Assembly: GCF_019649055.1 (NCBI RefSeq)
Contig: NW_026570221.1
Span: 1,922,001-1,986,000, forward strand
Reading direction: 5' to 3'
From: Paramacrobiotus metropolitanus
Taxonomy: Eukaryota > Tardigrada > Eutardigrada > Parachela > Macrobiotidae
Length of the DNA: 64,000 nucleotides
The position numbers were made by a program, and so were the translations under genes. The notes under the pieces were generated by a model. That model had not been told where the DNA came from. It saw only the letters and a list, made by a program, of their open reading frames with translations, and made no database searches. This document shows positions 1 to 64,000 of this stretch, piece by piece (within the stretch, counting starts at the first letter, position 1; every line of letters starts with the position of its first letter).

Positions 1-151
1 GCAAATAGCCTTTTGTTTTACTAACTTTTGGGGATTAGAAATTTATTACATTGCGCAATATTCTAAATAAATCAAATTGAACGGCAACTAATGCAACCTG
101 ACGCTGTTTAATGTCTAGTGTAGAGTAGCTATATTTCTGTATTATTTGCAG

Positions 152-313
152 GCAGCGGGTGCGATCTTGAGCTACATTCTGCTCTTTTCGGAGCTGGCCG
201 AAAACGAAAGCAGTTTAACCTGCAACGCAAACGCGTCACTGCCGCAACAAGAGCTGACTTTATGTAACATTTCTCTGCTCTGTAACATCAGCACAAGCAC
301 GAATTTCTACTAG
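152..313 (+). CDS. Last exon of a chemoreceptor-like 7TM gene (partial)
   Basis: After a 3' splice site ending at 151 (T-rich tract then GCAG) an open frame encodes a hydrophobic segment starting AAGAILSYILLFSELAEN and ends at TAG 311-313. It is 162 nt, exactly the length of the last exon of the next gene (2446-2607), whose protein starts GAGAISSYILLFSELADN. The two are therefore tandem paralogues. This exon would supply the final membrane helix and a short polar tail with N-glycosylation-like NXS/T motifs. The rest of the gene lies before the window. Family assignment rests on the paralogue and is only chemoreceptor-like. Confidence 0.6.
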   Translation, partial: AAGAILSYILLFSELAENESSLTCNANASLPQQELTLCNISLLCNISTSTNFY

Positions 314-1093
314 CGAGTACAGTACGAGAACGGTTGTAGCGGAATGACAGCAATCGTTTTCATTCAGCATATAGTAGTGCAGTTTTGCACTGACGGTTCG
401 CTGCTCTTTAAGTCGATCTCCGAAACGTGATATTACTGGTAATTCCTGCATTGGACATCCCGCCGATCCCGGCGGTCATTCACTTTTTTACGTCCGATCG
501 TTCGCGATGTGATACCTGTCACCTATACAAATAGTATCGTTGAACAAGGGCTGTGCAAACAGCTACGCATTTCTGAAACAGTTTTAAAACTGTTATCGAC
601 AAAGCTAGAAAGCATTAAACAGTAGCATTAACGTGGCTGCTGTTGTTTCCGCCTTTATTCAGACATAATTTGTATCTTGATCAGAATGCAGAGGGCATGT
701 TAAAGGTCACTGTCACATACAACTTTCCAGTCGCTGTTGTACATATCGAGTGTTCAGAAGGGTTTTACGTTACGGATGTTTCCACCATACATTTTTAAGG
801 AAATCGGCAATTCGATATTCCGTCACTTGCGCAAATTAAACATTGAGGAAAAGAAATAGCGTTTTTCCGGTTTTGTTGATCGTGTGACGCAAAATGGCAC
901 ACTCGACATCGATATGGCACTTGCCGTGGGAAATGTGGTCGATAAGGACACAGATTAAGTTGGAACTTCGAATGAGTTACTAACAAAATTCTGTTGAATC
1001 TAGTCTTGTATTATTTTGTAAACACTGCCTTTTTTTCTTCAAAACGTCTGGGGAAGTATTCGTTTAAACGTTACATGACGAAGCTTTTCTAAA
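314..1093. other. Intergenic stretch between tandem receptor genes
   Basis: Nothing gene-like is seen. It should hold the 3' end of the upstream receptor gene and the promoter of the gene starting at 1094; I could not single out a TATA box or initiator. Confidence 0.4.
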
Positions 1094-2607
1094 ATGCAGA
1101 TTACGATAAACGGATTTTGGAGCGCATGGCTTGTATCCTTACAACTATTTGGATTTTTCGTTTATCCCTCTAGCAGCAAAATATCAATAAAACAAATGGT
1201 CTTTAAATTTTTCACCATTATCAATAGTTTGCTACAAGTTGTAGCCTTGAGTTACTGCTGCTACAATGAATTTTCAAAATCCGTCAGAGCGTACGATAAA
1301 TCGTTTATTGCCGTAATGCTGTTCCTGACCACTTGGGTGTTGGATGTCATTGCGACTGCCTACTGTTTTTTTGCCATCTTCCAGTCGAGTGAAGTTATAA
1401 CTGCTTGCGTTCAAAAAGTTACCGCTCACGCTGATTGCTTTTTAGACAACAAAGCAAAATTAAAGATCTGTGTTTTCATTGGATTTAACCTCTTGACAAT
1501 CACTGCCACCTCGACATATAGAGCGATTTATTCGGATGCCGCTCCGTTTACCGCTAATATGCATGCAGATTATGCACTTATAAAAGCGTTGATTCCATTT
1601 CCCCAGTATAAAATTTTATATGTAGTGTACGCTATTCTGTACCGGATTGGGTGCGTCGGAGAATTAATCTTGACTAGTTTTACGGGGTGTTTTGCTGTCG
1701 TGATTGGAAAGCGCTTCACAGCAATCGCCGACATGCTTGAAAACGTAAAACAGCAGAAAAGTAAATGCTCTACCGAGGCTGTTCTGCAGGATCATAAAAA
1801 TCTTGCAGAACAGACCAAAGTATTCGATTCTGCAATGTCCACGGTTAATATTCTGCTGTATATTCGATCCTTGGCTGACGTTACGTACGCCATTTACAAC
1901 ATTGCCTTGGAGTATAAATTAACTCGCGACTTAAGCCTGGATGACTGCATATCACTGGTGGAGGATTTATACTTTTTAATGCTTTATGCTTGTACATTTG
2001 TATATTTAACCGAACAGGTAAGACCAGACTCTTACTGGTAATGCCGATTTGTATAAAGTCTTAATTGTGTTTGTGTAGGCATCTCAAATTACGAAATTCG
2101 CGGACAAAGCTTGTGCTAAGGTCAATCAATACATCGACAAGTATCGCCTGGATCCAGCAGGATTTAGTATGGCCGGCCTGCTGGTTACGAGGCATACTGT
2201 TATCATCGTAAGTCCGATAATATAAGGAAAATGCCTTATGGGTCAAAGCTGAACTTACTAAACGCAATGTTAAGTTATTTGCACATGCGGAGCCAGTCTT
2301 ATGCAAAAGCTGGGAGCTTTAGAAAGCGTAGTATGTACTATATAAGCGCAGCTGCGCAGGCGCTTTGCAGTGCTGTTTGCATAATATGGCGTTAATGTGT
2401 TGTACTTGTGACACTGTGCAAAATAAGCGAAGTTGTTTTATTTAGGGAGCCGGGGCTATTTCCAGCTACATCTTATTATTTTCGGAATTAGCGGATAACA
2501 ACACGTTATCATCAAATTGCGAAAATGTTGTCACGTGGAAGCAACTGCAAGAATTATTAACTAATATGTCTGTACGACATCCATGCAACGTTACCACCAA
2601 CGAGTAA
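1094..2607 (+). CDS. Multi-pass chemoreceptor-like (7TM gustatory-receptor-like) protein, 3 exons
   Basis: Exons 1094-2017, 2079-2207 and 2446-2607, all joined in phase 0 with GTAAGA and GTAAGT donors, give about 404 residues. The first exon encodes most membrane segments, for example near residues 5-25, 38-55, 75-100 and 130-145. The second exon holds a conserved-looking loop and helix (DPAGFSMAGLLVTRHTVII), and the third a last helix (ISSYILLFSEL). A short conserved motif before the final helix, together with three small 3' exons, resembles arthropod gustatory-type receptors, but no diagnostic TYhhhhhQF motif is visible. It is a tandem paralogue of the gene whose last exon is at 152-313. 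Expected location is the plasma membrane; the ligand is unknown. Confidence 0.6.
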
Positions 2608-2990
2608 ATAAGTCGACATGTAAAAGGCTTATTATGAAGTTCATATCTACCGGCGCCTTGTTCAAAATTATTCGTATTTACAGCAAGAAATGACTTACCG
2701 AAATGCATGTTCATGCAGTATTTGGTGTTTAGGTCACCCTAGGTAAAGGATATTAATTTGGCAACGCACCGTCGCACTATGCCACCGTTCGCGTGCTGTT
2801 TAGTTGTAAGCCACGGCATGCGAATAAAACATCATCAGTTTACCACTAATAAATTTATCATCATCCCGCTCTACATCACATTAATGTTAATTACACCAAA
2901 CCGATATCACAGGACTCGCATTAGTTTCAATGTACTGCTTGCTACTGCTATTCCAATAGGTTTATAATGCCCGGATTCTAGGACGGTATA
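2608..2990. other. Gap between convergent genes
   Basis: About 380 bases between the 3' end of the receptor gene on + and the stop codon of receptor cyclase A on -. I see no gene in it. Confidence 0.4.
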
Positions 2991-5900
2991 TCACTCCAGC
3001 AGGCAGTAGATTTCGAGGTTTCCTTTGCCCTGTTGGAACAAAAACGTATTATGTGTTTTAGCCATCTACATACATTTCCTGCGCCCATGTGGCTTATACG
3101 TATTATAGCAAAACTATCATTATTAAGATTTATTACTGTATTAAAAGCACTGCTGAAGAGAAGCATGCGGTATGTCAATGCTTACCATATTAGCAGTAGT
3201 ACGCGTATACCTAAGTACAGTACTACAGTGTATACGAACGCAAGCGTAAGTTCAGAAAGGTCACCTTAAAAAACACTTGACCCCGGTATTCAGTTGGCAG
3301 CGCCGTCTGCCCAATTAAATCTTTTGTCGCCTGGGTGATTTGGATGGTCCAGTCAGTATTGTTTGCGGCCACTCGTGAAGCCGTATTAATCGTGTCGCCA
3401 AATCTGGTAATTAGAAGACAGACCTATTTAACCAATAACCGAAGCCAAAAAACCGTCTTAACGCACAAGCAGTATCGTGGTCGTGTTGTACCGACAATTC
3501 CGGCGACGCATGGCCCTACGACCAGTTACGCGATTATTTTCGAGGTTGGCGTTTTGTTGTGCCAGTAATTACATTTACCGGTATTGATCCCTATTTTTAC
3601 GTTCAAACTATGCGACATGCGTCTGGCAATTTCTGGAAATGCCTTTCGGAATCCCTGAGCGCAGAAGCAAATTTCTTGGGCATGACGTGTTTCGTTGCGC
3701 TCTGGTACACCGCTGGCAACCTAAAATGGTTTTGAAAGAAAATAATGCTACTGTTATTCCCTCTTTTCTTGTACGTTACATTAGAAAATCCGCGTTTGTA
3801 CATCAATCTGCTTCTACGGTATACTGTAAACCGGTATACTTTGTTGAGCGACGAAAATACGCGTTTGACTCACCATATAACTGTCATTGATAGTCTCCAC
3901 CTTGTACGCGTCATAGCGACCCACGATGTTGTCGAACGAAAGAAACATTTCATCCAGGAATTTGATTATAAGCAAAGGATAATCTGTATTGTCGATAACA
4001 AATTCAGCGAAACCAACAGTGTAAGAGAACATCAAGGAGATGCACTCGAAATGTTCGGGTGGGATTGTTTTCTCAGTTTTCAGCCGTATAACAATCTGTC
4101 TGAAAGCATCATCTGCGTGAACGGCTACTACTACTGTACGGCTGGAGATTGTCAGTGTATGTCGCCTCTACCTTGGAAGCAGTTCACTCAGCAGGGTCTG
4201 ATTGGCGTCGATTTCTTTAACCAGTTCATGGGTTCGCTCCGTAACTGCATCTTCCAGCTGAAACGCGTGTCTTTGCAGTCGTTGAAGAATGTTATCGGTG
4301 AGGTTTCTTTTGCCGGTATCAAACATTTTGGAAAAAACTCTTCGAATGACATTTATCGTTGGTCGTTGACCGGGGTCATTTTCCCGGCATTTGGCTACGA
4401 GTGATTGAAATCCAGCAGCAACTGCTGGAGAAATATTACTGTGTTCTTCTAAAAAATACAAAAAAGCCATTACAGCGTTTTGCTCTTATTAGGCCAAAAA
4501 TATTAGTCCTCACGTGTTGGTGCGGTAAAATTAATAAATCCGGTTATAGCACCTGGGTCGGTGTACTCGGGTAGCAGTTGCTTGATTATACAGGAAAATA
4601 CAAAGATATCCGACGCTGACGTTGTTGACCGGCTCCACAAATCCATGCTTTGCACTCGCAGTTCGGGGGCGACGTAGTCCATATCCTTTTCCTGGGTGAC
4701 GTCTTTCAAAATGTCTATGTATGCCAACCCGGAGATTTGCAAAACGAAGCGCTTATTAACCAGACATCTCTTTAGATGGAGACGCCCATGTCGTTTCAGT
4801 GAAGAATGATGGATGGCATACAGTCCCTATCCAAACATATTAATATAACTTATTTCTTGATTGCGAGGAGGGTTAATTTGGGTGTTTTACCATATTGCAT
4901 GTATATACATCATACATATACACATGATCATGATACATCCGTTAATTTGTAAATTTTTTGTTTATCAAAAAGTAAACTGTTAGTGTTAGTAATACAGACT
5001 GATGAAATTCCGTGAAATATCTATACTCCATTTACTTGTTTTATGTACCTCAATAAAATCACCCGCTAAACTGATTCTCAGATCCGGGTCTTGCATCTCT
5101 GCAGTTTTCAAAATATCGGCTAAGCTTCCCTTTTCGGCAAAGTCGTTTACCATCAGTAATCTGCCATCAACTGCTATGATACCGTATAACAGTCCGACAT
5201 TGGGATGCGAGAACTCCCGTAGCTGCAAACGTTAAAGCAATGATTTCCGATTTTCATAGATCTTTTTTAACAAATGTACCTTCCGTAGCGCACAAAGCGA
5301 TTTCCGGTCGGGGAACGGCGCGTTCGGAGGAACTGCAGAGTTGTGCACCCATACAATTTGCTCTTCGGGTACCATTAAGCACTTGCCGGTGAAAGAATTT
5401 TCATTTTGATTTCGTTGGTTTAGCGATTTTAATTCCGGTAATGCCTTTGCAAACAAACAAAATCGGTATAGTTAGCTAAATCACCTTTAATTGTGCAGCA
5501 TTAGGCAATATTAAACTGCAGTGCATAATTCAAAAAAGCTGCTTACATGTAAAAAGTAAAACACTGAAGATTTACCTGAATATCTGCAAGTCTTTCAACC
5601 GGCATTTTCCACCAAAAATCGTGCATTCTTTGGATTCGATGCTTGCTAAATAAATTGTAATTCTTCAAATGCTTTGTTTTATTATCGTTCGATAATAGTT
5701 ATAAGTACAAAAATATTATGTTGATGATGATTTGATCCGAACCAAGATGAACGTAATACTTTATCTATTAGAGTAGCTATAGGCAATTTAGTATCTAAAA
5801 ATCGATGGCGATTTTTAGTATAACTTCTAGCCTCCGTACATATAAAATCCCATTGCCACTAGCATCATGAGGACTGGCAGACAAACTCCCAGAACGGTCG

Positions 5901-8900
5901 CGACAGTAGAATCTGTTGATCCAAAACTGCTTTACATACGAGTACATGTTGTTGCACGGGCTGTTGTTGGCAGAAATATATCGTGTTCATTTCTTTACAA
6001 ACCTGGCTTTCGGCACCGTTCAGCATCACCGGTAAAGCCGCACCACGGTTGACTCGGTGGAGGAAGACCTGTTTTGGTTGCCCACGTAATATTCGTTCCC
6101 GGTATTGACTTGACTTTGGAGTTTGTTGAATCACAGATCATCTTCCTCTGTTTCGATGCGAATCAAATGGACCGCGCGCAACCGAAACCATTTAGAGATT
6201 TTCTTACCTCAAACTCGCCCGTTAGTGTACTGAAAGCATTGACGCAGACTTTGTTTTGTCGCTCTCCGTACTGATCAATACGGAATGCTCCAATAACCGG
6301 AACGAGAAACTGTCGGTTTTGTAGACGTTTGGTAAGTAATCGAGCATTTGTTGTGTCTTCTCCGGCCGCAATACTTTCGTTGATGGCCTGAGTAAGGGTC
6401 GAATTACAATACTCAAATAAAGCGACCATGCGCAAATTTAAGTAAACAGCAAGGTTTATGTGTTATTGTATTATACAAGCTATAGGAGAAATATAAAGTC
6501 CCTGCAACACTAATTTGTTTTTCGTTTAATACGGTACCTGAGCTAAAGTATGGACGAGGGCGTATGCTGTTACGCTGAACTCATTGGGCTGCAAAACACT
6601 GATATATTTTTTTTATGTTTATCGTGCGTCAGGAAGTCGCTAAGCAAAGTCGGATATTTATGTTTAAGATTTCCATAATAATATCGTTACTCAAAATAAT
6701 CTTAGGGCATTTGTAACTTGGAAAACAAGGGCTTACACCGCTTTTAAGGGGGTAGGTAGAATTATAATCCAGAGCCGTTCGTCGTCTCCATTCTGCCCGT
6801 AAACGGTCTATACCGGTGTCATAATCCCAGCAATTGATTATCTGTAATAAGCCGCGATAGGCAACTTTGGCAATCTGCAAGACGAGAAAATCGACCACAT
6901 GTTAGGTGTGTCACGTTGTACACTACGAGCACAGTCAATACATTGGTAGCTCGCGTCATACCTCTTGGCTAAATGTCAGCTGTTTAACTACTGTACTTAG
7001 GAAAACCTTGTCTCTCTTATTTATTACGTAGTTTGATCACATATGGCTTAAGTCAGTAAACATAAGATCAATAATTATGATGGAAATACTCTGTAATAGC
7101 AGACCGAGAATTACAGCGAAGCAGTTTAAAAAACAACGCGACAATGCGGCCAGAACTCAGGGGAATTTCGGGTGCAGTCGTAACCTTGATGACCTTTAAT
7201 TTTTCGAAGTTTATTATTCTCCTTTATTGGCAGCCTTATTTTCAAAAGAAATTATTTGTTTTATTTTCTTTACCTCATCATCAACTTCGAATCGCTGCCA
7301 CGTCGGTGGTCCGAGTGAATGTTCGGCTAAATTCACCGCAAACCAAACCTACAGCCAAGCATTTCGATCACTTAAAGAGTACGAGTGATATTAAATATGT
7401 ATTGGAGCAAAGAACATCAATAACATCCGTTTAGGCACGTAAAATCCATACATATTCTTCATTTGTTTGGTTCCGTATATAAGCGCGAATCTGTAAAATA
7501 ATAAATAATTCTGGTGTGCAAGTCGGTAGATTTTCCACAGCACACAGTAAATTACGGCCATGTCTGGCAGTATTACCATGATTTCTCTCGTTACCCAAGG
7601 AGGCACGGCTAAGAAAACAACTGCAAAAAAACCCAACTGCAGTCGTTTCTGTTTGGTTGGAATTAAGTTTAATATAAGGCTCCGTGCTCTAACCAGTAAG
7701 TTGTACACTAAATTAAATATGTTAATTTTGTAATACAAAAATTGCCAAGGTGGAAACATGCAAAGTTGCGAAATTGAACCTGATGTTGTATTTGTTATTG
7801 CTGACATACCGCGACATCGCTCTCCAATGCGGGTCAATAGGGACTCAAAATTCCACTCTTTGTAACGATATGGATCCTGCACTGCAGGAAGGATTGGATT
7901 TCTACCCCCGGTGAGTAAATTTTGACGAAACGAACAAGACGCTGGTAAGTCCAGGCATTAAAAGGCATGAGACCGGAAATATCATATATGTATCCGATGG
8001 TCGTCCAGTTGTAACGCGCGCACAAATCCGCGATCACCGTCGCATACAGATCATATTGGACCGGACCGACTTCTAGCGTCGTGGGAAAAAGCTCCCGATC
8101 CCGGAATTTTGAAAAAATAGTTCCACTGGAAAGAATTTCAATAATATTATCGGCAGAAAATCTTTAAAATGCTTTAGCAGCAAGCAAAAAATTTTAGGAG
8201 TTTTTTTTATCGTACAGTACAGATATATATGTCGACTACACAACCACAACGTATTCTGGAACCGGTCAAATTACAGTAGATACTACAGCATGTTAAGAAG
8301 ACTTAGACTTGGATAATGTACGTCAATACTATCCAAAAAGTTGCCCGCAAACATACCATGACGCTATTAAAATGTTCCATTCTGCAAAAAAAGGCTGCAA
8401 ATATATCCCGATATTCGGATTTCCAAAAATTTACTTACGATTTCGGAACGTTTTGCTATATACCAGTACAATACCTTTGCCTAAATGAGCGAACGTTGGC
8501 GAATCGTCACAACCTGCAAAACAGTCAATATATTTCTGCTTAATTTCTGAATTGTGAATGCCTGCTTGGCTTAATTAATTTAAATCCTCGCACCCGCGTA
8601 AATAAAAATTAAAACATCTTTCTTTCGATTGGCAGTAGAGCGATTAGCACGTCGGTAATAGTAGTCCACCACATCCGTAAAATAAGCACCATTATCAACA
8701 CAGTCCTTAACGTTCGCACTGGACACATAAATTTGTGACAAATCGAATGAACTGCCGAATGTCTGCTGTACTTCGGTAACAGCCAAGTCAAATCCGGGAC
8801 CCATAAATGGTAAACACTGCACCAAATAAGGGGGCCAGTTTCCATACAACATTAATGTGACATTCAGCGCTTTCACGTTAAGGATATTTCTGCATAGCAC

Positions 8901-8945
8901 TAAAACAAGTACTCGTACGGATGTCCTGGATACCTTTGTGATCAT
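2991..8945 (-). CDS. Receptor guanylyl cyclase A (22 exons; frame lesion in exon 4)
   Basis: Coding exons from 5' to 3': 8594-8945, 8475-8513, 8357-8381, 7810-8125, 7577-7620, 7452-7490, 7274-7348, 6737-6874, 6538-6588, 6208-6387, 6003-6147, 5840-5912, 5576-5645, 5280-5444, 5049-5222, 4514-4826, 4172-4448, 3874-4099, 3579-3720, 3467-3515, 3265-3403, 2991-3029. Exon 1 holds a signal peptide and the start of the ANF-receptor ligand-binding fold; exons 2-11 complete the ectodomain. Exon 12 is the membrane helix, 13-17 the kinase-homology domain and the coiled coil (LEDAVTERTHELVKEI), and 18-21 the cyclase domain. Exon 22 ends GKGNLEIYCLLE. The first metal-site Asp is Tyr (FSYTVGF); the second remains (ETINDSY), as do the guanine-recognition Glu and Cys (KVET, PRYC). 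Exon 4 is 316 nt against 314 in genes B and C, so the frame breaks at a GGGGG run near 7901-7906. This is either a sequencing error or a pseudogene. Confidence 0.8.
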
Positions 8946-10515
8946 GCTTCGGATTTCAGGATAAAATCCAGTAAATGATGGGTTTTCTCTCATATGGCCA
9001 AAACTAAATGCAGGCTAATGCGGCTAGATGACTTAAGCGCAACTGTAGCGATGGTATTCATTTTATGGATTCAGTAGGCTGAAGTGGAAAGTTCACATCC
9101 TGTGATCGCGGCTTTCGTTACGGAAAGAGGATGCCGGCTTATACCGGAAGCCGATTTGACAGGTAAAGACGATGCCGCAGATGAGCCAGTAGGATACCAA
9201 TAAAGAAATTCGACCGACAAACGCAGTTAACTGGCAGATATGTCGTTTCTGTTTATGCAAGCCAAACCGGCTGGGGAACGCCAGCAGAAGACAGGATGAT
9301 ACGGCTTCTCATCTCCTTTCTTTTAAAACAAAAATAACCGCACCGGAATGTTCCAGCTTCGTAAGTAAAACGCGAAAACGATTCCATTTCCCGAAACTTT
9401 AACGGCTGGAAATAAAATATGTAGTCTTTAAAGATTTATTGAATCTCCAATACTCCATCACATGCAGTACTAGTAGTACGTATACCGTATTCTTATTGCA
9501 CGTGTTACTGCTGTAAATTTAAAAAGCAGACTACAGTACTTCGAAAGTACACAAGACTTAAAAAGTACATTAACTGTATTACGGTAGCATCCTGCACCTC
9601 TTCAATATAATGCTTAAAGTAAGCACCAATCTACATTTCCACTGATACCCTCTTGTTTGCACTGTAACCTGCTGATATTGGAGTTTCCACTGTCTACCAG
9701 TATCTGTAACTGTGAATTTATCTTAAACATTGCAATAATATTGCTACACATGCCTTCATCCTTCGGACCAAACGGAAATCTCATGGGAGTTTTTAGAGTG
9801 GTGCTTTGGCATAAGGTTGGATGTTTAGGTAAGTAAAACAGAATTTCATCGAAACAGCGGTAAATAAACGTGAGATCTTGTTTCCAGTTTTTGCAAATCT
9901 GAGGCCGAATATATATATATATATATTTTGTCTGTTGCAGTTTTCCTGGCTTAGTTGGATAAATTTCTTTTTCTACAAATGAGCGCAATACAGAGCATGT
10001 TGGTCTTAGGTTCCGTCTGCCATCGTCAGAAAGGTCAGTCGCTCTTAGTTTCGATCAAAAATGTAGCTGTTATGGCTAACCTGACCACTTACAACGTCAA
10101 CAAAACAAACAGTTTCCTCAATCAGAATCTCGAGACAATCAATAGTGCATTGTGACAGCTATGGGATTCAGTGCTATCAGGTTTTCATTAAGTATTAACA
10201 CACTGCTCATCTGAAATGTGTATTACCTGATTGGTATGCCTGAAACAAGGAAGACGTTGATAGATGGTTGTTTCCTCGCTCGTATCGTACAAGGGCGTTT
10301 GTATTTACTTTATAAAATATCACCATATGGTGCCGAACGCCCCGCGTCGTTAAGCGCCGCGTTGCTTTTCACAACGACATTGGAAATGTTTATGAAAACG
10401 AGTCTTACGGAACGAAAGAGAGAACCAGACGATTCTGTAGACGATTTAACTGAAGGTTGAGCTGGATGTACGATGCGATACTTGCGGCGCCGTCACCAAT
10501 AGACTTCTGAATGTT
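8946..10515. other. Intergenic region upstream of receptor cyclase A
   Basis: Short open frames occur on both strands but none shows a recognisable domain, splice structure or similarity to the other genes here. A run of TA dinucleotides lies near 9910-9926. Confidence 0.35.
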
Positions 10516-11784
10516 TTGCAAGTCGCAACGAAGCAGTTCTGCTTTACTCTAGTTTTTTGGGGTCTAGGTATGGGAACGTCCGTTATGTGTTCAAATAATC
10601 ATGGAATATCCTGGAACTTGCGCTGTATACTGCCGTTAGATTATTCACTTCCAGAAAAAGACAGTGTGAAATGCTGCCGGCGCAGTGTGCTGCAAGACAA
10701 GCGCTTATTGACATGCTACGTGGCTAAAGGAATTAAAATCATATACATTACCGTTGTTATTTTGTATTTGCTGTGTGCATCGTACTATCTTCTTTCAACA
10801 AGTCACATCCGTTGTGGCCTTTCTGGAGTCAGCGAAATACCTCGTTAAACAAGCCTTATCCGTCTCCATACTGTTGATATTTATAGGCAAGCGAGCTACC
10901 TTTCATAAAATTTGTTACGCGAAGAAAAGTTTCATCAAAGCTAATGATGGTCTTGGAACAAGCGATTTACATATACGAAAACTGGAGTTAGGCCTTTTCA
11001 TATTGTATGTTTTTGTGGGGATCTTAAATTATGCACTGGTCGCTTTGGATTACACGGTCGGAATGAACGCGACATCCCGTATTGTGCAGCCATTTCAACC
11101 ATTCTCGAATTACACTTTCGACTTCTTCAGTATCGAAGCTTTGACGCTTCCGTTCATGGACTTTCCGGTGTACTTTTCACAAGTAGTAATCACGATATTC
11201 TGCGCGCATGCGTATTTTGGCAAAAGATCTGTGGGAAAGATGGTGGATATCTTTCTTGCGGACAAAGAAATGCTGACAACCAAAGACGTGGACAAGATGA
11301 TGTTGTACAGATCCGCGCTAAGAAGCTATTTCAAAGCTGTTGAACAATCTTTTTCGCTGATAAATTTATTGCAGATTATTTCACACGGATTCCCCATACT
11401 CAGTTATCTGCATAGCTTTACCAAAGTGTGCGATGTGGAAGTGTCTCGAGCACTGGTCTTATTTCTCCCCTCTATGATTATGCTGCTAAATATTTTCGTA
11501 TTGGCTGTACAGGTCGGTTTTATGATCACATTTCAGGAACAGGTAACAAAAAAATTCCCAGATATACAAGCTTGGCATTTCCGTTTTTTAAGCGAGAATT
11601 AATTAAGTGGTGCTTTAAAACTAGGTGGATCGTTTGATTGGAAAACTGTTCCAATTAACGGATAAAGTTTCCACCGAAGCAACACTCGAAGAATTTGCCA
11701 CAATTAATCATTTTCGGATGACCTTGCTGGATTTCAGGCAGACACCACTGAGATTTACAGCTGCAAAATTCTTCGTCATAGATC
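10516..11784 (+). pseudogene. Chemoreceptor-like 7TM gene, frameshifted and lacking its last helix
   Basis: Several hydrophobic segments are encoded in two frames. The frame from 10516 (true start uncertain) covers the first segments, ending near YITVVILYLLCASYYLL. The protein then continues in another frame from about 10795 (VTSVVAFLESAKYL) to a donor after FQEQ at 11542/11543. A second exon starts at 11625 and ends in a block (TPLRFTAAKFFVID) matching the 13324-13500 exon of the gene on the opposite strand (APLRFVAGGLFNID). The last membrane exon expected from relatives is not found; instead a 31 bp direct repeat lies where the exon should end. No plausible intron explains the frame change at about 10790. 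I therefore call it a probable pseudogene, though a sequencing indel is possible. Confidence 0.5.
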
Positions 11785-11846
11785 TGACGTGTGGGAGTAG
11801 GATCACACGCCGGAGTGACGTGTGGGAGTAGGATCACACGCCGGAG
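11785..11846. repeat. 31 bp perfect tandem duplication at the end of a receptor exon
   Basis: Two adjacent identical 31 bp units (11785-11815 and 11816-11846) begin TGACGTGTGGGAG. The duplication sits exactly where the receptor exon beginning at 11625 should reach its donor, and reading runs on into stop codons. Confidence 0.85.
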
Positions 11847-12590
11847 TATGTACGGATGCTGACTGTCCGCCTTCCACCTGCAACGTAAAGGATAATCTAG
11901 TCAATCTCTTCTGTGATTTGCTGTTCTCTTTTACTAGCGGTGTATATGATGTCATAACGCGAAGTCTATATAAGTTCATGTCGCCACTAATATCGGCAAT
12001 CAGTAGTCTGAGATTTACTTCTGAGACTGCTTCTAATTACGATTTCCTAGCGTTGTGAACTGTGATGTGAATTGGATAAAGAGACAGCAATACTTGTTCC
12101 TTCTGATGTACATGATCGATCCCGGATTATTGCATAGAATACAGGTTTGCTCGTGACACAATCGTCCTAGCTCTTGCCGATCCTCACAGGACTTACGACC
12201 GGAGGTTGTAGTTGGACTCTTCGTTAGGGATTCCTGAGTTCCCGTGTTCCTGAATCGTTCGTCTTATTTCCACCATAGTTCTTCTGTTACAGTTTGAGAG
12301 TACGAGGGCCTACCGACTGACATTTACAGGCGTGGAAGAGTAAAGATTGTTCATGGAGCCTCAAACGGCGTGAACGCTTATACACGACAGATCGAGGATT
12401 TATTGCTGCGGTATGTACTTTGTTGTTCATCCCGTCAGCGCAATGTTTATTATGGCTCGCATTTGTTTATTTGCTTTAGATGACGGGATGTTTCATGACT
12501 TACGCAGTTGTGGTTAAAGAAATCCTTAAAGAAGCAACAGTTGCCGCTCATGTACAGTAGCTTCGTATCGACTGTAGTGTGGTTTTGTAT
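11847..12590. other. Intergenic stretch with no gene
   Basis: No open frame with a recognisable domain and no repeat beyond short motifs were seen. Confidence 0.3.
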
Positions 12591-13240
12591 TCGAATAATG
12601 CTACGAATTTGGAATAATGCTAAGCATTATACCATTTCAGCCAATTTGTATGTGCTTAGCATTATTCAAGATGAGATAATTTGTATATTTGCTAAGCATT
12701 ATCCAAATTGCTAGAATTTGAATATTGCTGAGCTTTATACTAAATAGCGTTTTCGGAATAATGCTAAAAACGATACAAAATTAAAAGTATAAAATTTTTA
12801 ATGTGCTTGAATTTATTTAAATGTGCTTATTAGAATTTGCACATTGCTATTTAAAGTTTGCACATTTGCACTTAGTTTGGACACAATGTGCGACCAAAAT
12901 AAACCGCATTGTAGCTTATTTCGGTCGCACATTATGTCCATACGACTCCACAGGCACGGTGCAGTATGTACTACATACTGCGGCTCCGTTTTTCGGGTTT
13001 TCCGATTAAATTTAAGTACATTAAAAATTTTGGAAATTGCGATTCTATATGCCTCTTAGCATTATTCCAAAATCGCTAATTGGTATAATGCTTAGCATTA
13101 TTCTTAACCTCCTGCATTTGTATAATGCTTAGCAATATTCGTAATTTACGAATTTGTATAATGCTCAGCATTATACTAATTCAGTGGGTTACGAATAATG
13201 CTAAGCATTATACAAATATAAATACGAATCAATTCTGCTT
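12591..13240. mobile_element. Foldback (palindrome-array) element
   Basis: An AT-rich block in which the palindrome ATAATGCTAAGCATTAT or a variant recurs on both sides of a central inverted repeat. Good copies lie near 12614, 12652, 12688, 13056, 13083, 13119, 13159 and 13193. The central inverted repeat has 25 nt arms at 12878-12902 and 12916-12940 (around TGTGCGACC / GGTCGCACA). The overall two-fold symmetry, with the centre near 12909, suggests a non-coding foldback transposon or similar element. No coding capacity or clear target duplication was found. Confidence 0.5.
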
Positions 13241-13253
13241 AGCAAAAGCCACA

Positions 13254-14315
13254 CTACCAATAACCAGCCTGCAGGTACGAGCAGACGTTCGTGTTTTCGG
13301 CTAAAGTACGCCTGTTATCATACCACGGTAATGATGCTCCTGTCAATGTTGAAGAGTCCACCGGCGACGAACCTCAACGGTGCTTGCTGCATGGACAAAA
13401 ACGACATGCGACAATTTACGCTGGTGACACCGGCTTTGGCAGGTGCAACCTGATCCATGGACTGGGTCGCGCTTAGCACATCGGCGAGAAACCCTTCAAA
13501 CTGAAAACCAAGCAGCCGTAAAAACCGCATCGAGTTGTAGTCAATTCGTTTAGCTTACTTCGTCCTGGAAGCGTGACACAACGATGATGGGCGCAGTAAA
13601 TACAATGATGTGCAGCACGACTGACCACAGTAGCATGGCCGTTGACCAAAGTGTAACTGTGGCACTGAAATCCGGTAGATGCAGAAGAGTTTGCACAGAA
13701 GTTACCAGCATCCATCCACGCGATACGATGTGGAGAAAATTCACCCAAGCAAAAGTGTTTTCTATGGCCATGTGAAAGTGACGCAGTGCCAGCAAGACCT
13801 GGTGGATGTTGATAGTAGCCCCGACACTTAAACTCCCCGTATAATCCAGTGCGGTGCTGCTTGGCAAATATTTTGCTCGGAGATTTCGCAGATACTGTTC
13901 TTCACAATAAACATACAAACAAAAAATGATAATGACGAATTCACTAAAAAATGAGGCAATGATACCGAACGGGATGACGACAGCCTCCAGTACTGCAGAT
14001 ATTACAGCGCAACCAGGAACGCCGGCAAAGATGGCGCACATTGCTTCTGCGGTTTTCCGATCAGGATCTCTTAACGTGCCAAGAAAAACAAAAGTTGGCA
14101 AGTTCAAGGCGCAACAGAAAATAATCAAGATCGTGTCCAGTTTCTCATTATAGAAAACAGCGGGCGTTCCGAAACACCTGACGAGTTTATTCAGGTTTTT
14201 GTGATTGGGCGAGATGTTGCAGAAAACGCGTTTTTTGACAACAAATACACCGAGAACGCAGACCGACATAAACGCTTTAACAAAGAACGCTGGCATGTCC
14301 AGTAACATCATCATG
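13254..14315 (-). CDS. Chemoreceptor-like 7TM gene (5' exon not found, 3' end truncated)
   Basis: Two well-supported exons, 13559-14315 (acceptor TTCCAG, donor GTAAGC) and 13324-13500 (177 nt, phase 0), encode four or five membrane helices followed by a loop block (APLRFVAGGLFNIDRSIITV). This block aligns with the convergent gene at 11625-11784. After the donor at 13323 the next acceptor (CTGCAG) opens only four codons (AGYW) before TAG at 13254-13256, where relatives have a full last helix. The foldback element begins immediately beyond, so the last exon was probably lost or displaced. No first exon was recognised upstream of 14315. The gene may be a pseudogene. Confidence 0.5.
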
Positions 14316-15172
14316 GACTGGAATTAATTTTCTGATTGTGATAAAACAATGAAATCGGAACCCGTTTTCCCCACTCCTACTAGTACTAATTGTAAGAGAA
14401 TGTGGCTTCGATAATAATTCAAGTGACCATCTGTATTTGAGCTGCTTTGCTACGCCCTCAAGGTTTCACCGATAAACTCGTTCCCTTTGTTTCGTTAATT
14501 TTTTATCAGATTGCAACATCGCGACGGGGGTGTGTGATATACTATGGCAACCTGCATGCACTCATTGCACTGTACTTGTATATATGTCACCAGATTATGG
14601 TGTTACGGGATGCGCTCCAAAGTGCAATTTCTGCATCGCCGACCGTCAGCAAAGGAGCCGCCCCACATATGAGGATTCGAACGACATTTGCCAGAATCAG
14701 AACATGAGAATATTACGAGGGGAAAGAACTCTTGCAGTGTGTACTGTGTACTGATGAACTTTATTCGTGACTTCCTCTACTCGAAACTCTCAACAAAACA
14801 GCAGCTCCAAAACCCGCGATGTAATCGCGCTTCTACAGTATTGGCGGCAATGCTAAACATCAAAGGCTTTACAAAAAAATAGCAAAACATAAACAATAGG
14901 TTAGCCTGAGAAGAAAGCCTGAGCCTGAGAAGAGCACGCCTACAGGCGTGAAGGAATTCCCGATGACACCATAAAAAGAACAGACATCATAATTTCAGGA
15001 ATTCCAGAATATATTTGAGCTGATGCAGCCGTATGCCAATGTCTTCTTTGTCCAGTAATTTGAAATTTTAAATGCAGTCTGTATCACACTGCTTGCAGGT
15101 AATTAATAAGTTTCCTATCGTGTGTCGACATTCGGCAATCAGAGATGGCGCCTTGTATTGTATGTAAGAACG
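14316..15172. other. Intergenic region between the receptor gene and cyclase B
   Basis: It should contain the missing 5' exon of the chemoreceptor-like gene if that still exists. I see only short frames without recognisable content. Confidence 0.3.
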
Positions 15173-18100
15173 TTATAACAGGCAGTACACTTCCCATTCA
15201 CCCTTTCCCTGAAAAAGAAATTACTGATGTTAGGTATTTGAAAAATGTGCTAAGATATTTGAAAGATATTCAACTAACTTACCTTCAAAAATATTTTTCC
15301 GCGATGCTCTGCCAAAATATTGGTTTCCCTTATTAACAGCCACGTTGTAGCGGTTATTTGAATTGTCCAGTCTGTGTTGTTTGAAGCAACACGAGAGGCG
15401 GTATTTATGGTGTCACCAAATCTGCAATAGTCATCTCATAAATTCGTTAATTTTCAGGTAGTATTTGAATGTCAGACAGTTTGTTCGTACAAGCAGTATC
15501 GCGGTCGTTTCTTTCCAACAATTCCGGCGACACAAGGACCTGAAACTTACTACGTGTTATTTGAGGCATGATGCAAATCCCATTGCACAGTGCAAGCGGA
15601 TGTCTTTTGACCATATTCGAGTTCGAAAGGGCAAATATACTGTAATTATTTTTCGAAGAGCGTACCTGTGTTGATACCTATTTTGATTGCCAAATCGTGC
15701 GACTTTCCAATATCTAAAAACTTTTTACGAAAGCCCAAAGCGCAATGACAGATCTCTTTTGCGTGGCGATCTTCGTTGCGCTCTGGTAATCCACTCGCAA
15801 CCTAAAACAAAATTGACACTAACGGCTTTACAAACCGAGCGGCGGTACAGTAGCTTATGACCGCGGAAAAAAATAACCAAATATGCAAAGGTCACAAGTA
15901 CATGCAAAGGTCACAAGTAAGAATGCATTACCATACAGCTGTCGTTAATGGTTTCCACTTTGTACACATCGTACAAGCTGACAATGTCATCGAATGATAC
16001 AAACATGTGATCCAGAAACCGCACCACATTCAACGGAACATCAGAATTCTTGGCGACAAATTCATTGAATCCAGTGGTATATGAAAACAGCAAGGAAACA
16101 CACTCAAAGCTTTCCGGCGCGATTGCTGTGTCCTTTTTTAACCGTTGTACGATTTGTCTAAAAACCATTACGTGTAATACAGTACAATGCTAAACTCGTA
16201 TCTAATCGTAAAGAGAACGAATTACAAACTTGGGGAGCAGTTCGCGCAGTAGGGCTTCGTTGGCTTCGGTCTCTTTAATGAACTCTTGAGTTCGTTCTGC
16301 AACGGTATCTTCTAGCTGTGAAGCATACCTTTCCAATCTCAGGAGAATTTTTTGAGCAAAATTCTGGTTATTTATGCCAAAGCTACTCTGGCATATCTTT
16401 CGAATTCTATCGATTGTAGGGCGTTGTGAGGGGTCATCGTCGTGGCATTTATGCAAAAGTGTTTGGAAATCATTGAATACTACTGCATTTCGTGCAGCAG
16501 TTCCTGTCACAAATGCATACACAGTACGCAAATTTTATAGACTTGGTTAAAATCGTAGTACCAAACCTTTTTTGAGCGTGTGATCGGGAATCTGTTCTGT
16601 TTCGGCGCTCTTAAAAACATGCTCTGGAAGAAGAGCGTGTGCGATATCAGCAAAGACATAAACAACGCTAGAAGATGTTGCACTGATTCCCCTCTCACAA
16701 CTGATCCGACTGCGTAATTCAGGTGGAATGGATTGCAAATATAGGGTTTGTTTTCTAAGCAGTGCTCCCTGTTCTTCAAAATATCCTTAAATCCTAGTCC
16801 AGCTAATTTCAACATAAAGCGCTTGTTGATCAAACATTTATTGAGCGATAAGTTCCCATGGCGTATCAGCGACGAGTGATGAATGGCAGTTAACCCCTTA
16901 AAGGAATACAAAGGTCAAGCTTAAATTCTTCTAATTGTCAACCTTCGTCGGGTGATCTCACCTCTATCAGATCAAACAACAAACTGCTTCTGAGCTCCCA
17001 GTCTTCCATACTGCTGATTTTTAAGGCACTGTCCAGATCGCCCTTATCGGCGTATTCGCTGACAAACAGCAGGCGCAAATCGGTTTGAATAATGCCGAAT
17101 AACTGTACAATGTTTGGATGCAGAAATCTCCGTAGCTGTAACTCAATAGAAAATCTTTAGAAAGGGCACTAAAATAGGCATAGCGAGATCAGTCACCTTT
17201 CTCAAAATCAGGATCGCGTCTTTATCAGGAAAAGATCCATTCGGCATCCGTGAAAAGGTCTGAACCCAAATACTGCGTTCCTGAGCTACTATAACGCCCT
17301 TAAGTCCGTACGTCGAATCCATGGGATTTTCTTGGTTAACAACGGCTTTCGAAGAAACCTTTAAGAAGCAAAGGATGACAAATTGGCGTGCGAACGTAGA
17401 TGTGGTTCTGCCTGCTCCGCACCTGGAGAGATATTTGGTCAAGTGACATTTTCCACCACAAGTCGTTGGACGTTCGGGCTTTCCGGTTGCTAAATGGAGA
17501 AATAACGTACGTATATTAATTAGTTATTCAAATATTATTACAAAATATAAAGTAATTCATTTCACGCAACGCACATGTATACAATTGCCATCAGCGAAAG
17601 TAAAACAACAACCGCGATGCCAACCAGCACCCCGGCAATCGTAGTTGTGTTGCCTGTTAACAGAAAAACAAATTTGTATCAGAAACTTCCTACGTCCAGA
17701 GTATATTGTACAATACTATGTTGGGTATGATGTGAATAGCACAGCGAAAATCGGTAATACATACAGATAGATCATTAATTTTGAGCGGAAATACTGCCGG
17801 CAACTGTACAACGTATGCCTACGTACCTAAATTACGACAACGTTCTGCATCCCCAGTGTAGCCGCACCATGGCTCACTGAGTGGAGGCTCGCCGGTGGGA
17901 GTGTACCAGGCCATCGTTGTGTCACGGAATGATATGAGTTTCCCGTTCGTGACATCGCAGACTAATCGTCTCTGTACAGTACATATAAGCAATACTAGTA
18001 TCGGCATCCTCCTTTCGTGGAGTTGTTCAATATTTTGGTCGATTTGTATATTGACAAATTTGTTCTTCAGCGTGCGTCTACGTTCTGTGTTACAAGTTAC

Positions 18101-20525
18101 AACTTACAAAACACAAGCAAAGACAGTTACGCTTTACCTCAAACTGGCCAGTACCGGTATCAAAAGCGTTTACACAGACTTTATTTTGCCGTTCTCCGCT
18201 CTCATCAATCCGTTCTCTCTCTCTTTATTTTGCCGTTCTCCGCTCCGACCACCGGCACCGAAAACTGCCGACCTTGCAGCCGTTTGGTTAGTGTTCGGGC
18301 GTCAGCTTCAGCAGCACTGTTAAAGATACTGTCATTGATCGCCTAAAAAATGTAGTTGAAAAGGACAGAGATCAGTTTGGATGGTCAGATTCAACAAATA
18401 TGACTTGTTGCAGTCCGACGTACTTGAGCCAGAACGTGGACCGTACTGTACGCAGTTATCGTAAACTCATTCGGCTGAACACAAAACAGCGTATCGTTAA
18501 CTACAAGTTTGTAACTTGCAAATTTTGCAATAATCGGTCTGGTCTTTGATTTTTTCGTTCGCTTACGCCATTTTTCCCGGGATAAGTCGAATTATAGTCG
18601 ATTCTAGTGCGTTCTTTCCATTCTTTCCTCATGTCGCTAATTTCGATATCGTAATCCCAGCAATTGATAACTTGAAACATTCCAGCGAATGCTGCTTTAG
18701 CAACCTTTAATCAATGTTACAAATTACAATTATTTCCAAAGTTTTGGCGCAGTAATGAAATACACAGGATAGCTCGTAATTCTTACCTCGTCATCGCTTT
18801 CGTTGCTTTGCCAAGTCGTCAATCCCGAAGAATGTTCATTAAGATCCACAGTGAACCAAACCTGCATTGTAATGCAGAATCATCGCGGATTTGTATGTAC
18901 TGCTACTACAACTACTACTTACCATTACGGCACTACCACCCTACGTACTACATAATGCAACCACAGCGGAATAATTTTTTTACATAGTAAATAGTACATA
19001 TTATCCGTACACTAGACCATAAACATTAACACAAAGTTCTCAAAGCTCCAAAGCCAAAAAACTATTCCGGCACTAGCTAAAACATGTAGCGATTTCGGAA
19101 ATAAACTTACATATTCTCCAGTAGTCTGTTTCCGTAAATAGGCTCGCATCTGGCAAAAGGCGGCTTGGTAGTGGTAAGTCGATAACGGTGCTGCCTTTCG
19201 ATTGCTTACCATGATTTCTCTTGTCATCCAAGGAGTCGCGGAAACGAAAACAACTGCAAAAAAACACATACAGAGTACATAAATTTTCTTATACAAAGAG
19301 GTAGCAATAACTATAACTGACTGATGTGCGATAACAATAACTGATGTGCGTTTACGTTAACAGCAGCATATATGCGTAACCAACCTCGTGAGCTAGCCGC
19401 AATACGGTCAAAGAGGAGATCATAGTTGAATTCTTTATAATTTGCGGAATCCAGCACAGAAAAGGGATTGATCCTGATATTGGGTGCGTAGACGCGCAAA
19501 AATCGAATTGTGCGTTGATAAGCGCGTATATGGAAGGGATTCAACAGGGATGTGTCGTAGAGATACGCGATAGTGGTCCAGTTGTAGCGGATACACAAAT
19601 CCATTATTACCGATGCATGCAGATCATACTGCACTGGGCCGGCCGCAATGGTCGTAGGAAAACGCTCCCGGTCGCGTAGCGTGGAAAAAGTTGTGCCACT
19701 GCGGTAAACGACATTAACTTTAGTAACTTTAATTGTATCATATGTCCTTTTATCAGCAACAGTACAGATATTTGCATAATTGCATATGACTGCCAAAAAT
19801 GCATATTATTATTATTCTAGAAAGTACTGTGGTAGGAAAAACTGAACTTCAGGGAGAATGACAGCACAGAAGATAATAGCTGTCTTACTCTACGTTAAAA
19901 CTACGAAAATTCTCCCCTGAGGCTAACCAGGATAAGACCATGAGATTCCATTCTGCAAAAGGCGCACACTGTAACGGGTTACGATATCTTACTACTTGCA
20001 AGATTTGTTATTAATTCTCTATACCTCTTCCTAGCTCGCCGAACATGGGAGAGTCATCGCAACCTGTAAATAGAAATGATTGCGGGATTTGGTTTTCATT
20101 AAAGCAAGACAATCTGCAACTGCAGCAATGTGCTGAGGCAAGCGATGTACAGTACCGGCATAAATAAGGATCAATGTGTCGTGTGTGGAGAATCTGGAGG
20201 AACTATTTTCGAGCTGTTTTTCATGCTGTCGAGCATGTCGATAATAATAGTCAACCACGTCGGTGAAGTAGGCTCCGCTGTCCACACAGTCCTTTACATT
20301 TCTGCTAGATACATAAATGTGGGATATGTTGAGCGTTGAATGGTACATCTCCCGGACTTGACCAACGGCCAAATCGAAGCCCGGTCCTATAAACGGTAAA
20401 GACTGCACTAGGTATGCCGGCCACACCCCGTAAATCATTAGAGTAATGTTAACCCGACCACGAGCCACAACGGACAAGCTGCTCAAAATTAAGCACCGCA
20501 TAAGCAAATCGTTTGCGATCGCCAT
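15173..20525 (-). CDS. Receptor guanylyl cyclase B (22 exons; two frame lesions)
   Basis: Exons: 20156-20525, 20025-20063, 19928-19952, 19385-19698, 19210-19253, 19111-19149, 18787-18861, 18567-18704, 18424-18474, 18138-18342, 17827-17971, 17575-17653, 17423-17489, 17197-17358, 16962-17135, 16567-16896, 16230-16503, 15932-16157, 15666-15801, 15491-15539, 15283-15421, 15173-15208. The start at 20525 places a signal peptide (MAIANDLLMRCLILSSLSVV) first. Order: ANF-receptor ectodomain, membrane helix in exon 12, juxtamembrane WWKM motif in 13, kinase-homology domain in 14-17, coiled coil, cyclase domain in 18-21, tail GKGEWEVYCLL. The first metal Asp is Tyr (FSYTTGF); ETIND is kept. Exon 10 is 205 nt instead of 180 because of an imperfect internal duplication near 18180-18245, which brings in a TGA. 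Exon 16 is one nt short (330 against 331), with the frame change near 16735-16765. Probably a pseudogene unless both are assembly errors. Confidence 0.78.
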
Positions 20526-21149
20526 TAATTTATGTTTTGACTGAAACGGTCTCACACTGAATCTAGAACCTCTGTGTGGTTCCAAAGAAGCTTCAATACA
20601 GTTTACAGGTGCATAGGATTGGCGTGAAATATTGTTGACTGCCTAACTTCAAATACCATATTAGCCAGGAAAATATGCGTGACAGGTGTAGCAACTGCCA
20701 CTCAAGACGAGATTATACGTTTGGATTAGATCGGAAAGCGAAAACCAATATTCGATATTACGCAATATATGCTGGGCAGAATCCTTTTTTATAGACTTCC
20801 CGTTAATCGTTATTCGCTACCTTGCGCAGCTTTCCAACTTCCCACAGAGTGTATCTGTAATGGTACAACGCACTGTGCATGCTTAAAGCAGCTACAAAGT
20901 ATATTATGTATTCTGACTCTCTGTTTTTGTGCATATTGGGTATACGATGCATGTAAAGCGTTATGGCTGCAATGAATTCTGCAGTTGTACACTTTTTTTC
21001 CTGGATATTACATAGCTTCCAGCAAGCTTTGAAAAGCGATATATTTTGTAACCAATATTTATTCAGTCCTATCTGTAGTATGTATATCTAATTAAAGTGC
21101 ATTAATCAAGACGCCAAATTGCTTCTGTATTCTTGATTGCTTCGAAAAG
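20526..21149. other. Intergenic region between cyclases B and C
   Basis: About 600 bases holding the promoter side of gene B and the 3' end of gene C. No gene or clear promoter element was recognised. Confidence 0.35.
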
Positions 21150-24100
21150 TCACAAAATATTTATTTTATCTAAATAATCTTCTTTGAGCCTCCATCTGAA
21201 ATGTTGTCTGGGAATTTCATAAGAGGCAGTGCACATCATATTCACCCTTTCCTGCAATGAAATTTGACTCTTTTATAATTTTATTGGGAATTTAGCATTT
21301 TGCTGGGATAAACGCTAGTTTATGTACATTTTGTACCTTCAAAAATATTTTACCGCGGTATTCAGTCCTGATATTGGTACTGAAGATTAAAAGCATGGTC
21401 GCAGCCGTTGTTTGAATTATCCAGTCCGTATTATGCGAAGCAACACGGGAAGCCGTGTTGATCGTGTCACCAAATCTACATGTAGTCATGTACAGTAGCG
21501 AAATATTCAATCACGTGAACAAGACTTGTAATTTGTTACACTCTAGTACTGTTACATAATGTGTACTATAGGAAATCGAACTAAATACGTACAGACAGTA
21601 CCGTGGCCGTTTCTTCCCAACAATTCCGGCAACACAAGCACCTAATAAAGCCGATAACGCATGACCCCGTTGTAATTGTCATCATTAATTAAATCTACAA
21701 CTGATTTTCTAATCATTTAACCAAGGTAATTTTACTTTGTTCACTTTTTTTTATTTTACGAGTACCTGAGTGGATACCAATTTTGATGGCCATTTTGTGA
21801 GATTTTCCGATATCCAGAAATATTTGACGGAAGCCCAAAGCACAATAGCATACCTCTTTCGCATGCCGGTCACCGTTACACTCTGGTAATCCACTTGCCA
21901 CCTAATCGCAGTTACCGAAAAGGTTAGCGTCTGATACTCCAATAACACGGTATATCTGTACTGGTTTTCGTCTGCGATAACAAGTTCCTCATGTGCAAGA
22001 CCAATGCACTTTTACCATGCAGCTGTCGTTAATGGTTTCCACTTTGTACACGTTGTACAAGCTGACCACACCATCAAACGAATGAAACATTTGGTCCAAA
22101 AGTGTACCACGTTCAGCGGTGCATCGGAATTCTTAGCGACAAACTCGGTGAATCCAGTCGTGTATGAAAACAACAAGGAAATGCTTTCAAAAGCCTCCGG
22201 CTCGATTGTCACTTCCCTTCTTAACCGGTGTACGATCTGCCTAGAATGGATTAAATTTTTCTGGTAGATAAGGTTCTAGCATCTTAATATTATACAAATT
22301 CCCAGCCGATCACATACACTGGTAGCAGTTCTTGTAATAATGCCTCATTGGCCTCGGTTTCTCGAATAAACTCTTGTGTTCGCTCGGCTACAGAGTCTTC
22401 CAGTTGTGACGCATACCGTTCCAACCGCAAAAGAATCTTCTCGGCAAAATTCCGGTTATTAATGCCAAAACTGCTTTGACATAGCCTCCGTATGATGTCG
22501 ATTGTAGGTCGTTGTGAGGGATCGATATCGTGGCATTTAATTAAAAGGTTTTGAAACTCGTTGAAAATGGACGCTTTTCTGGTAGAAAAACCTGCAAAAA
22601 TACGCATATAAGTTATACACATTCCCCAATATGTAATTATTTTAACGTAAAATTTCTACTGACCTTTTTTGAATTCGTAACCAGAAACGTCTTCGGCTTG
22701 AACGCCCTTAAATACGTGTTCAGGAAGAAGGATATGCACCATATCAGCAAAAACGTAAATGTCACTGGCGGATGCTGCCGCTGCACTTTGTTCGTGTTGA
22801 GACTTATTGCGTAATTCTGGCGGAATAGATAACAAATTCTTGAGTTGGATCTTCTGCTCAGTCGAGATATTCCGTAATATATCCATGTAGCCTAATGCAC
22901 CAATCTTCAGAATGAACCTTTTATCAATTAAGCATTTTCTGGCTGATAAGCTCCCGTGACGCCGCAAGCCAGAGTGGTGAATAGCGAATAATCCCTGAAG
23001 CACAGTAAGCCGTTATCATAATTAGACGCACGCGTTTTAATCTTTAGCTGGTTGGTTCTTGCCTCAACTAAATCGAACGACAAGCTACTTCTCAGCTCCC
23101 AGTCGTGAAGACTATTGGTTTTCAGGGCGTCTTCCAGGCTGCCTTTATCCGTATACTCGCTAATAAACAGTAAGTTGCGATCGGTTTCGATGATGCCAAA
23201 TAAATTCACAATATTTGGATGGGAGAATGTGCGGAGCTGAAACCAGAAAACCGTAAAAGTTTTACGGTAAAACAGATTTTCTTATTGCAAACAAGCTATA
23301 CTTTTCTCATGGTTTGAACTGCATGTTTATCTGGAAAAGGGGCATTCGTTGTCCGTTTAAAATTGCGAATCCAGATGAAGCGTTCCTGTGCAATGATCAT
23401 GCCCTTTCCTTGTGAGGCCGTTTTATCTTCCCCGTTGATTGTCGTTTTGGAAGGCGTCTACAGTATGATGATGGAACAACGTAAACAGTTTATTACAATT
23501 AACTGAGCACCTAGTCTGACCTGGAGCGTTATTTGGTCAAGTGACATTTTCCACCAAACATCACGAGCTTTTTGACTTTTCCGGTTTCTGCGGCAGTCAA
23601 AAATATTCATTCCATTTTAACGATCACTGAATTGTATTGAATGCATCATTGCATCAACAACATATTACGCACACGTGGAAAATGGCGATGAGAAGGAGAA
23701 CCAAGACCGTCAGGGTAGCTCCCAGGGCGCTTGCGATCGTAGTTGCATTTCCTGCCTCAAACTTTCGTTAACAACTTTCAGTAAGCACTAAGTAGCCACA
23801 ATATTAATTTATTGTGGTTCACACCTGAATTTCGGCAGCGCACTGCATCCCCTGTGTAACCACACCATGGTTCGCTGAGTGGAGGGTCACCGGTGGGAGT
23901 ATGCCAAACTATTGTCATATTGCGAACGGACTTGAGTTTGGAATTGGTAAAATCACAGAAGAGCTTCCTCTAGACAATATTTCGGGGTTTAGATAAATAA
24001 ATAACTCCACAGTTGAATAATCTCCTTAGAGAAGATTATTCAGCGGTGGTGCAGTTTAAAACCATAGGTGCAGTTTTCAGCACAGTACCTCAAACTGACC

Positions 24101-26523
24101 GGTAGCGCTGTCAAAAGCGTTGACACAGACTGTGTTTTGCCGCTCTCCGAACTGATCAATGCGGAACGCTCCAACAACCGGTACAGTGAACTGTCGATCT
24201 TGTAAACGTTTGGTCAGATCTCGAGCATCGGTTGGGTCCGCACCGACAGCGACGCTTTCGTTAACCGCCTAAGAAGACAGGTTTCGAACACAGTTTCCAA
24301 AATTGGCTACAATCGTTACATCGAATTACCTGGGCTAAGACATGGACAATACCGTATGCGGTTATTGTAAATTCATTTGGCTAAAAAAACGAAAGCACAA
24401 ATTCAGGTGATGTTTTAATTCTCAGTGGAACTTTGTCCGTACACCGTTTCTGCCTGGATAAGTTGCATTGTAGTCGGTTTTTGTGTGTTCTTTCCAGTTT
24501 TTTCGCAAATTGTCGATCTCAGATCCATAATTCCAACAATTTATTACTTGAAACATTCCGGCAAATGCAGCTCTTGCAACCTGTCCCATCAAATTTGCAA
24601 AATTACTATGGTTTTGTGTAGCATATATTATGGGTGATTACGATTTCGTGGTGATTATTTAGGCGCACCTCGTCATCAGTTTCGTTTCGCTGCCAAGTCA
24701 CCGGCCCAAGAGAGTGCTCATTGAGGTCCACTGTAAACCACACCTTCAAAATGTCACGGAATTACAAAATGCGGTATACAGTCGTCACAGTCCAAAGCCT
24801 AATTTTCTCTCACGTATTCTCCGGTTGTCTGGTTCCGCAAATATGCTCTTATCTGAAACAACAATAAGTGTTTTCTGTTAATTTTGTTACTGTTACTCTT
24901 CAAAACATTTTTTTAAAGATCTTATGAACTGTATGCGTGTGCTTTCCGGTACACTAGAGTGGCGTTCGGTACAACAGTAGAACTTATGCCGTTGCAAAAG
25001 TAAAGATACAAACTATAGAAAGATTTACCATAACTTCTCTGGTCATCCAAGGTGGTGCAGAAATGAATATGACTGCAAGACGATTGGGTAATTACCGTTG
25101 TGTTAAAGCGATTGAGAACACCTTACACCCACCTCGTGAAGTTTGTGCAACACGGTTCAGCAGAAGCTCGTAATTAAGCTCCTTATAACGGTAGGGATCT
25201 TGTACCGCGAAGGGATTGATCTGAATGTGCGGTGCGTAGATGCGTAGAAATCGACTAACGCGTTGGTAGGAGCGTAAATTAAACGGATTTAGCTGGGATG
25301 TGTCGTAGAGATAACCGATCGTGGTCCAGTTGTACCGGTTACACAGATCCAGTATGGCCGATGCATGCAGATCGTACTGTACCGGTCCGGCCGCGATGGT
25401 CGTGGGAAACCGATCCCGATTGCGCAAATTGGAGAATGTTGTACCACTACATGGTGAATCAATGTTAGCTGCGCTAATTAGAACGTTGGGATACCGGATG
25501 CCGTGATATTGTAGTATGTCGTTATTACTTGCTAAGCGCATTAAGCACGTTTCAAGAAACCTGGCTTTACGCAAATGATGGTACGCTTATTAGCTGGATT
25601 CCTGTGCATTCACACGCTGCCGCCCGTGCTTTGTTTTGATATCGATTCAGAAAATGCGTAAAATGGCACCAAAACATGCCAACCTTCTTAATAACGCACC
25701 ATAAAAAAATTACCTGGCTACGGTAAAACATATATCCATATAATTTAATCATACTCTGTAGGTAACTTACCACGATACAACCATAATGTTCCATTCTACA
25801 AAAAGACGATTTGAGACCACAACGATTGTGAAGCTTATATAACAAACGAAATACGGTAAATTAGGTCTTCTTAATGATAAGAAGTATTATAAACATATGG
25901 TGTTATGGATTAGTTGGCAGTACGTATTCTACAGTTCGTTGGACTTAATTCTTACCTCTTCCCAGTTCGGCAAACATTGGAGAGTCATCGCAACCTGTCG
26001 TTCATGGATGCATCAATTTCAAAACACATGACAAACGGACAATGCAACCATTAAAAATACGAATTCGAAGGCGAATGCGTACATAACCATTAGTGAACTA
26101 ACAAGAGAAGCAGCTTGGCTGAAATTCTGAAGTTAATCTACGGAGTGCTTGTGTTTTACCATTCGCACCTGAATAAATAAGTACCAGTATATTTTGTTCG
26201 TGGGACTCCGAGGTATGATTTTCGTGCCGATAGTAGTAGTCGGCGACATCCGTAAAATAAGCGCCGCTGTCCACACAGTCCTTTACATTTTTACTCGACA
26301 CATAAATACGGGACATATTGAGCGTCGAGGCAAAAGCGTCTTGTACTTGGGCAACGGCCAAATCAAAGCCCGGTCCCATAAACGGCAGCGACTGCACCAA
26401 GAATGCTGGCCATGTTCCGTAGATCATCAGCGTCACATTGGCCAAACCAACCGTTTCCGTAAGAATGCCGTTCAGGATTAAGCAGTGAAGAAGTAGATCA
26501 TTAGAATAACTCCTACCCAACAT
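21150..26523 (-). CDS. Receptor guanylyl cyclase C (22 exons; frame lesion in exon 18)
   Basis: Exons: 26169-26523, 25956-25994, 25771-25795, 25133-25446, 25029-25072, 24814-24852, 24669-24743, 24443-24580, 24330-24380, 24089-24268, 23825-23969, 23673-23751, 23521-23587, 23302-23457, 23063-23236, 22664-22994, 22318-22591, 22016-22240, 21766-21901, 21593-21641, 21337-21475 and a terminal exon starting at 21251. The domain order is the same as in genes A and B. Exon 15 uses a GC donor (GAG|GCAAGA). The first cyclase metal Asp is Tyr (FSYTTGF). Exon 18 is 225 nt against 226, with one base missing in the AAAA run at 22098-22101, so the frame shifts before the second metal site. At the last acceptor a G is missing relative to gene B, so the tail differs: it reads on to 21150 instead of ending soon after a GKGE motif. 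Errors in homopolymers are a plausible alternative. Confidence 0.78.
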
Positions 26524-27708
26524 ATTGCGGAATTCTACTCGATATCCTGCTGACTTTTGTACGTATCCAGTGTATATTCGTAGGGTAGTAACTGTTGTAC
26601 CGTCGTAGATCTAAACATGCGGTACTGCTAGTTCTACTCCGGAGACATTACGTTTGCAACTGTCGGCATCAGGAAATGCTCACAAAGGAGGGTAAGGTTA
26701 ATGCAATATGACTGATTAATTCTTGTCTGACAGGCTGTAAAAATACACTCACAATGCGCACACTGCCCGAAGTTTACATGTCTAGATACGTATATGAATG
26801 CGCAACACGGAATCGCGAATTACAGATTTGACAACAAGTCAGCCGCGTGGGGGTGTGTCTTAATCACTAATGGATGTATTTTCTCCAATCCTATCTTTAC
26901 GAGATATTCAAGGTATGAAGAAACGTGTAAAATCGTTCCTTATTTGCTTCCGGTCGATTTTTTTAATACATACATTTTCGGAGAAACCAATGTAGACAGC
27001 TTCTTGCGTTTATGTTGCGCACTTTATCTAAACAGTTTTCCGACTCTGATCGTGCAATCAATTTTAAATTTAAATTCATATTTTCATATCAAACAAATTT
27101 AATTCATATCAAACAAATTTAATTTCATATCAAACAAATTTAAATTCATATTTTCCAGATTATGTGCAGTATAAACAACAGTCACGGGAGCATTAAATTT
27201 TGGTAAAAACAAATAATATTGGTGAAGTACTTATTTACACGATCGCATATTCAGTTTTTATTTGATCCTTGCACAGTTAATGTTGAATTTCAGCAGATTG
27301 TAAACTGCACAGCAAGTTGTAAGTGTGCTAACACTCAACAGCATGGAAATGCTTAATGTGCGTGACCGTTATTTTATACGGCATGTCATTTTCATAAGTG
27401 CAATGCAAACATGATTGTATCGAAGAAGTCAACAACCACTCTACAAGTACGAGTATTTGTGCGAAAGGATCCAACGATAACATCGTATCAATCGATCAAC
27501 CAGTAGGTGAGAATCTCTCCCTTACCCTAATAAACGGAACTGGGTCAACATTCAGTGACATAGACCTGGATTACAATGAAAGCAACGAATGAAAAAATGC
27601 ACACTGAAATGAAATTATTCGAACAATAAAATTTACCAGCAAACAGAAATGAGCAAGCAGTTTACAGTTTGAAACAAGGATGGGACAAATACCTCGTAAT
27701 ATGTTTAC
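26524..27708. other. Region between cyclases C and D, with a short tandem repeat
   Basis: No gene was recognised. Three near-identical copies of a unit containing CATATCAAACAAATTTAA lie at about 27085-27150. The terminal coding exon of gene D (a GKG-type tail) should be in this stretch, but I could not place it with confidence. Confidence 0.4.
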
Positions 27709-30700
27709 CTTAATCGCCATTCTCCCACGTGTTTCAAACTTGTGTCCGAACGTTTTTGCAATGGGTACTGTATTTGGACTAACATGGATCTTCCCCGGAA
27801 GACCGTTGCTTTCCATTCGAGATGCGGTATTTACCGTATCTCCAAACCTGTGAACGATCAAGACAGTTTTCGGTAAATCGAGAGTAGCCAATCAGTTTAC
27901 ATTTTGAGAATATGGTTTATGGCACGTACAAACAATAACGCGGCTTCTTCATCCCAACCACACCCACAGCGACCGGCCCACTGTGTATTCCAATCAACAA
28001 GCCCAACCGTGGATCCTCGATAATCCGGTGAAATTCCGTTTGTAGCAAATTTGCCAACCGGCAGATTTCGTTGGCATGGCGTTTACCTATCCTTTCGACA
28101 AGTCCGCTGACTGCCTAAACAATAACAAATAAGGTCAGGGTCAATAACAACTGAGATAACAATAAGCGTAATACATACCACATAGCTGCTCCCGATGGTT
28201 TCTAGTTTATACACCGACACTTTGGCGATGGCTCGATCAAAATAGACGTAAGTATTATGGAGAAAATGCAGTGCTACATCGGGTGGACAACCCGCGATAA
28301 AATCGGTAAAACCGGCAATATCACTGAACAGAACGCTAACTTCATCCACGTATTCGGGGTCAACTTTTATACCGGCTCGTAGTTTCCGTACAACGTCGCT
28401 ACAATGAAGCAAAAAGACAAATGCTTTAGTTGTGTTTGCATTAATGAATTTATCCTCTTACACCTTACACAGGAAGCATCTCCCGCAATAAGGCGTCAGC
28501 ACGCTGCTGCTCTGACTGCAGCTGAGCGGTCTTCTCCGAGACCTGCATTTCGAGTGTTTCGTTATATTTGGCTAATCGTCTGATAATCCGCTCGATCAGG
28601 CTGCCTCTCAGGCCTTCATAAACGGTGGCTTCTGAGAAACAATTATGTATGTCCAGCATTTGTGGTCTTGCTGCGGGGTCTTCTAACCAGCACCGCTTTG
28701 TTACTTCGAGGAAGTGGCCAAGAGCTCCTTTCTCAAGTTCTTCGGAAAACTTCAGCTGTCGCAGCCCATCTCCACCCACTACACATGCAAAAAAGGATAG
28801 CATCACCAGTTTGAAATATCAGTGTATGTAATGCGCAAATTATCTACCCAGTGCGTGAGTGTTAAAGGACTCGTAGCCCATGAGAATCTGCTGAACAATT
28901 GTTCCCATTGCGTATATATCGCTTGCCGGAAAGGCACGCCCATGGCAATATACTTCCGGTGCCATCCACGGGTGCGGCGGGAAAAACGGACGACCATGAT
29001 TGGAGTGTCCAGTGGACCCAGATAACAAACGACTAATGGTCTCGTGGCCGTAATCGGAAATCTTCATGCTCAAGTGGCTGTCGAGCAGACATTTTGTTGG
29101 ACGGAGGTTCCCGTGCATTTTTACTCCAGTTGTGTGAATGTAATGCAGACCCTTAAATAAAAGATTTAACTATAAGCTAAATTCCAGTATAAGTGGTGGA
29201 AAATTTATTTACGTGAATGAGATCGTGTAATAAAGAGAGCTTTAATGTCCAGTCCGGTTCTCGCAACAGCAACAAATCCTCCAGTGAACCCCGTTTGCAC
29301 CATTGGTGAAAGAGAACGGGTGGTCGATGGGCTATGTCCAGTCCTATTAGCTTGTTAATGTGATGTGAATCCATTTTGCGAATCTAAGAAATAAATCAAG
29401 AAAACTGTTCACTTATAAGCCAATTTCAAAATACCGAGCGCCCGCATCACCTATCCATTTTACCCCTATTACCCAGTATTACCTATACAGGCAAACGCAC
29501 GAGAGCACAACCGTGAGCCAGTGCAAAATGTGCACTTTGCTGCTATCGGTAATGCCTAGAAAGAGCACTCGCGTTCTGCCGGCAAAGCACACCAGGAATC
29601 AGGATTGACTGATTGAATGACTGTAGGATTATGCTAACAATACCTTTTTTATTAATTTTGGAAATCACTATAGCCACCCACTACAACCACTTACAGGGGT
29701 AAGTGGTTATTGGGCTACAGGGTTCCGTAGGTTCGTTGTAAATGTAAGTGGTTTCTTCTTCTCTTTTCAAGATACTGTAACAGTACATTGTGAGCTCGAA
29801 AACACTAAGTTATGACTCTTTTGAGATTTATTCGTGCTCTTGTGCACAACTTTAACGTACGGCACAGTAGAGTATTGCAGCATACTTGACGAAGTATTCA
29901 TACAATTTATTGGTGCTGTAGTACGTATATCACTTATGTGAACGCATAGCGACCTGGTATAATACACCTGTTTTGTGGAGAAAAAAGGACAATTCAATCT
30001 TTTACTATTAAGTTAACGAAAAAAGGGCTTGTTTTGCAACTGGATCGAGCGCGTCTGCCGCGTCATCAGAATACTACTCTAGTTCACAGTCCAGCAAACA
30101 ACTGTGGTTTTCAGTTTTCATTATCAAAATTAACTGGAGAAGCATAAGCTACCCAGTACCCTAGTGTTGCAGCTGCAGTCTGCTGGCAGCCTGGCACACA
30201 TCTGACGCAAACAGCTTAATCCATAGAGCAGTATTTACGCTGTCGGTATTATAATTAAGTACGCCACGATCGCCACCTATGCCAGGAGCGCCAAAATATG
30301 ATCCTTGCTTCGGGTTAAGACCGATGGAAATAGCGTCACTGCCGCGAGCTACCGGTGTTAGCGACACATGCGACCTTTTCGGTATGGCTCATGGCGGCGT
30401 CATCATTTTTAATGCGGCAAGCTGGGGCTGTTGCCTTGTTACCACAACATCATCGCCCGACACGTTCCACGTGCTGCTACAAAACCTTCTACGCATTCTA
30501 AACGTTAGAGAGTAGCCTTTCTCGGTATTATAGACCACCCCGTACGGTAACGGTAATTTAATTTGGTAATACCGCGGATAATCTTTGACAAGGCGGGTAC
30601 TTCCGAATTGAGCAAGTACCGTGGCTAAAATGACGTTTCGAGTTGCAAGTTACAGGATATGCCTCTAATAACACAAGCGTCCACCAACTGTTGGCGTATC

Positions 30701-33700
30701 GATAATTAAGAAAATCGTGTACAGTAATTCACGCTAATCCAATCGGTCCTAAGTTCATCCTTGTACAATTATTTGGCAGAAATCTTAAATCATTGCTCGT
30801 AATTCTACCGAGTGCCGACTTACATAATTCAGGAAGCTAATATAGCCCTTGGTAACTGTTGGATGTTTGCCTGAAGTCCAGATTAACGGCGTCTTGATAG
30901 CTCGAATACCGCGCACAACGGCAATCTTCCGCTGAAAATTCTGCGCGTGCGTAGTGAGTGAAAAATAGGATCGTTCCGTGGCGGTGCGAAATGTACTGCG
31001 GGAATGCTCAACATCGGTTGAATGGACAATCCACCATGTACGTTTAATATTGGCTTTGCGCTCATTATTCCTGGGATAAAGCAAAATACAGTACATTGTT
31101 CCAATTCGTTATTTATTTCGCATAATCACAAAATTACCAAATAATTCCTCCAATTAATACTGCGACGACCAACATCACAGCAGCTGTGACAACTCCCACG
31201 ACCAAACCGACATTGACTACTTTTGTACATTTCTCTCCAAATAGACCGCAGAGTGGACGATCAGGCGGTACGTGCCCGATACGCCATTTCATTGGTCGAT
31301 TTGAATCCACCAATGGGTAGGTGTCGGTCTTGTAGTCATAGTGCAACACCGTCTACAAACGAATAAATTAAGAAAATTGCGAAAAAACATTTTAGCACAG
31401 CGTCTTACCACGCTCTCATTTCGGGCGTAATCAAACTGTTGCACCCAAATGATAGGCTCCTTGATAGCTTTTGACGTGACTAGGACATTTTCAAACATCA
31501 GCTCGTGTGTCCGGTTAACGATTCGCCCAATCATACTGGCTGCCGAGATTTTCTGCTGAAGTTCATCGGTGGAACTGATTTGCATATCCGTTAATGTTTC
31601 GTTGATTGCCTAGAACAACCCAACTTTTTCAACCGAAGTTGTGCACTGCTATTGGGTAGAGATAGTTTGGTTACCAAAGATGCCATTTCCACGGCCTCGT
31701 GACATTGGAAGATGAAGTCATTGTACTGAACACATACATTTTAAAAGGTCAAAGTTGAGGTAACGGGAAACCCAGTTGAACATTAATCCGAAAATTTATT
31801 TATATAAATGTACCATGAGTTCCTGCTGGAAAGGTGTTCCAAACTTTTCTTCTCGTCTTTCGTTAACTGCACGAGACGTATTAAGAAACATGTCCCAATT
31901 GGATTTTGGCGTGCGGAACAAGAGTACATTATCCAATGCCGAATGAACTCGCTACCAAAAATGGTTTTCGCATGAGACTTGATTTAAATAACGCAACCCG
32001 ACTAAATATTGTACTTTACTTCGTCATTCTCGTCGCCCAAGTACCACTGATCAATCGGCGGCTCGAAAGGAATTTGGCTTTCATACAGCATCATGAAAAC
32101 CTATGAAATTACGGTACCACATTAAACTAATCGAAATGGCTACGCGCGAGAGTATCGCGCGCGTAGAGATTTGACTACGCGCGAGAAACTCTCGCGCAAA
32201 GTCATAAGACTACGCGCGCGAGTTAGCGAAATTATATTAGAAAAAATATAAATATAATCGATTTGTGAATTAGCAGCAATGTGGCAGGCATAAACCAATA
32301 ACAACAACAACCAACAACCAAGGTCAAATATTCTGTTATTGCTCCAATAATTTCGAGGACGTAAAATTATGTATTTTTCCGGTACTGTGTACTAGCCGGC
32401 ACAATTAAGCTACCTACCGGTATTCGTAACGGTTATAGTTTTAAAATTGTATTGTTTACTCCTCTAAAATGGACTCTACCCTGCTTAACACCGGATACCG
32501 CTTTATGTCCTACGAAGCAGCTGTAAAAGCTGTCCAGGACTGGGGAAAGGTGACCAACCAAGTCTTTGTAAACCCAGGAGGAAACGCACGGACATCGAAA
32601 ACACATCCGCACCATGCAAGTTTCCATACAGCTCCGCCCGACTAATCTGCAAGAAGGGAGGCGAATATCGGCCTCACCGGAAGGACGAGCAGATAACCCA
32701 CAAGTCCATCACAACGACGCTGAAGAGCGGTTGCAAAGCATATGTTCACCTCAAGCTTCTCAACGGCATGATGGAAATTGTACATCTGCCAGCCGCGGAG
32801 GATCATAACCATGAGCTCACAAGCATCGTAGCCCAGCACATCCCGGAAAACTGAGCTGATTCTCTACAGTTTTTACTACCGGCGAGAGCTTTCGCGCGTA
32901 GTCAAACTACTACGCGCAGGAGCTCTCGCGCGTAGACAAAGTACTACGCGCGTGAGGGCTCTCGCGCGTAGACCTGACCTAAACTAATCTAAGGACCTCA
33001 CGTTTGCTAGCGAATTAAGAACTTGGCAAGCAAACCCATTAAGTGCAAAAATAACTGTCCATGTACAAACCGTATAAAATTGTAAAATTTTAGTACTTAC
33101 ATAGTCGCCATTTGTCATTCCCAAATCGTAGGCCTCCGCCTGTGGCGTAAAAGTATTTTATTGTAAAACGAATCAGAAATAAGGCTATGCGTAGTGAAAA
33201 CATACAACCTTACCAGCAATCTCCTCATCGATGCATAAAGAGTACAGCACATGATAACTGCAAAAAATGATCAGAGTCATATGTTAACCAACTTAAGCTG
33301 AGGATTTTAAGCGTTTACAGCTGCCATACTTCGACTATGCTGTGCGGCTTGGTTCAGAGAAGCACTAAAGGTAAATCCCGGCTTGGTAGAGTCAACTTCA
33401 ATTACGATATACTGAATAGCTTTATCTCGCTTCCGCAGATCGATAAATAGACCATCACATTCGGATAGACTCCGTCCGGCTTCCTGAATATCCTTCAAAA
33501 GGTCATTGATCACCACCAGGTACTTCCAGTGGTACTTGTCCATCACCTTCCCGATGGCCGCTCCAAAAATTAGATAAGAGGCCGCGGCCATGGCGACAGC
33601 GTTGGGTGATCGATGTTGATTAATGGCTACACCGGCAGCACTGCAAATAGCATTGTTATTGGCTAGAATAAAGTAATATCGCGTTATCGCTCGGCCTTGC

Positions 33701-36700
33701 ACAAGGTATGCCGCTACGTACCAAGGGACGATGAGGAGATCCAACTCTGAAATTATCAAGTAAAAGCTCACCTCACAGTAACAAGAGTTATCGTCAGCAG
33801 ATGTTACTGTATGTTAATAAGCACAACTCTGAAACACTACATGTACGCTGATGAATGAAACTTTAGAGTCCACGATAACTGATAGGTGCTGAACATAAAA
33901 GCGAAAATGTCATACGAATATGAAATTTCTTTCTGTTAAATTTAGCTCCTTCTCGTTCATATCAAAACGATTGGTTCGAAGTTTACTTACAGTTACGGAT
34001 GCAAAATAACTATAAAAAGACATTCTGTGCCTGGTTGACGGTTCATTTGTAAGTATTTTCGCGCAAGGTTTTCAGCCAAAACTTTTACGTTACGCTTATA
34101 CTTTATCCGCGCATATTACAGTAGTAACTGCAAAATATTGAAATGCATCATTGTACGAGTTAAGCATTCGACATACCTCGTGCAAAGTCAAAAATCGTTG
34201 GCAATGCCCAGTTGCAAACTGAAAAACAGCAGCATTATAAAATGAAAGGATCACTGCAGGAAGCAAGACGTACGAGCAACATTGCTCGTATTTGCATGCT
34301 ATGAGGGAGACTCCGTCAGGATAGTCAGGCTATGGACGCCTTCGTACTATCGGGAGTGTACGCGTGAGCCAGCACTATATCGTCAGGCAGTACTATCGTT
34401 TAGAGCCATTTTCACTGTTATACGGCATTGCGAGCCATAGCACGGCAGCGTATGTGCTTGTACGAGTTTACTCGTGCAGTGCACTACGTACAACTCGTAC
34501 ATCAGCCACTCTCACTTCAGGCATAGTACTTTGCAGGTAGCCAGCACAGACTTCACAGTCTGCACAGTCATTACGATATTCGGTGATTTCCATGCTTGGC
34601 ATTCCCACCGGTGTCATAGGATTTTATGTTGATGTTGTGATTTATATTTTTATGAGCCATAAATATTGATATTTACGTTCCCAGTGCGTTTCCCGTATCT
34701 CCGGTAGAGTCGTAGGCTCTAGGCCCCTTACGTCGTGTACGGCCTAGATCGCATGGTAGCAGATAGCGTGTCGGTTCTCGGAAGAACAGCGTGTGGAGTC
34801 CTCCCTCTGGATTCTGCGCGTTTTCGTCCCAGTCGACATTAACACCGAAGCGAGGAGCAGCACCTGGTGCGCGAAAGACTGCTAAAACCAGTCACCAGGT
34901 CCCTCAAGGAGCAGCCCAACCTCGGATTGAAGTAAGAATCCTCTAACAGCCAAACCAACTCATTTTTCTTTTCATTTCTATCACTAACCTAATTACAGCA
35001 CTTTCTTTTAATTTAATTCTTCACATTATCAGGACAATAGCGGCTATCCAGAACAACTCATATTTAGTTTGTATAAGCCAGATCGCACATCAAAACTACT
35101 TGTTGATAATTGTATAAGCCAGATCACACATCAAAACCACTTGTTGATATTAGGTCTTCAGCCAGCTCTACATTTCAGTCCTACAGTTTACATATTTATT
35201 TATTCGTCAGACCTTCATTTCATTCAGCCAGTACAATATTTTCCACTAATTTCAGTACGAATAGTGCTGTGAATTTGTGGAAAAATTAGCCATTCAACCT
35301 AGTGAGTTTCTTCGGAAATTCACTGCACATCAGCCAGCCAGACACGATTTGTTTCGTGTGCAAAAACACGTGTTCTTGCAGCCAGTAAAATCAGCGTTAT
35401 TTCAGTCCAAAATTCAGCGTTTTTCAGCCAGCGCAAATCTCTGGGTTTTTTCGAAAGGTTACAATCTTTCGGAAATTTCCGGGTATTGCGCACCGTTCAT
35501 CGCTCTTGCAGGCAGGTAAATTCATGTTCAGCATTGGAAAGATTCCAATCGCTGATAACCAAGCCGCCTTTGTATTCGGCTCGCTCGAATACAATAGCCG
35601 CTTAAAGCCATCGCACTCAGAGACACAGGAGAGAGAGGAAATTTTCAGAAGTCATTTCTGAAAAACATCCTCTTGCATCACACAGCCAGACATCCAGGCA
35701 GTACAAAGTGGCATTTTTGAGCGCTGTTGATTTCGATTGATAGCGTTCGAAATTGCAGCCATTCCAAAGGCACCTTCAAATTTAAAATTAATTCAGCCAG
35801 ATCTCACACAATTTAATCCTGATTATTACAGCATCATTTTCATAACGCCAGTAAAAATGTTCAGACGGCTGAGAGACACACTCTCACCGTTTGTGCGAGC
35901 AAGCCAGACGCCAGAAACAACCGACAACGAACCGTTGTCAAGTGAGGCAGAAATACCGGCTCAGGAACGTGTTTCACGTTCCAAAGCACAAAAACTGAAG
36001 GCAGGAGGACACGATGTCCCATACCACACGTTGGAAAGCATTAATCAGCAGCAAGCATTCGCCAGAAGCAGTAAGGTGGCACGTTCTCCGGAACGGAAGT
36101 CCACTGGACCTGCACAGCCAGAAACCACTCAGGCAGAAATCCACGCTCAGCCAGATGATGCTGACTCCATTATTGGAGGTCAAAATGATCTGCCAGAGCT
36201 TAGCGATATGTCTCAGTCAGAAGAAGAACATCAGAAGCCAGAACAAACCCCGCCAGTTCAAAACGAAAATGCACATCAGTCACCATCGTCAAATGATCCA
36301 GCAGCATATCACACACCACAGGAACAGGACCCAGACCCACAGCAGGAGGTAAACCGACTGCGTGAGTTATGGGCCAAGGCAAAAATCGAATTATTTCGTG
36401 AAAAAGGGCAGTCAAATTCGCAGGCAGCTAAAATTCAGGAACTAACTGACTTTATCAAACGCCAGGACGAAATGATTAATTTTCAGAAAACGTACATCGA
36501 AAAGAGGGATCAGCGTTTGCAGCAGCGCGACGCTGATAAAGCCAGCACAATTCAGAACAATGCCGAAATTGAGAAGGCACTCCAGGAATCGTACCTGGAA
36601 AGGCAGAAATTACAGGAGAGGGCAGAGTATGCTCATCACCAGTTGCAGAAGGAGGCACAAAAACGTATTCAGGCAGAATCACAGAAGGCAGAAACTCTTC

Positions 36701-39700
36701 AGGACGAACTCAGACACTACAGAGAGCGGTACACTCATTACAAGGAGAGGTGTGGTGAACTTGAGGCCTGTTTGATCGAGGAGCCTTCTCCCGGTCAGCC
36801 AGCCCCTCCCCCACCAACCTCCCGAAATCAGAGACACCAGTCACGTCGAGACGAATCACCGGAAGTAATGGAAATCCCTCAGGATAACACCACTCACCGG
36901 CGTCCATCTCGACGCCGTAAGGCAGAACATCGAGAACATGTCCAGTTCAGAACTACAGAGCCAGATGATGAGATCACCATCATCCCACAACCACGCCCAA
37001 CTGTGGTAACCCCACAATTGGACATCGGCAGTATAATTGGCAAAGCACTGGAAGCACAGTCCAGTGGTTTTGCTCAGTTATTACCACAAGTAGCCAGCAA
37101 AAAGACCAAGAACTGCTTCGTACCGAAGTATAAAGGCACAAAAGACACCGTCGAAGGCTTCCTCACACTATTTGAGTTGGCCAAAAAGGCAGGCGAATGG
37201 GAAGAAGAGGAAACTCTCAACCGTTTCGCCGGTGCACTTCAGGATGAGGCAGCTACATGGTTCAGTGGTATTATGGCATCTTCAACGCCAGTTACCACTT
37301 ACGCAGAAGCTAGGAAGAAACTGTTGGAGCGCTTCGGCGATCCAGACAAGGCCTTCCATGCCACACAGACACTCATGACACGCCAGTTCAACCCAGCCAA
37401 AGAAACAATCGAGCAGTACTTTCAGGCAATGTCATCATTGTCTGATCGTAGTGGTCAAACTCAGCCAGCTTTCCTCGTCTCCTGCATGCTGAAGGGACTG
37501 GAAACAGCCCCTAAGCTGCACGAGAATGTTGCACTCATGATGCCAAAAACACCAGTGGAACTTCTCCAGAGAGCCAGATATCTGGAGTCGTTGCACTTAA
37601 GCGGCAGTAGTAGCAAACCAGCCAACCCTACAAAAGCCAGCTCATCCAAAGTATCGTACGCACAGGCAATTAACCCCGAATGTCAGCCAGATAACCCCGG
37701 CGTTCGCAACGCTGGTGGTCAGCAGACCGCCGGCGGCATTGCGAATCGTCCACCTCGGAGCAGATCACAACAAAGTAACCCACAAGTCAGCGATAAACCG
37801 CGAGAAGGTGTCGATTACTGCAAGTGGTGCTGCATCGAAGGGCATACCTCCGATGTGTGCACACATGCAGGAAAGGCAAAGGCAGATAACCCCGTCTATC
37901 AGAAATATCACTGGCCAGATGGCACACGACGCTCACTGAAGGAATGGCAGGACAACAAAGCTCGTCGTGAAGCCAGAAAACAAAGCCAGAGCCCAGAAAA
38001 CCGTGCTAATAACGAACGCAGAGCTAACACAACAGATCAGAGCGACAGAAGGCAGAATAACACAGGTAATGAGCGCCGTGGTGGCAGTGGTCGGCCATCA
38101 GCCCGCCCCGCGCCATCACCGCGTCCCCGTCAGTCCAACCGTTTCAGCGAGTTATCGGATACACTATCAGACAGTGACGGTGAAGACTCCGATACAGAAT
38201 CAGCCAGAAATACAGATGCTGAAATCAGTGACAATGAGGCAGATTTAAACGATTAAGGGCAGCAGCAACCGGCTCTGCTGTCCCGCGTCCCAAAAAACCG
38301 CCGGATAAGCCAGTAATACAACAAGTGTCAGCAAATAAGCCAGTACAACGGAAAGCAGCAGCAAGTAAGCCAGCCACAAAACCAGCGACAAGTAACCCAA
38401 CTTGTTACTCGGTTACAGTGGTACCACAGCAAGTTACAGCTAAGCCAATCCAAAAACAAATCAAAACACCTAAGCCAGTAAATCAAACCAATTTAAGCCA
38501 GTTTATCTCTCAAGCTACACTTGAGATTATCCCAGAGCTAACCACAAATAAATCAGAGCAACCAGAGCAGAAAGCCAGTGTAACATTCAACGGTTTCACC
38601 GTTGAGAGTGATTGTGAATGTACCGTTGATTCAAACCCAGCAGTACATCATTGTCACATCGGTAATTGTGATGAGCCAGGAAAATCGCCGACGTTAACTC
38701 ACCCAGTTACGATCGGTACAGCCAGAGTAAACGCCATGATCGATACAGGAGCGGAAACGTCCCTCATATCTGATCAGTTATGTAGGCAGTACAATCTCAT
38801 TCAAAAGCCATTATCAAAACACATGCATATCAGGGGAATAGGAGGAGTTTGTAACTTCTCCGTGACGCATTACGCCAGTGTTCCCATAAAAATCAACGGC
38901 AACGTAGTGCTTCACAGCATGTACGTTAAACCGTTATGTGCAGATAGTGTGCATCTCCTTATAGGCCAGGACTTCTTAGCAAATGTGGTCATGGTGGCAG
39001 ACTGTGGTAAAGTTTCCCACCTCCGACCAAAACAAAAACGCGATCGCCCATATCTTGTAAATCAGTCTAACCCAGCAAAGCCAGCTGCGTTAGAAGTATA
39101 TCAGTCCAGTGCTGCTGTATCAGCCCCACTGGAAGTAAATCAGTCCAGACCGGCATTATATGCCACCCTGGAAGCAGATCTCGCTAAGAAACCCGGAGTG
39201 TCGTCTTACCCCATACCAGTGGCAACTGCGTTGCCACTGGATGCAGCTCAAAAAGGGGATAAGCGGCAAAATCCTTTGCACACTGCAGCACAACCTCTAG
39301 CCAGAAAACAAAAATCAGTTAAGCCAGTTCAAAATAAAACTAAGCCAGAAATTAAACCAGTAAAAAAGCCAAAAACCACGAAGTTGCCAGATCTATCAGC
39401 TCCTAAGCCAGATGAAAATACGATTAATCAGATAAATGCGTGGTTAGCATATCAAGTCTACATTAGGCAGATACAAAAGGCAGCATTCTACAGGCATCGA
39501 ATTTTTAAATATTATCAGACACAGATAAAAGCCAGAAAAACAATTAAAACTGGAGGCTTTAATCCCACTTCAGTCAAATGGATACTTACAAAGCAGTTAG
39601 AAGGCATTAAAAAAGAGATCTTGTACGAGTACAAACTACTCGAACAAGATCGTCGGCAGATCAACGTTAAATTCAGTTCATATCAGATGCAGAAGCCAGA

Positions 39701-42700
39701 ATTCCTTGAGATTACGACATCAGAAATCTATAAATGGCCTTATCGTGTGTGGAAATCACTCGATCCCGTCATTTATGGTTCATTTACATATCAGCCCTAC
39801 AATCAGGCCAATGCCAGTAGACCACCGATGATTATCAAAAAGCGCGTAAAATTCAGCGATGATTTGCTGCATATTCGCCTTTTTGATAAAAATAAGCCAG
39901 TTAAATCAAAGCCAATCAAAAATATCAAACCTACAAAAGGCATATTACCGCTTAAGAAGCTGTATCAAACCCCAAAGCCAGATCAACTTCCGCAAACTCA
40001 GCCAGTTACATACAGTCAGGTTCTCGAAACATTCGTACATCAGCCACAGGAGACAATAGTGTATAAGCCCATGGCGGATTATCCCGCTTTCCACTATTGT
40101 CCCTTTCAGCCAGAAAAATCTCCAGAGCAGTTTCCTGAATCATCCTCAACTCAACAGCCAGTTAATATTAAGCCAGATATTACGGAAAAAAGTCAGAACA
40201 AATCAGAACAAATCCCGTTAGGCACTGTGAATTTGAAAGAAATGTTGGAAGAATGGAAGAAGCCATACAAACTACGTTTACAGTACTTTCACGATAATTC
40301 TTCAGTAAAAAAGCCAGAAATTCTACCACAACCGGCAGTTGCTCCACAACAACCGGTCGAAGTAGAATTACAGCACAAGCCAGTCCAAATCAACTTAATT
40401 GATGAGCCAATTATCGCTACATGTGACCAGCCATGCTTACAGCCAGAAATTATCGCGCAAAAGGAAAGATCGCATAGATCGCATAGTAGTTTGTGCGATA
40501 CAGCCAGTAATACAGAGCCAGAACTACACAGTACGGAAGTGCTTAACAGCACTGATCAGCCACAACCAGATACAACCTCCAGTATTCAGCCAGAAAATCC
40601 AATGCTTAATATCGTCGTCGACGATGTTGAACAGCCAGAAACATTCAGAAGCAGAGCCATCAAAGTCTTTGCTTGTGATAATTTCACTTTACAGCCAGGT
40701 CTAAATTGGGTATCAGTTAAAACACGTGCAGATAAACCAACAACTATCGGTGATCTCTATATGTTTTCACCGAATCCGGCATTATACTCCTCAGGCAAAC
40801 TAATCCCAGTTGCGGGATTAGTACAACCACAGGCAGAAATAATGGATTTTTTCGTAATCAACTCCTCCAGGCAACGCCGTGTGCTGAAGCGAGGCACATG
40901 GGTGGGTGTTTTGGAAGATTACGAAGAAATGGAAACAATCAGTGTAGGCAGTGTAAAACTCAGTGAACGTACGCCAGAAGAACAAGCAGAAATTCGTGAA
41001 CAAATTAGCCAGATGAATATGAATCCAGACCTAACGCCAGAAGAAAAGAAACAGTTCACCGACTTATGCGAGGAATTTGCGGATATTTTCCCAACTTCTA
41101 AGCAGTTGTATGGTGTAAAGCCAGAAACAGCCTCACATATCATTGAGACCGGTGATGCAAAGCCAGTTAAAAGCCAACCCCACAGAACTTCATGGAGAGG
41201 CAGACAAATAATCGCAGAACACATTAAGGACATGGAGAAAAAAGGCATTATCAGACCCAGTAAAAGCAACTGGTCCTTCCCAGTTGTTTTAGCCATTAAG
41301 AAAAACCCTGACGGCAGTATTGGTACCAGGTTTTGCGTCAACTATATCAAGTTGAACAACCTGACCAAGAAAAATAATTATCCTTTACCAAACGCAGACG
41401 AACTGTTGGACGCTGTATCAGAAAACAAATTCTACTTCACGTTTGACTGTTCGTCTGGGTTTTGGCAGATCCCCATGCATCCCGATTCAGTTGAAAAAAC
41501 GGCATTTATAACTCAGGATGGTTTGTACGAGTTCGTGCGAATGCCTTTCGGCGTTTGCAACGGACCCGCTACTTTCCAAGCAGCCATGGATAAAACCTTA
41601 GCCAGAGTACGTCATTTAGGTATTTTCGCATACCTAGACGACATTATTGTCGCAGCCAAAACATTCGCAGAGGCACTGATGAAAGTCAGACTACTCTTTG
41701 AGTGTCTCCGGGAAACTGGATTCACTTTGAAGCCATCAAAATGTCATATTGCAAAGCCAGAACTCCACTTTTTGGGTCACATTGTGAGTGACAAAGGCAT
41801 AACTACTGATCCAGCCAAAATCACAGCCATTCAAAACTATCCTCAGCCCACAAATGAGAAAGAGATGCGCTCTTTTCTCGGGCTAGCCAATTACTACAGG
41901 AAGTTTGTTAAGGGATACGCTTCCCTTACACAAAACCTGTACAGTCTTTTGTCGAAAGACAAGGACGTAGCCAGAGACTGGAAGCCAGAACATACAGCAG
42001 AGTTTGAGACGATTAAAAAGGCACTCACAACCACTCCAGTTTTAGCCAGATTTGATCCAGCCAAACAGGCAGTTATCGAATGTGATGCATCCACGATAGG
42101 CATTGGAGCAGTCCTTCAACAGGATGGACATCCTGTTGCATACGCCAGTCGCTTACTTACAGATGCAGAGACCAGGTACGCCATTACCGAACTTGAATGT
42201 TTGGCAGTGGTGTACGCGATCTCAAAATTCAGGCATTTCATCGAATTCAGTGAATTTACAGTCAGAACAGATCACCAGGCATTAGCAAACCTCATTCGTT
42301 CAGCCAGTAACCGACAAGGCATGAATCCACGCCTGACTCGTTGGGCATTGCAGTTAGGCAGTCACCACATTAACATCGAATATAAGCTAGGGCGTTTTTG
42401 CCATAACGCAGATGCACTCAGTCGACATCCTGTTGATCCTGCAGTACCAGAGGAAGAGTGGGATGACCACTTCAGCACTCCTTTTGTACGCATGGTCTCA
42501 GTCAGTGATACCAGTGACTTTCAGGAAACCACTTCTGTCGGGATAGTACGTGTTACAAACCCCCAGAACGCCACTGATAGGAGGCAGAAAAACACGAGTA
42601 ACACTGGTATGAATAATACTAGTGCTACTGAAATAGGCAGCGAAACAGACATTGAAATCAGTACAACTACAGTATCAGAAGCCAGTCAAACCCAAAATAC

Positions 42701-45700
42701 TCAGCCCAACAAAATCGCACAGCCAGTAGCTGATGAGGACGAAGAAGGAAACTTCAACTTCCTCCGCAGCGAACAATTAAATGATCCAGCTCTAGAGAAA
42801 ATCATTCTCTATCTGGAAGATAAGCCAGAAAGCCAAGACCTTCAGACCAACTATCGCCTTTTCGAACTTCATCATGGTGTCTTATACCGTCGCCGTGAGA
42901 AAGACGATCGTCTTAACCGGCGATTCGTAGTTCCCAGGCACTGGAGAGTGGACATCATGCGCGCTTTGCATGATTCTCCAGCAGGCGGTCATTTAGGCAC
43001 TCAAAAAACTAGCCATGTAATATCAGCCAGATACTATTGGGACAATATGACCAGTGATATCCATCAGTACATAAAACAGTGTCAGAAGTGCCAGTTTCGA
43101 AAAGTTCCGCGTAAAGCATTGCCAGGAAAACTTCAGCAGGTACAAACCGGAGAGCCATTCTTCCGCATTCAGGTGGATCTTAAAGGTCCACTGAAAGTCA
43201 GTAAAAAAGGCAACAACACCATTGCAGTTGCAATTGATCAGCTCACTAAGTTTGTAATCGCCAAAGCCATACCCGACCAAAAGGCAGAATCAGTAGCAGA
43301 TTTTCTGCTGCATGACGTGATACTGCCGTATGGCGCACCTTTTATCATCAACACCGATAGAGGCAGTCATTTTCTGAATGATCTCATCAGCGCTATTACC
43401 AAACAGCTGAAAATAAAACACCATTTTGGTACGGCATACCACCCCCAAGGCAGAGGACTTGTCGAAAGACAGATGCAGTGGATAGGCGACGGTCTATCCA
43501 TGCTTGTAGGCAGAGCTAACGAAAAACGGTGGGATGAATTTCTTCCGTTTATTGTAGCGGCATACAACCGTACAGTTCAGAAAACCATCAGGCATTCACC
43601 ATTCTACATGTTGTATGCCAGGGAACAGTCACTTCCAGGTGACACCATCACTCAGACCAACCTCCCAGACGATTATGACAGCATTGACGATTATTTGGAG
43701 AAATTCAAATATCGTTTGAATGCTGCTCATGATGCAGCCAGAGCATACATCGACGAAGACTTTCTGCGAAAGGCAGAAACCTATAATCAGCACAAAAGCA
43801 AGCCAGATTTTACGATAGGCAGTCTAGTAAATCTCAGGCAGCAACAAAAGAAAGGCGAAAGTAAGGACCTTCGTTTTAAATACGATGGCCCTTTCGAAGT
43901 CGTAAAATTCCCATCAGAAAACGAAGTTGCCATTATTCGCAGAGACTATCCGTATGACTCAGACGTCGTCGCGATCGATCGTTTGAAATCATACACGCCA
44001 GAAGACCCTGATTTCAGTAAGCCAATCAAAACCAGAATAATCCTCAGCGATATCGATAACGCGAAAATATTAGGCAAAACAAAACGGGATAAAAATACGC
44101 AGCCAATCTCACCAGCTAAGCCATCAACTGGACTGTTAAAAGTCAAGTTGAAAGTACCTCAGAAAAAATCAGATGAAATTATCAGTCCAACCAGTACAGC
44201 TGCAGATACTTCTGCAGATCAGCCAGTCAGTGATACTAGTACTGATTCGGGAATTAACGCCCAAACCAGTACAAGTCCAGAAGCCACATCAACCGGTGGA
44301 GACTCGTCTCCACAACCGCCAGTTAAAATCAGAAAAAACTCAAAACGACAAGCCAAACCAAAATCAGCCAGTTCTGATACATCAGAGTCGTCATCCAGTG
44401 ACTCTGATGGATCATGGACAATTACAGCCAACAGCAAAGGCAAAGTGAAAATCAAACGGCATCGTCAGACGCCGAATGATTTATTAAGCCAGCCACTCGA
44501 TTCTGAAACTGACGCAGAGGACGCAGACCTAGTTGAAAAACTAACTCGTCCAAAGCGCCGAAAGCCACGTTTCCCACCAGCTAGTTAAAATACGAAAAGA
44601 TCGCATGACAGCAGGCAATATACTCTTTAAGCCAGTTAAAAATGTACAGATCGCATGGCAGCAAATAACATCAGACCGCATGGAAGCAGTATTTAAATCA
44701 GTGCAAAAACGAAAAAACTGCAGGCATATCATATGGCAGTAAAACGAGATTAAGGATCGTGACCGCACCCGCGTCATGACAGTAAAAAGATCGTATGGTA
44801 GCAGTAATATCAATTTATTAGCCAGTGAAAAAAGATCGCAGGTAGCAATCTGCAAATTAGCATGTCAGCCAGTAAAACAAATCAGCCCAATTATCAGAAA
44901 TTAAAACAGCCAGTTAAATTCATTTTACATGCATTTTGAAAAATACTTGCATGTAAATTAGCCAGTTGTACACAATGTAACGGACAGCACTCCATACTCA
45001 GTCAGTTAAAACAGACAGACCCCCATAATTAGGCAGTTAAAAAAGGCATTTTATTACAAAATTACTAACCGCATGCAATACCACCTTATAGCAGGCATAC
45101 CATCATTAGTAATTCATCTCAAACATCATTCTCCATTTTACAGTAATGGATCCTAACCGAGGCGGCAGTCGTCGCCGCGGTTATCCCAGAAAACAGGCAG
45201 ATCCACAAAATACTAGCCAGTCACAACAAGAGCCAGATTCTTCTGAAACGTCAGAGGAAGAACACGTCATGATTATCGGCGAAGTGGAAAGGCCAGCAAC
45301 AAGCCATTCCACTTATTCAGAATCAGAACAACTCGCTAATGTAGGACTTCAGCCAGTTCCAAAAGTTGAGTCAGCAGAACCATTGTCTATTTCTACACAA
45401 GGAAGTACGATGATGGCTGGCTTAACACAGGCAGATTTCACCCGTTTAATGCAGGAAAATCAGCAGTTGCAACAACAACTGTTGCAGATGCAAGGCAGTC
45501 AACCACCAGAACAACAGGCAGATGAACCAGACAGTAGTTCATCGCCCAGGCCAGTCAAAACTGAACAACACCTTGAGCCAGAAAACACAGGAAATGCCAG
45601 TTCAACACTACAGCCAGTGTCTAATATTCCTCTTACAGCACCTCAGTTATATCAGGCATATCTATCCAGCTCAAAGCCAGAATTTACTCCACGAGCTCCG

Positions 45701-48700
45701 ACATCGGATTTTCATCCGATTAACAGACCAAAGCCAGTGAAAACGGAACAGACACCGTTTGTCAGACAGCCAGATCTATCACGAGTTGTACGAGCCAGAG
45801 TTCCTAATGCAGATCAACTCAGAGCCAGTTCAAGCAGAGCCAATACTGGTCCCAGCAGAAACACCAGATCTCAGGACAGGCAGCACGACAGAATTTCCAC
45901 CATTTCAGAACCACACAGCACAGGCGTAGTCCCGCCACCACCGGGATTTTCACCGCCTTTGCCAGCCAGTATGACTCAGCACATTTCAAACAGTGTACAT
46001 CAGTACAGGTTCCGTAATCCAAGGAGCACAGAGCCAGATCTACCTTGCAGGCGAGGATATAGTTGGGTTACAGCCACAAAATCAGGCGACCCAGCTAGAG
46101 CAACAGGCAGAGCAGTACCTACAGGCCGACCTCCAGCTCCAGTACGACAGCCAGTCCCACCATTTCCAGGTTTTGCAACCCTGGATATGACTAGGCAGAG
46201 AGCACCTATTTATTCACCGCCAACACTACAGCGGCGCTCAGACGAAGATTCACCAGAGTATACACAGCCACAACTATTGGGATATAAAACTCCCGAGGCA
46301 TCTCCCATAAAGCCAGTACAAACATGTGTACCAGGTCAGCCAGGCAGATCTAGCGAATCAAAACGACCCAGATCAGATGAAGACAGACGAGTCAGAATCA
46401 CCGCATTAATCCCGAAAATTTTGGAAGCCATCAGATACGCCAAGGAAACTCAGAAGACACGCCCAACACTATCCGTGCTCGAGGGTATTTACCGCACTCG
46501 ACTCGGTGGTTTACAGGCTAGTCTTGCTGAATTCAGAGAAGCAGTCGACTTAGCAGTTAATACAGGCAGAATTGTACGCACCTTCAGCAGTGGAAATAAT
46601 CAGTGGAATACAGAGGCAACTTACACAACTCCGCAAGTCAGACGCAACCAGCATCAGGACAACCCACTTATTTTACCGCGAAAGTTTCGGTACGCAGTAG
46701 AGGCAGCGATAAACGAGATTCATGACCCAAATGGATCAACAAATCTGGAGATCATCCAGTACATACAGGCAGTTTTCCCACAGCCAGATATGACTCCAGC
46801 GGAAGCTATCAGAACTATACAGGCAGCACTACGTGAATTGGTCCAGCGACGGGTAGTTGAAGAATTACCCAACCCTGGCGCCGTTCAACCGCCATTTCAC
46901 CGCTATGCACTGACAAGCACTCATGCACAGAGAGTCAGCGCATTAACAGGAGAGCCAATTGAAGACATACCGGCAGTCCCACATCAGAATCCCATGCCAC
47001 ATCCCAATGACATTTTACGTGTTATTGGTCAGTTACAGGCACAACTACGACGACCTACACCAGATGCAATTTGGCAGTCCTTGTTTGAGGAACGGCCAGA
47101 TTACACTGTTGTGGCAGTCTCATACGTATTAAGGCAGATGACAATTTCACGCCATATCATACGCCAGTTTCACGGTACAAATCAGCCAGTTTACATTACG
47201 CCAGCTAACACAGAGTCACGCTTATCAGAACTACGGCAGAATAATCCAGATCCCTGGAGAGCGCTCATTACGCGAGCTATCCATGAGATCGCGGATCCCA
47301 GCGGTACAACAGTCAGTGAGGCAGTACTCTATATCAGAGCAATTTTGCCAGATATGCCATCTATGCCAGCACCACAAACGACAATGTACGAAAGGCAGCT
47401 CATGGACGATGAGGATTTCGTCTATGACATTGACGTTCATCGCGGAGTGTGTTTCCGACTGACACACCCACTCTCATCACCACCACAGGCATCTCAACCT
47501 CCAGCAAAACGGAAGTAGATCTAACAGTCTACTTCCCAGCCAAAACAACAATCAGATCAACGAATAACACAATAAGATCGCATGGTAGTCTCACAACTAC
47601 TATGTAATCATAGCCATTTTCATTTCTAATTATGACAGATCGCATGGTAGATGCAAATCTACTTTGTGATTATAGCCAGTCCTATTTCACAGTCTAGATC
47701 GCATGGTAGCTCTAAATCTACTATGTGATTTTAGCCAGTTAAAATCCTTATACAGTTACAACCGCAGATCGCATGGTAGGCGTTACAATCTACTTTGCGA
47801 TTTTTGCCAGTTAAACCATTACAGAATTACCAGATCGCATGGTAATTAAGGCAGATAAACGGTAATTTAAAAGATCGCATGGTAATTAAGGCAGATAAAA
47901 ACAACAAACTGGATCATACAGATCGCATGATAGTAATATCATGTAAACTCAGTTTGTAGGCAGTGTAATATTATTCCTTTTCAGAAAAATTTCAGTTACT
48001 ACAGCCAGTATAAAACTAACTAAATTAGTCATTAATTTAGTTCATTGTAAGCCAAATCTACGTAGTGGAAACACCACTGCGATATACGCTTGAATTAAGG
48101 CATTTCCACTTTCAGAATGGCGTTCGCCAGACTCTACGATAAAGACTGTAAGGCATGCCACTACAACACAGAGAGACGTCCTTGTATGGATCATCTCTTC
48201 ATGGATACGCCAGATCTACCCAGCCAGGTCGAAGCTCTTGTCACGGAAGTCGTAAATGGCAGCCGCGATGCTTACGACCGTGTACGCCAGTCCAAATATT
48301 GGCCCCATGTTGAAGCCAATTACAGCTTTCATCGGAAAGTTTTCAGCGCAGTTAGCCAGCACATCAAATTCACCGGCGGATGGCGAGATGCACCAGTGCC
48401 GCCCGAGCCGAAAATTCCTGACGCTCAATCCACCACTCCTTTGGGCGTTGCAGGATGTAGCCAGCCAACCCCCAGCCCAACAATGATGCATCGCGCACCA
48501 CGGGACTCACATCCTCAGCCGCGCTATGCAGATGCAGCCAAAAAGCCAGCAATTCCACAGTCAGACCGACAGCAGAGTGGCGCACGAGGCAGTTACAACC
48601 CTCGTAGTGGCCCTGTTTTTGATCAGCCAACACCCACATCTTCGGTAGGTTGTAATAGCGGCAGAACAAGTGTAATGTCAGATTTGACGATCAGTTGAAC

Positions 48701-51700
48701 TTTCCACAGGGAAAAGGCAGAAAACCGAAGATCGAGAAGCCAAAAATTATCCCACGCCCACAATCAGAAGAAGTGCAGGTCAACAAAATCATGAAGCACT
48801 TCAACCTATTTGGTCAGCCCAAGGCATATCAGTACAAAAGAGCCATTCGAACAGTCGTTACTGAATTTAACGACTTTGCCAGTGAAATCGATCTTTATGG
48901 GCAGTTGGAACAACGCGATTACAGTGTGGAAGGTCCTCATGGAGAGGAATTGGAGTATCAGTACGCAAACGGCAGGCAAAACAACCTGAAAACCTTCCTC
49001 GACTTGGATGAATTGGATAAGCCAATTTCAACCGTCGATTATGAGGCACTCTCACAACTGCAGTACCACGGAAAAATCCATTGGGAGGATTATCTCTTCC
49101 AGTGGGTCAGCGCTGAATCCAACCCAGCGTTATTCCTGGTCGCATGTAAGGCAGCCATCCATTGTTTCCAGACACTCCAGTACGCCAAGACTCTTGAGGA
49201 AGTTCGTTGGAACATCCCGAAATCACGCCAGTACAACTGCAGATTGTTTGCACGTATGTTGGCAGCCCTACTTGGTCATTACAACAGCCATTCCTACTTG
49301 TATGACCGTAAATCGGAAGGACGCCTTCAGAACAACTGCAAAGCTATCGGAAGACCACACTTGCCAGAACAACAGAAGGAGATTTACGAACGAGCCTTAG
49401 CCAGACCTCCTCCTAAAGAAAAGCCAAAAATCCTCACCTACGTCCAGGATCCCGTCGATATGGTTACTGACCATATCGATCGCCTGAATACCCGTAGTGA
49501 GAAGAAGCGCAAGGCAGCTGAACTAACCTCCAGTCAGAACTCCAATGAACGCAGCGTTGCAGCATCACCAACTACGCCAGCACAACCAGCACTCAAGAAG
49601 CCAACAGGCGAAAATGAATCAGCCCCATCAGAGGAGATGAAAACTCCACAGCAGGCAGACCTCAGTGATGCTTTGAACGCATTGAAAGGAGCATCCTTGA
49701 ACGACGACAAGGATGTGGATACTGAAATGCCAGACAAAAACACGGAGAAATTGGAGAAACAGCCAGAACAACCAGCTGATGAATCAGCTAAACCAGCAGA
49801 TAACGCACTTGACGGCAGAACTATCGAATTACATGCCAATCAGGATGTGGATGACATTCCTGGTGCAAATTGAGGGGTTTGCGTCGGAATACGCCATGTT
49901 CTAAGCCAGATCTACATCAGCCACACCTACTTATCATTCTTACACTCCATGAACAGATACGGTTCATGTGAGTTTGGATTTTGGAATAACTCCTTGGGCA
50001 GATACGGTCCTTGTGAGTTTGTAGTTGGAATAACCCGTTGGATCGGACGGATTGTAACCCGCCAGCGGAATTCCGGTATTTTTTTTTGTTTTTCTCTAAC
50101 AGACCAAATTCCTGTTTTTGTGATAACATTAAATTGCATCTCGATGGATTTTTATTTTGGTAATTTTAATAATAAGGCAATAAGCCAAATTTTTATCGCC
50201 CTTAAGGCCATGTTGTATTTTTGTGTTCTTATTGTAAGGCACAGGAAAGGCATTCAATTCTCATAAACTAACCATACAAAATCATTTGTGTAAGGCAATC
50301 GTACTTCAATCAGTCCTATCGTTTAACCAGTCTTTACCGTTTCGCCATGGTAAATTCAGAGCCAAAAACTACTCCTAAACAGGCAAACCAGAGGCAAGAT
50401 ACGCGCTCAATACTCAAGTGGTTGGTGAACGGTCGAGAAGTGGTTGAGCTTGAGAATCAACGTGAACTCGGTAACACTGGTTTGCGAGTTGCGAGTGTTG
50501 CGAGGAAACGTGAGCGACTTCTGGTGTCAGACAGTCCTACAGGCAGTGTGTTGATTTCGTTATGGCACAAACTGCACTGAGCAGCGCTATGGCGGAATAG
50601 CATACAATCAACTTTCAGACCTACTCAGGACACCACGGGGAAGCAACATCGGTATCTCGTACTCTTGCGTTTCTCGTATTACCAGTGCAATGCCGGGAGA
50701 TCTGCGGGCCTCGCGAGACCTCGGCACCCCACCCAGTGGCATGAGGGAGACTCCGTCAGGATAGTCAGGCTATGGACGCCTTCGTACTATCGGGAGTGTA
50801 CGCGTGAGCCAGCACTATATCGTCAGGCAGTACTATCGTTTAGAGCCATTTTCACTGTTATACGGCATTGCGAGCCATAGCACGGCAGCGTATGTGCTTG
50901 TACGAGTTTACTCGTGCAGTGCACTACGTACAACTCGTACATCAGCCACTCTCACTTCAGGCATAGTACTTTGCAGGTAGCCAGCACAGACTTCACAGTC
51001 TGCACAGTCATTACGATATTCGGTGATTTCCATGCTTGGCATTCCCACCGGTGTCATAGGATTTTATGTTGATGTTGTGATTTATATTTTTATGAGCCAT
51101 AAATATTGATATTTACGTTCCCAGTGCGTTTCCCGTATTTCCGGTAGAGTCGTAGGCTCTAGGCCCCTTACGTCGTGTACGGCCTAGATCGCAGCTAGTA
51201 CAGGTATTTCTCCAGTTTCTTTTCAGTTAATTTTTTGTTTTGAATTCTGAGAAAAAAGGAGAAGTACCAAGCAGTATCAGATTAGAGTATACAGAGTAGT
51301 AAAGTCTTGATAATACACATAAAATATTTCACCCGACACTGCCATTTCCCAGATCAGAAGCCGACAACACGCACGATCCATACATCATTTACAATGTTTA
51401 TTGATTATCTCATACTTTAATTGAGACACCCTTCATTTAAAAGGAGGCAAAAAACCTGATTTGTTCGAATAACACTTGAATAATTTATCAAGATCAGAAT
51501 AATTTCTGGCAGATATGCCGTAAGCGGTGTGATAGGCGTGCAGCGGTCATAGTCAAACGAATGGCACACGCACTGTGACGCTCACACTTGTCGGGAGTAC
51601 AGAATCTTCCATCGCACCGATTTAAATTACTGGAAGATGATCTACGAACTGCGCCGGGTATTTAATCATTTAGCACAATTGTGTGTAATCACGTAGACAC

Positions 51701-52817
51701 GTAATACTGCAGTAATACGCTGTACACATGCCACAACTATAGCTACGATATGGCTTCCCATGGGAATCGCGAATGCTCTCACTATAGCTTTGTAATGATA
51801 TGACTTTGTAATTTCTTTATAATCCCAATTAATTATATGAACCTTAATTAATAGAATTGAATTTTGAAATGCTGTCAGTTTATCGGTACGATTGGAAATG
51901 GTACTGCAAACATAGTTTCGTACAGCCACTTATGGTACGTAGCGATTACATAATTGCTTCAAGGCTATAACATTTAACACAAGCCGCACGCTTAAAATTA
52001 TTTTAGATGCATAATTAAGCTTATTTATTTTAGCATCTGGTAGTGAAAAAAAATGATAAAATATACGATGATTTGATATACCGGAATAGCCACGACATCT
52101 TTAACAAGTGATAGATTACAACGTTCTGCGGTAGTTCAAATTAAATTTACTTACTTATGTACTGTACTGTATAAGAATGTATCTCTAATAATATCACCTG
52201 TAAGTACTAACTAAGTACCAAAAAACAGAAATTCATAAGAAAAACACTTGTTCAATCATATTAGTCCAGAGTACAATAAAATGTTGTACGTCATACGTAT
52301 ATCACGGGGTATGTACAATATGTACGGCCCAAGTTGGCGTGATCAGTTCTGCAAACAATCTGCGTTATGGGCATACGGCATACGCATAATACAATCAAAT
52401 AATTCCTTGGAACAACCACTGGTACACATCACACTAACCATAAGCACACTTTACGTTTGTCTATTGCTCTGTAAATTATTCTGACGAACCTGATGTCGCG
52501 ATGATGGTAATGCCATTGTCGTCGTCGCTGAACTTCTTGGCTCCGTACCATTCGGCCATCTTAACGGGCACCAGCCAGTCTCCTTCGACTCTGCATATGT
52601 TCGGACCATTTATATCCCACATCAATTCGGTTGTCGTGTAGTTCGCATACAGCACCGGATACTTCTGGGCCATGTGTTCGGCCGCGATTTCAAATGTCGA
52701 AACCATCTGCTGCGCACCCGATCCCGAGTTTTTTGTCGCCGTCAGTGTAACTAGGTTAATACGCGCCGAAATCCGATGAATTAATAACAAAACGCCCAAA
52801 AGAACACCGACGGACAT
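27709..52817 (-). CDS. Receptor guanylyl cyclase D (18 exons located, frame intact; hosts the retrotransposon in intron 1)
   Basis: Exons: 52490-52817, 34177-34218, 33722-33746, 33330-33640, 33214-33257, 33101-33139, 32020-32100, 31814-31951, 31675-31725, 31409-31609, 31138-31352, 30824-31070, 29213-29383, 28848-29151, 28469-28778, 28179-28398, 27930-28114, 27709-27847. Phases agree throughout. Exon 1 starts with a signal peptide ([18 protein letters not shown]). A membrane helix lies at the end of the 31138-31352 exon ([19 protein letters not shown]). The kinase-homology domain includes HPWMAPEV, and a coiled coil precedes the cyclase domain. The first metal site is normal (FSDIAGF) but the second Asp is Ser (ETIGSSYV); the Cys (PRYC) and NTASRM are kept. 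Compared with A-C, exons 11+12, 13+14 and 19+20 are single exons. The last short exon was not placed. Confidence 0.8.
29384..30823 (-). other. Long intron of receptor cyclase D
   Basis: This 1.44 kb intron lies between the juxtamembrane exon and a kinase-homology exon. Short open frames within it show nothing recognisable. Confidence 0.45.
32133..32979 (+). mobile_element. MULE-like element with 10 bp target duplication
   Basis: A 847 bp element in intron 6 of gene D is flanked by the 10 bp direct repeat TAAACTAATC (32123-32132 and 32980-32989). Its ends are GC-rich inverted repeats (about 32140-32226 and 32882-32971) built of several alternating copies of CTACGCGCGAGAG and its complement. 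A target duplication of 9-10 bp is typical of Mutator-like transposons. The interior contains a fragment of a zinc-binding DNA-binding domain, annotated separately. The element is non-autonomous: no transposase core is present. Confidence 0.7.
32469..32854 (+). pseudogene. FAR1/FLYWCH-like DNA-binding domain fragment in the MULE-like element
   Basis: From ATG 32469 one frame encodes [20 protein letters not shown] and a beta-strand-like stretch. The match then continues in the +1 frame with Cys residues ([17 protein letters not shown]), a [11 protein letters not shown] segment and a final HNHEL motif, ending at TGA 32852-32854. The pattern of Cys, Cys, GC-A and H-N-H is typical of the WRKY/GCM-like zinc domains at the N-terminus of Mutator-like transposases and FAR1/FLYWCH proteins. 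A frame change near 32585 breaks it unless it is spliced. Assignment is from pattern recognition only. Confidence 0.5.
34298..34301. repeat. Target site duplication, left copy (GCTA)
   Basis: GCTA directly precedes the TG of the 5' LTR and recurs directly after the CA of the 3' LTR at 51194-51197. Four-base duplications are within the normal range for Ty3/gypsy integrases. Confidence 0.85.
34302..34753 (+). repeat. 5' LTR (452 bp)
   Basis: It begins TGAGGGAGACTCC and ends CCTAGATCGCA. It is identical to 50742-51193 except C at 34699 against T at 51139. It contains a perfect 10 bp inverted repeat (TGTACGAGTT at 34459-34468, AACTCGTACA at 34492-34501) able to form a hairpin, a weak TATA-like stretch at 34641-34652, and a possible CATAAA polyadenylation signal at 34658-34663. 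Confidence 0.95.
34754..34763 (+). promoter_or_regulatory. Primer binding site for initiator tRNA-Met
   Basis: TGGTAGCAGA starts at the first base after the LTR and is complementary to the last 10 bases (with CCA) of animal initiator tRNA-Met. Complementarity stops after 10 bases. Confidence 0.8.
35071..35152 (+). repeat. 41 bp tandem duplication in the retrotransposon leader
   Basis: Two units, 35071-35111 and 35112-35152, share GTATAAGCCAGATC followed by R-CACATCAAAAC and differ at a few bases. Each contains the AGATC-CA core also found at the LTR end and in the later hairpin arrays. Confidence 0.75.
35513..35521 (+). promoter_or_regulatory. Candidate 5' splice site in the leader
   Basis: CAG|GTAAAT is a good donor match, with the exon side ending at 35515. 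Another candidate, GAA|GTAAGA, has its GT at 34932. Either could join the leader to the acceptors in front of ORF3 and ORF4. Inferred from consensus only. Confidence 0.35.
35857..38256 (+). CDS. gag: Retrotransposon Gag polyprotein
   Basis: The frame is open further upstream (to 35737), but the first ATG is 35857-35859, giving 799 residues to TAA 38254-38256. Residues about 1-160 are polar and disordered-looking. About 164-307 is a long charged coiled coil ([17 protein letters not shown] and following heptads). About 419-582 resembles the retrotransposon Gag capsid fold ([18 protein letters not shown], then LLERFGDP). A CCHC zinc knuckle ([14 protein letters not shown], pattern C-x2-C-x4-H-x4-C) is encoded at 37819-37860, about residue 655. 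The tail is rich in R/N/Q and ends acidic and Ser-rich. It should build the particle and bind genomic RNA. It is unusually long for this group, with the coiled coil ahead of the capsid. Confidence 0.9.
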   Translation: MFRRLRDTLSPFVRASQTPETTDNEPLSSEAEIPAQERVSRSKAQKLKAGGHDVPYHTLESINQQQAFARSSKVARSPERKSTGPAQPETTQAEIHAQPDDADSIIGGQNDLPELSDMSQSEEEHQKPEQTPPVQNENAHQSPSSNDPAAYHTPQEQDPDPQQEVNRLRELWAKAKIELFREKGQSNSQAAKIQELTDFIKRQDEMINFQKTYIEKRDQRLQQRDADKASTIQNNAEIEKALQESYLERQKLQERAEYAHHQLQKEAQKRIQAESQKAETLQDELRHYRERYTHYKERCGELEACLIEEPSPGQPAPPPPTSRNQRHQSRRDESPEVMEIPQDNTTHRRPSRRRKAEHREHVQFRTTEPDDEITIIPQPRPTVVTPQLDIGSIIGKALEAQSSGFAQLLPQVASKKTKNCFVPKYKGTKDTVEGFLTLFELAKKAGEWEEEETLNRFAGALQDEAATWFSGIMASSTPVTTYAEARKKLLERFGDPDKAFHATQTLMTRQFNPAKETIEQYFQAMSSLSDRSGQTQPAFLVSCMLKGLETAPKLHENVALMMPKTPVELLQRARYLESLHLSGSSSKPANPTKASSSKVSYAQAINPECQPDNPGVRNAGGQQTAGGIANRPPRSRSQQSNPQVSDKPREGVDYCKWCCIEGHTSDVCTHAGKAKADNPVYQKYHWPDGTRRSLKEWQDNKARREARKQSQSPENRANNERRANTTDQSDRRQNNTGNERRGGSGRPSARPAPSPRPRQSNRFSELSDTLSDSDGEDSDTESARNTDAEISDNEADLND
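38238..44588 (+). CDS. pol: Retrotransposon Pol polyprotein (protease, RT, RNase H, integrase)
   Basis: This open frame of about 2116 codons has no ATG near its start and is expected as a Gag-Pol fusion through the -1 signal. Aspartic protease: [10 protein letters not shown], Asp codon at 38742. A long K/P/Q-rich linker of roughly 600 residues follows, which is unusual. Reverse transcriptase: about 41050-41900, with the YLDD catalytic box at 41631-41642. RNase H: first Asp in ECDAS (42084) and DHQAL later. Integrase: HHCC finger (HDSPAGGH...CQKCQ) at about 42970-43107, and a catalytic triad with Asp 43176, Asp 43356 and Glu 43464, giving D-x59-D-x35-[12 protein letters not shown] segment near 43880 resembles a GPY/F module; no chromodomain is seen. 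The tail is Ser/Asp rich and basic at its end. All catalytic residues are present, so the enzyme set looks functional. Confidence 0.93.
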   Translation, partial: GRFKRLRAAATGSAVPRPKKPPDKPVIQQVSANKPVQRKAAASKPATKPATSNPTCYSVTVVPQQVTAKPIQKQIKTPKPVNQTNLSQFISQATLEIIPELTTNKSEQPEQKASVTFNGFTVESDCECTVDSNPAVHHCHIGNCDEPGKSPTLTHPVTIGTARVNAMIDTGAETSLISDQLCRQYNLIQKPLSKHMHIRGIGGVCNFSVTHYASVPIKINGNVVLHSMYVKPLCADSVHLLIGQDFLANVVMVADCGKVSHLRPKQKRDRPYLVNQSNPAKPAALEVYQSSAAVSAPLEVNQSRPALYATLEADLAKKPGVSSYPIPVATALPLDAAQKGDKRQNPLHTAAQPLARKQKSVKPVQNKTKPEIKPVKKPKTTKLPDLSAPKPDENTINQINAWLAYQVYIRQIQKAAFYRHRIFKYYQTQIKARKTIKTGGFNPTSVKWILTKQLEGIKKEILYEYKLLEQDRRQINVKFSSYQMQKPEFLEITTSEIYKWPYRVWKSLDPVIYGSFTYQPYNQANASRPPMIIKKRVKFSDDLLHIRLFDKNKPVKSKPIKNIKPTKGILPLKKLYQTPKPDQLPQTQPVTYSQVLETFVHQPQETIVYKPMADYPAFHYCPFQPEKSPEQFPESSSTQQPVNIKPDITEKSQNKSEQIPLGTVNLKEMLEEWKKPYKLRLQYFHDNSSVKKPEILPQPAVAPQQPVEVELQHKPVQINLIDEPIIATCDQPCLQPEIIAQKERSHRSHSSLCDTASNTEPELHSTEVLNSTDQPQPDTTSSIQPENPMLNIVVDDVEQPETFRSRAIKVFACDNFTLQPGLNWVSVKTRADKPTTIGDLYMFSPNPALYSSGKLIPVAGLVQPQAEIMDFFVINSSRQRRVLKRGTWVGVLEDYEEMETISVGSVKLSERTPEEQAEIREQISQMNMNPDLTPEEKKQFTDLCEEFADIFPTSKQLYGVKPETASHIIETGDAKPVKSQPHRTSWRGRQIIAEHIKDMEKKGIIRPSKSNWSFPVVLAIKKNPDGSIGTRFCVNYIKLNNLTKKNNYPLPNADELLDAVSENKFYFTFDCSSGFWQIPMHPDSVEKTAFITQDGLYEFVRMPFGVCNGPATFQAAMDKTLARVRHLGIFAYLDDIIVAAKTFAEALMKVRLLFECLRETGFTLKPSKCHIAKPELHFLGHIVSDKGITTDPAKITAIQNYPQPTNEKEMRSFLGLANYYRKFVKGYASLTQNLYSLLSKDKDVARDWKPEHTAEFETIKKALTTTPVLARFDPAKQAVIECDASTIGIGAVLQQDGHPVAYASRLLTDAETRYAITELECLAVVYAISKFRHFIEFSEFTVRTDHQALANLIRSASNRQGMNPRLTRWALQLGSHHINIEYKLGRFCHNADALSRHPVDPAVPEEEWDDHFSTPFVRMVSVSDTSDFQETTSVGIVRVTNPQNATDRRQKNTSNTGMNNTSATEIGSETDIEISTTTVSEASQTQNTQPNKIAQPVADEDEEGNFNFLRSEQLNDPALEKIILYLEDKPESQDLQTNYRLFELHHGVLYRRREKDDRLNRRFVVPRHWRVDIMRALHDSPAGGHLGTQKTSHVISARYYWDNMTSDIHQYIKQCQKCQFRKVPRKALPGKLQQVQTGEPFFRIQVDLKGPLKVSKKGNNTIAVAIDQLTKFVIAKAIPDQKAESVADFLLHDVILPYGAPFIINTDRGSHFLNDLISAITKQLKIKHHFGTAYHPQGRGLVERQMQWIGDGLSMLVGRANEKRWDEFLPFIVAAYNRTVQKTIRHSPFYMLYAREQSLPGDTITQTNLPDDYDSIDDYLEKFKYRLNAAHDAARAYIDEDFLRKAETYNQHKSKPDFTIGSLVNLRQQQKKGESKDLRFKYDGPFEVVKFPSENEVAIIRRDYPYDSDVVAIDRLKSYTPEDPDFSKPIKTRIILSDIDNAKILGKTKRDKNTQPISPAKPSTGLLKVKLKVPQKKSDEIISPTSTAADTSADQPVSDTSTDSGINAQTSTSPEATSTGGDSSPQPPVKIRKNSKRQAKPKSASSDTSESSSSDSDGSWTITANSKGKVKIKRHRQTPNDLLSQPLDSETDAEDADLVEKLTRPKRRKPRFPPAS
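38244..38284 (+). promoter_or_regulatory. -1 ribosomal frameshift signal between gag and pol
   Basis: TTTAAAC at 38244-38250 is in the correct register (T TTA AAC) in the gag frame. A 6-nt spacer containing the gag TAA follows, then a stem-loop: GGGCAGCAG (38257-38265) pairs with CTGCTG-T-CCC (38275-38284, one bulged T) across a 9-nt loop. The pol frame is open from 38238, is -1 relative to gag, and overlaps it by 19 nt. All parts match the classical signal. Confidence 0.88.
44589..45145 (+). other. Untranslated gap I with primer-site-like motif array
   Basis: This 557-nt gap has no open frame. Variants of AGATCGCATGGTAGC start at 44598, 44648, 44673, 44788 and 44833, with weaker copies near 44725 and 44761. 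Between them are many GCCAG/GGCAG pentamers. The gap ends in a polypyrimidine tract and CAG directly before the ORF3 ATG. Confidence 0.8.
45129..45143 (+). promoter_or_regulatory. Candidate 3' splice site before ORF3
   Basis: A pyrimidine-rich TTCTCCATTTTACAG ends at 45143, two bases before ATG 45146. It would let a spliced subgenomic mRNA present ORF3 as its first frame, as env mRNAs do in retroviruses. Consensus-based inference. Confidence 0.5.
45146..47518 (+). CDS. Retrotransposon ORF3: protein with repeated winged-helix (linker-histone-like) modules
   Basis: 790 residues from ATG 45146. Residues 1-410 are low-complexity (Q, P, S, R rich) with short acidic patches. Residues about 509-592 fit the linker-histone H1/H5 globular fold pattern: an [19 protein letters not shown] start, a YIQAVFP helix end, [14 protein letters not shown] and a final beta stretch FHRYAL. 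Residues about 702-790 repeat the opening ([19 protein letters not shown], then YIRAILPD). Residues about 419-490 and 620-690 look like more divergent winged helices. There is no signal peptide or membrane helix, so it is not an envelope. A nucleic-acid- or chromatin-binding accessory protein is the natural inference, possibly for integration targeting or genome condensation. The ORF itself is certain; the fold is from pattern only. Confidence 0.8.
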   Translation: MDPNRGGSRRRGYPRKQADPQNTSQSQQEPDSSETSEEEHVMIIGEVERPATSHSTYSESEQLANVGLQPVPKVESAEPLSISTQGSTMMAGLTQADFTRLMQENQQLQQQLLQMQGSQPPEQQADEPDSSSSPRPVKTEQHLEPENTGNASSTLQPVSNIPLTAPQLYQAYLSSSKPEFTPRAPTSDFHPINRPKPVKTEQTPFVRQPDLSRVVRARVPNADQLRASSSRANTGPSRNTRSQDRQHDRISTISEPHSTGVVPPPPGFSPPLPASMTQHISNSVHQYRFRNPRSTEPDLPCRRGYSWVTATKSGDPARATGRAVPTGRPPAPVRQPVPPFPGFATLDMTRQRAPIYSPPTLQRRSDEDSPEYTQPQLLGYKTPEASPIKPVQTCVPGQPGRSSESKRPRSDEDRRVRITALIPKILEAIRYAKETQKTRPTLSVLEGIYRTRLGGLQASLAEFREAVDLAVNTGRIVRTFSSGNNQWNTEATYTTPQVRRNQHQDNPLILPRKFRYAVEAAINEIHDPNGSTNLEIIQYIQAVFPQPDMTPAEAIRTIQAALRELVQRRVVEELPNPGAVQPPFHRYALTSTHAQRVSALTGEPIEDIPAVPHQNPMPHPNDILRVIGQLQAQLRRPTPDAIWQSLFEERPDYTVVAVSYVLRQMTISRHIIRQFHGTNQPVYITPANTESRLSELRQNNPDPWRALITRAIHEIADPSGTTVSEAVLYIRAILPDMPSMPAPQTTMYERQLMDDEDFVYDIDVHRGVCFRLTHPLSSPPQASQPPAKRK
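47519..48116 (+). other. Untranslated gap II with hairpin array
   Basis: Seven copies of AGATCGCATGGTAG or close variants start at 47575, 47637, 47696, 47766, 47832, 47872 and 47920, spaced about 40-70 nt. In the first four the motif is followed 8-9 nt later by a pairing arm (CTACTATGTGATT type), giving stems of 12-14 bp. Those stems use several G-U pairs, and in the fourth unit a G-U becomes G-C. The gap ends in TTTCCACTTTCAG before the ORF4 ATG. Confidence 0.85.
48103..48115 (+). promoter_or_regulatory. Candidate 3' splice site before ORF4
   Basis: TTTCCACTTTCAG ends at 48115, one base before ATG 48117. It has the same arrangement as in front of ORF3, which strengthens the case for spliced mRNAs. 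Confidence 0.5.
48117..48698 (+). CDS. Retrotransposon ORF4: small Cys/His protein of unknown function
   Basis: 193 residues from ATG 48117 to TGA 48696-48698. The N-terminus carries a Cys/His cluster ([17 protein letters not shown]) that could bind zinc, followed by a predicted helical region to about residue 90 and a P/S/Q-rich tail. No membrane helix. Its 3' end overlaps the open frame of ORF5 by 40 nt, with ORF5 in the -1 frame. The two could be expressed as a fusion by frameshifting or by reinitiation, but no canonical slippery heptamer was seen in the overlap. I do not recognise a family. Confidence 0.7.
   Translation: MAFARLYDKDCKACHYNTERRPCMDHLFMDTPDLPSQVEALVTEVVNGSRDAYDRVRQSKYWPHVEANYSFHRKVFSAVSQHIKFTGGWRDAPVPPEPKIPDAQSTTPLGVAGCSQPTPSPTMMHRAPRDSHPQPRYADAAKKPAIPQSDRQQSGARGSYNPRSGPVFDQPTPTSSVGCNSGRTSVMSDLTIS
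48659..49873 (+). CDS. Retrotransposon ORF5: helical protein of unknown function
   Basis: The frame is open from 48659 (after a TAG at 48656-48658) to TGA 49871-49873. The first ATG is 48791, giving 361 residues; translation from ORF4 by a -1 shift would add about 44. The central part to about 49370 is rich in predicted helices with aromatic and charged residues ([20 protein letters not shown], then [12 protein letters not shown]). A KKRKAAEL basic patch near 49502-49530 could be a nuclear localisation signal. The C-terminal third is acidic and low-complexity. No enzyme motif, signal peptide or membrane helix was seen. Family not recognised. Confidence 0.75.
   Translation, partial: RQNKCNVRFDDQLNFPQGKGRKPKIEKPKIIPRPQSEEVQVNKIMKHFNLFGQPKAYQYKRAIRTVVTEFNDFASEIDLYGQLEQRDYSVEGPHGEELEYQYANGRQNNLKTFLDLDELDKPISTVDYEALSQLQYHGKIHWEDYLFQWVSAESNPALFLVACKAAIHCFQTLQYAKTLEEVRWNIPKSRQYNCRLFARMLAALLGHYNSHSYLYDRKSEGRLQNNCKAIGRPHLPEQQKEIYERALARPPPKEKPKILTYVQDPVDMVTDHIDRLNTRSEKKRKAAELTSSQNSNERSVAASPTTPAQPALKKPTGENESAPSEEMKTPQQADLSDALNALKGASLNDDKDVDTEMPDKNTEKLEKQPEQPADESAKPADNALDGRTIELHANQDVDDIPGAN
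49874..50741 (+). other. 3' untranslated region of the retrotransposon
   Basis: 868 nt without a convincing gene. A 45 bp tandem duplication (units starting CAGATACGGT at 49954 and 49999) lies near its start. GCCAG/GGCAG pentamers are sparser here. No polypurine tract is seen at the LTR border; the nearest purine run (ACGGGGAAG) is about 100 bases upstream. Confidence 0.6.
50742..51193 (+). repeat. 3' LTR (452 bp)
   Basis: One substitution from the 5' LTR (0.2 percent). The bases directly before it (CACCCCACCCAGTGGCA) are not purine-rich, so the expected polypurine tract for plus-strand priming is not visible. Confidence 0.95.
51194..51197. repeat. Target site duplication, right copy (GCTA)
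   Basis: Matches 34298-34301 and confirms that both element ends and the insertion are intact. Confidence 0.85.
51198..52489. other. Remainder of intron 1 of receptor cyclase D
   Basis: No gene was recognised. Together with the short piece at 34219-34301 this is the pre-insertion intron, about 1.4 kb, close to the 1.16 kb intron 1 of gene E. Confidence 0.5.
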
Positions 52818-55254
52818 TTTGCTTAACAGACTGCCGTTGTGGACAACAAGACTTTGAGCGACTGTAACACGCAACTGAACAGCTGACAGCAAGGGTTGTA
52901 AGCACATTTCAATTAACCCCCTCGATATTGCGTCATATTCAGGCGACGCGATATGACGAAATTCAAGAATGGCTCACAACGCCGCAGTGTTCATTGTCAA
53001 TCAGGTAATTAAATCTCGATAGTGCTAAGAGCCGCAAGCGCCACACCGATAGATTATACATCATGAATAAAGACAATTGTCCATCACGATTCCGTAGAGG
53101 ATACGTAGAGCGTAGGCTGTAACAGTAGATGATTGTCGAAAGGTGTTTTCCCCGCCACAATACCTCTCTCAAACATCTAAGCAAAGTACTTAGGTTTGTG
53201 GTATACCACTGAATTGAGTATTCTGTTCAGTGTGCTGGTCCTGTGTGCATCCTCCTAACGCAGGTAAACTCAACACAAGTGCACGTCATATCGACAGCTC
53301 TCAGGATGAAAGCGATCCACTTCTCCGTTACAGTACAGCCATTTTTTCACCTTGTGTACATTAACGTTGACTTCCCGTGCTTTATCATAGTGCCTGTTTG
53401 CCGTGCACGATGTTCTTGTCATGCACGTATCTATGCGATTGAAAACAGGTTTTTCATCGCTTTACTTTGTACAGGTCCGGTTTGTCACCGGATTTTAAAA
53501 AACCGCAGTTGGTGCGACAAGTTGACAACCTCTCAAAAATGTAGGATTTTCGTGGTATTCTTTTTCCTAATCTGTTAAAACAGGATTATGTATGTGCCCT
53601 CTGTGTAAATTGATATACAAGCTTTGCGGACGCAGTTGTAAACCTGGGCTTGTTCGTAATTTTGTACCGCTTGGATGAATAAAGAGGAGTATAAATACCG
53701 CCAAATACTACCGAATGCCTAAATTCTGTCAATGCCGCACGGCATTGTACGATCTATCTGTGCATTTAAAGTACGAGTACTAGCTATAGCACTTTAAATC
53801 GTGCACCTGCACTACAATTCACATAGCGCCGTAGCGCTAGGTAGGGTAGAGATTTATGACATAAATTCCTTTAGCGGTGGTGTTTAAAAGTATTAACAAA
53901 ACGTTATCGAAACGGGGCTCGGCAGTGGAAAGTTCAACTGGAAACTTAAAAAAACTAGAAGTAGATGTTCATGCCTTCGTGACGTTCATTTAACCGCTCA
54001 GCCTTGTTGTAGAAGTATGCTTATAGTTTACAACCGGAACGTTTTGTTCTTCCTGTGGACACAGGAGTCGTCTGTTCAGAGCTTTTAGACAAACACGTAG
54101 CTTGTAGACACACTTGCTAGGCTTGATCGCCTTGATCTATTAGACACAATAAGACGGCAGTCACTGATTTGAGACCCTGCCGGGGTCTGTGGACACCATT
54201 AGAATCTTTCGCTCCCGTAGACACCGTATACATCTGTAGATACACCGAAGGCCGAAAGCCAGTACAGTGACACAGGCACTGTAGACGCTTACAAATTAAT
54301 TTTATTTCCGACCAGCAGCTCTACAGACAGCTGTAGACATCTGTAGACACGCGGTAGTCACTGCGTGACACCCTGTTGACACTGTTTGCACACGGTCTCC
54401 ATCATGTCTACCGCCACCATGACACAACAGTTTATCGCGCAGATGATGACCAGTAGTTCTAAAGTATTCGCTTTTATTGTTTCGGTGCAACAAAAACTCG
54501 CTTAAATAATCTTACCGGCTATATAGGTCGTTTTTGAATACTTCCTGCCAGATATCAAAGGCAACAGAACGGGCCAGAAGATAACGAATAATAACGCGCT
54601 CCGTGTCGAAATACGTAAATGGCCAAACCGTAGCTGCCGCGTCTAGGAAAAAGGTTCGTTAATACGGCAGTCTATTCAGAAGGGTGCTTCTTCGTTGACC
54701 ATATTTCATCGAACTGTTACGTGAGAAGGTAAGTACTTACCGGTAAGTACCGTATTCGGAACATTTTTAACCGCCATGTGGTCATCACGGAGACGCGCAT
54801 AAACTTCACAATCAGTTGTGTCCAGGTTCGCACGTTCATAGCGCACTGATGGCGGCACGCTGTCTACAGGCGTCTGCCGGTGTAATGTATACAGGCAGAG
54901 CACTAACCAATAACCAGTACTCCCAGCCAAGTAAAGAATGCCTGTATGCAGCTGCACTAGACACCATTGTAGAGTTAGACAACCTGTATACAATCTAGTA
55001 AAAAATCTAAGAAACCGTAGTGACTTCGACATACGCTGCAAGAATGTCAACAATTGATTACCGGTGTATCAAGGCAAAGCGCCCAACAACATCCAGAGAA
55101 ACCTGCCAGTGTGCAGCGGCAAACACATGTAGACAGCCAGTAGACAACAATTTCGATAGCCTGTATACATTTTAAAAAGCTAAGAAATCTAAGAAACCGA
55201 AGAAACCAAAGTATCTACAACAAAAGAACAGAAGGGCCATTCGGCAAATTTGAT
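52818..55254. other. Intergenic region upstream of receptor cyclase D
   Basis: No gene was recognised. Between about 54050 and 55160 the short motif TGTAGACA and variants recurs many times on both strands. This may be a degenerate repeat of unknown nature. Confidence 0.3.
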
Positions 55255-57310
55255 TGGCATGACGCTGGCCAATTCGCCCTAAGAAGCCGCTCACAGTCTG
55301 CAGCCCTCCACAGGTTTAAAAGCTATCTGTTTTTTTCCAATTTCAGTGTTTACATACCACATAGTGGCCCCGATCTCTTCAAACTTATACACAGACACTC
55401 GTGCGGCGACTTATATCGAAATGTTTGTATAAGTTGTCAAGGAAGTGACACGTCTCATCCGATGGGCAACTTGCAACAAAATCAGTGAACCCTGTTACCT
55501 TGTATCACTGATTATTACGCTTACTCATCGGCATACTCTGGTTGCACTGCCATGCCGGAGCGAATTTAAGAATTTTATGCACAATTTGCCTGAAGAAATC
55601 CAGTAGTTTACAGGAACAAGCCAAGAATGCTACGAAGGAAAAACCATTTTCTTATACTGGAAGCGTTGCTCGTAAAAGGTCATCAGTTAGTCCAGTGTCA
55701 GATGTGCCGCTTTCGGTGCAAAGTTTTTGCAGTTCCAGTATTTCGTGGATCTTCTGAGATGGTGGAATCCATCAGGATGTCATACATATGCGAGCCAACG
55801 TAACAGCATTTGTTAGCGTGACTGTGCTCGAGTTCGATGGAAAATTGCGCTTTTTCCGAAGATTGATCTCATGGAGTAGCCATTTCTACATAGTTAACTT
55901 TAGCGCGCAGTACATTAATTTTTAATTTTTGTCCTCGAACAATGCACTGTTAATGTAATATAGCATCTTCTTCCTCTGTTACCACCGGTATTTCCAAGTG
56001 ATTCCAACCAAAAGTAACTTACCGCGGTAGATAACAAACCCTTATTTGTACTGCAGATGCCGGTTGCAGGCAGAACTTACCGTTAGCACTCTTGTCGTAA
56101 GAACCATACCGAACCTTACAAACTAATACCGAACCATACCGAACCGAACCATATTTGTATCTATGGACCGAAAGTGCACACGCTGAAGGACCGATAACCC
56201 AAAAATACGTGTTGGACAATTTATCGCCATTAATTGCGTGGAGGTGTCGCTGGCCGGGAGGACCTTTTCTCCATGCAGCAGCTCCGGTGCCATCCAGGCA
56301 TGTGATGGATAGATACGAAGGGAGTCACTGGTATGACTGAGTATTGCGCATAACAAGCGGCTAATGATCATTTATTGGGCGAAGGCCATCACTATAACAA
56401 AACTTGCATTCTCGAAATACTGCTTAAAATGGTTCAAATTTTCACGTTGAAAAAACAATCAAAATCGTTATTGCCGTTATCCATAGGCCCAAAAGAGCAG
56501 CAGCATTTCATTTCACTACAGCTAGGCTAGACTTAATCTCTGTTTCAAAAACACAGTAGAACGGGATTCTCCTGTCACTTCGTGAATCTTTCTGCCAGCG
56601 AAACGAATTTTAGCTCCGCAAAGACCGAACCAAATGTACCAAATGTTTCGATTCCACAAAGGCATATTCACGACGTTTGCTGTCTTCGGCCAAATGTGCA
56701 ACACTGCCTGATGCACTTGCGGCTATTGTCTGATGGCAAAAGTCAGATATTTTAACACTGTGTGCGACTGTCGCGAATTGTTTCCAGTGAACTGAGTTTG
56801 TACCGTTCATAATACAATATTGGTGGAATTTCAGAATGTCCAAACCAAGAAGCTTGTTAACTTGTGGAGCGTTCATTTTGTGAATCCGGAAGAAACAACT
56901 CAATATTTATCCAATTAAGGGGATTAAATTCAGTTATGGAACTCTGAGTACCTCGTACGTTAATGGTAAATTTAAAGTAAATCGAAATAACACGGCTAAC
57001 ACTACAGTAGGCGCTTCGCTGGAGTTCTAAATCAGCGGCGTTTTAATAGCCAGAACACCGTGGACCGTCACAACGCAGTTGAAAACTGTCTGTTCACTGT
57101 TAACTGTCTATTCACGGGATGCAGCCATGTCGGATTCCAGGGACTTCGCTGCATAAGTTTTCTCGGCACTGACCACCTGTTACACTTCATGAGGCTGGAT
57201 CATGGACCCGTTTTCTTGAGCGACTGGCCACCTCGGCAGCGCTTAAGAGCATTAGCTGTTTCGTCGACATTACACATAACCGTTGTATTCACAACAGGAT
57301 TAGAAAGATA
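55255..57310 (-). pseudogene. Decayed receptor guanylyl cyclase pseudogene (gene D type)
   Basis: Fragments resemble gene D in the correct order on the minus strand. About 57010-57300 matches the juxtamembrane/early kinase exon. 56780-56903 (FRIHKMNAPQVNKLLGLDIL) matches the 29213-29383 exon. 56260-56330 (AWMAPELLHGEKVLPASD) matches the kinase exon motif HPWMAPEV...FPASD. About 55340-55540 and 55255-55320 match the cyclase exons. Frames are interrupted throughout, and the coiled coil and the rest of the cyclase domain are missing or unrecognisable. Confidence 0.65.
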
Positions 57311-60300
57311 AGACCCCCACTTAAAATACAATTACCATCTAAATTCAATATATCGAGTTACGAAAAGAGCAGCCTATCAATCAGGGTTTGTGCCGAATGT
57401 CTTTTTCACGTAATTAGGTGGATAACAAACAGCATCACGATCAGACTGGTAATAAGTTTCAGCAGTTTGGATACCACAAATATCCGCTGTACTTTCCACG
57501 TCTCCATAACAATTTCCATTGAAGTAAGCAGTTAAAGAATTTGGAATTAGACGAGCGTCGCGAGTTTTACACTATTACATTTTTAAAAACTGAATAAACT
57601 GGCGCCCCCAATTATAGCATTCCATTGGTCTACTGCGCGGGCTGCACATCATCGTTTTCGCCTAAGAGAATAAAAGCTGATACCGGTAGACCTTTTAATC
57701 AACTTCAAGCGAAATCAAATATCCGGTAAGGCCCAACTGGAAAGTATAACATTTTTACCCCATTTTAACGGAAAAGAAAATACTGAATTACTGGAAAAGG
57801 GGGAAACGGAAAAGACACATAAGCTAAATATAAATAGTGAAATGTAATTATTAAAAATGTCGACCAGCAAAATAGCGACAGCGCATTATGCGAGTACGAT
57901 CAAATTTCATGTAGGGCGTAATCAGAAGGCAAGCGGCTTATGTCTTATGATGATGTTAGCGGGAGTTGATTATTTGTCACATCTTGCAGTATGTCTGAGA
58001 AAATTCATAAGCGTAATATTCGACCGGAGCGTAGCGAAGGTCCTCTATATTCAAGACCAATGCATTGGTTGATTTCTGTCCGTTACGGAAACCCGTTACG
58101 GAAGTTTGTTACGGAAGTTCGTTACGGAAGTGCGTTACGGAATTTTGTTACGGAAGTAAGTTTGATGTTCACTCAGCTGACCGCTATGACGTCATCACAG
58201 CCAGTGTCAAACTGCCTGTAACGTCATGCAGACCGCCGTGACACAGCGGGTCTGTGTAGCGGTACTGCAGCTCTTGATTTCTTCCCGTTACGGAAGTAAT
58301 GCTATGGTATCACCTCAATTTAACCACTATGACGCTACTGCTAAATGCTGATTTGTAGCGACACATAAAAAAGTGCCACAGTTTTGATTTCTGTCTTTTA
58401 CGTAAATAATACATGACGTTCGGTACATATACGCGCATACATCTCCGTAACGTGATGCACATGAGGGATGGGATCAGCAATAATTATCCACCACCTTAAA
58501 TTTCCCTCTGGGATACTTTTCTGGTCCTCTTTCCCACAGTCACTAGAATAATAACCCTTTGATCGTAAAGGTGCCCTTGGCGGCACTAATCACCGACACG
58601 GGTTTTTAATACCCGGTTTTTAAAATAAATTTTTTAATTTTCATAAACCGCTACGGGGGTTACGAAAGGGCGTACGTTTCGAAGCTCAAAAACTTGTGGT
58701 GGGAAAACGGCGGCAAGTTTACATGGAGACAATATTGCCGAGACGGAGGCAATTCTGCAGGTTATGCACGCCAAAGCACTGGCGTTAAGAATTCTCTCTG
58801 ACATCGATATGTGGTCGGAAATACAACCCATATCCGGCCATTATTGCCCGTCACTCATGTGCATTATGCAAATGCATGGGTTGTATTTGCACCTTGAACG
58901 GTCTGCGTTACTTACGTACTTCAGTAACGGACAAAAATCAAAATGCTATAATTGTTGTCGAGGCCCGCAATAAAATTGCAAAAAGTGGGGACATTTTCTC
59001 TGATAAATTTGATAATGTCATAGCGACATAGATTTGATAATGTCATAGCGATAATTCTGTAACCGACAGAATGAAATCAAGAGCTGCAACTGCAATACCG
59101 TTGAATTGGGCCACTATACAGTACTAAGGTCGCCCGGTACGGCCTGCGATTAACCTTGCGAATGTGAAGTCCCATAACTGAACTTGTGTCCCGTTAATTA
59201 CTACAGCCTCATTGAAATTTTTTGAAACTTTATAATCTTTTAGAAACGTTAAAGGTCGCATATCGGTTTTATACATCGTTCCGTAAATTCGCGGCTTTTC
59301 CAACCAATTAGCTAAAACGCATGAACACTAGCTCGTTCACTCCCCTATCTCCACAATTGCCTGATACAAGTGAATAACCCATGGAACTTTACTTAATACT
59401 GTAAATTATGTTCTTCTTGACTACTCCTTTCAAGCCAAACTTGTTAATTAAATGCAGTTTCCAACAAATTTAGAAGGTAGCGTTGCGAGAAAAAGGTAGC
59501 CTTGCAGCACGTTTTTCACTATTCTCGTACATAGTTTTGTATAATATGCGCTTTTCGTTATTCCACAATGTACTACATCCTGTGCGAACCAATACCGCCA
59601 AAGTAGCGGAAATTTTGCAAGTCTCGCTCCGGTCTGCCAATGCACGCCAAGGTGCATTTTTCTTGTATTTTAGTTCCTATGGACAATCATGTCTTGCTGG
59701 TTTCTTGCGGTAATGCGGAAGACAGAACCGGAAAGGACATTGAACAAATCAAAAACAGTGTTGCCATCTCTGGTCACATTTGCAGTGATTATGGCGGTAT
59801 CGATTAATGCCAGCGCATTACTACGTAAAAACGTTGTAAAACGAGTGGGTCGGTTATTTTGTTTACGCTCGTCAGCGATTGATATATTGTGAATTTTTGC
59901 GCAAGTGCTCATATCATTAAGAGTTTTTGCATTGTGCTAGATCTTTCGAAAAAAATATTGGTTTTCGGATCGAAATAACTATCTTTGTCTTGGGCATCTG
60001 GAAATGGCTGGATTGCTGTCGGTCGGTAATGCCGATAATAACCTTCTTATTGATTACCCTTATGCACCTCTAAGGTTGCAAGGAAGGTGTTTCTGTAAAC
60101 CGAGCCATGTTATTTACAGTGTAGAGTCAGTATGGCGGTGTATAAGTTTTCCGATATATTAAACAAAATAATAATTATATTTTTGTTGACTATAGTGTAT
60201 TTGTCTTATTAATCGAAGCTTTGTTAAATCAGCTGGCCTGACTGACCGCTGTAACTTTTTAAACAATTCGAGAAAAAAACACCTTTCAACGCTCCGTACC

Positions 60301-61653
60301 TCGTATGCCATGGATCGGCTGGTACTTGCCCAGTTTCTACTCTGTATGCTGTCACATTGTACTTGCGGTGCAGGTTTATATCTCTCCACCACATGCTTTC
60401 TTCTGTGCCGGAAGTAAAAAGGTCAAGGTTGCATATTGCACACACACTTGGAAAATAATTAATATAAATTTGATACGAGTACAAACTCCGTAGACTGGAT
60501 CGCGGGGTTCTATTTTCCTGGTGGGTGTAAAAAAACTCACACTCGTTATTATACTTTTGTTATTTTTTTGACTGTTTACATTTGTGCAGGATGTCTGTGT
60601 GCACTCTGTAGGTACAGTAGTCTCATGGTACGTAGGTGATAACCATATTTAAGATATTATTATATCGATGCATTAGCACATCTGATTTGCAATTGGCAGT
60701 ATTCGTGTATTAATAACATTCATGTTCAGAGGGGCAAATTAAATACGAAATTTCGATTCAAATTTCGATTTTGTTTAAAGTCTAGCTAAAAAATAAATAT
60801 CTATATGTGTTACAAATGGTTCATTATAACGAAAAACTGCTTAGCCAGCTTAACGTAACACATCGTATTATTGTCTCTGAAATCTGTTGCCAAAATACAA
60901 TTTCAGGCCGAGGCGGCAAGAACTGTATATGTTGCACCCATCCTAAATATATCACGCGTGACTCTAATCGAATGAATACGCGGTAAACCCAACTCCGGAG
61001 GAAGTAATACCCTACACGTACCGTCTAAATATTAATTTCGACCGCGTTACATAAGATTGTATGTGACCTTCACCCATCCACAATTCTCTGTAAAATGCAT
61101 CAAGAGGCGCGAAATATAATACCTTTAAGGAGAGCAAAAAAAGTGCAAATCTTTTGAAAACAGCGCGTCAACCGCAGGTAGCACTGCTTCCCTCCATCGC
61201 GCCTGCGATTCATGCTGGCAGGTAATCTAGATTTCTTTATACCTCGAGAGACGGAATGATTGTATTAATCCACCCACTTATAGTTAATCAACATTTATGC
61301 ATTTGTGCGTTGTACTGTGTACATACTTTACATGTAGAAAAATATTGCATTTATAGAGGAAGCGTCGTAATAATACATACATATGTATCGCTTACGACTA
61401 ACACCGCCTACACGGGAAGCGTATTGCATACGTATATGGCGCACATCCTTTGTGCTGTGCGCCGGTCGTGCCTACCGAAGGCTGTTTATGGACCATCGTT
61501 TATCAATGCGCTTATTTATCATATACGTGCATATATAGAGGAAAGCACGATTAGAGCAAACTTAAATCACAGTGATTTTTGAAGATTTCATTTTCCAGCG
61601 TTCAGAAAAGTATTCATTTTATTAACTATGAGTATGCACTACTGCCGCACATA
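57311..61653. other. Long intergenic region upstream of receptor cyclase E
   Basis: No supported gene. It contains a tandem array of the unit GTTACGGAAGT at 58080-58162, and a direct duplication around ATTTGATAATGTCATAGCGA near 59005-59052. It should include the promoter of gene E; no element was identified with confidence. Confidence 0.35.
58080..58162. repeat. Short tandem repeat (GTTACGGAAGT-type, about 13 bp unit)
   Basis: Six adjacent imperfect copies of a unit of about 13 bp containing GTTACGGAA. One more isolated copy lies near 58287. Confidence 0.8.
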
Positions 61654-64000
61654 ATGGGGAAGCCTTATTTTATTCGATTACTTTTCGCATTGGCATGTCT
61701 GACTTATTTTTGTTCCGGGATTCAGCTAAATATTGTTACCATCTCGGCATCTTCGAATGCCGGTTCCGGTGTGGAGCCGATGCAGAGCGCTTTTGCTGTA
61801 GCCATGGAGGATATGATCATAAAGTATCCGCGATTATATCAGAATCACACCAGAACTAATCTCACTCTTAAGGAAAACGTCTGCAAAGATTATGAATGGA
61901 CATTTCCTTCGAATGTTTCCTCGTGGTATGGGAAGGGTTATTTTGATAGACCTGGACTTACCATTATACTGACATCAAGTAAGAGTTACTGAAATCATAA
62001 TTAGCTCGATCTCAAGATGATTTGCTAGCAGATTTTCGAGCACCCAGCGGATCGCTTGGCGAATAAAACTGTTTGATTCAAATGGTTATAATCTTTATTA
62101 TGCACGACACTTAGGTATCAAAAATCTTCCCAATGTTTCTTCATCTTTTGACGCTTTGGTTGACAGATCTCATGAATCAGATCCTGTTATAACAAAAGAT
62201 TTCATCCAGAACCAGATCCTGTTAAAACAGGATCTAGTTCTGGATGAAGTCTGCGAACCAGTGCGTCAAAAGATGAGGAAAATTGTGGGAAGATTTTTGA
62301 TACCAAAGAAGTTGTCGTGCATAATGGCAGAATAAAGTTATAGCCATTTGGAATCAAACAGTTTCGTGTATTCGCCGAGCGATCCGCTGGATGCTCGAAA
62401 TCTGTATCCGTTTGTGCTCGCTGGGCGAGCGTACGAAATCATGCCTTCGGATCGGGTAGGACTGCGGAAATGGATGTGGCCGGAATTAAAACGTCTTTCT
62501 CGATCTAAAAACTTTAACCAGCCGTTGGGCGTCATCAAACCAAAATGTATTCAGCTGTGTGATGTACAGGTAGCCGACGGCTACGCAGTAATTTTTCGCA
62601 ATTATTCGCAAGTAATTGTATTACTGTATATTCCGATGGCTACATACATGCCGCGAAATGCACGCAATATTTTTCCGATTAGTTTGAAATTATCGGCACG
62701 TACAGAGCTCGAGTAGTTACCAAATCGTTCAAACTTCAACACGAGCAGTACGGTTTACTAAATCGAAACCGAAGCATGGAAAACACCGGAACAAACGCTA
62801 AAGTGGAGGTTGCCAACAGAAATGCGCATGTCAAGATTAGTTTTTACTGCAAAAAATAATGTTAATGGCATCTACTGGAAGAGAAATTATTTGCAAAATT
62901 ATGTATACTGAATAAAAACTATAAGGTAATACAACTGTTGCAAATGCATTCACAGTTGGCATACCGTAACCAGAATTACTACCATACAACTATATAAATA
63001 ACGTAACTATACGTTAAAAAATCTGTGGCATACTTATTTCAAACTTTAACGGTGGTACTGCTGCAGATGTAATTAGGTATGCAGTCTGTAGTTTTCTGTA
63101 CCAATACTAATTTTTGTTTATGCAATACCTTTCAGTATGCAATCTTGTGGCATCATACATTGGTGATTTTGCTCGAGGTGAGAAAAGCCTATCATTTCCT
63201 GGGTTAGTACACATATGTACACATTCTTTGTTTTTGATACGAATACTTAAGTATGTATAATCACTCCATTGATTATCCCGTGATTACACAGTGCTGTCTC
63301 TTCAATTTTTTTATATTTTCCCCTGTAGAAATGGCTATTCCAACAATGGCATGGTAAGCTCTGACAATCAACTTTATCGAATAAATTGTCAATTAACAGT
63401 ACAATGACCAGATACGTGAACGTACAGTACACATCGTATACGCCGATATGCTGTACAGTCTGTATATGACGTTGCGCTGTCATAGTGCCACCGGCTTTCC
63501 TGATAATCCCCGCTACAGCACCGTGATATCGTTGAGCCCGGGGTCCATCCAGAATTATGCACAAGCACTGGTGACGCTGATGAAGATGAACAACTGGACA
63601 TACATCAGTCTGATCCACGACAATCTCACCGGTGTAGTGGAAGCGGGGAGACCCGTGGCCATTACGACCATGTTCCGGCAGGTTTTTAATGCCAATCTCA
63701 AGATTGTTAACTGCAAATATTTCACCACAGATTCCGTAACCTCTTCCGTGGACGATCTGCGCTATGTAATGACACAAGCCAGTCAACATTCACGCTGTAA
63801 GTTAAGCCATTCAATCAGTCTACTGCAATATAATCACAAAGGTCATCCTTATAAAGAAACTGTCGTTACTTTTAGTGATCATAATTAGCACCTTGACGAT
63901 TCCAATGCGGAAGCTTCTGGTACGGTAAAAACACGTCTTCTGCTTTTAGCTGAATCAACTGACATAATTCCAAGCGCTTTTAGGCTGCGGCTTACGATTT
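61654..64000 (+). CDS. Receptor guanylyl cyclase E, N-terminal part (continues past the window)
   Basis: Exons 61654-61978, 63136-63177, 63329-63353, 63459-63796, 63876-63919 and 63984 onward. The start at ATG 61654 gives a signal peptide (MGKPYFIRLLFALACLTYF). Exon lengths 42, 25 and 44 and their phases equal those of exons 2, 3 and 5 in gene D. Matching segments include CNLVASYIGDFAR against [13 protein letters not shown] of D exon 2. Only the ligand-binding ectodomain is in the window, so membrane, kinase-homology and cyclase parts cannot be judged. It is divergent (head-to-head) to gene D, with the decayed pseudogene between them. Confidence 0.75.
62029..62404. repeat. Large imperfect palindrome in intron 1 of gene E
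   Basis: Two arms of roughly 170-185 nt (62029-62216 and 62237-62404) are inverted copies of each other with scattered differences. They are centred on the perfect 20-nt palindrome GATCCTGTTAAAACAGGATC. The transcript could fold into a long hairpin. It is probably a foldback/MITE-type insertion. Confidence 0.75.

What the first reader, a model, noticed from the sequence alone, without database searches (positions are those of the whole stretch)
44598..47960. Arrays that copy the LTR/primer-site junction, several as G-U rich hairpins
The 5' LTR ends TAGATCGCA and the primer site starts TGGTAGC. The composite AGATCGCA-TGGTAG recurs at least twelve times in the two untranslated gaps of the same element (5 or more in gap I, 7 in gap II). 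Related AGATCGCA copies also occur in the leader (about 35079) and in pol (about 40468). In gap II four copies each face a CTACTATGTGATT-type arm after an 8-9 nt loop, giving 12-14 bp stems that depend on G-U pairs, with one G-U to G-C change. G-U dependence and single orientation point to an RNA function. Ideas (inference): extra tRNA-iMet annealing or decoy sites, packaging signals, or control of splicing of downstream ORFs. I know of no retroelement described with internal arrays of its own U5-PBS junction.
Basis: partly seen in the sequence, partly recalled or inferred. Interest (0 to 1): 0.92.

Follow-up and report, generated by a model that had tools for sequence, protein, structure and literature searches.

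The report
Retroelement repeating its own primer-site junction
A mobile element in this genome carries about a dozen extra copies of the short sequence where its own copying into DNA begins, a related element carries copies of its own differing version, and four of the copies fold as RNA hairpins, so they look like working RNA signals of unknown use.

Summary
The window carries a Ty3/gypsy-type LTR element (34302-51193). Its U5-PBS junction AGATCGCA|TGGTAG recurs 12 times inside it with at most 2 mismatches (1 in pol, 4 in gap I, 7 in gap II); simulations average 0.26, maximum 3 in 500. The 24 exact matches in the 169.8 Mb assembly are all in sense, in five copies of this element. In gap II four copies form stems with 12-14 of 14 positions paired, and their 5' arms do not vary among copies. 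New: a sister subfamily with another junction (ACATTGCA|TGGTAG) carries internal copies of its own version; no copy in either subfamily has the other's letters at both distinguishing positions. The sense RNA is more structured than host flanks and full of GCCAG/GGCAG motifs lying between hairpins. Best reading (inference): extra recognition sites for the element's Gag/RT machinery on unspliced RNA. tRNA decoys fit poorly. Against: gap I copies are unfolded, sister copies have less sharp limits, and relatives C89 and C117 showed no copy with 2 or fewer mismatches in the parts read. Function is unproven.

The parts
34302..34753 (+). 5' LTR (TGAGGG...AGATCGCA), TSD GCTA outside
   Evidence: 1 mismatch in 452 to the 3' LTR
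34746..34759 (+). the U5-PBS junction AGATCGCA|TGGTAG; the PBS matches host tRNA-Met(CAT) genes over 10 or 11 nt
35857..38256 (+). gag (Retrotrans_gag; one CCHC-type knuckle read by eye)
38238..44588 (+). pol (protease, RT, RNase H, integrase: Ty3/gypsy order)
40476..40507 (+). pol copy AGATCGCATAGTAG, short hairpin (z -2.3), then ACAGCCAG; between protease and RT
44589..45145 (+). gap I with unfolded junction copies at 44598, 44648, 44673, 44788 and 44833 (one base fewer)
45146..47518 (+). ORF3; weak, below-cutoff winged-helix/linker-histone matches; no relative at E <= 0.001 among the 8000 best candidates scored
47575..47610 (+). gap II hairpin 1
47637..47672 (+). gap II hairpin 2
47696..47731 (+). 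gap II hairpin 3 (14 of 14 positions paired, 3 G-U)
47766..47803 (+). gap II hairpin 4
47832..47933 (+). three further junction copies at 47832, 47872 and 47920; the last can pair with TATCATGT, not beyond chance (z -0.6)
48117..49873 (+). ORF4 (two overlapping frames in this copy; one frame in two other copies)
50742..51193 (+). 3' LTR; no purine tract read directly before it (CACCCAGTGGCA)
34302..51193 (+). element-wide GCCAG/GGCAG motifs: 236 sense, 5 antisense, preferentially between local hairpins

Best explanation
The arrays are cis-acting RNA signals: extra copies of the site where the element's own replication machinery engages its RNA at the U5-PBS junction. They most likely act as several binding sites for Gag/nucleocapsid, or for the RT-integrase complex, on the unspliced RNA, so that this RNA is gathered, folded and packaged. 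Shown: the copies and their number against chance, 14-nt limits in the window element, sense orientation, invariance of the gap II 5' arms, match to the subfamily's own junction, hairpins in gap II, and a structured RNA with GSCAG linkers between hairpins. Inferred: that a protein binds them, that the protein is Gag or RT, and that packaging is the outcome. Gap I and gap II end in good 3' splice-site sequences directly before ORF3 and ORF4, so the arrays would be removed from spliced mRNAs and mark unspliced RNA; splicing itself is inferred from sequence only.
For: Copy number against chance. Limits in the window element: 12/12 and 10/12 matches at positions 1 and 14, 2/12 and 5/12 just outside. 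Own-junction tracking: main internal copies G2,C5 in 46 of 50, A,C in 2, T,C in 2; sister C2,T5 in 11 of 17, C2,C5 in 5 of 17 (the pol copy of five elements), A2,T5 in 1 of 17. Of 10 exact ACATTGCATGGTAG in the assembly 9 lie in sister elements. Gap II 5' arm columns 0 of 56 variable, p 3e-5 against loops plus spacers. Sense RNA structure: mean z pol -1.35, gap II -2.67, against -0.04 and -0.25 in host flanks; one sister element gives -1.21 and -1.37 in leader-gag and pol. GSCAG between hairpins, z 6.0, 0 of 2000 rotations. Acceptor-like sequences directly before ORF3 and ORF4. Precedent: in MMTV the PBS is itself a Gag-binding packaging signal at the sequence level (PMC8096270, abstract and one section read).
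Against: Gap I copies are unfolded while gap II copies are paired, so one protein would have to accept both forms. The real U5-PBS does not fold like the gap II units. In the sister the limits are less sharp (11/17 matches just before position 1, 15/17 at position 15), and its copies fold weakly or not beyond chance (z -1.4, +0.6, 0.0 and +1.0). C89, a relative at 93% RT identity, shows no internal copy with <=3 mismatches to its own junction in the two pieces read, the pol position included; its pol breaks off before the post-pol region. C117 shows no copy with <=2 mismatches in 2 kb, only 14-mers with 3 mismatches to a junction. A piece of another retroelement also folds somewhat better than shuffles (z -0.69), so structure alone is not special to this family. 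In yeast Ty3, deleting the bipartite PBS did not prevent packaging (PMC4974528, passages read). There are no RNA, protein-binding or expression data.
Confidence: 0.38

Rival explanations
1. Strand-transfer addresses. After plus-strand strong-stop DNA (ending in U5-PBS) is made, it pairs with minus-strand copies of the internal junctions and yields shorter cDNAs that join the LTR to ORF3 or ORF4, much as leader and body signals do in coronavirus transcription (recalled analogy).
For: Identity to the element's own junction is what such annealing needs. Folded as DNA, the minus strand is weaker than the plus strand in 3 of 4 gap II units (-3.7/-6.8, -3.5/-6.0, -6.6/-8.0), though not in unit 1 (-5.1/-4.3), which would leave most sites more open. 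Two gaps in the C141 gap II alignment are bounded by junction copies.
Against: The 5 gap II matches in the assembly are all preceded by ORF3 sequence, not by an LTR; the 3' flanks of the 26 LTR/leader matches were not read one by one. ORF3 and ORF4 already have splice-acceptor-like starts. Only 5 of 12 copies keep TGGTAG whole.
Confidence: 0.13
2. Control of splicing or translation of ORF3 and ORF4 by the arrays that precede them, for example by pairing between leader and gap or by slowing acceptor use.
For: Arrays lie about 180-545 nt upstream of acceptor-like sequences before ORF3 and ORF4.
Against: The five sister elements have no ORF3/ORF4 match in the pieces searched but keep copies after pol. 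A copy lies inside pol. Gap I copies lack complementary arms (7-10 of 14 positions at best, random mean 8.0).
Confidence: 0.14
3. Extra or decoy annealing sites for the initiator tRNA primer.
For: Units contain part of the PBS, and one gap I copy keeps 9 nt of it; host tRNA-Met(CAT) genes end TCTGCTA.
Against: Only 5 of 12 copies keep TGGTAG whole. In the gap II hairpins it is paired in the stem. The U5 half tracks the subfamily but is not needed for tRNA pairing.
Confidence: 0.1
4. DNA-level binding sites (integrase at the U5 end, or the ORF3 winged-helix-like protein), with the RNA hairpins incidental.
For: ORF3 has weak, below-cutoff winged-helix matches; U5 ends are integrase sites (general knowledge).
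Against: Sense orientation only, stems that use G-U pairs, and stems far weaker as DNA (-4.3 to -8.0 against -14.5 to -17.4 kcal/mol as RNA).
Confidence: 0.1
5. By-product of reverse transcription: junction fragments inserted by template jumps and multiplied by recombination, without function.
For: C141 gaps bounded by junction copies and a 17-nt extra stretch with a junction-like copy in the sister C63 show that units come and go. Continual birth from the junction would also make copies track it. Sister limits are not sharp.
Against: Sharp 14-nt limits in the window element; no variation in the gap II 5' arms; pairing arms kept.
Confidence: 0.15

Closest known systems
Sirevirus multiple PPT copies and repeated boxes (PMC2829016, abstract and four sections read)
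   Same: An LTR element keeps several extra copies of a replication-priming sequence (on average four PPTs per linker) in the untranslated linker; repeated boxes cluster upstream of ENV; PBS only 9 nt.
   Different: There it is the plus-strand primer (PPT) or palindromic boxes; here it is the U5-PBS junction, partly as hairpins. Sireviruses are Ty1/copia; this is Ty3/gypsy.
MMTV PBS as Gag packaging signal (PMC8096270, abstract and one section read)
   Same: The PBS acts as a Gag-binding packaging signal by its sequence.
   Different: One site, at the PBS itself; no internal copies are mentioned in what I read.
Ty3/Ty1 bipartite PBS and RNA cyclization (PMC4974528, passages read)
   Same: tRNA-iMet priming and distant RNA parts that serve initiation.
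   Different: No second exact tRNA-complementary stretch of 10-12 nt was found here (one tRNA sequence); the copies repeat U5 as well as PBS.
Dispersed packaging signals of RNA viruses (PMC6281560, search listing with the start of the abstract only)
   Same: Many short signals spread over a genome RNA.
   Different: Here a short linker motif (GSCAG) lies between stems and one class of units copies the junction; binding is untested.

Membership tests
Ty3/gypsy LTR retrotransposon (Metaviridae) | Two LTRs TG...CA with target duplication | tested here: met
   452 nt LTRs, TSD GCTA
Ty3/gypsy LTR retrotransposon (Metaviridae) | gag, then pol in the order protease, RT, RNase H, integrase | tested here: met
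Ty3/gypsy LTR retrotransposon (Metaviridae) | PBS matching a host tRNA | tested here: met
   10 or 11 nt to tRNA-Met(CAT) genes plus CCA
Ty3/gypsy LTR retrotransposon (Metaviridae) | Polypurine tract directly before the 3' LTR (usual, not strictly defining) | tested here: inconclusive
   read by eye only: CACCCAGTGGCA precedes the LTR in this element and two sisters; no purine tract there, other sites not searched
Sirevirus (multiple priming-site copies) | Ty1/copia pol order with integrase before RT | tested here: not met
Ty3-type bipartite PBS | Second tRNA-complementary segment near the 3' end | tested here: inconclusive
   no exact stretch of 10-12 nt other than the PBS, one tRNA sequence tried; shorter segments not excluded
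Retroviral packaging signal at the PBS (MMTV type) | Gag binds the site and packaging depends on it | not testable with these tools
   no binding or expression data
Conserved RNA hairpin set | Pairing kept while sequence changes | tested here: inconclusive
   5 of 6 variable 3'-arm columns keep pairing, but the 5' arm does not vary, so no two-sided change exists

The most novel reading that the evidence does not exclude
A retroelement that carries its replication-start junction as a repeated internal code. Copies placed between protease and RT and after pol keep step with the element's own U5-PBS because the replication machinery reads them, either as multiple docking sites in a genome RNA built as a chain of hairpins joined by GSCAG linkers, or as internal landing sites for strand transfer that would produce subgenomic cDNAs.
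Probability: 0.3. Interest if true: 0.88.

Novelty: new variant of a known kind. Interest (0 to 1): 0.64.

Why it matters
If the copies are read by Gag or RT, this element is a natural test of what part of the U5-PBS region is recognised, with the answer written as a roughly 14-nt unit that differs in step in two subfamilies. It would also show a retroelement whose genome RNA is patterned with a repeated linker motif between stems, a case for dispersed packaging signals in a retroelement. If the copies act in strand transfer, it would be a retroelement counterpart to discontinuous transcription.

Tried and rejected
ORF3 (8000 best candidates scored) and a host-gene fragment found no relatives at E <= 0.001; the integrase region found 30 distant ones (best 40% identity over 56%). 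The RT found no confirmed relative in viral contigs. Rfam at gathering thresholds found nothing in the window. A first tRNA pattern, written from recall, found nothing; a looser one found three tRNA-Met(CAT) genes. A longer PBS pattern found 7 places that were not followed. ORF3 had three matches at E 0.6 (cysteine synthase, not believed) and ORF4b none among solved structures. A more distant family (RT 71%, C16:716597) has 3 GSCAG in 601 bases about 2 kb beyond its RT match and no TGGTAG, TGGCAG or GCATGG there; its junction is unknown, so this is weak. C127 has one exact ACATTGCATGGTAG with unlike flanks, taken as chance and not followed. With one mismatch allowed the sister 14-mer has 57 matches against 42 for the reversed control, so only exact or in-element matches carry weight. 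A literature search for GCCAG with retrotransposon found two unrelated papers.

Controls that weaken the GSCAG result: TACAG also lies between hairpins (z 3.5) and GCCA[ACT] slightly (z 2.0), while AACAG, TTCAG, GACAG, [ACT]CCAG, GGCA[ACT], CAGCA, GTTGA and host GSCAG do not (z 1.3 or less). Taken alone, gap I, ORF4 and gap III (z 0.9, 0.7, -0.4) show no effect, and C89 and C117 only weakly (z 2.4, 1.7).

Rows dropped before counts: only columns with letters in at least 4 of 5 copies were counted; C141 has three gap II units, so there are 19 hairpins rather than 20. The gap II units were first found by exact motif match, so their invariance is partly by choice, although each unit present at those places was exact. 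In one search the 12 copies with <=2 mismatches were used, so high matches inside the 14 nt are partly by choice; the limits outside are not. C76 has one LTR match, and L049 showed no ORF match. On checking I lowered the best explanation from 0.40 to 0.38 and raised the by-product rival from 0.13 to 0.15, because the sister limits are less sharp than I first wrote.
Full report
WHAT IS THERE. The window lies in a 169.8 Mb assembly of 533 contigs, a eukaryote by its size and elements (inference). At 34302-51193 stands an LTR element of 16.9 kb: LTRs of 452 nt with 1 mismatch, TSD GCTA, gag, pol in Ty3/gypsy order, then ORF3, ORF4 (two overlapping frames here) and a small ORF5 (ORF5 read). The 5' LTR ends AGATCGCA and TGGTAGCAGA follows at once. 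Three host tRNA-Met(CAT) genes end TCTGCTA; with CCA added, the two gene types match the PBS over 10 and 11 nt. Their first base and T-loop look like an initiator (recalled signature).

THE ARRAYS ARE REAL. Twelve internal copies of the 14-mer have <=2 mismatches: one in pol, four in gap I, seven in gap II. Fourth-order Markov simulations give 0.26 on average and 3 at most in 500. Of 16,427 14-mer positions in the element, 14 have 12 or more near-copies, and they belong to two kinds: the junction and an AGCCAG-type motif. The 24 exact matches in the assembly are all in sense and fall in five copies of the element on C1, C13, C16, C64 and C141 (5, 6, 5, 5 and 3). In the window element, similarity to the junction is 12/12 at position 1 but 2/12 just before it, and 10/12 at position 14 but 5/12 just after. 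In the sister copies the limits are softer: 11/17 just before, 15/17 at position 15, 1/17 at position 16. AGATCGCA is whole in 10 of the 12 copies, TGGTAG in 5; one gap I copy keeps 9 nt of PBS and one gap II copy 7.

THEY FOLLOW THE ELEMENT'S OWN JUNCTION. Searching LTR and leader gave 26 matches, among them a sister subfamily on C22, C63, C19, C25 and C291 with LTRs about 80% alike. In the pieces searched it has gag and pol but no ORF3 or ORF4 match. Its junction reads ACATTGCA|TGGTAG. I scanned internal regions with positions 2 and 5 left open (<=2 mismatches in the other 12). Main: 50 copies, of which 46 are G,C, 2 A,C and 2 T,C. Sister: 17 copies, of which 11 are C,T, 5 C,C (the pol copy in each of five elements) and 1 A,T. 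No copy shows the other subfamily's pair. Antisense hits were 8 and 0; the window's two are hairpin arms. The sister's independent sites number about five, so the sample is small; position 2 agrees with the own junction in 16 of 17 copies and position 5 in 12 of 17.

HAIRPINS. The four gap II units of the window fold with z -3.4 to -5.1, 0 of 200 shuffles folding as well for each. Across five copies, 19 of 19 units present pair at 12-14 of 14 positions with 1-3 G-U; 0.3% of random element windows reach 12. 5' arm columns vary in 0 of 56 cases, 3' arm columns in 6 of 56, loops in 5 of 34 and spacers in 69 of 354. Five of the six arm columns keep a pair in every copy. As DNA the stems are weak, and the minus strand is weaker still in 3 of 4 units, not in unit 1. 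The pol copy of the window can form a short stem (z -2.3, 3 of 200 shuffles as good); sister units give z -1.4 (C22), +0.6 and 0.0 (C63), and +1.0 (C22 pol copy). Gap I copies do not fold. So the constant is the sequence, and the strong stem is an addition in gap II.

THE WIDER SETTING. The element has 236 GCCAG/GGCAG on the sense strand and 5 on the other; the rest of the window has 63 and 78. They occur in coding and non-coding parts and in all three codon phases, one phase being favoured in gag, pol and ORF3. They tend to sit after closing arms and before opening arms of local stems: z 6.0 for the element, 4.6 in gag plus pol, 3.6, 2.5 and 3.8 in sister pieces, 2.4 in C89, 1.7 in C117, -1.0 in host flank; taken alone, gap I, ORF4 and gap III show none. 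TACAG also scores (z 3.5), so the linker may be broader than GSCAG. Sense RNA against dinucleotide shuffles has mean z -1.30 (LTR and leader), -1.10 gag, -1.35 pol, -1.06 ORF3, -2.67 gap II and -0.70 ORF4, but -0.20 gap I and 0.03 gap III; host flanks give -0.04 and -0.25. Antisense gives -0.51, -1.02, -0.87, -0.52, -1.48, -0.55, -0.25 and -0.33 in the same order. A sister element gives -1.21 and -1.37 in leader-gag and pol against -0.86 and -0.51 in antisense; its post-pol region shows no sense excess, and a piece holding another retroelement gives -0.69 and -0.50. The arrays are thus part of an RNA that appears selected for local structure, though structure as such is not confined to this family.

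HOW IT MAY WORK. Since copies keep step with the element's own junction, whatever reads them also reads, or must match, the junction: a protein of the element, or annealing of nucleic acids. Sense orientation and G-U stems point to RNA. A packaging or docking role fits best: in MMTV the PBS itself binds Gag and drives packaging by its sequence (PMC8096270, abstract and one section). Before ORF3 and ORF4 stand TTTTACAG|TAATGG and TTTCAG|AATGG, and a donor-like GTAAGA at 34932, so the gaps could be introns of ORF3/ORF4 mRNAs and the arrays a mark of unspliced RNA. This step is inference. Strand transfer to internal copies is the bolder alternative: gaps in C141 bounded by junction copies suggest that units recombine, but all 5 gap II matches follow ORF3 sequence rather than an LTR. 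A tRNA decoy is unlikely, because most copies do not keep TGGTAG whole and the gap II hairpins hold it in the stem.

AGAINST. C89 (RT 93% alike) has the junction GCATTGCA|TGGTAG and no internal copy in the two pieces read at <=3 mismatches; its pol homology stops at residue 812 of 1195 of the RT-to-end part and a pol only 45% alike follows, so its post-pol region is not there to read. C117 (94%) has ORF3 (39-47% alike) and no copy with <=2 mismatches in 2 kb; the nearest 14-mers have 3 mismatches to the C89 or the sister junction. Its junction and most of its gap I were not read. Five main copies and five sisters descend from few ancestors, so counts are not independent.

KNOWN OR NEW. The closest precedent is the Sirevirus genus, with on average four identical PPTs per linker and boxes before ENV (PMC2829016, abstract and sections 6, 9, 12, 17). 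I found no report of internal U5-PBS arrays in searches, which cover only the open library and narrow terms. I rate it a new variant of a known kind: repeated cis-acting replication signals in an LTR element.

Noticed in passing
34302-51193: GCCAG/GGCAG occur 236 times in sense and 5 in antisense, in all codon phases and preferentially between local stems; consensus roughly AG[CG]CAG[TA]. Possibly the larger finding.
   Followed up: partly
45146-47518: ORF3 is long, with weak below-cutoff linker-histone/SAMD1 winged-helix matches and what look by eye like repeated domains; C117 carries a 39-47% relative.
   Followed up: partly
50700-50742: No purine tract read before the 3' LTR in this element or in two sisters; the sequence there is kept instead. 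How plus-strand synthesis starts is unclear.
   Followed up: no
49874-50741: Region before the 3' LTR looks well kept (by eye) in two sister elements although an ORF5 match was found in only one of five sisters, hinting at a non-coding role.
   Followed up: no
L065, L066 (C89): A relative of the element breaks off within pol and a different pol, 45% alike, follows: probably another retroelement inserted there.
   Followed up: partly
35060-35150: Leader holds a tandem pair of about 50 nt around GCCAGATC[GA]CACATCAAAAC (read).
   Followed up: no
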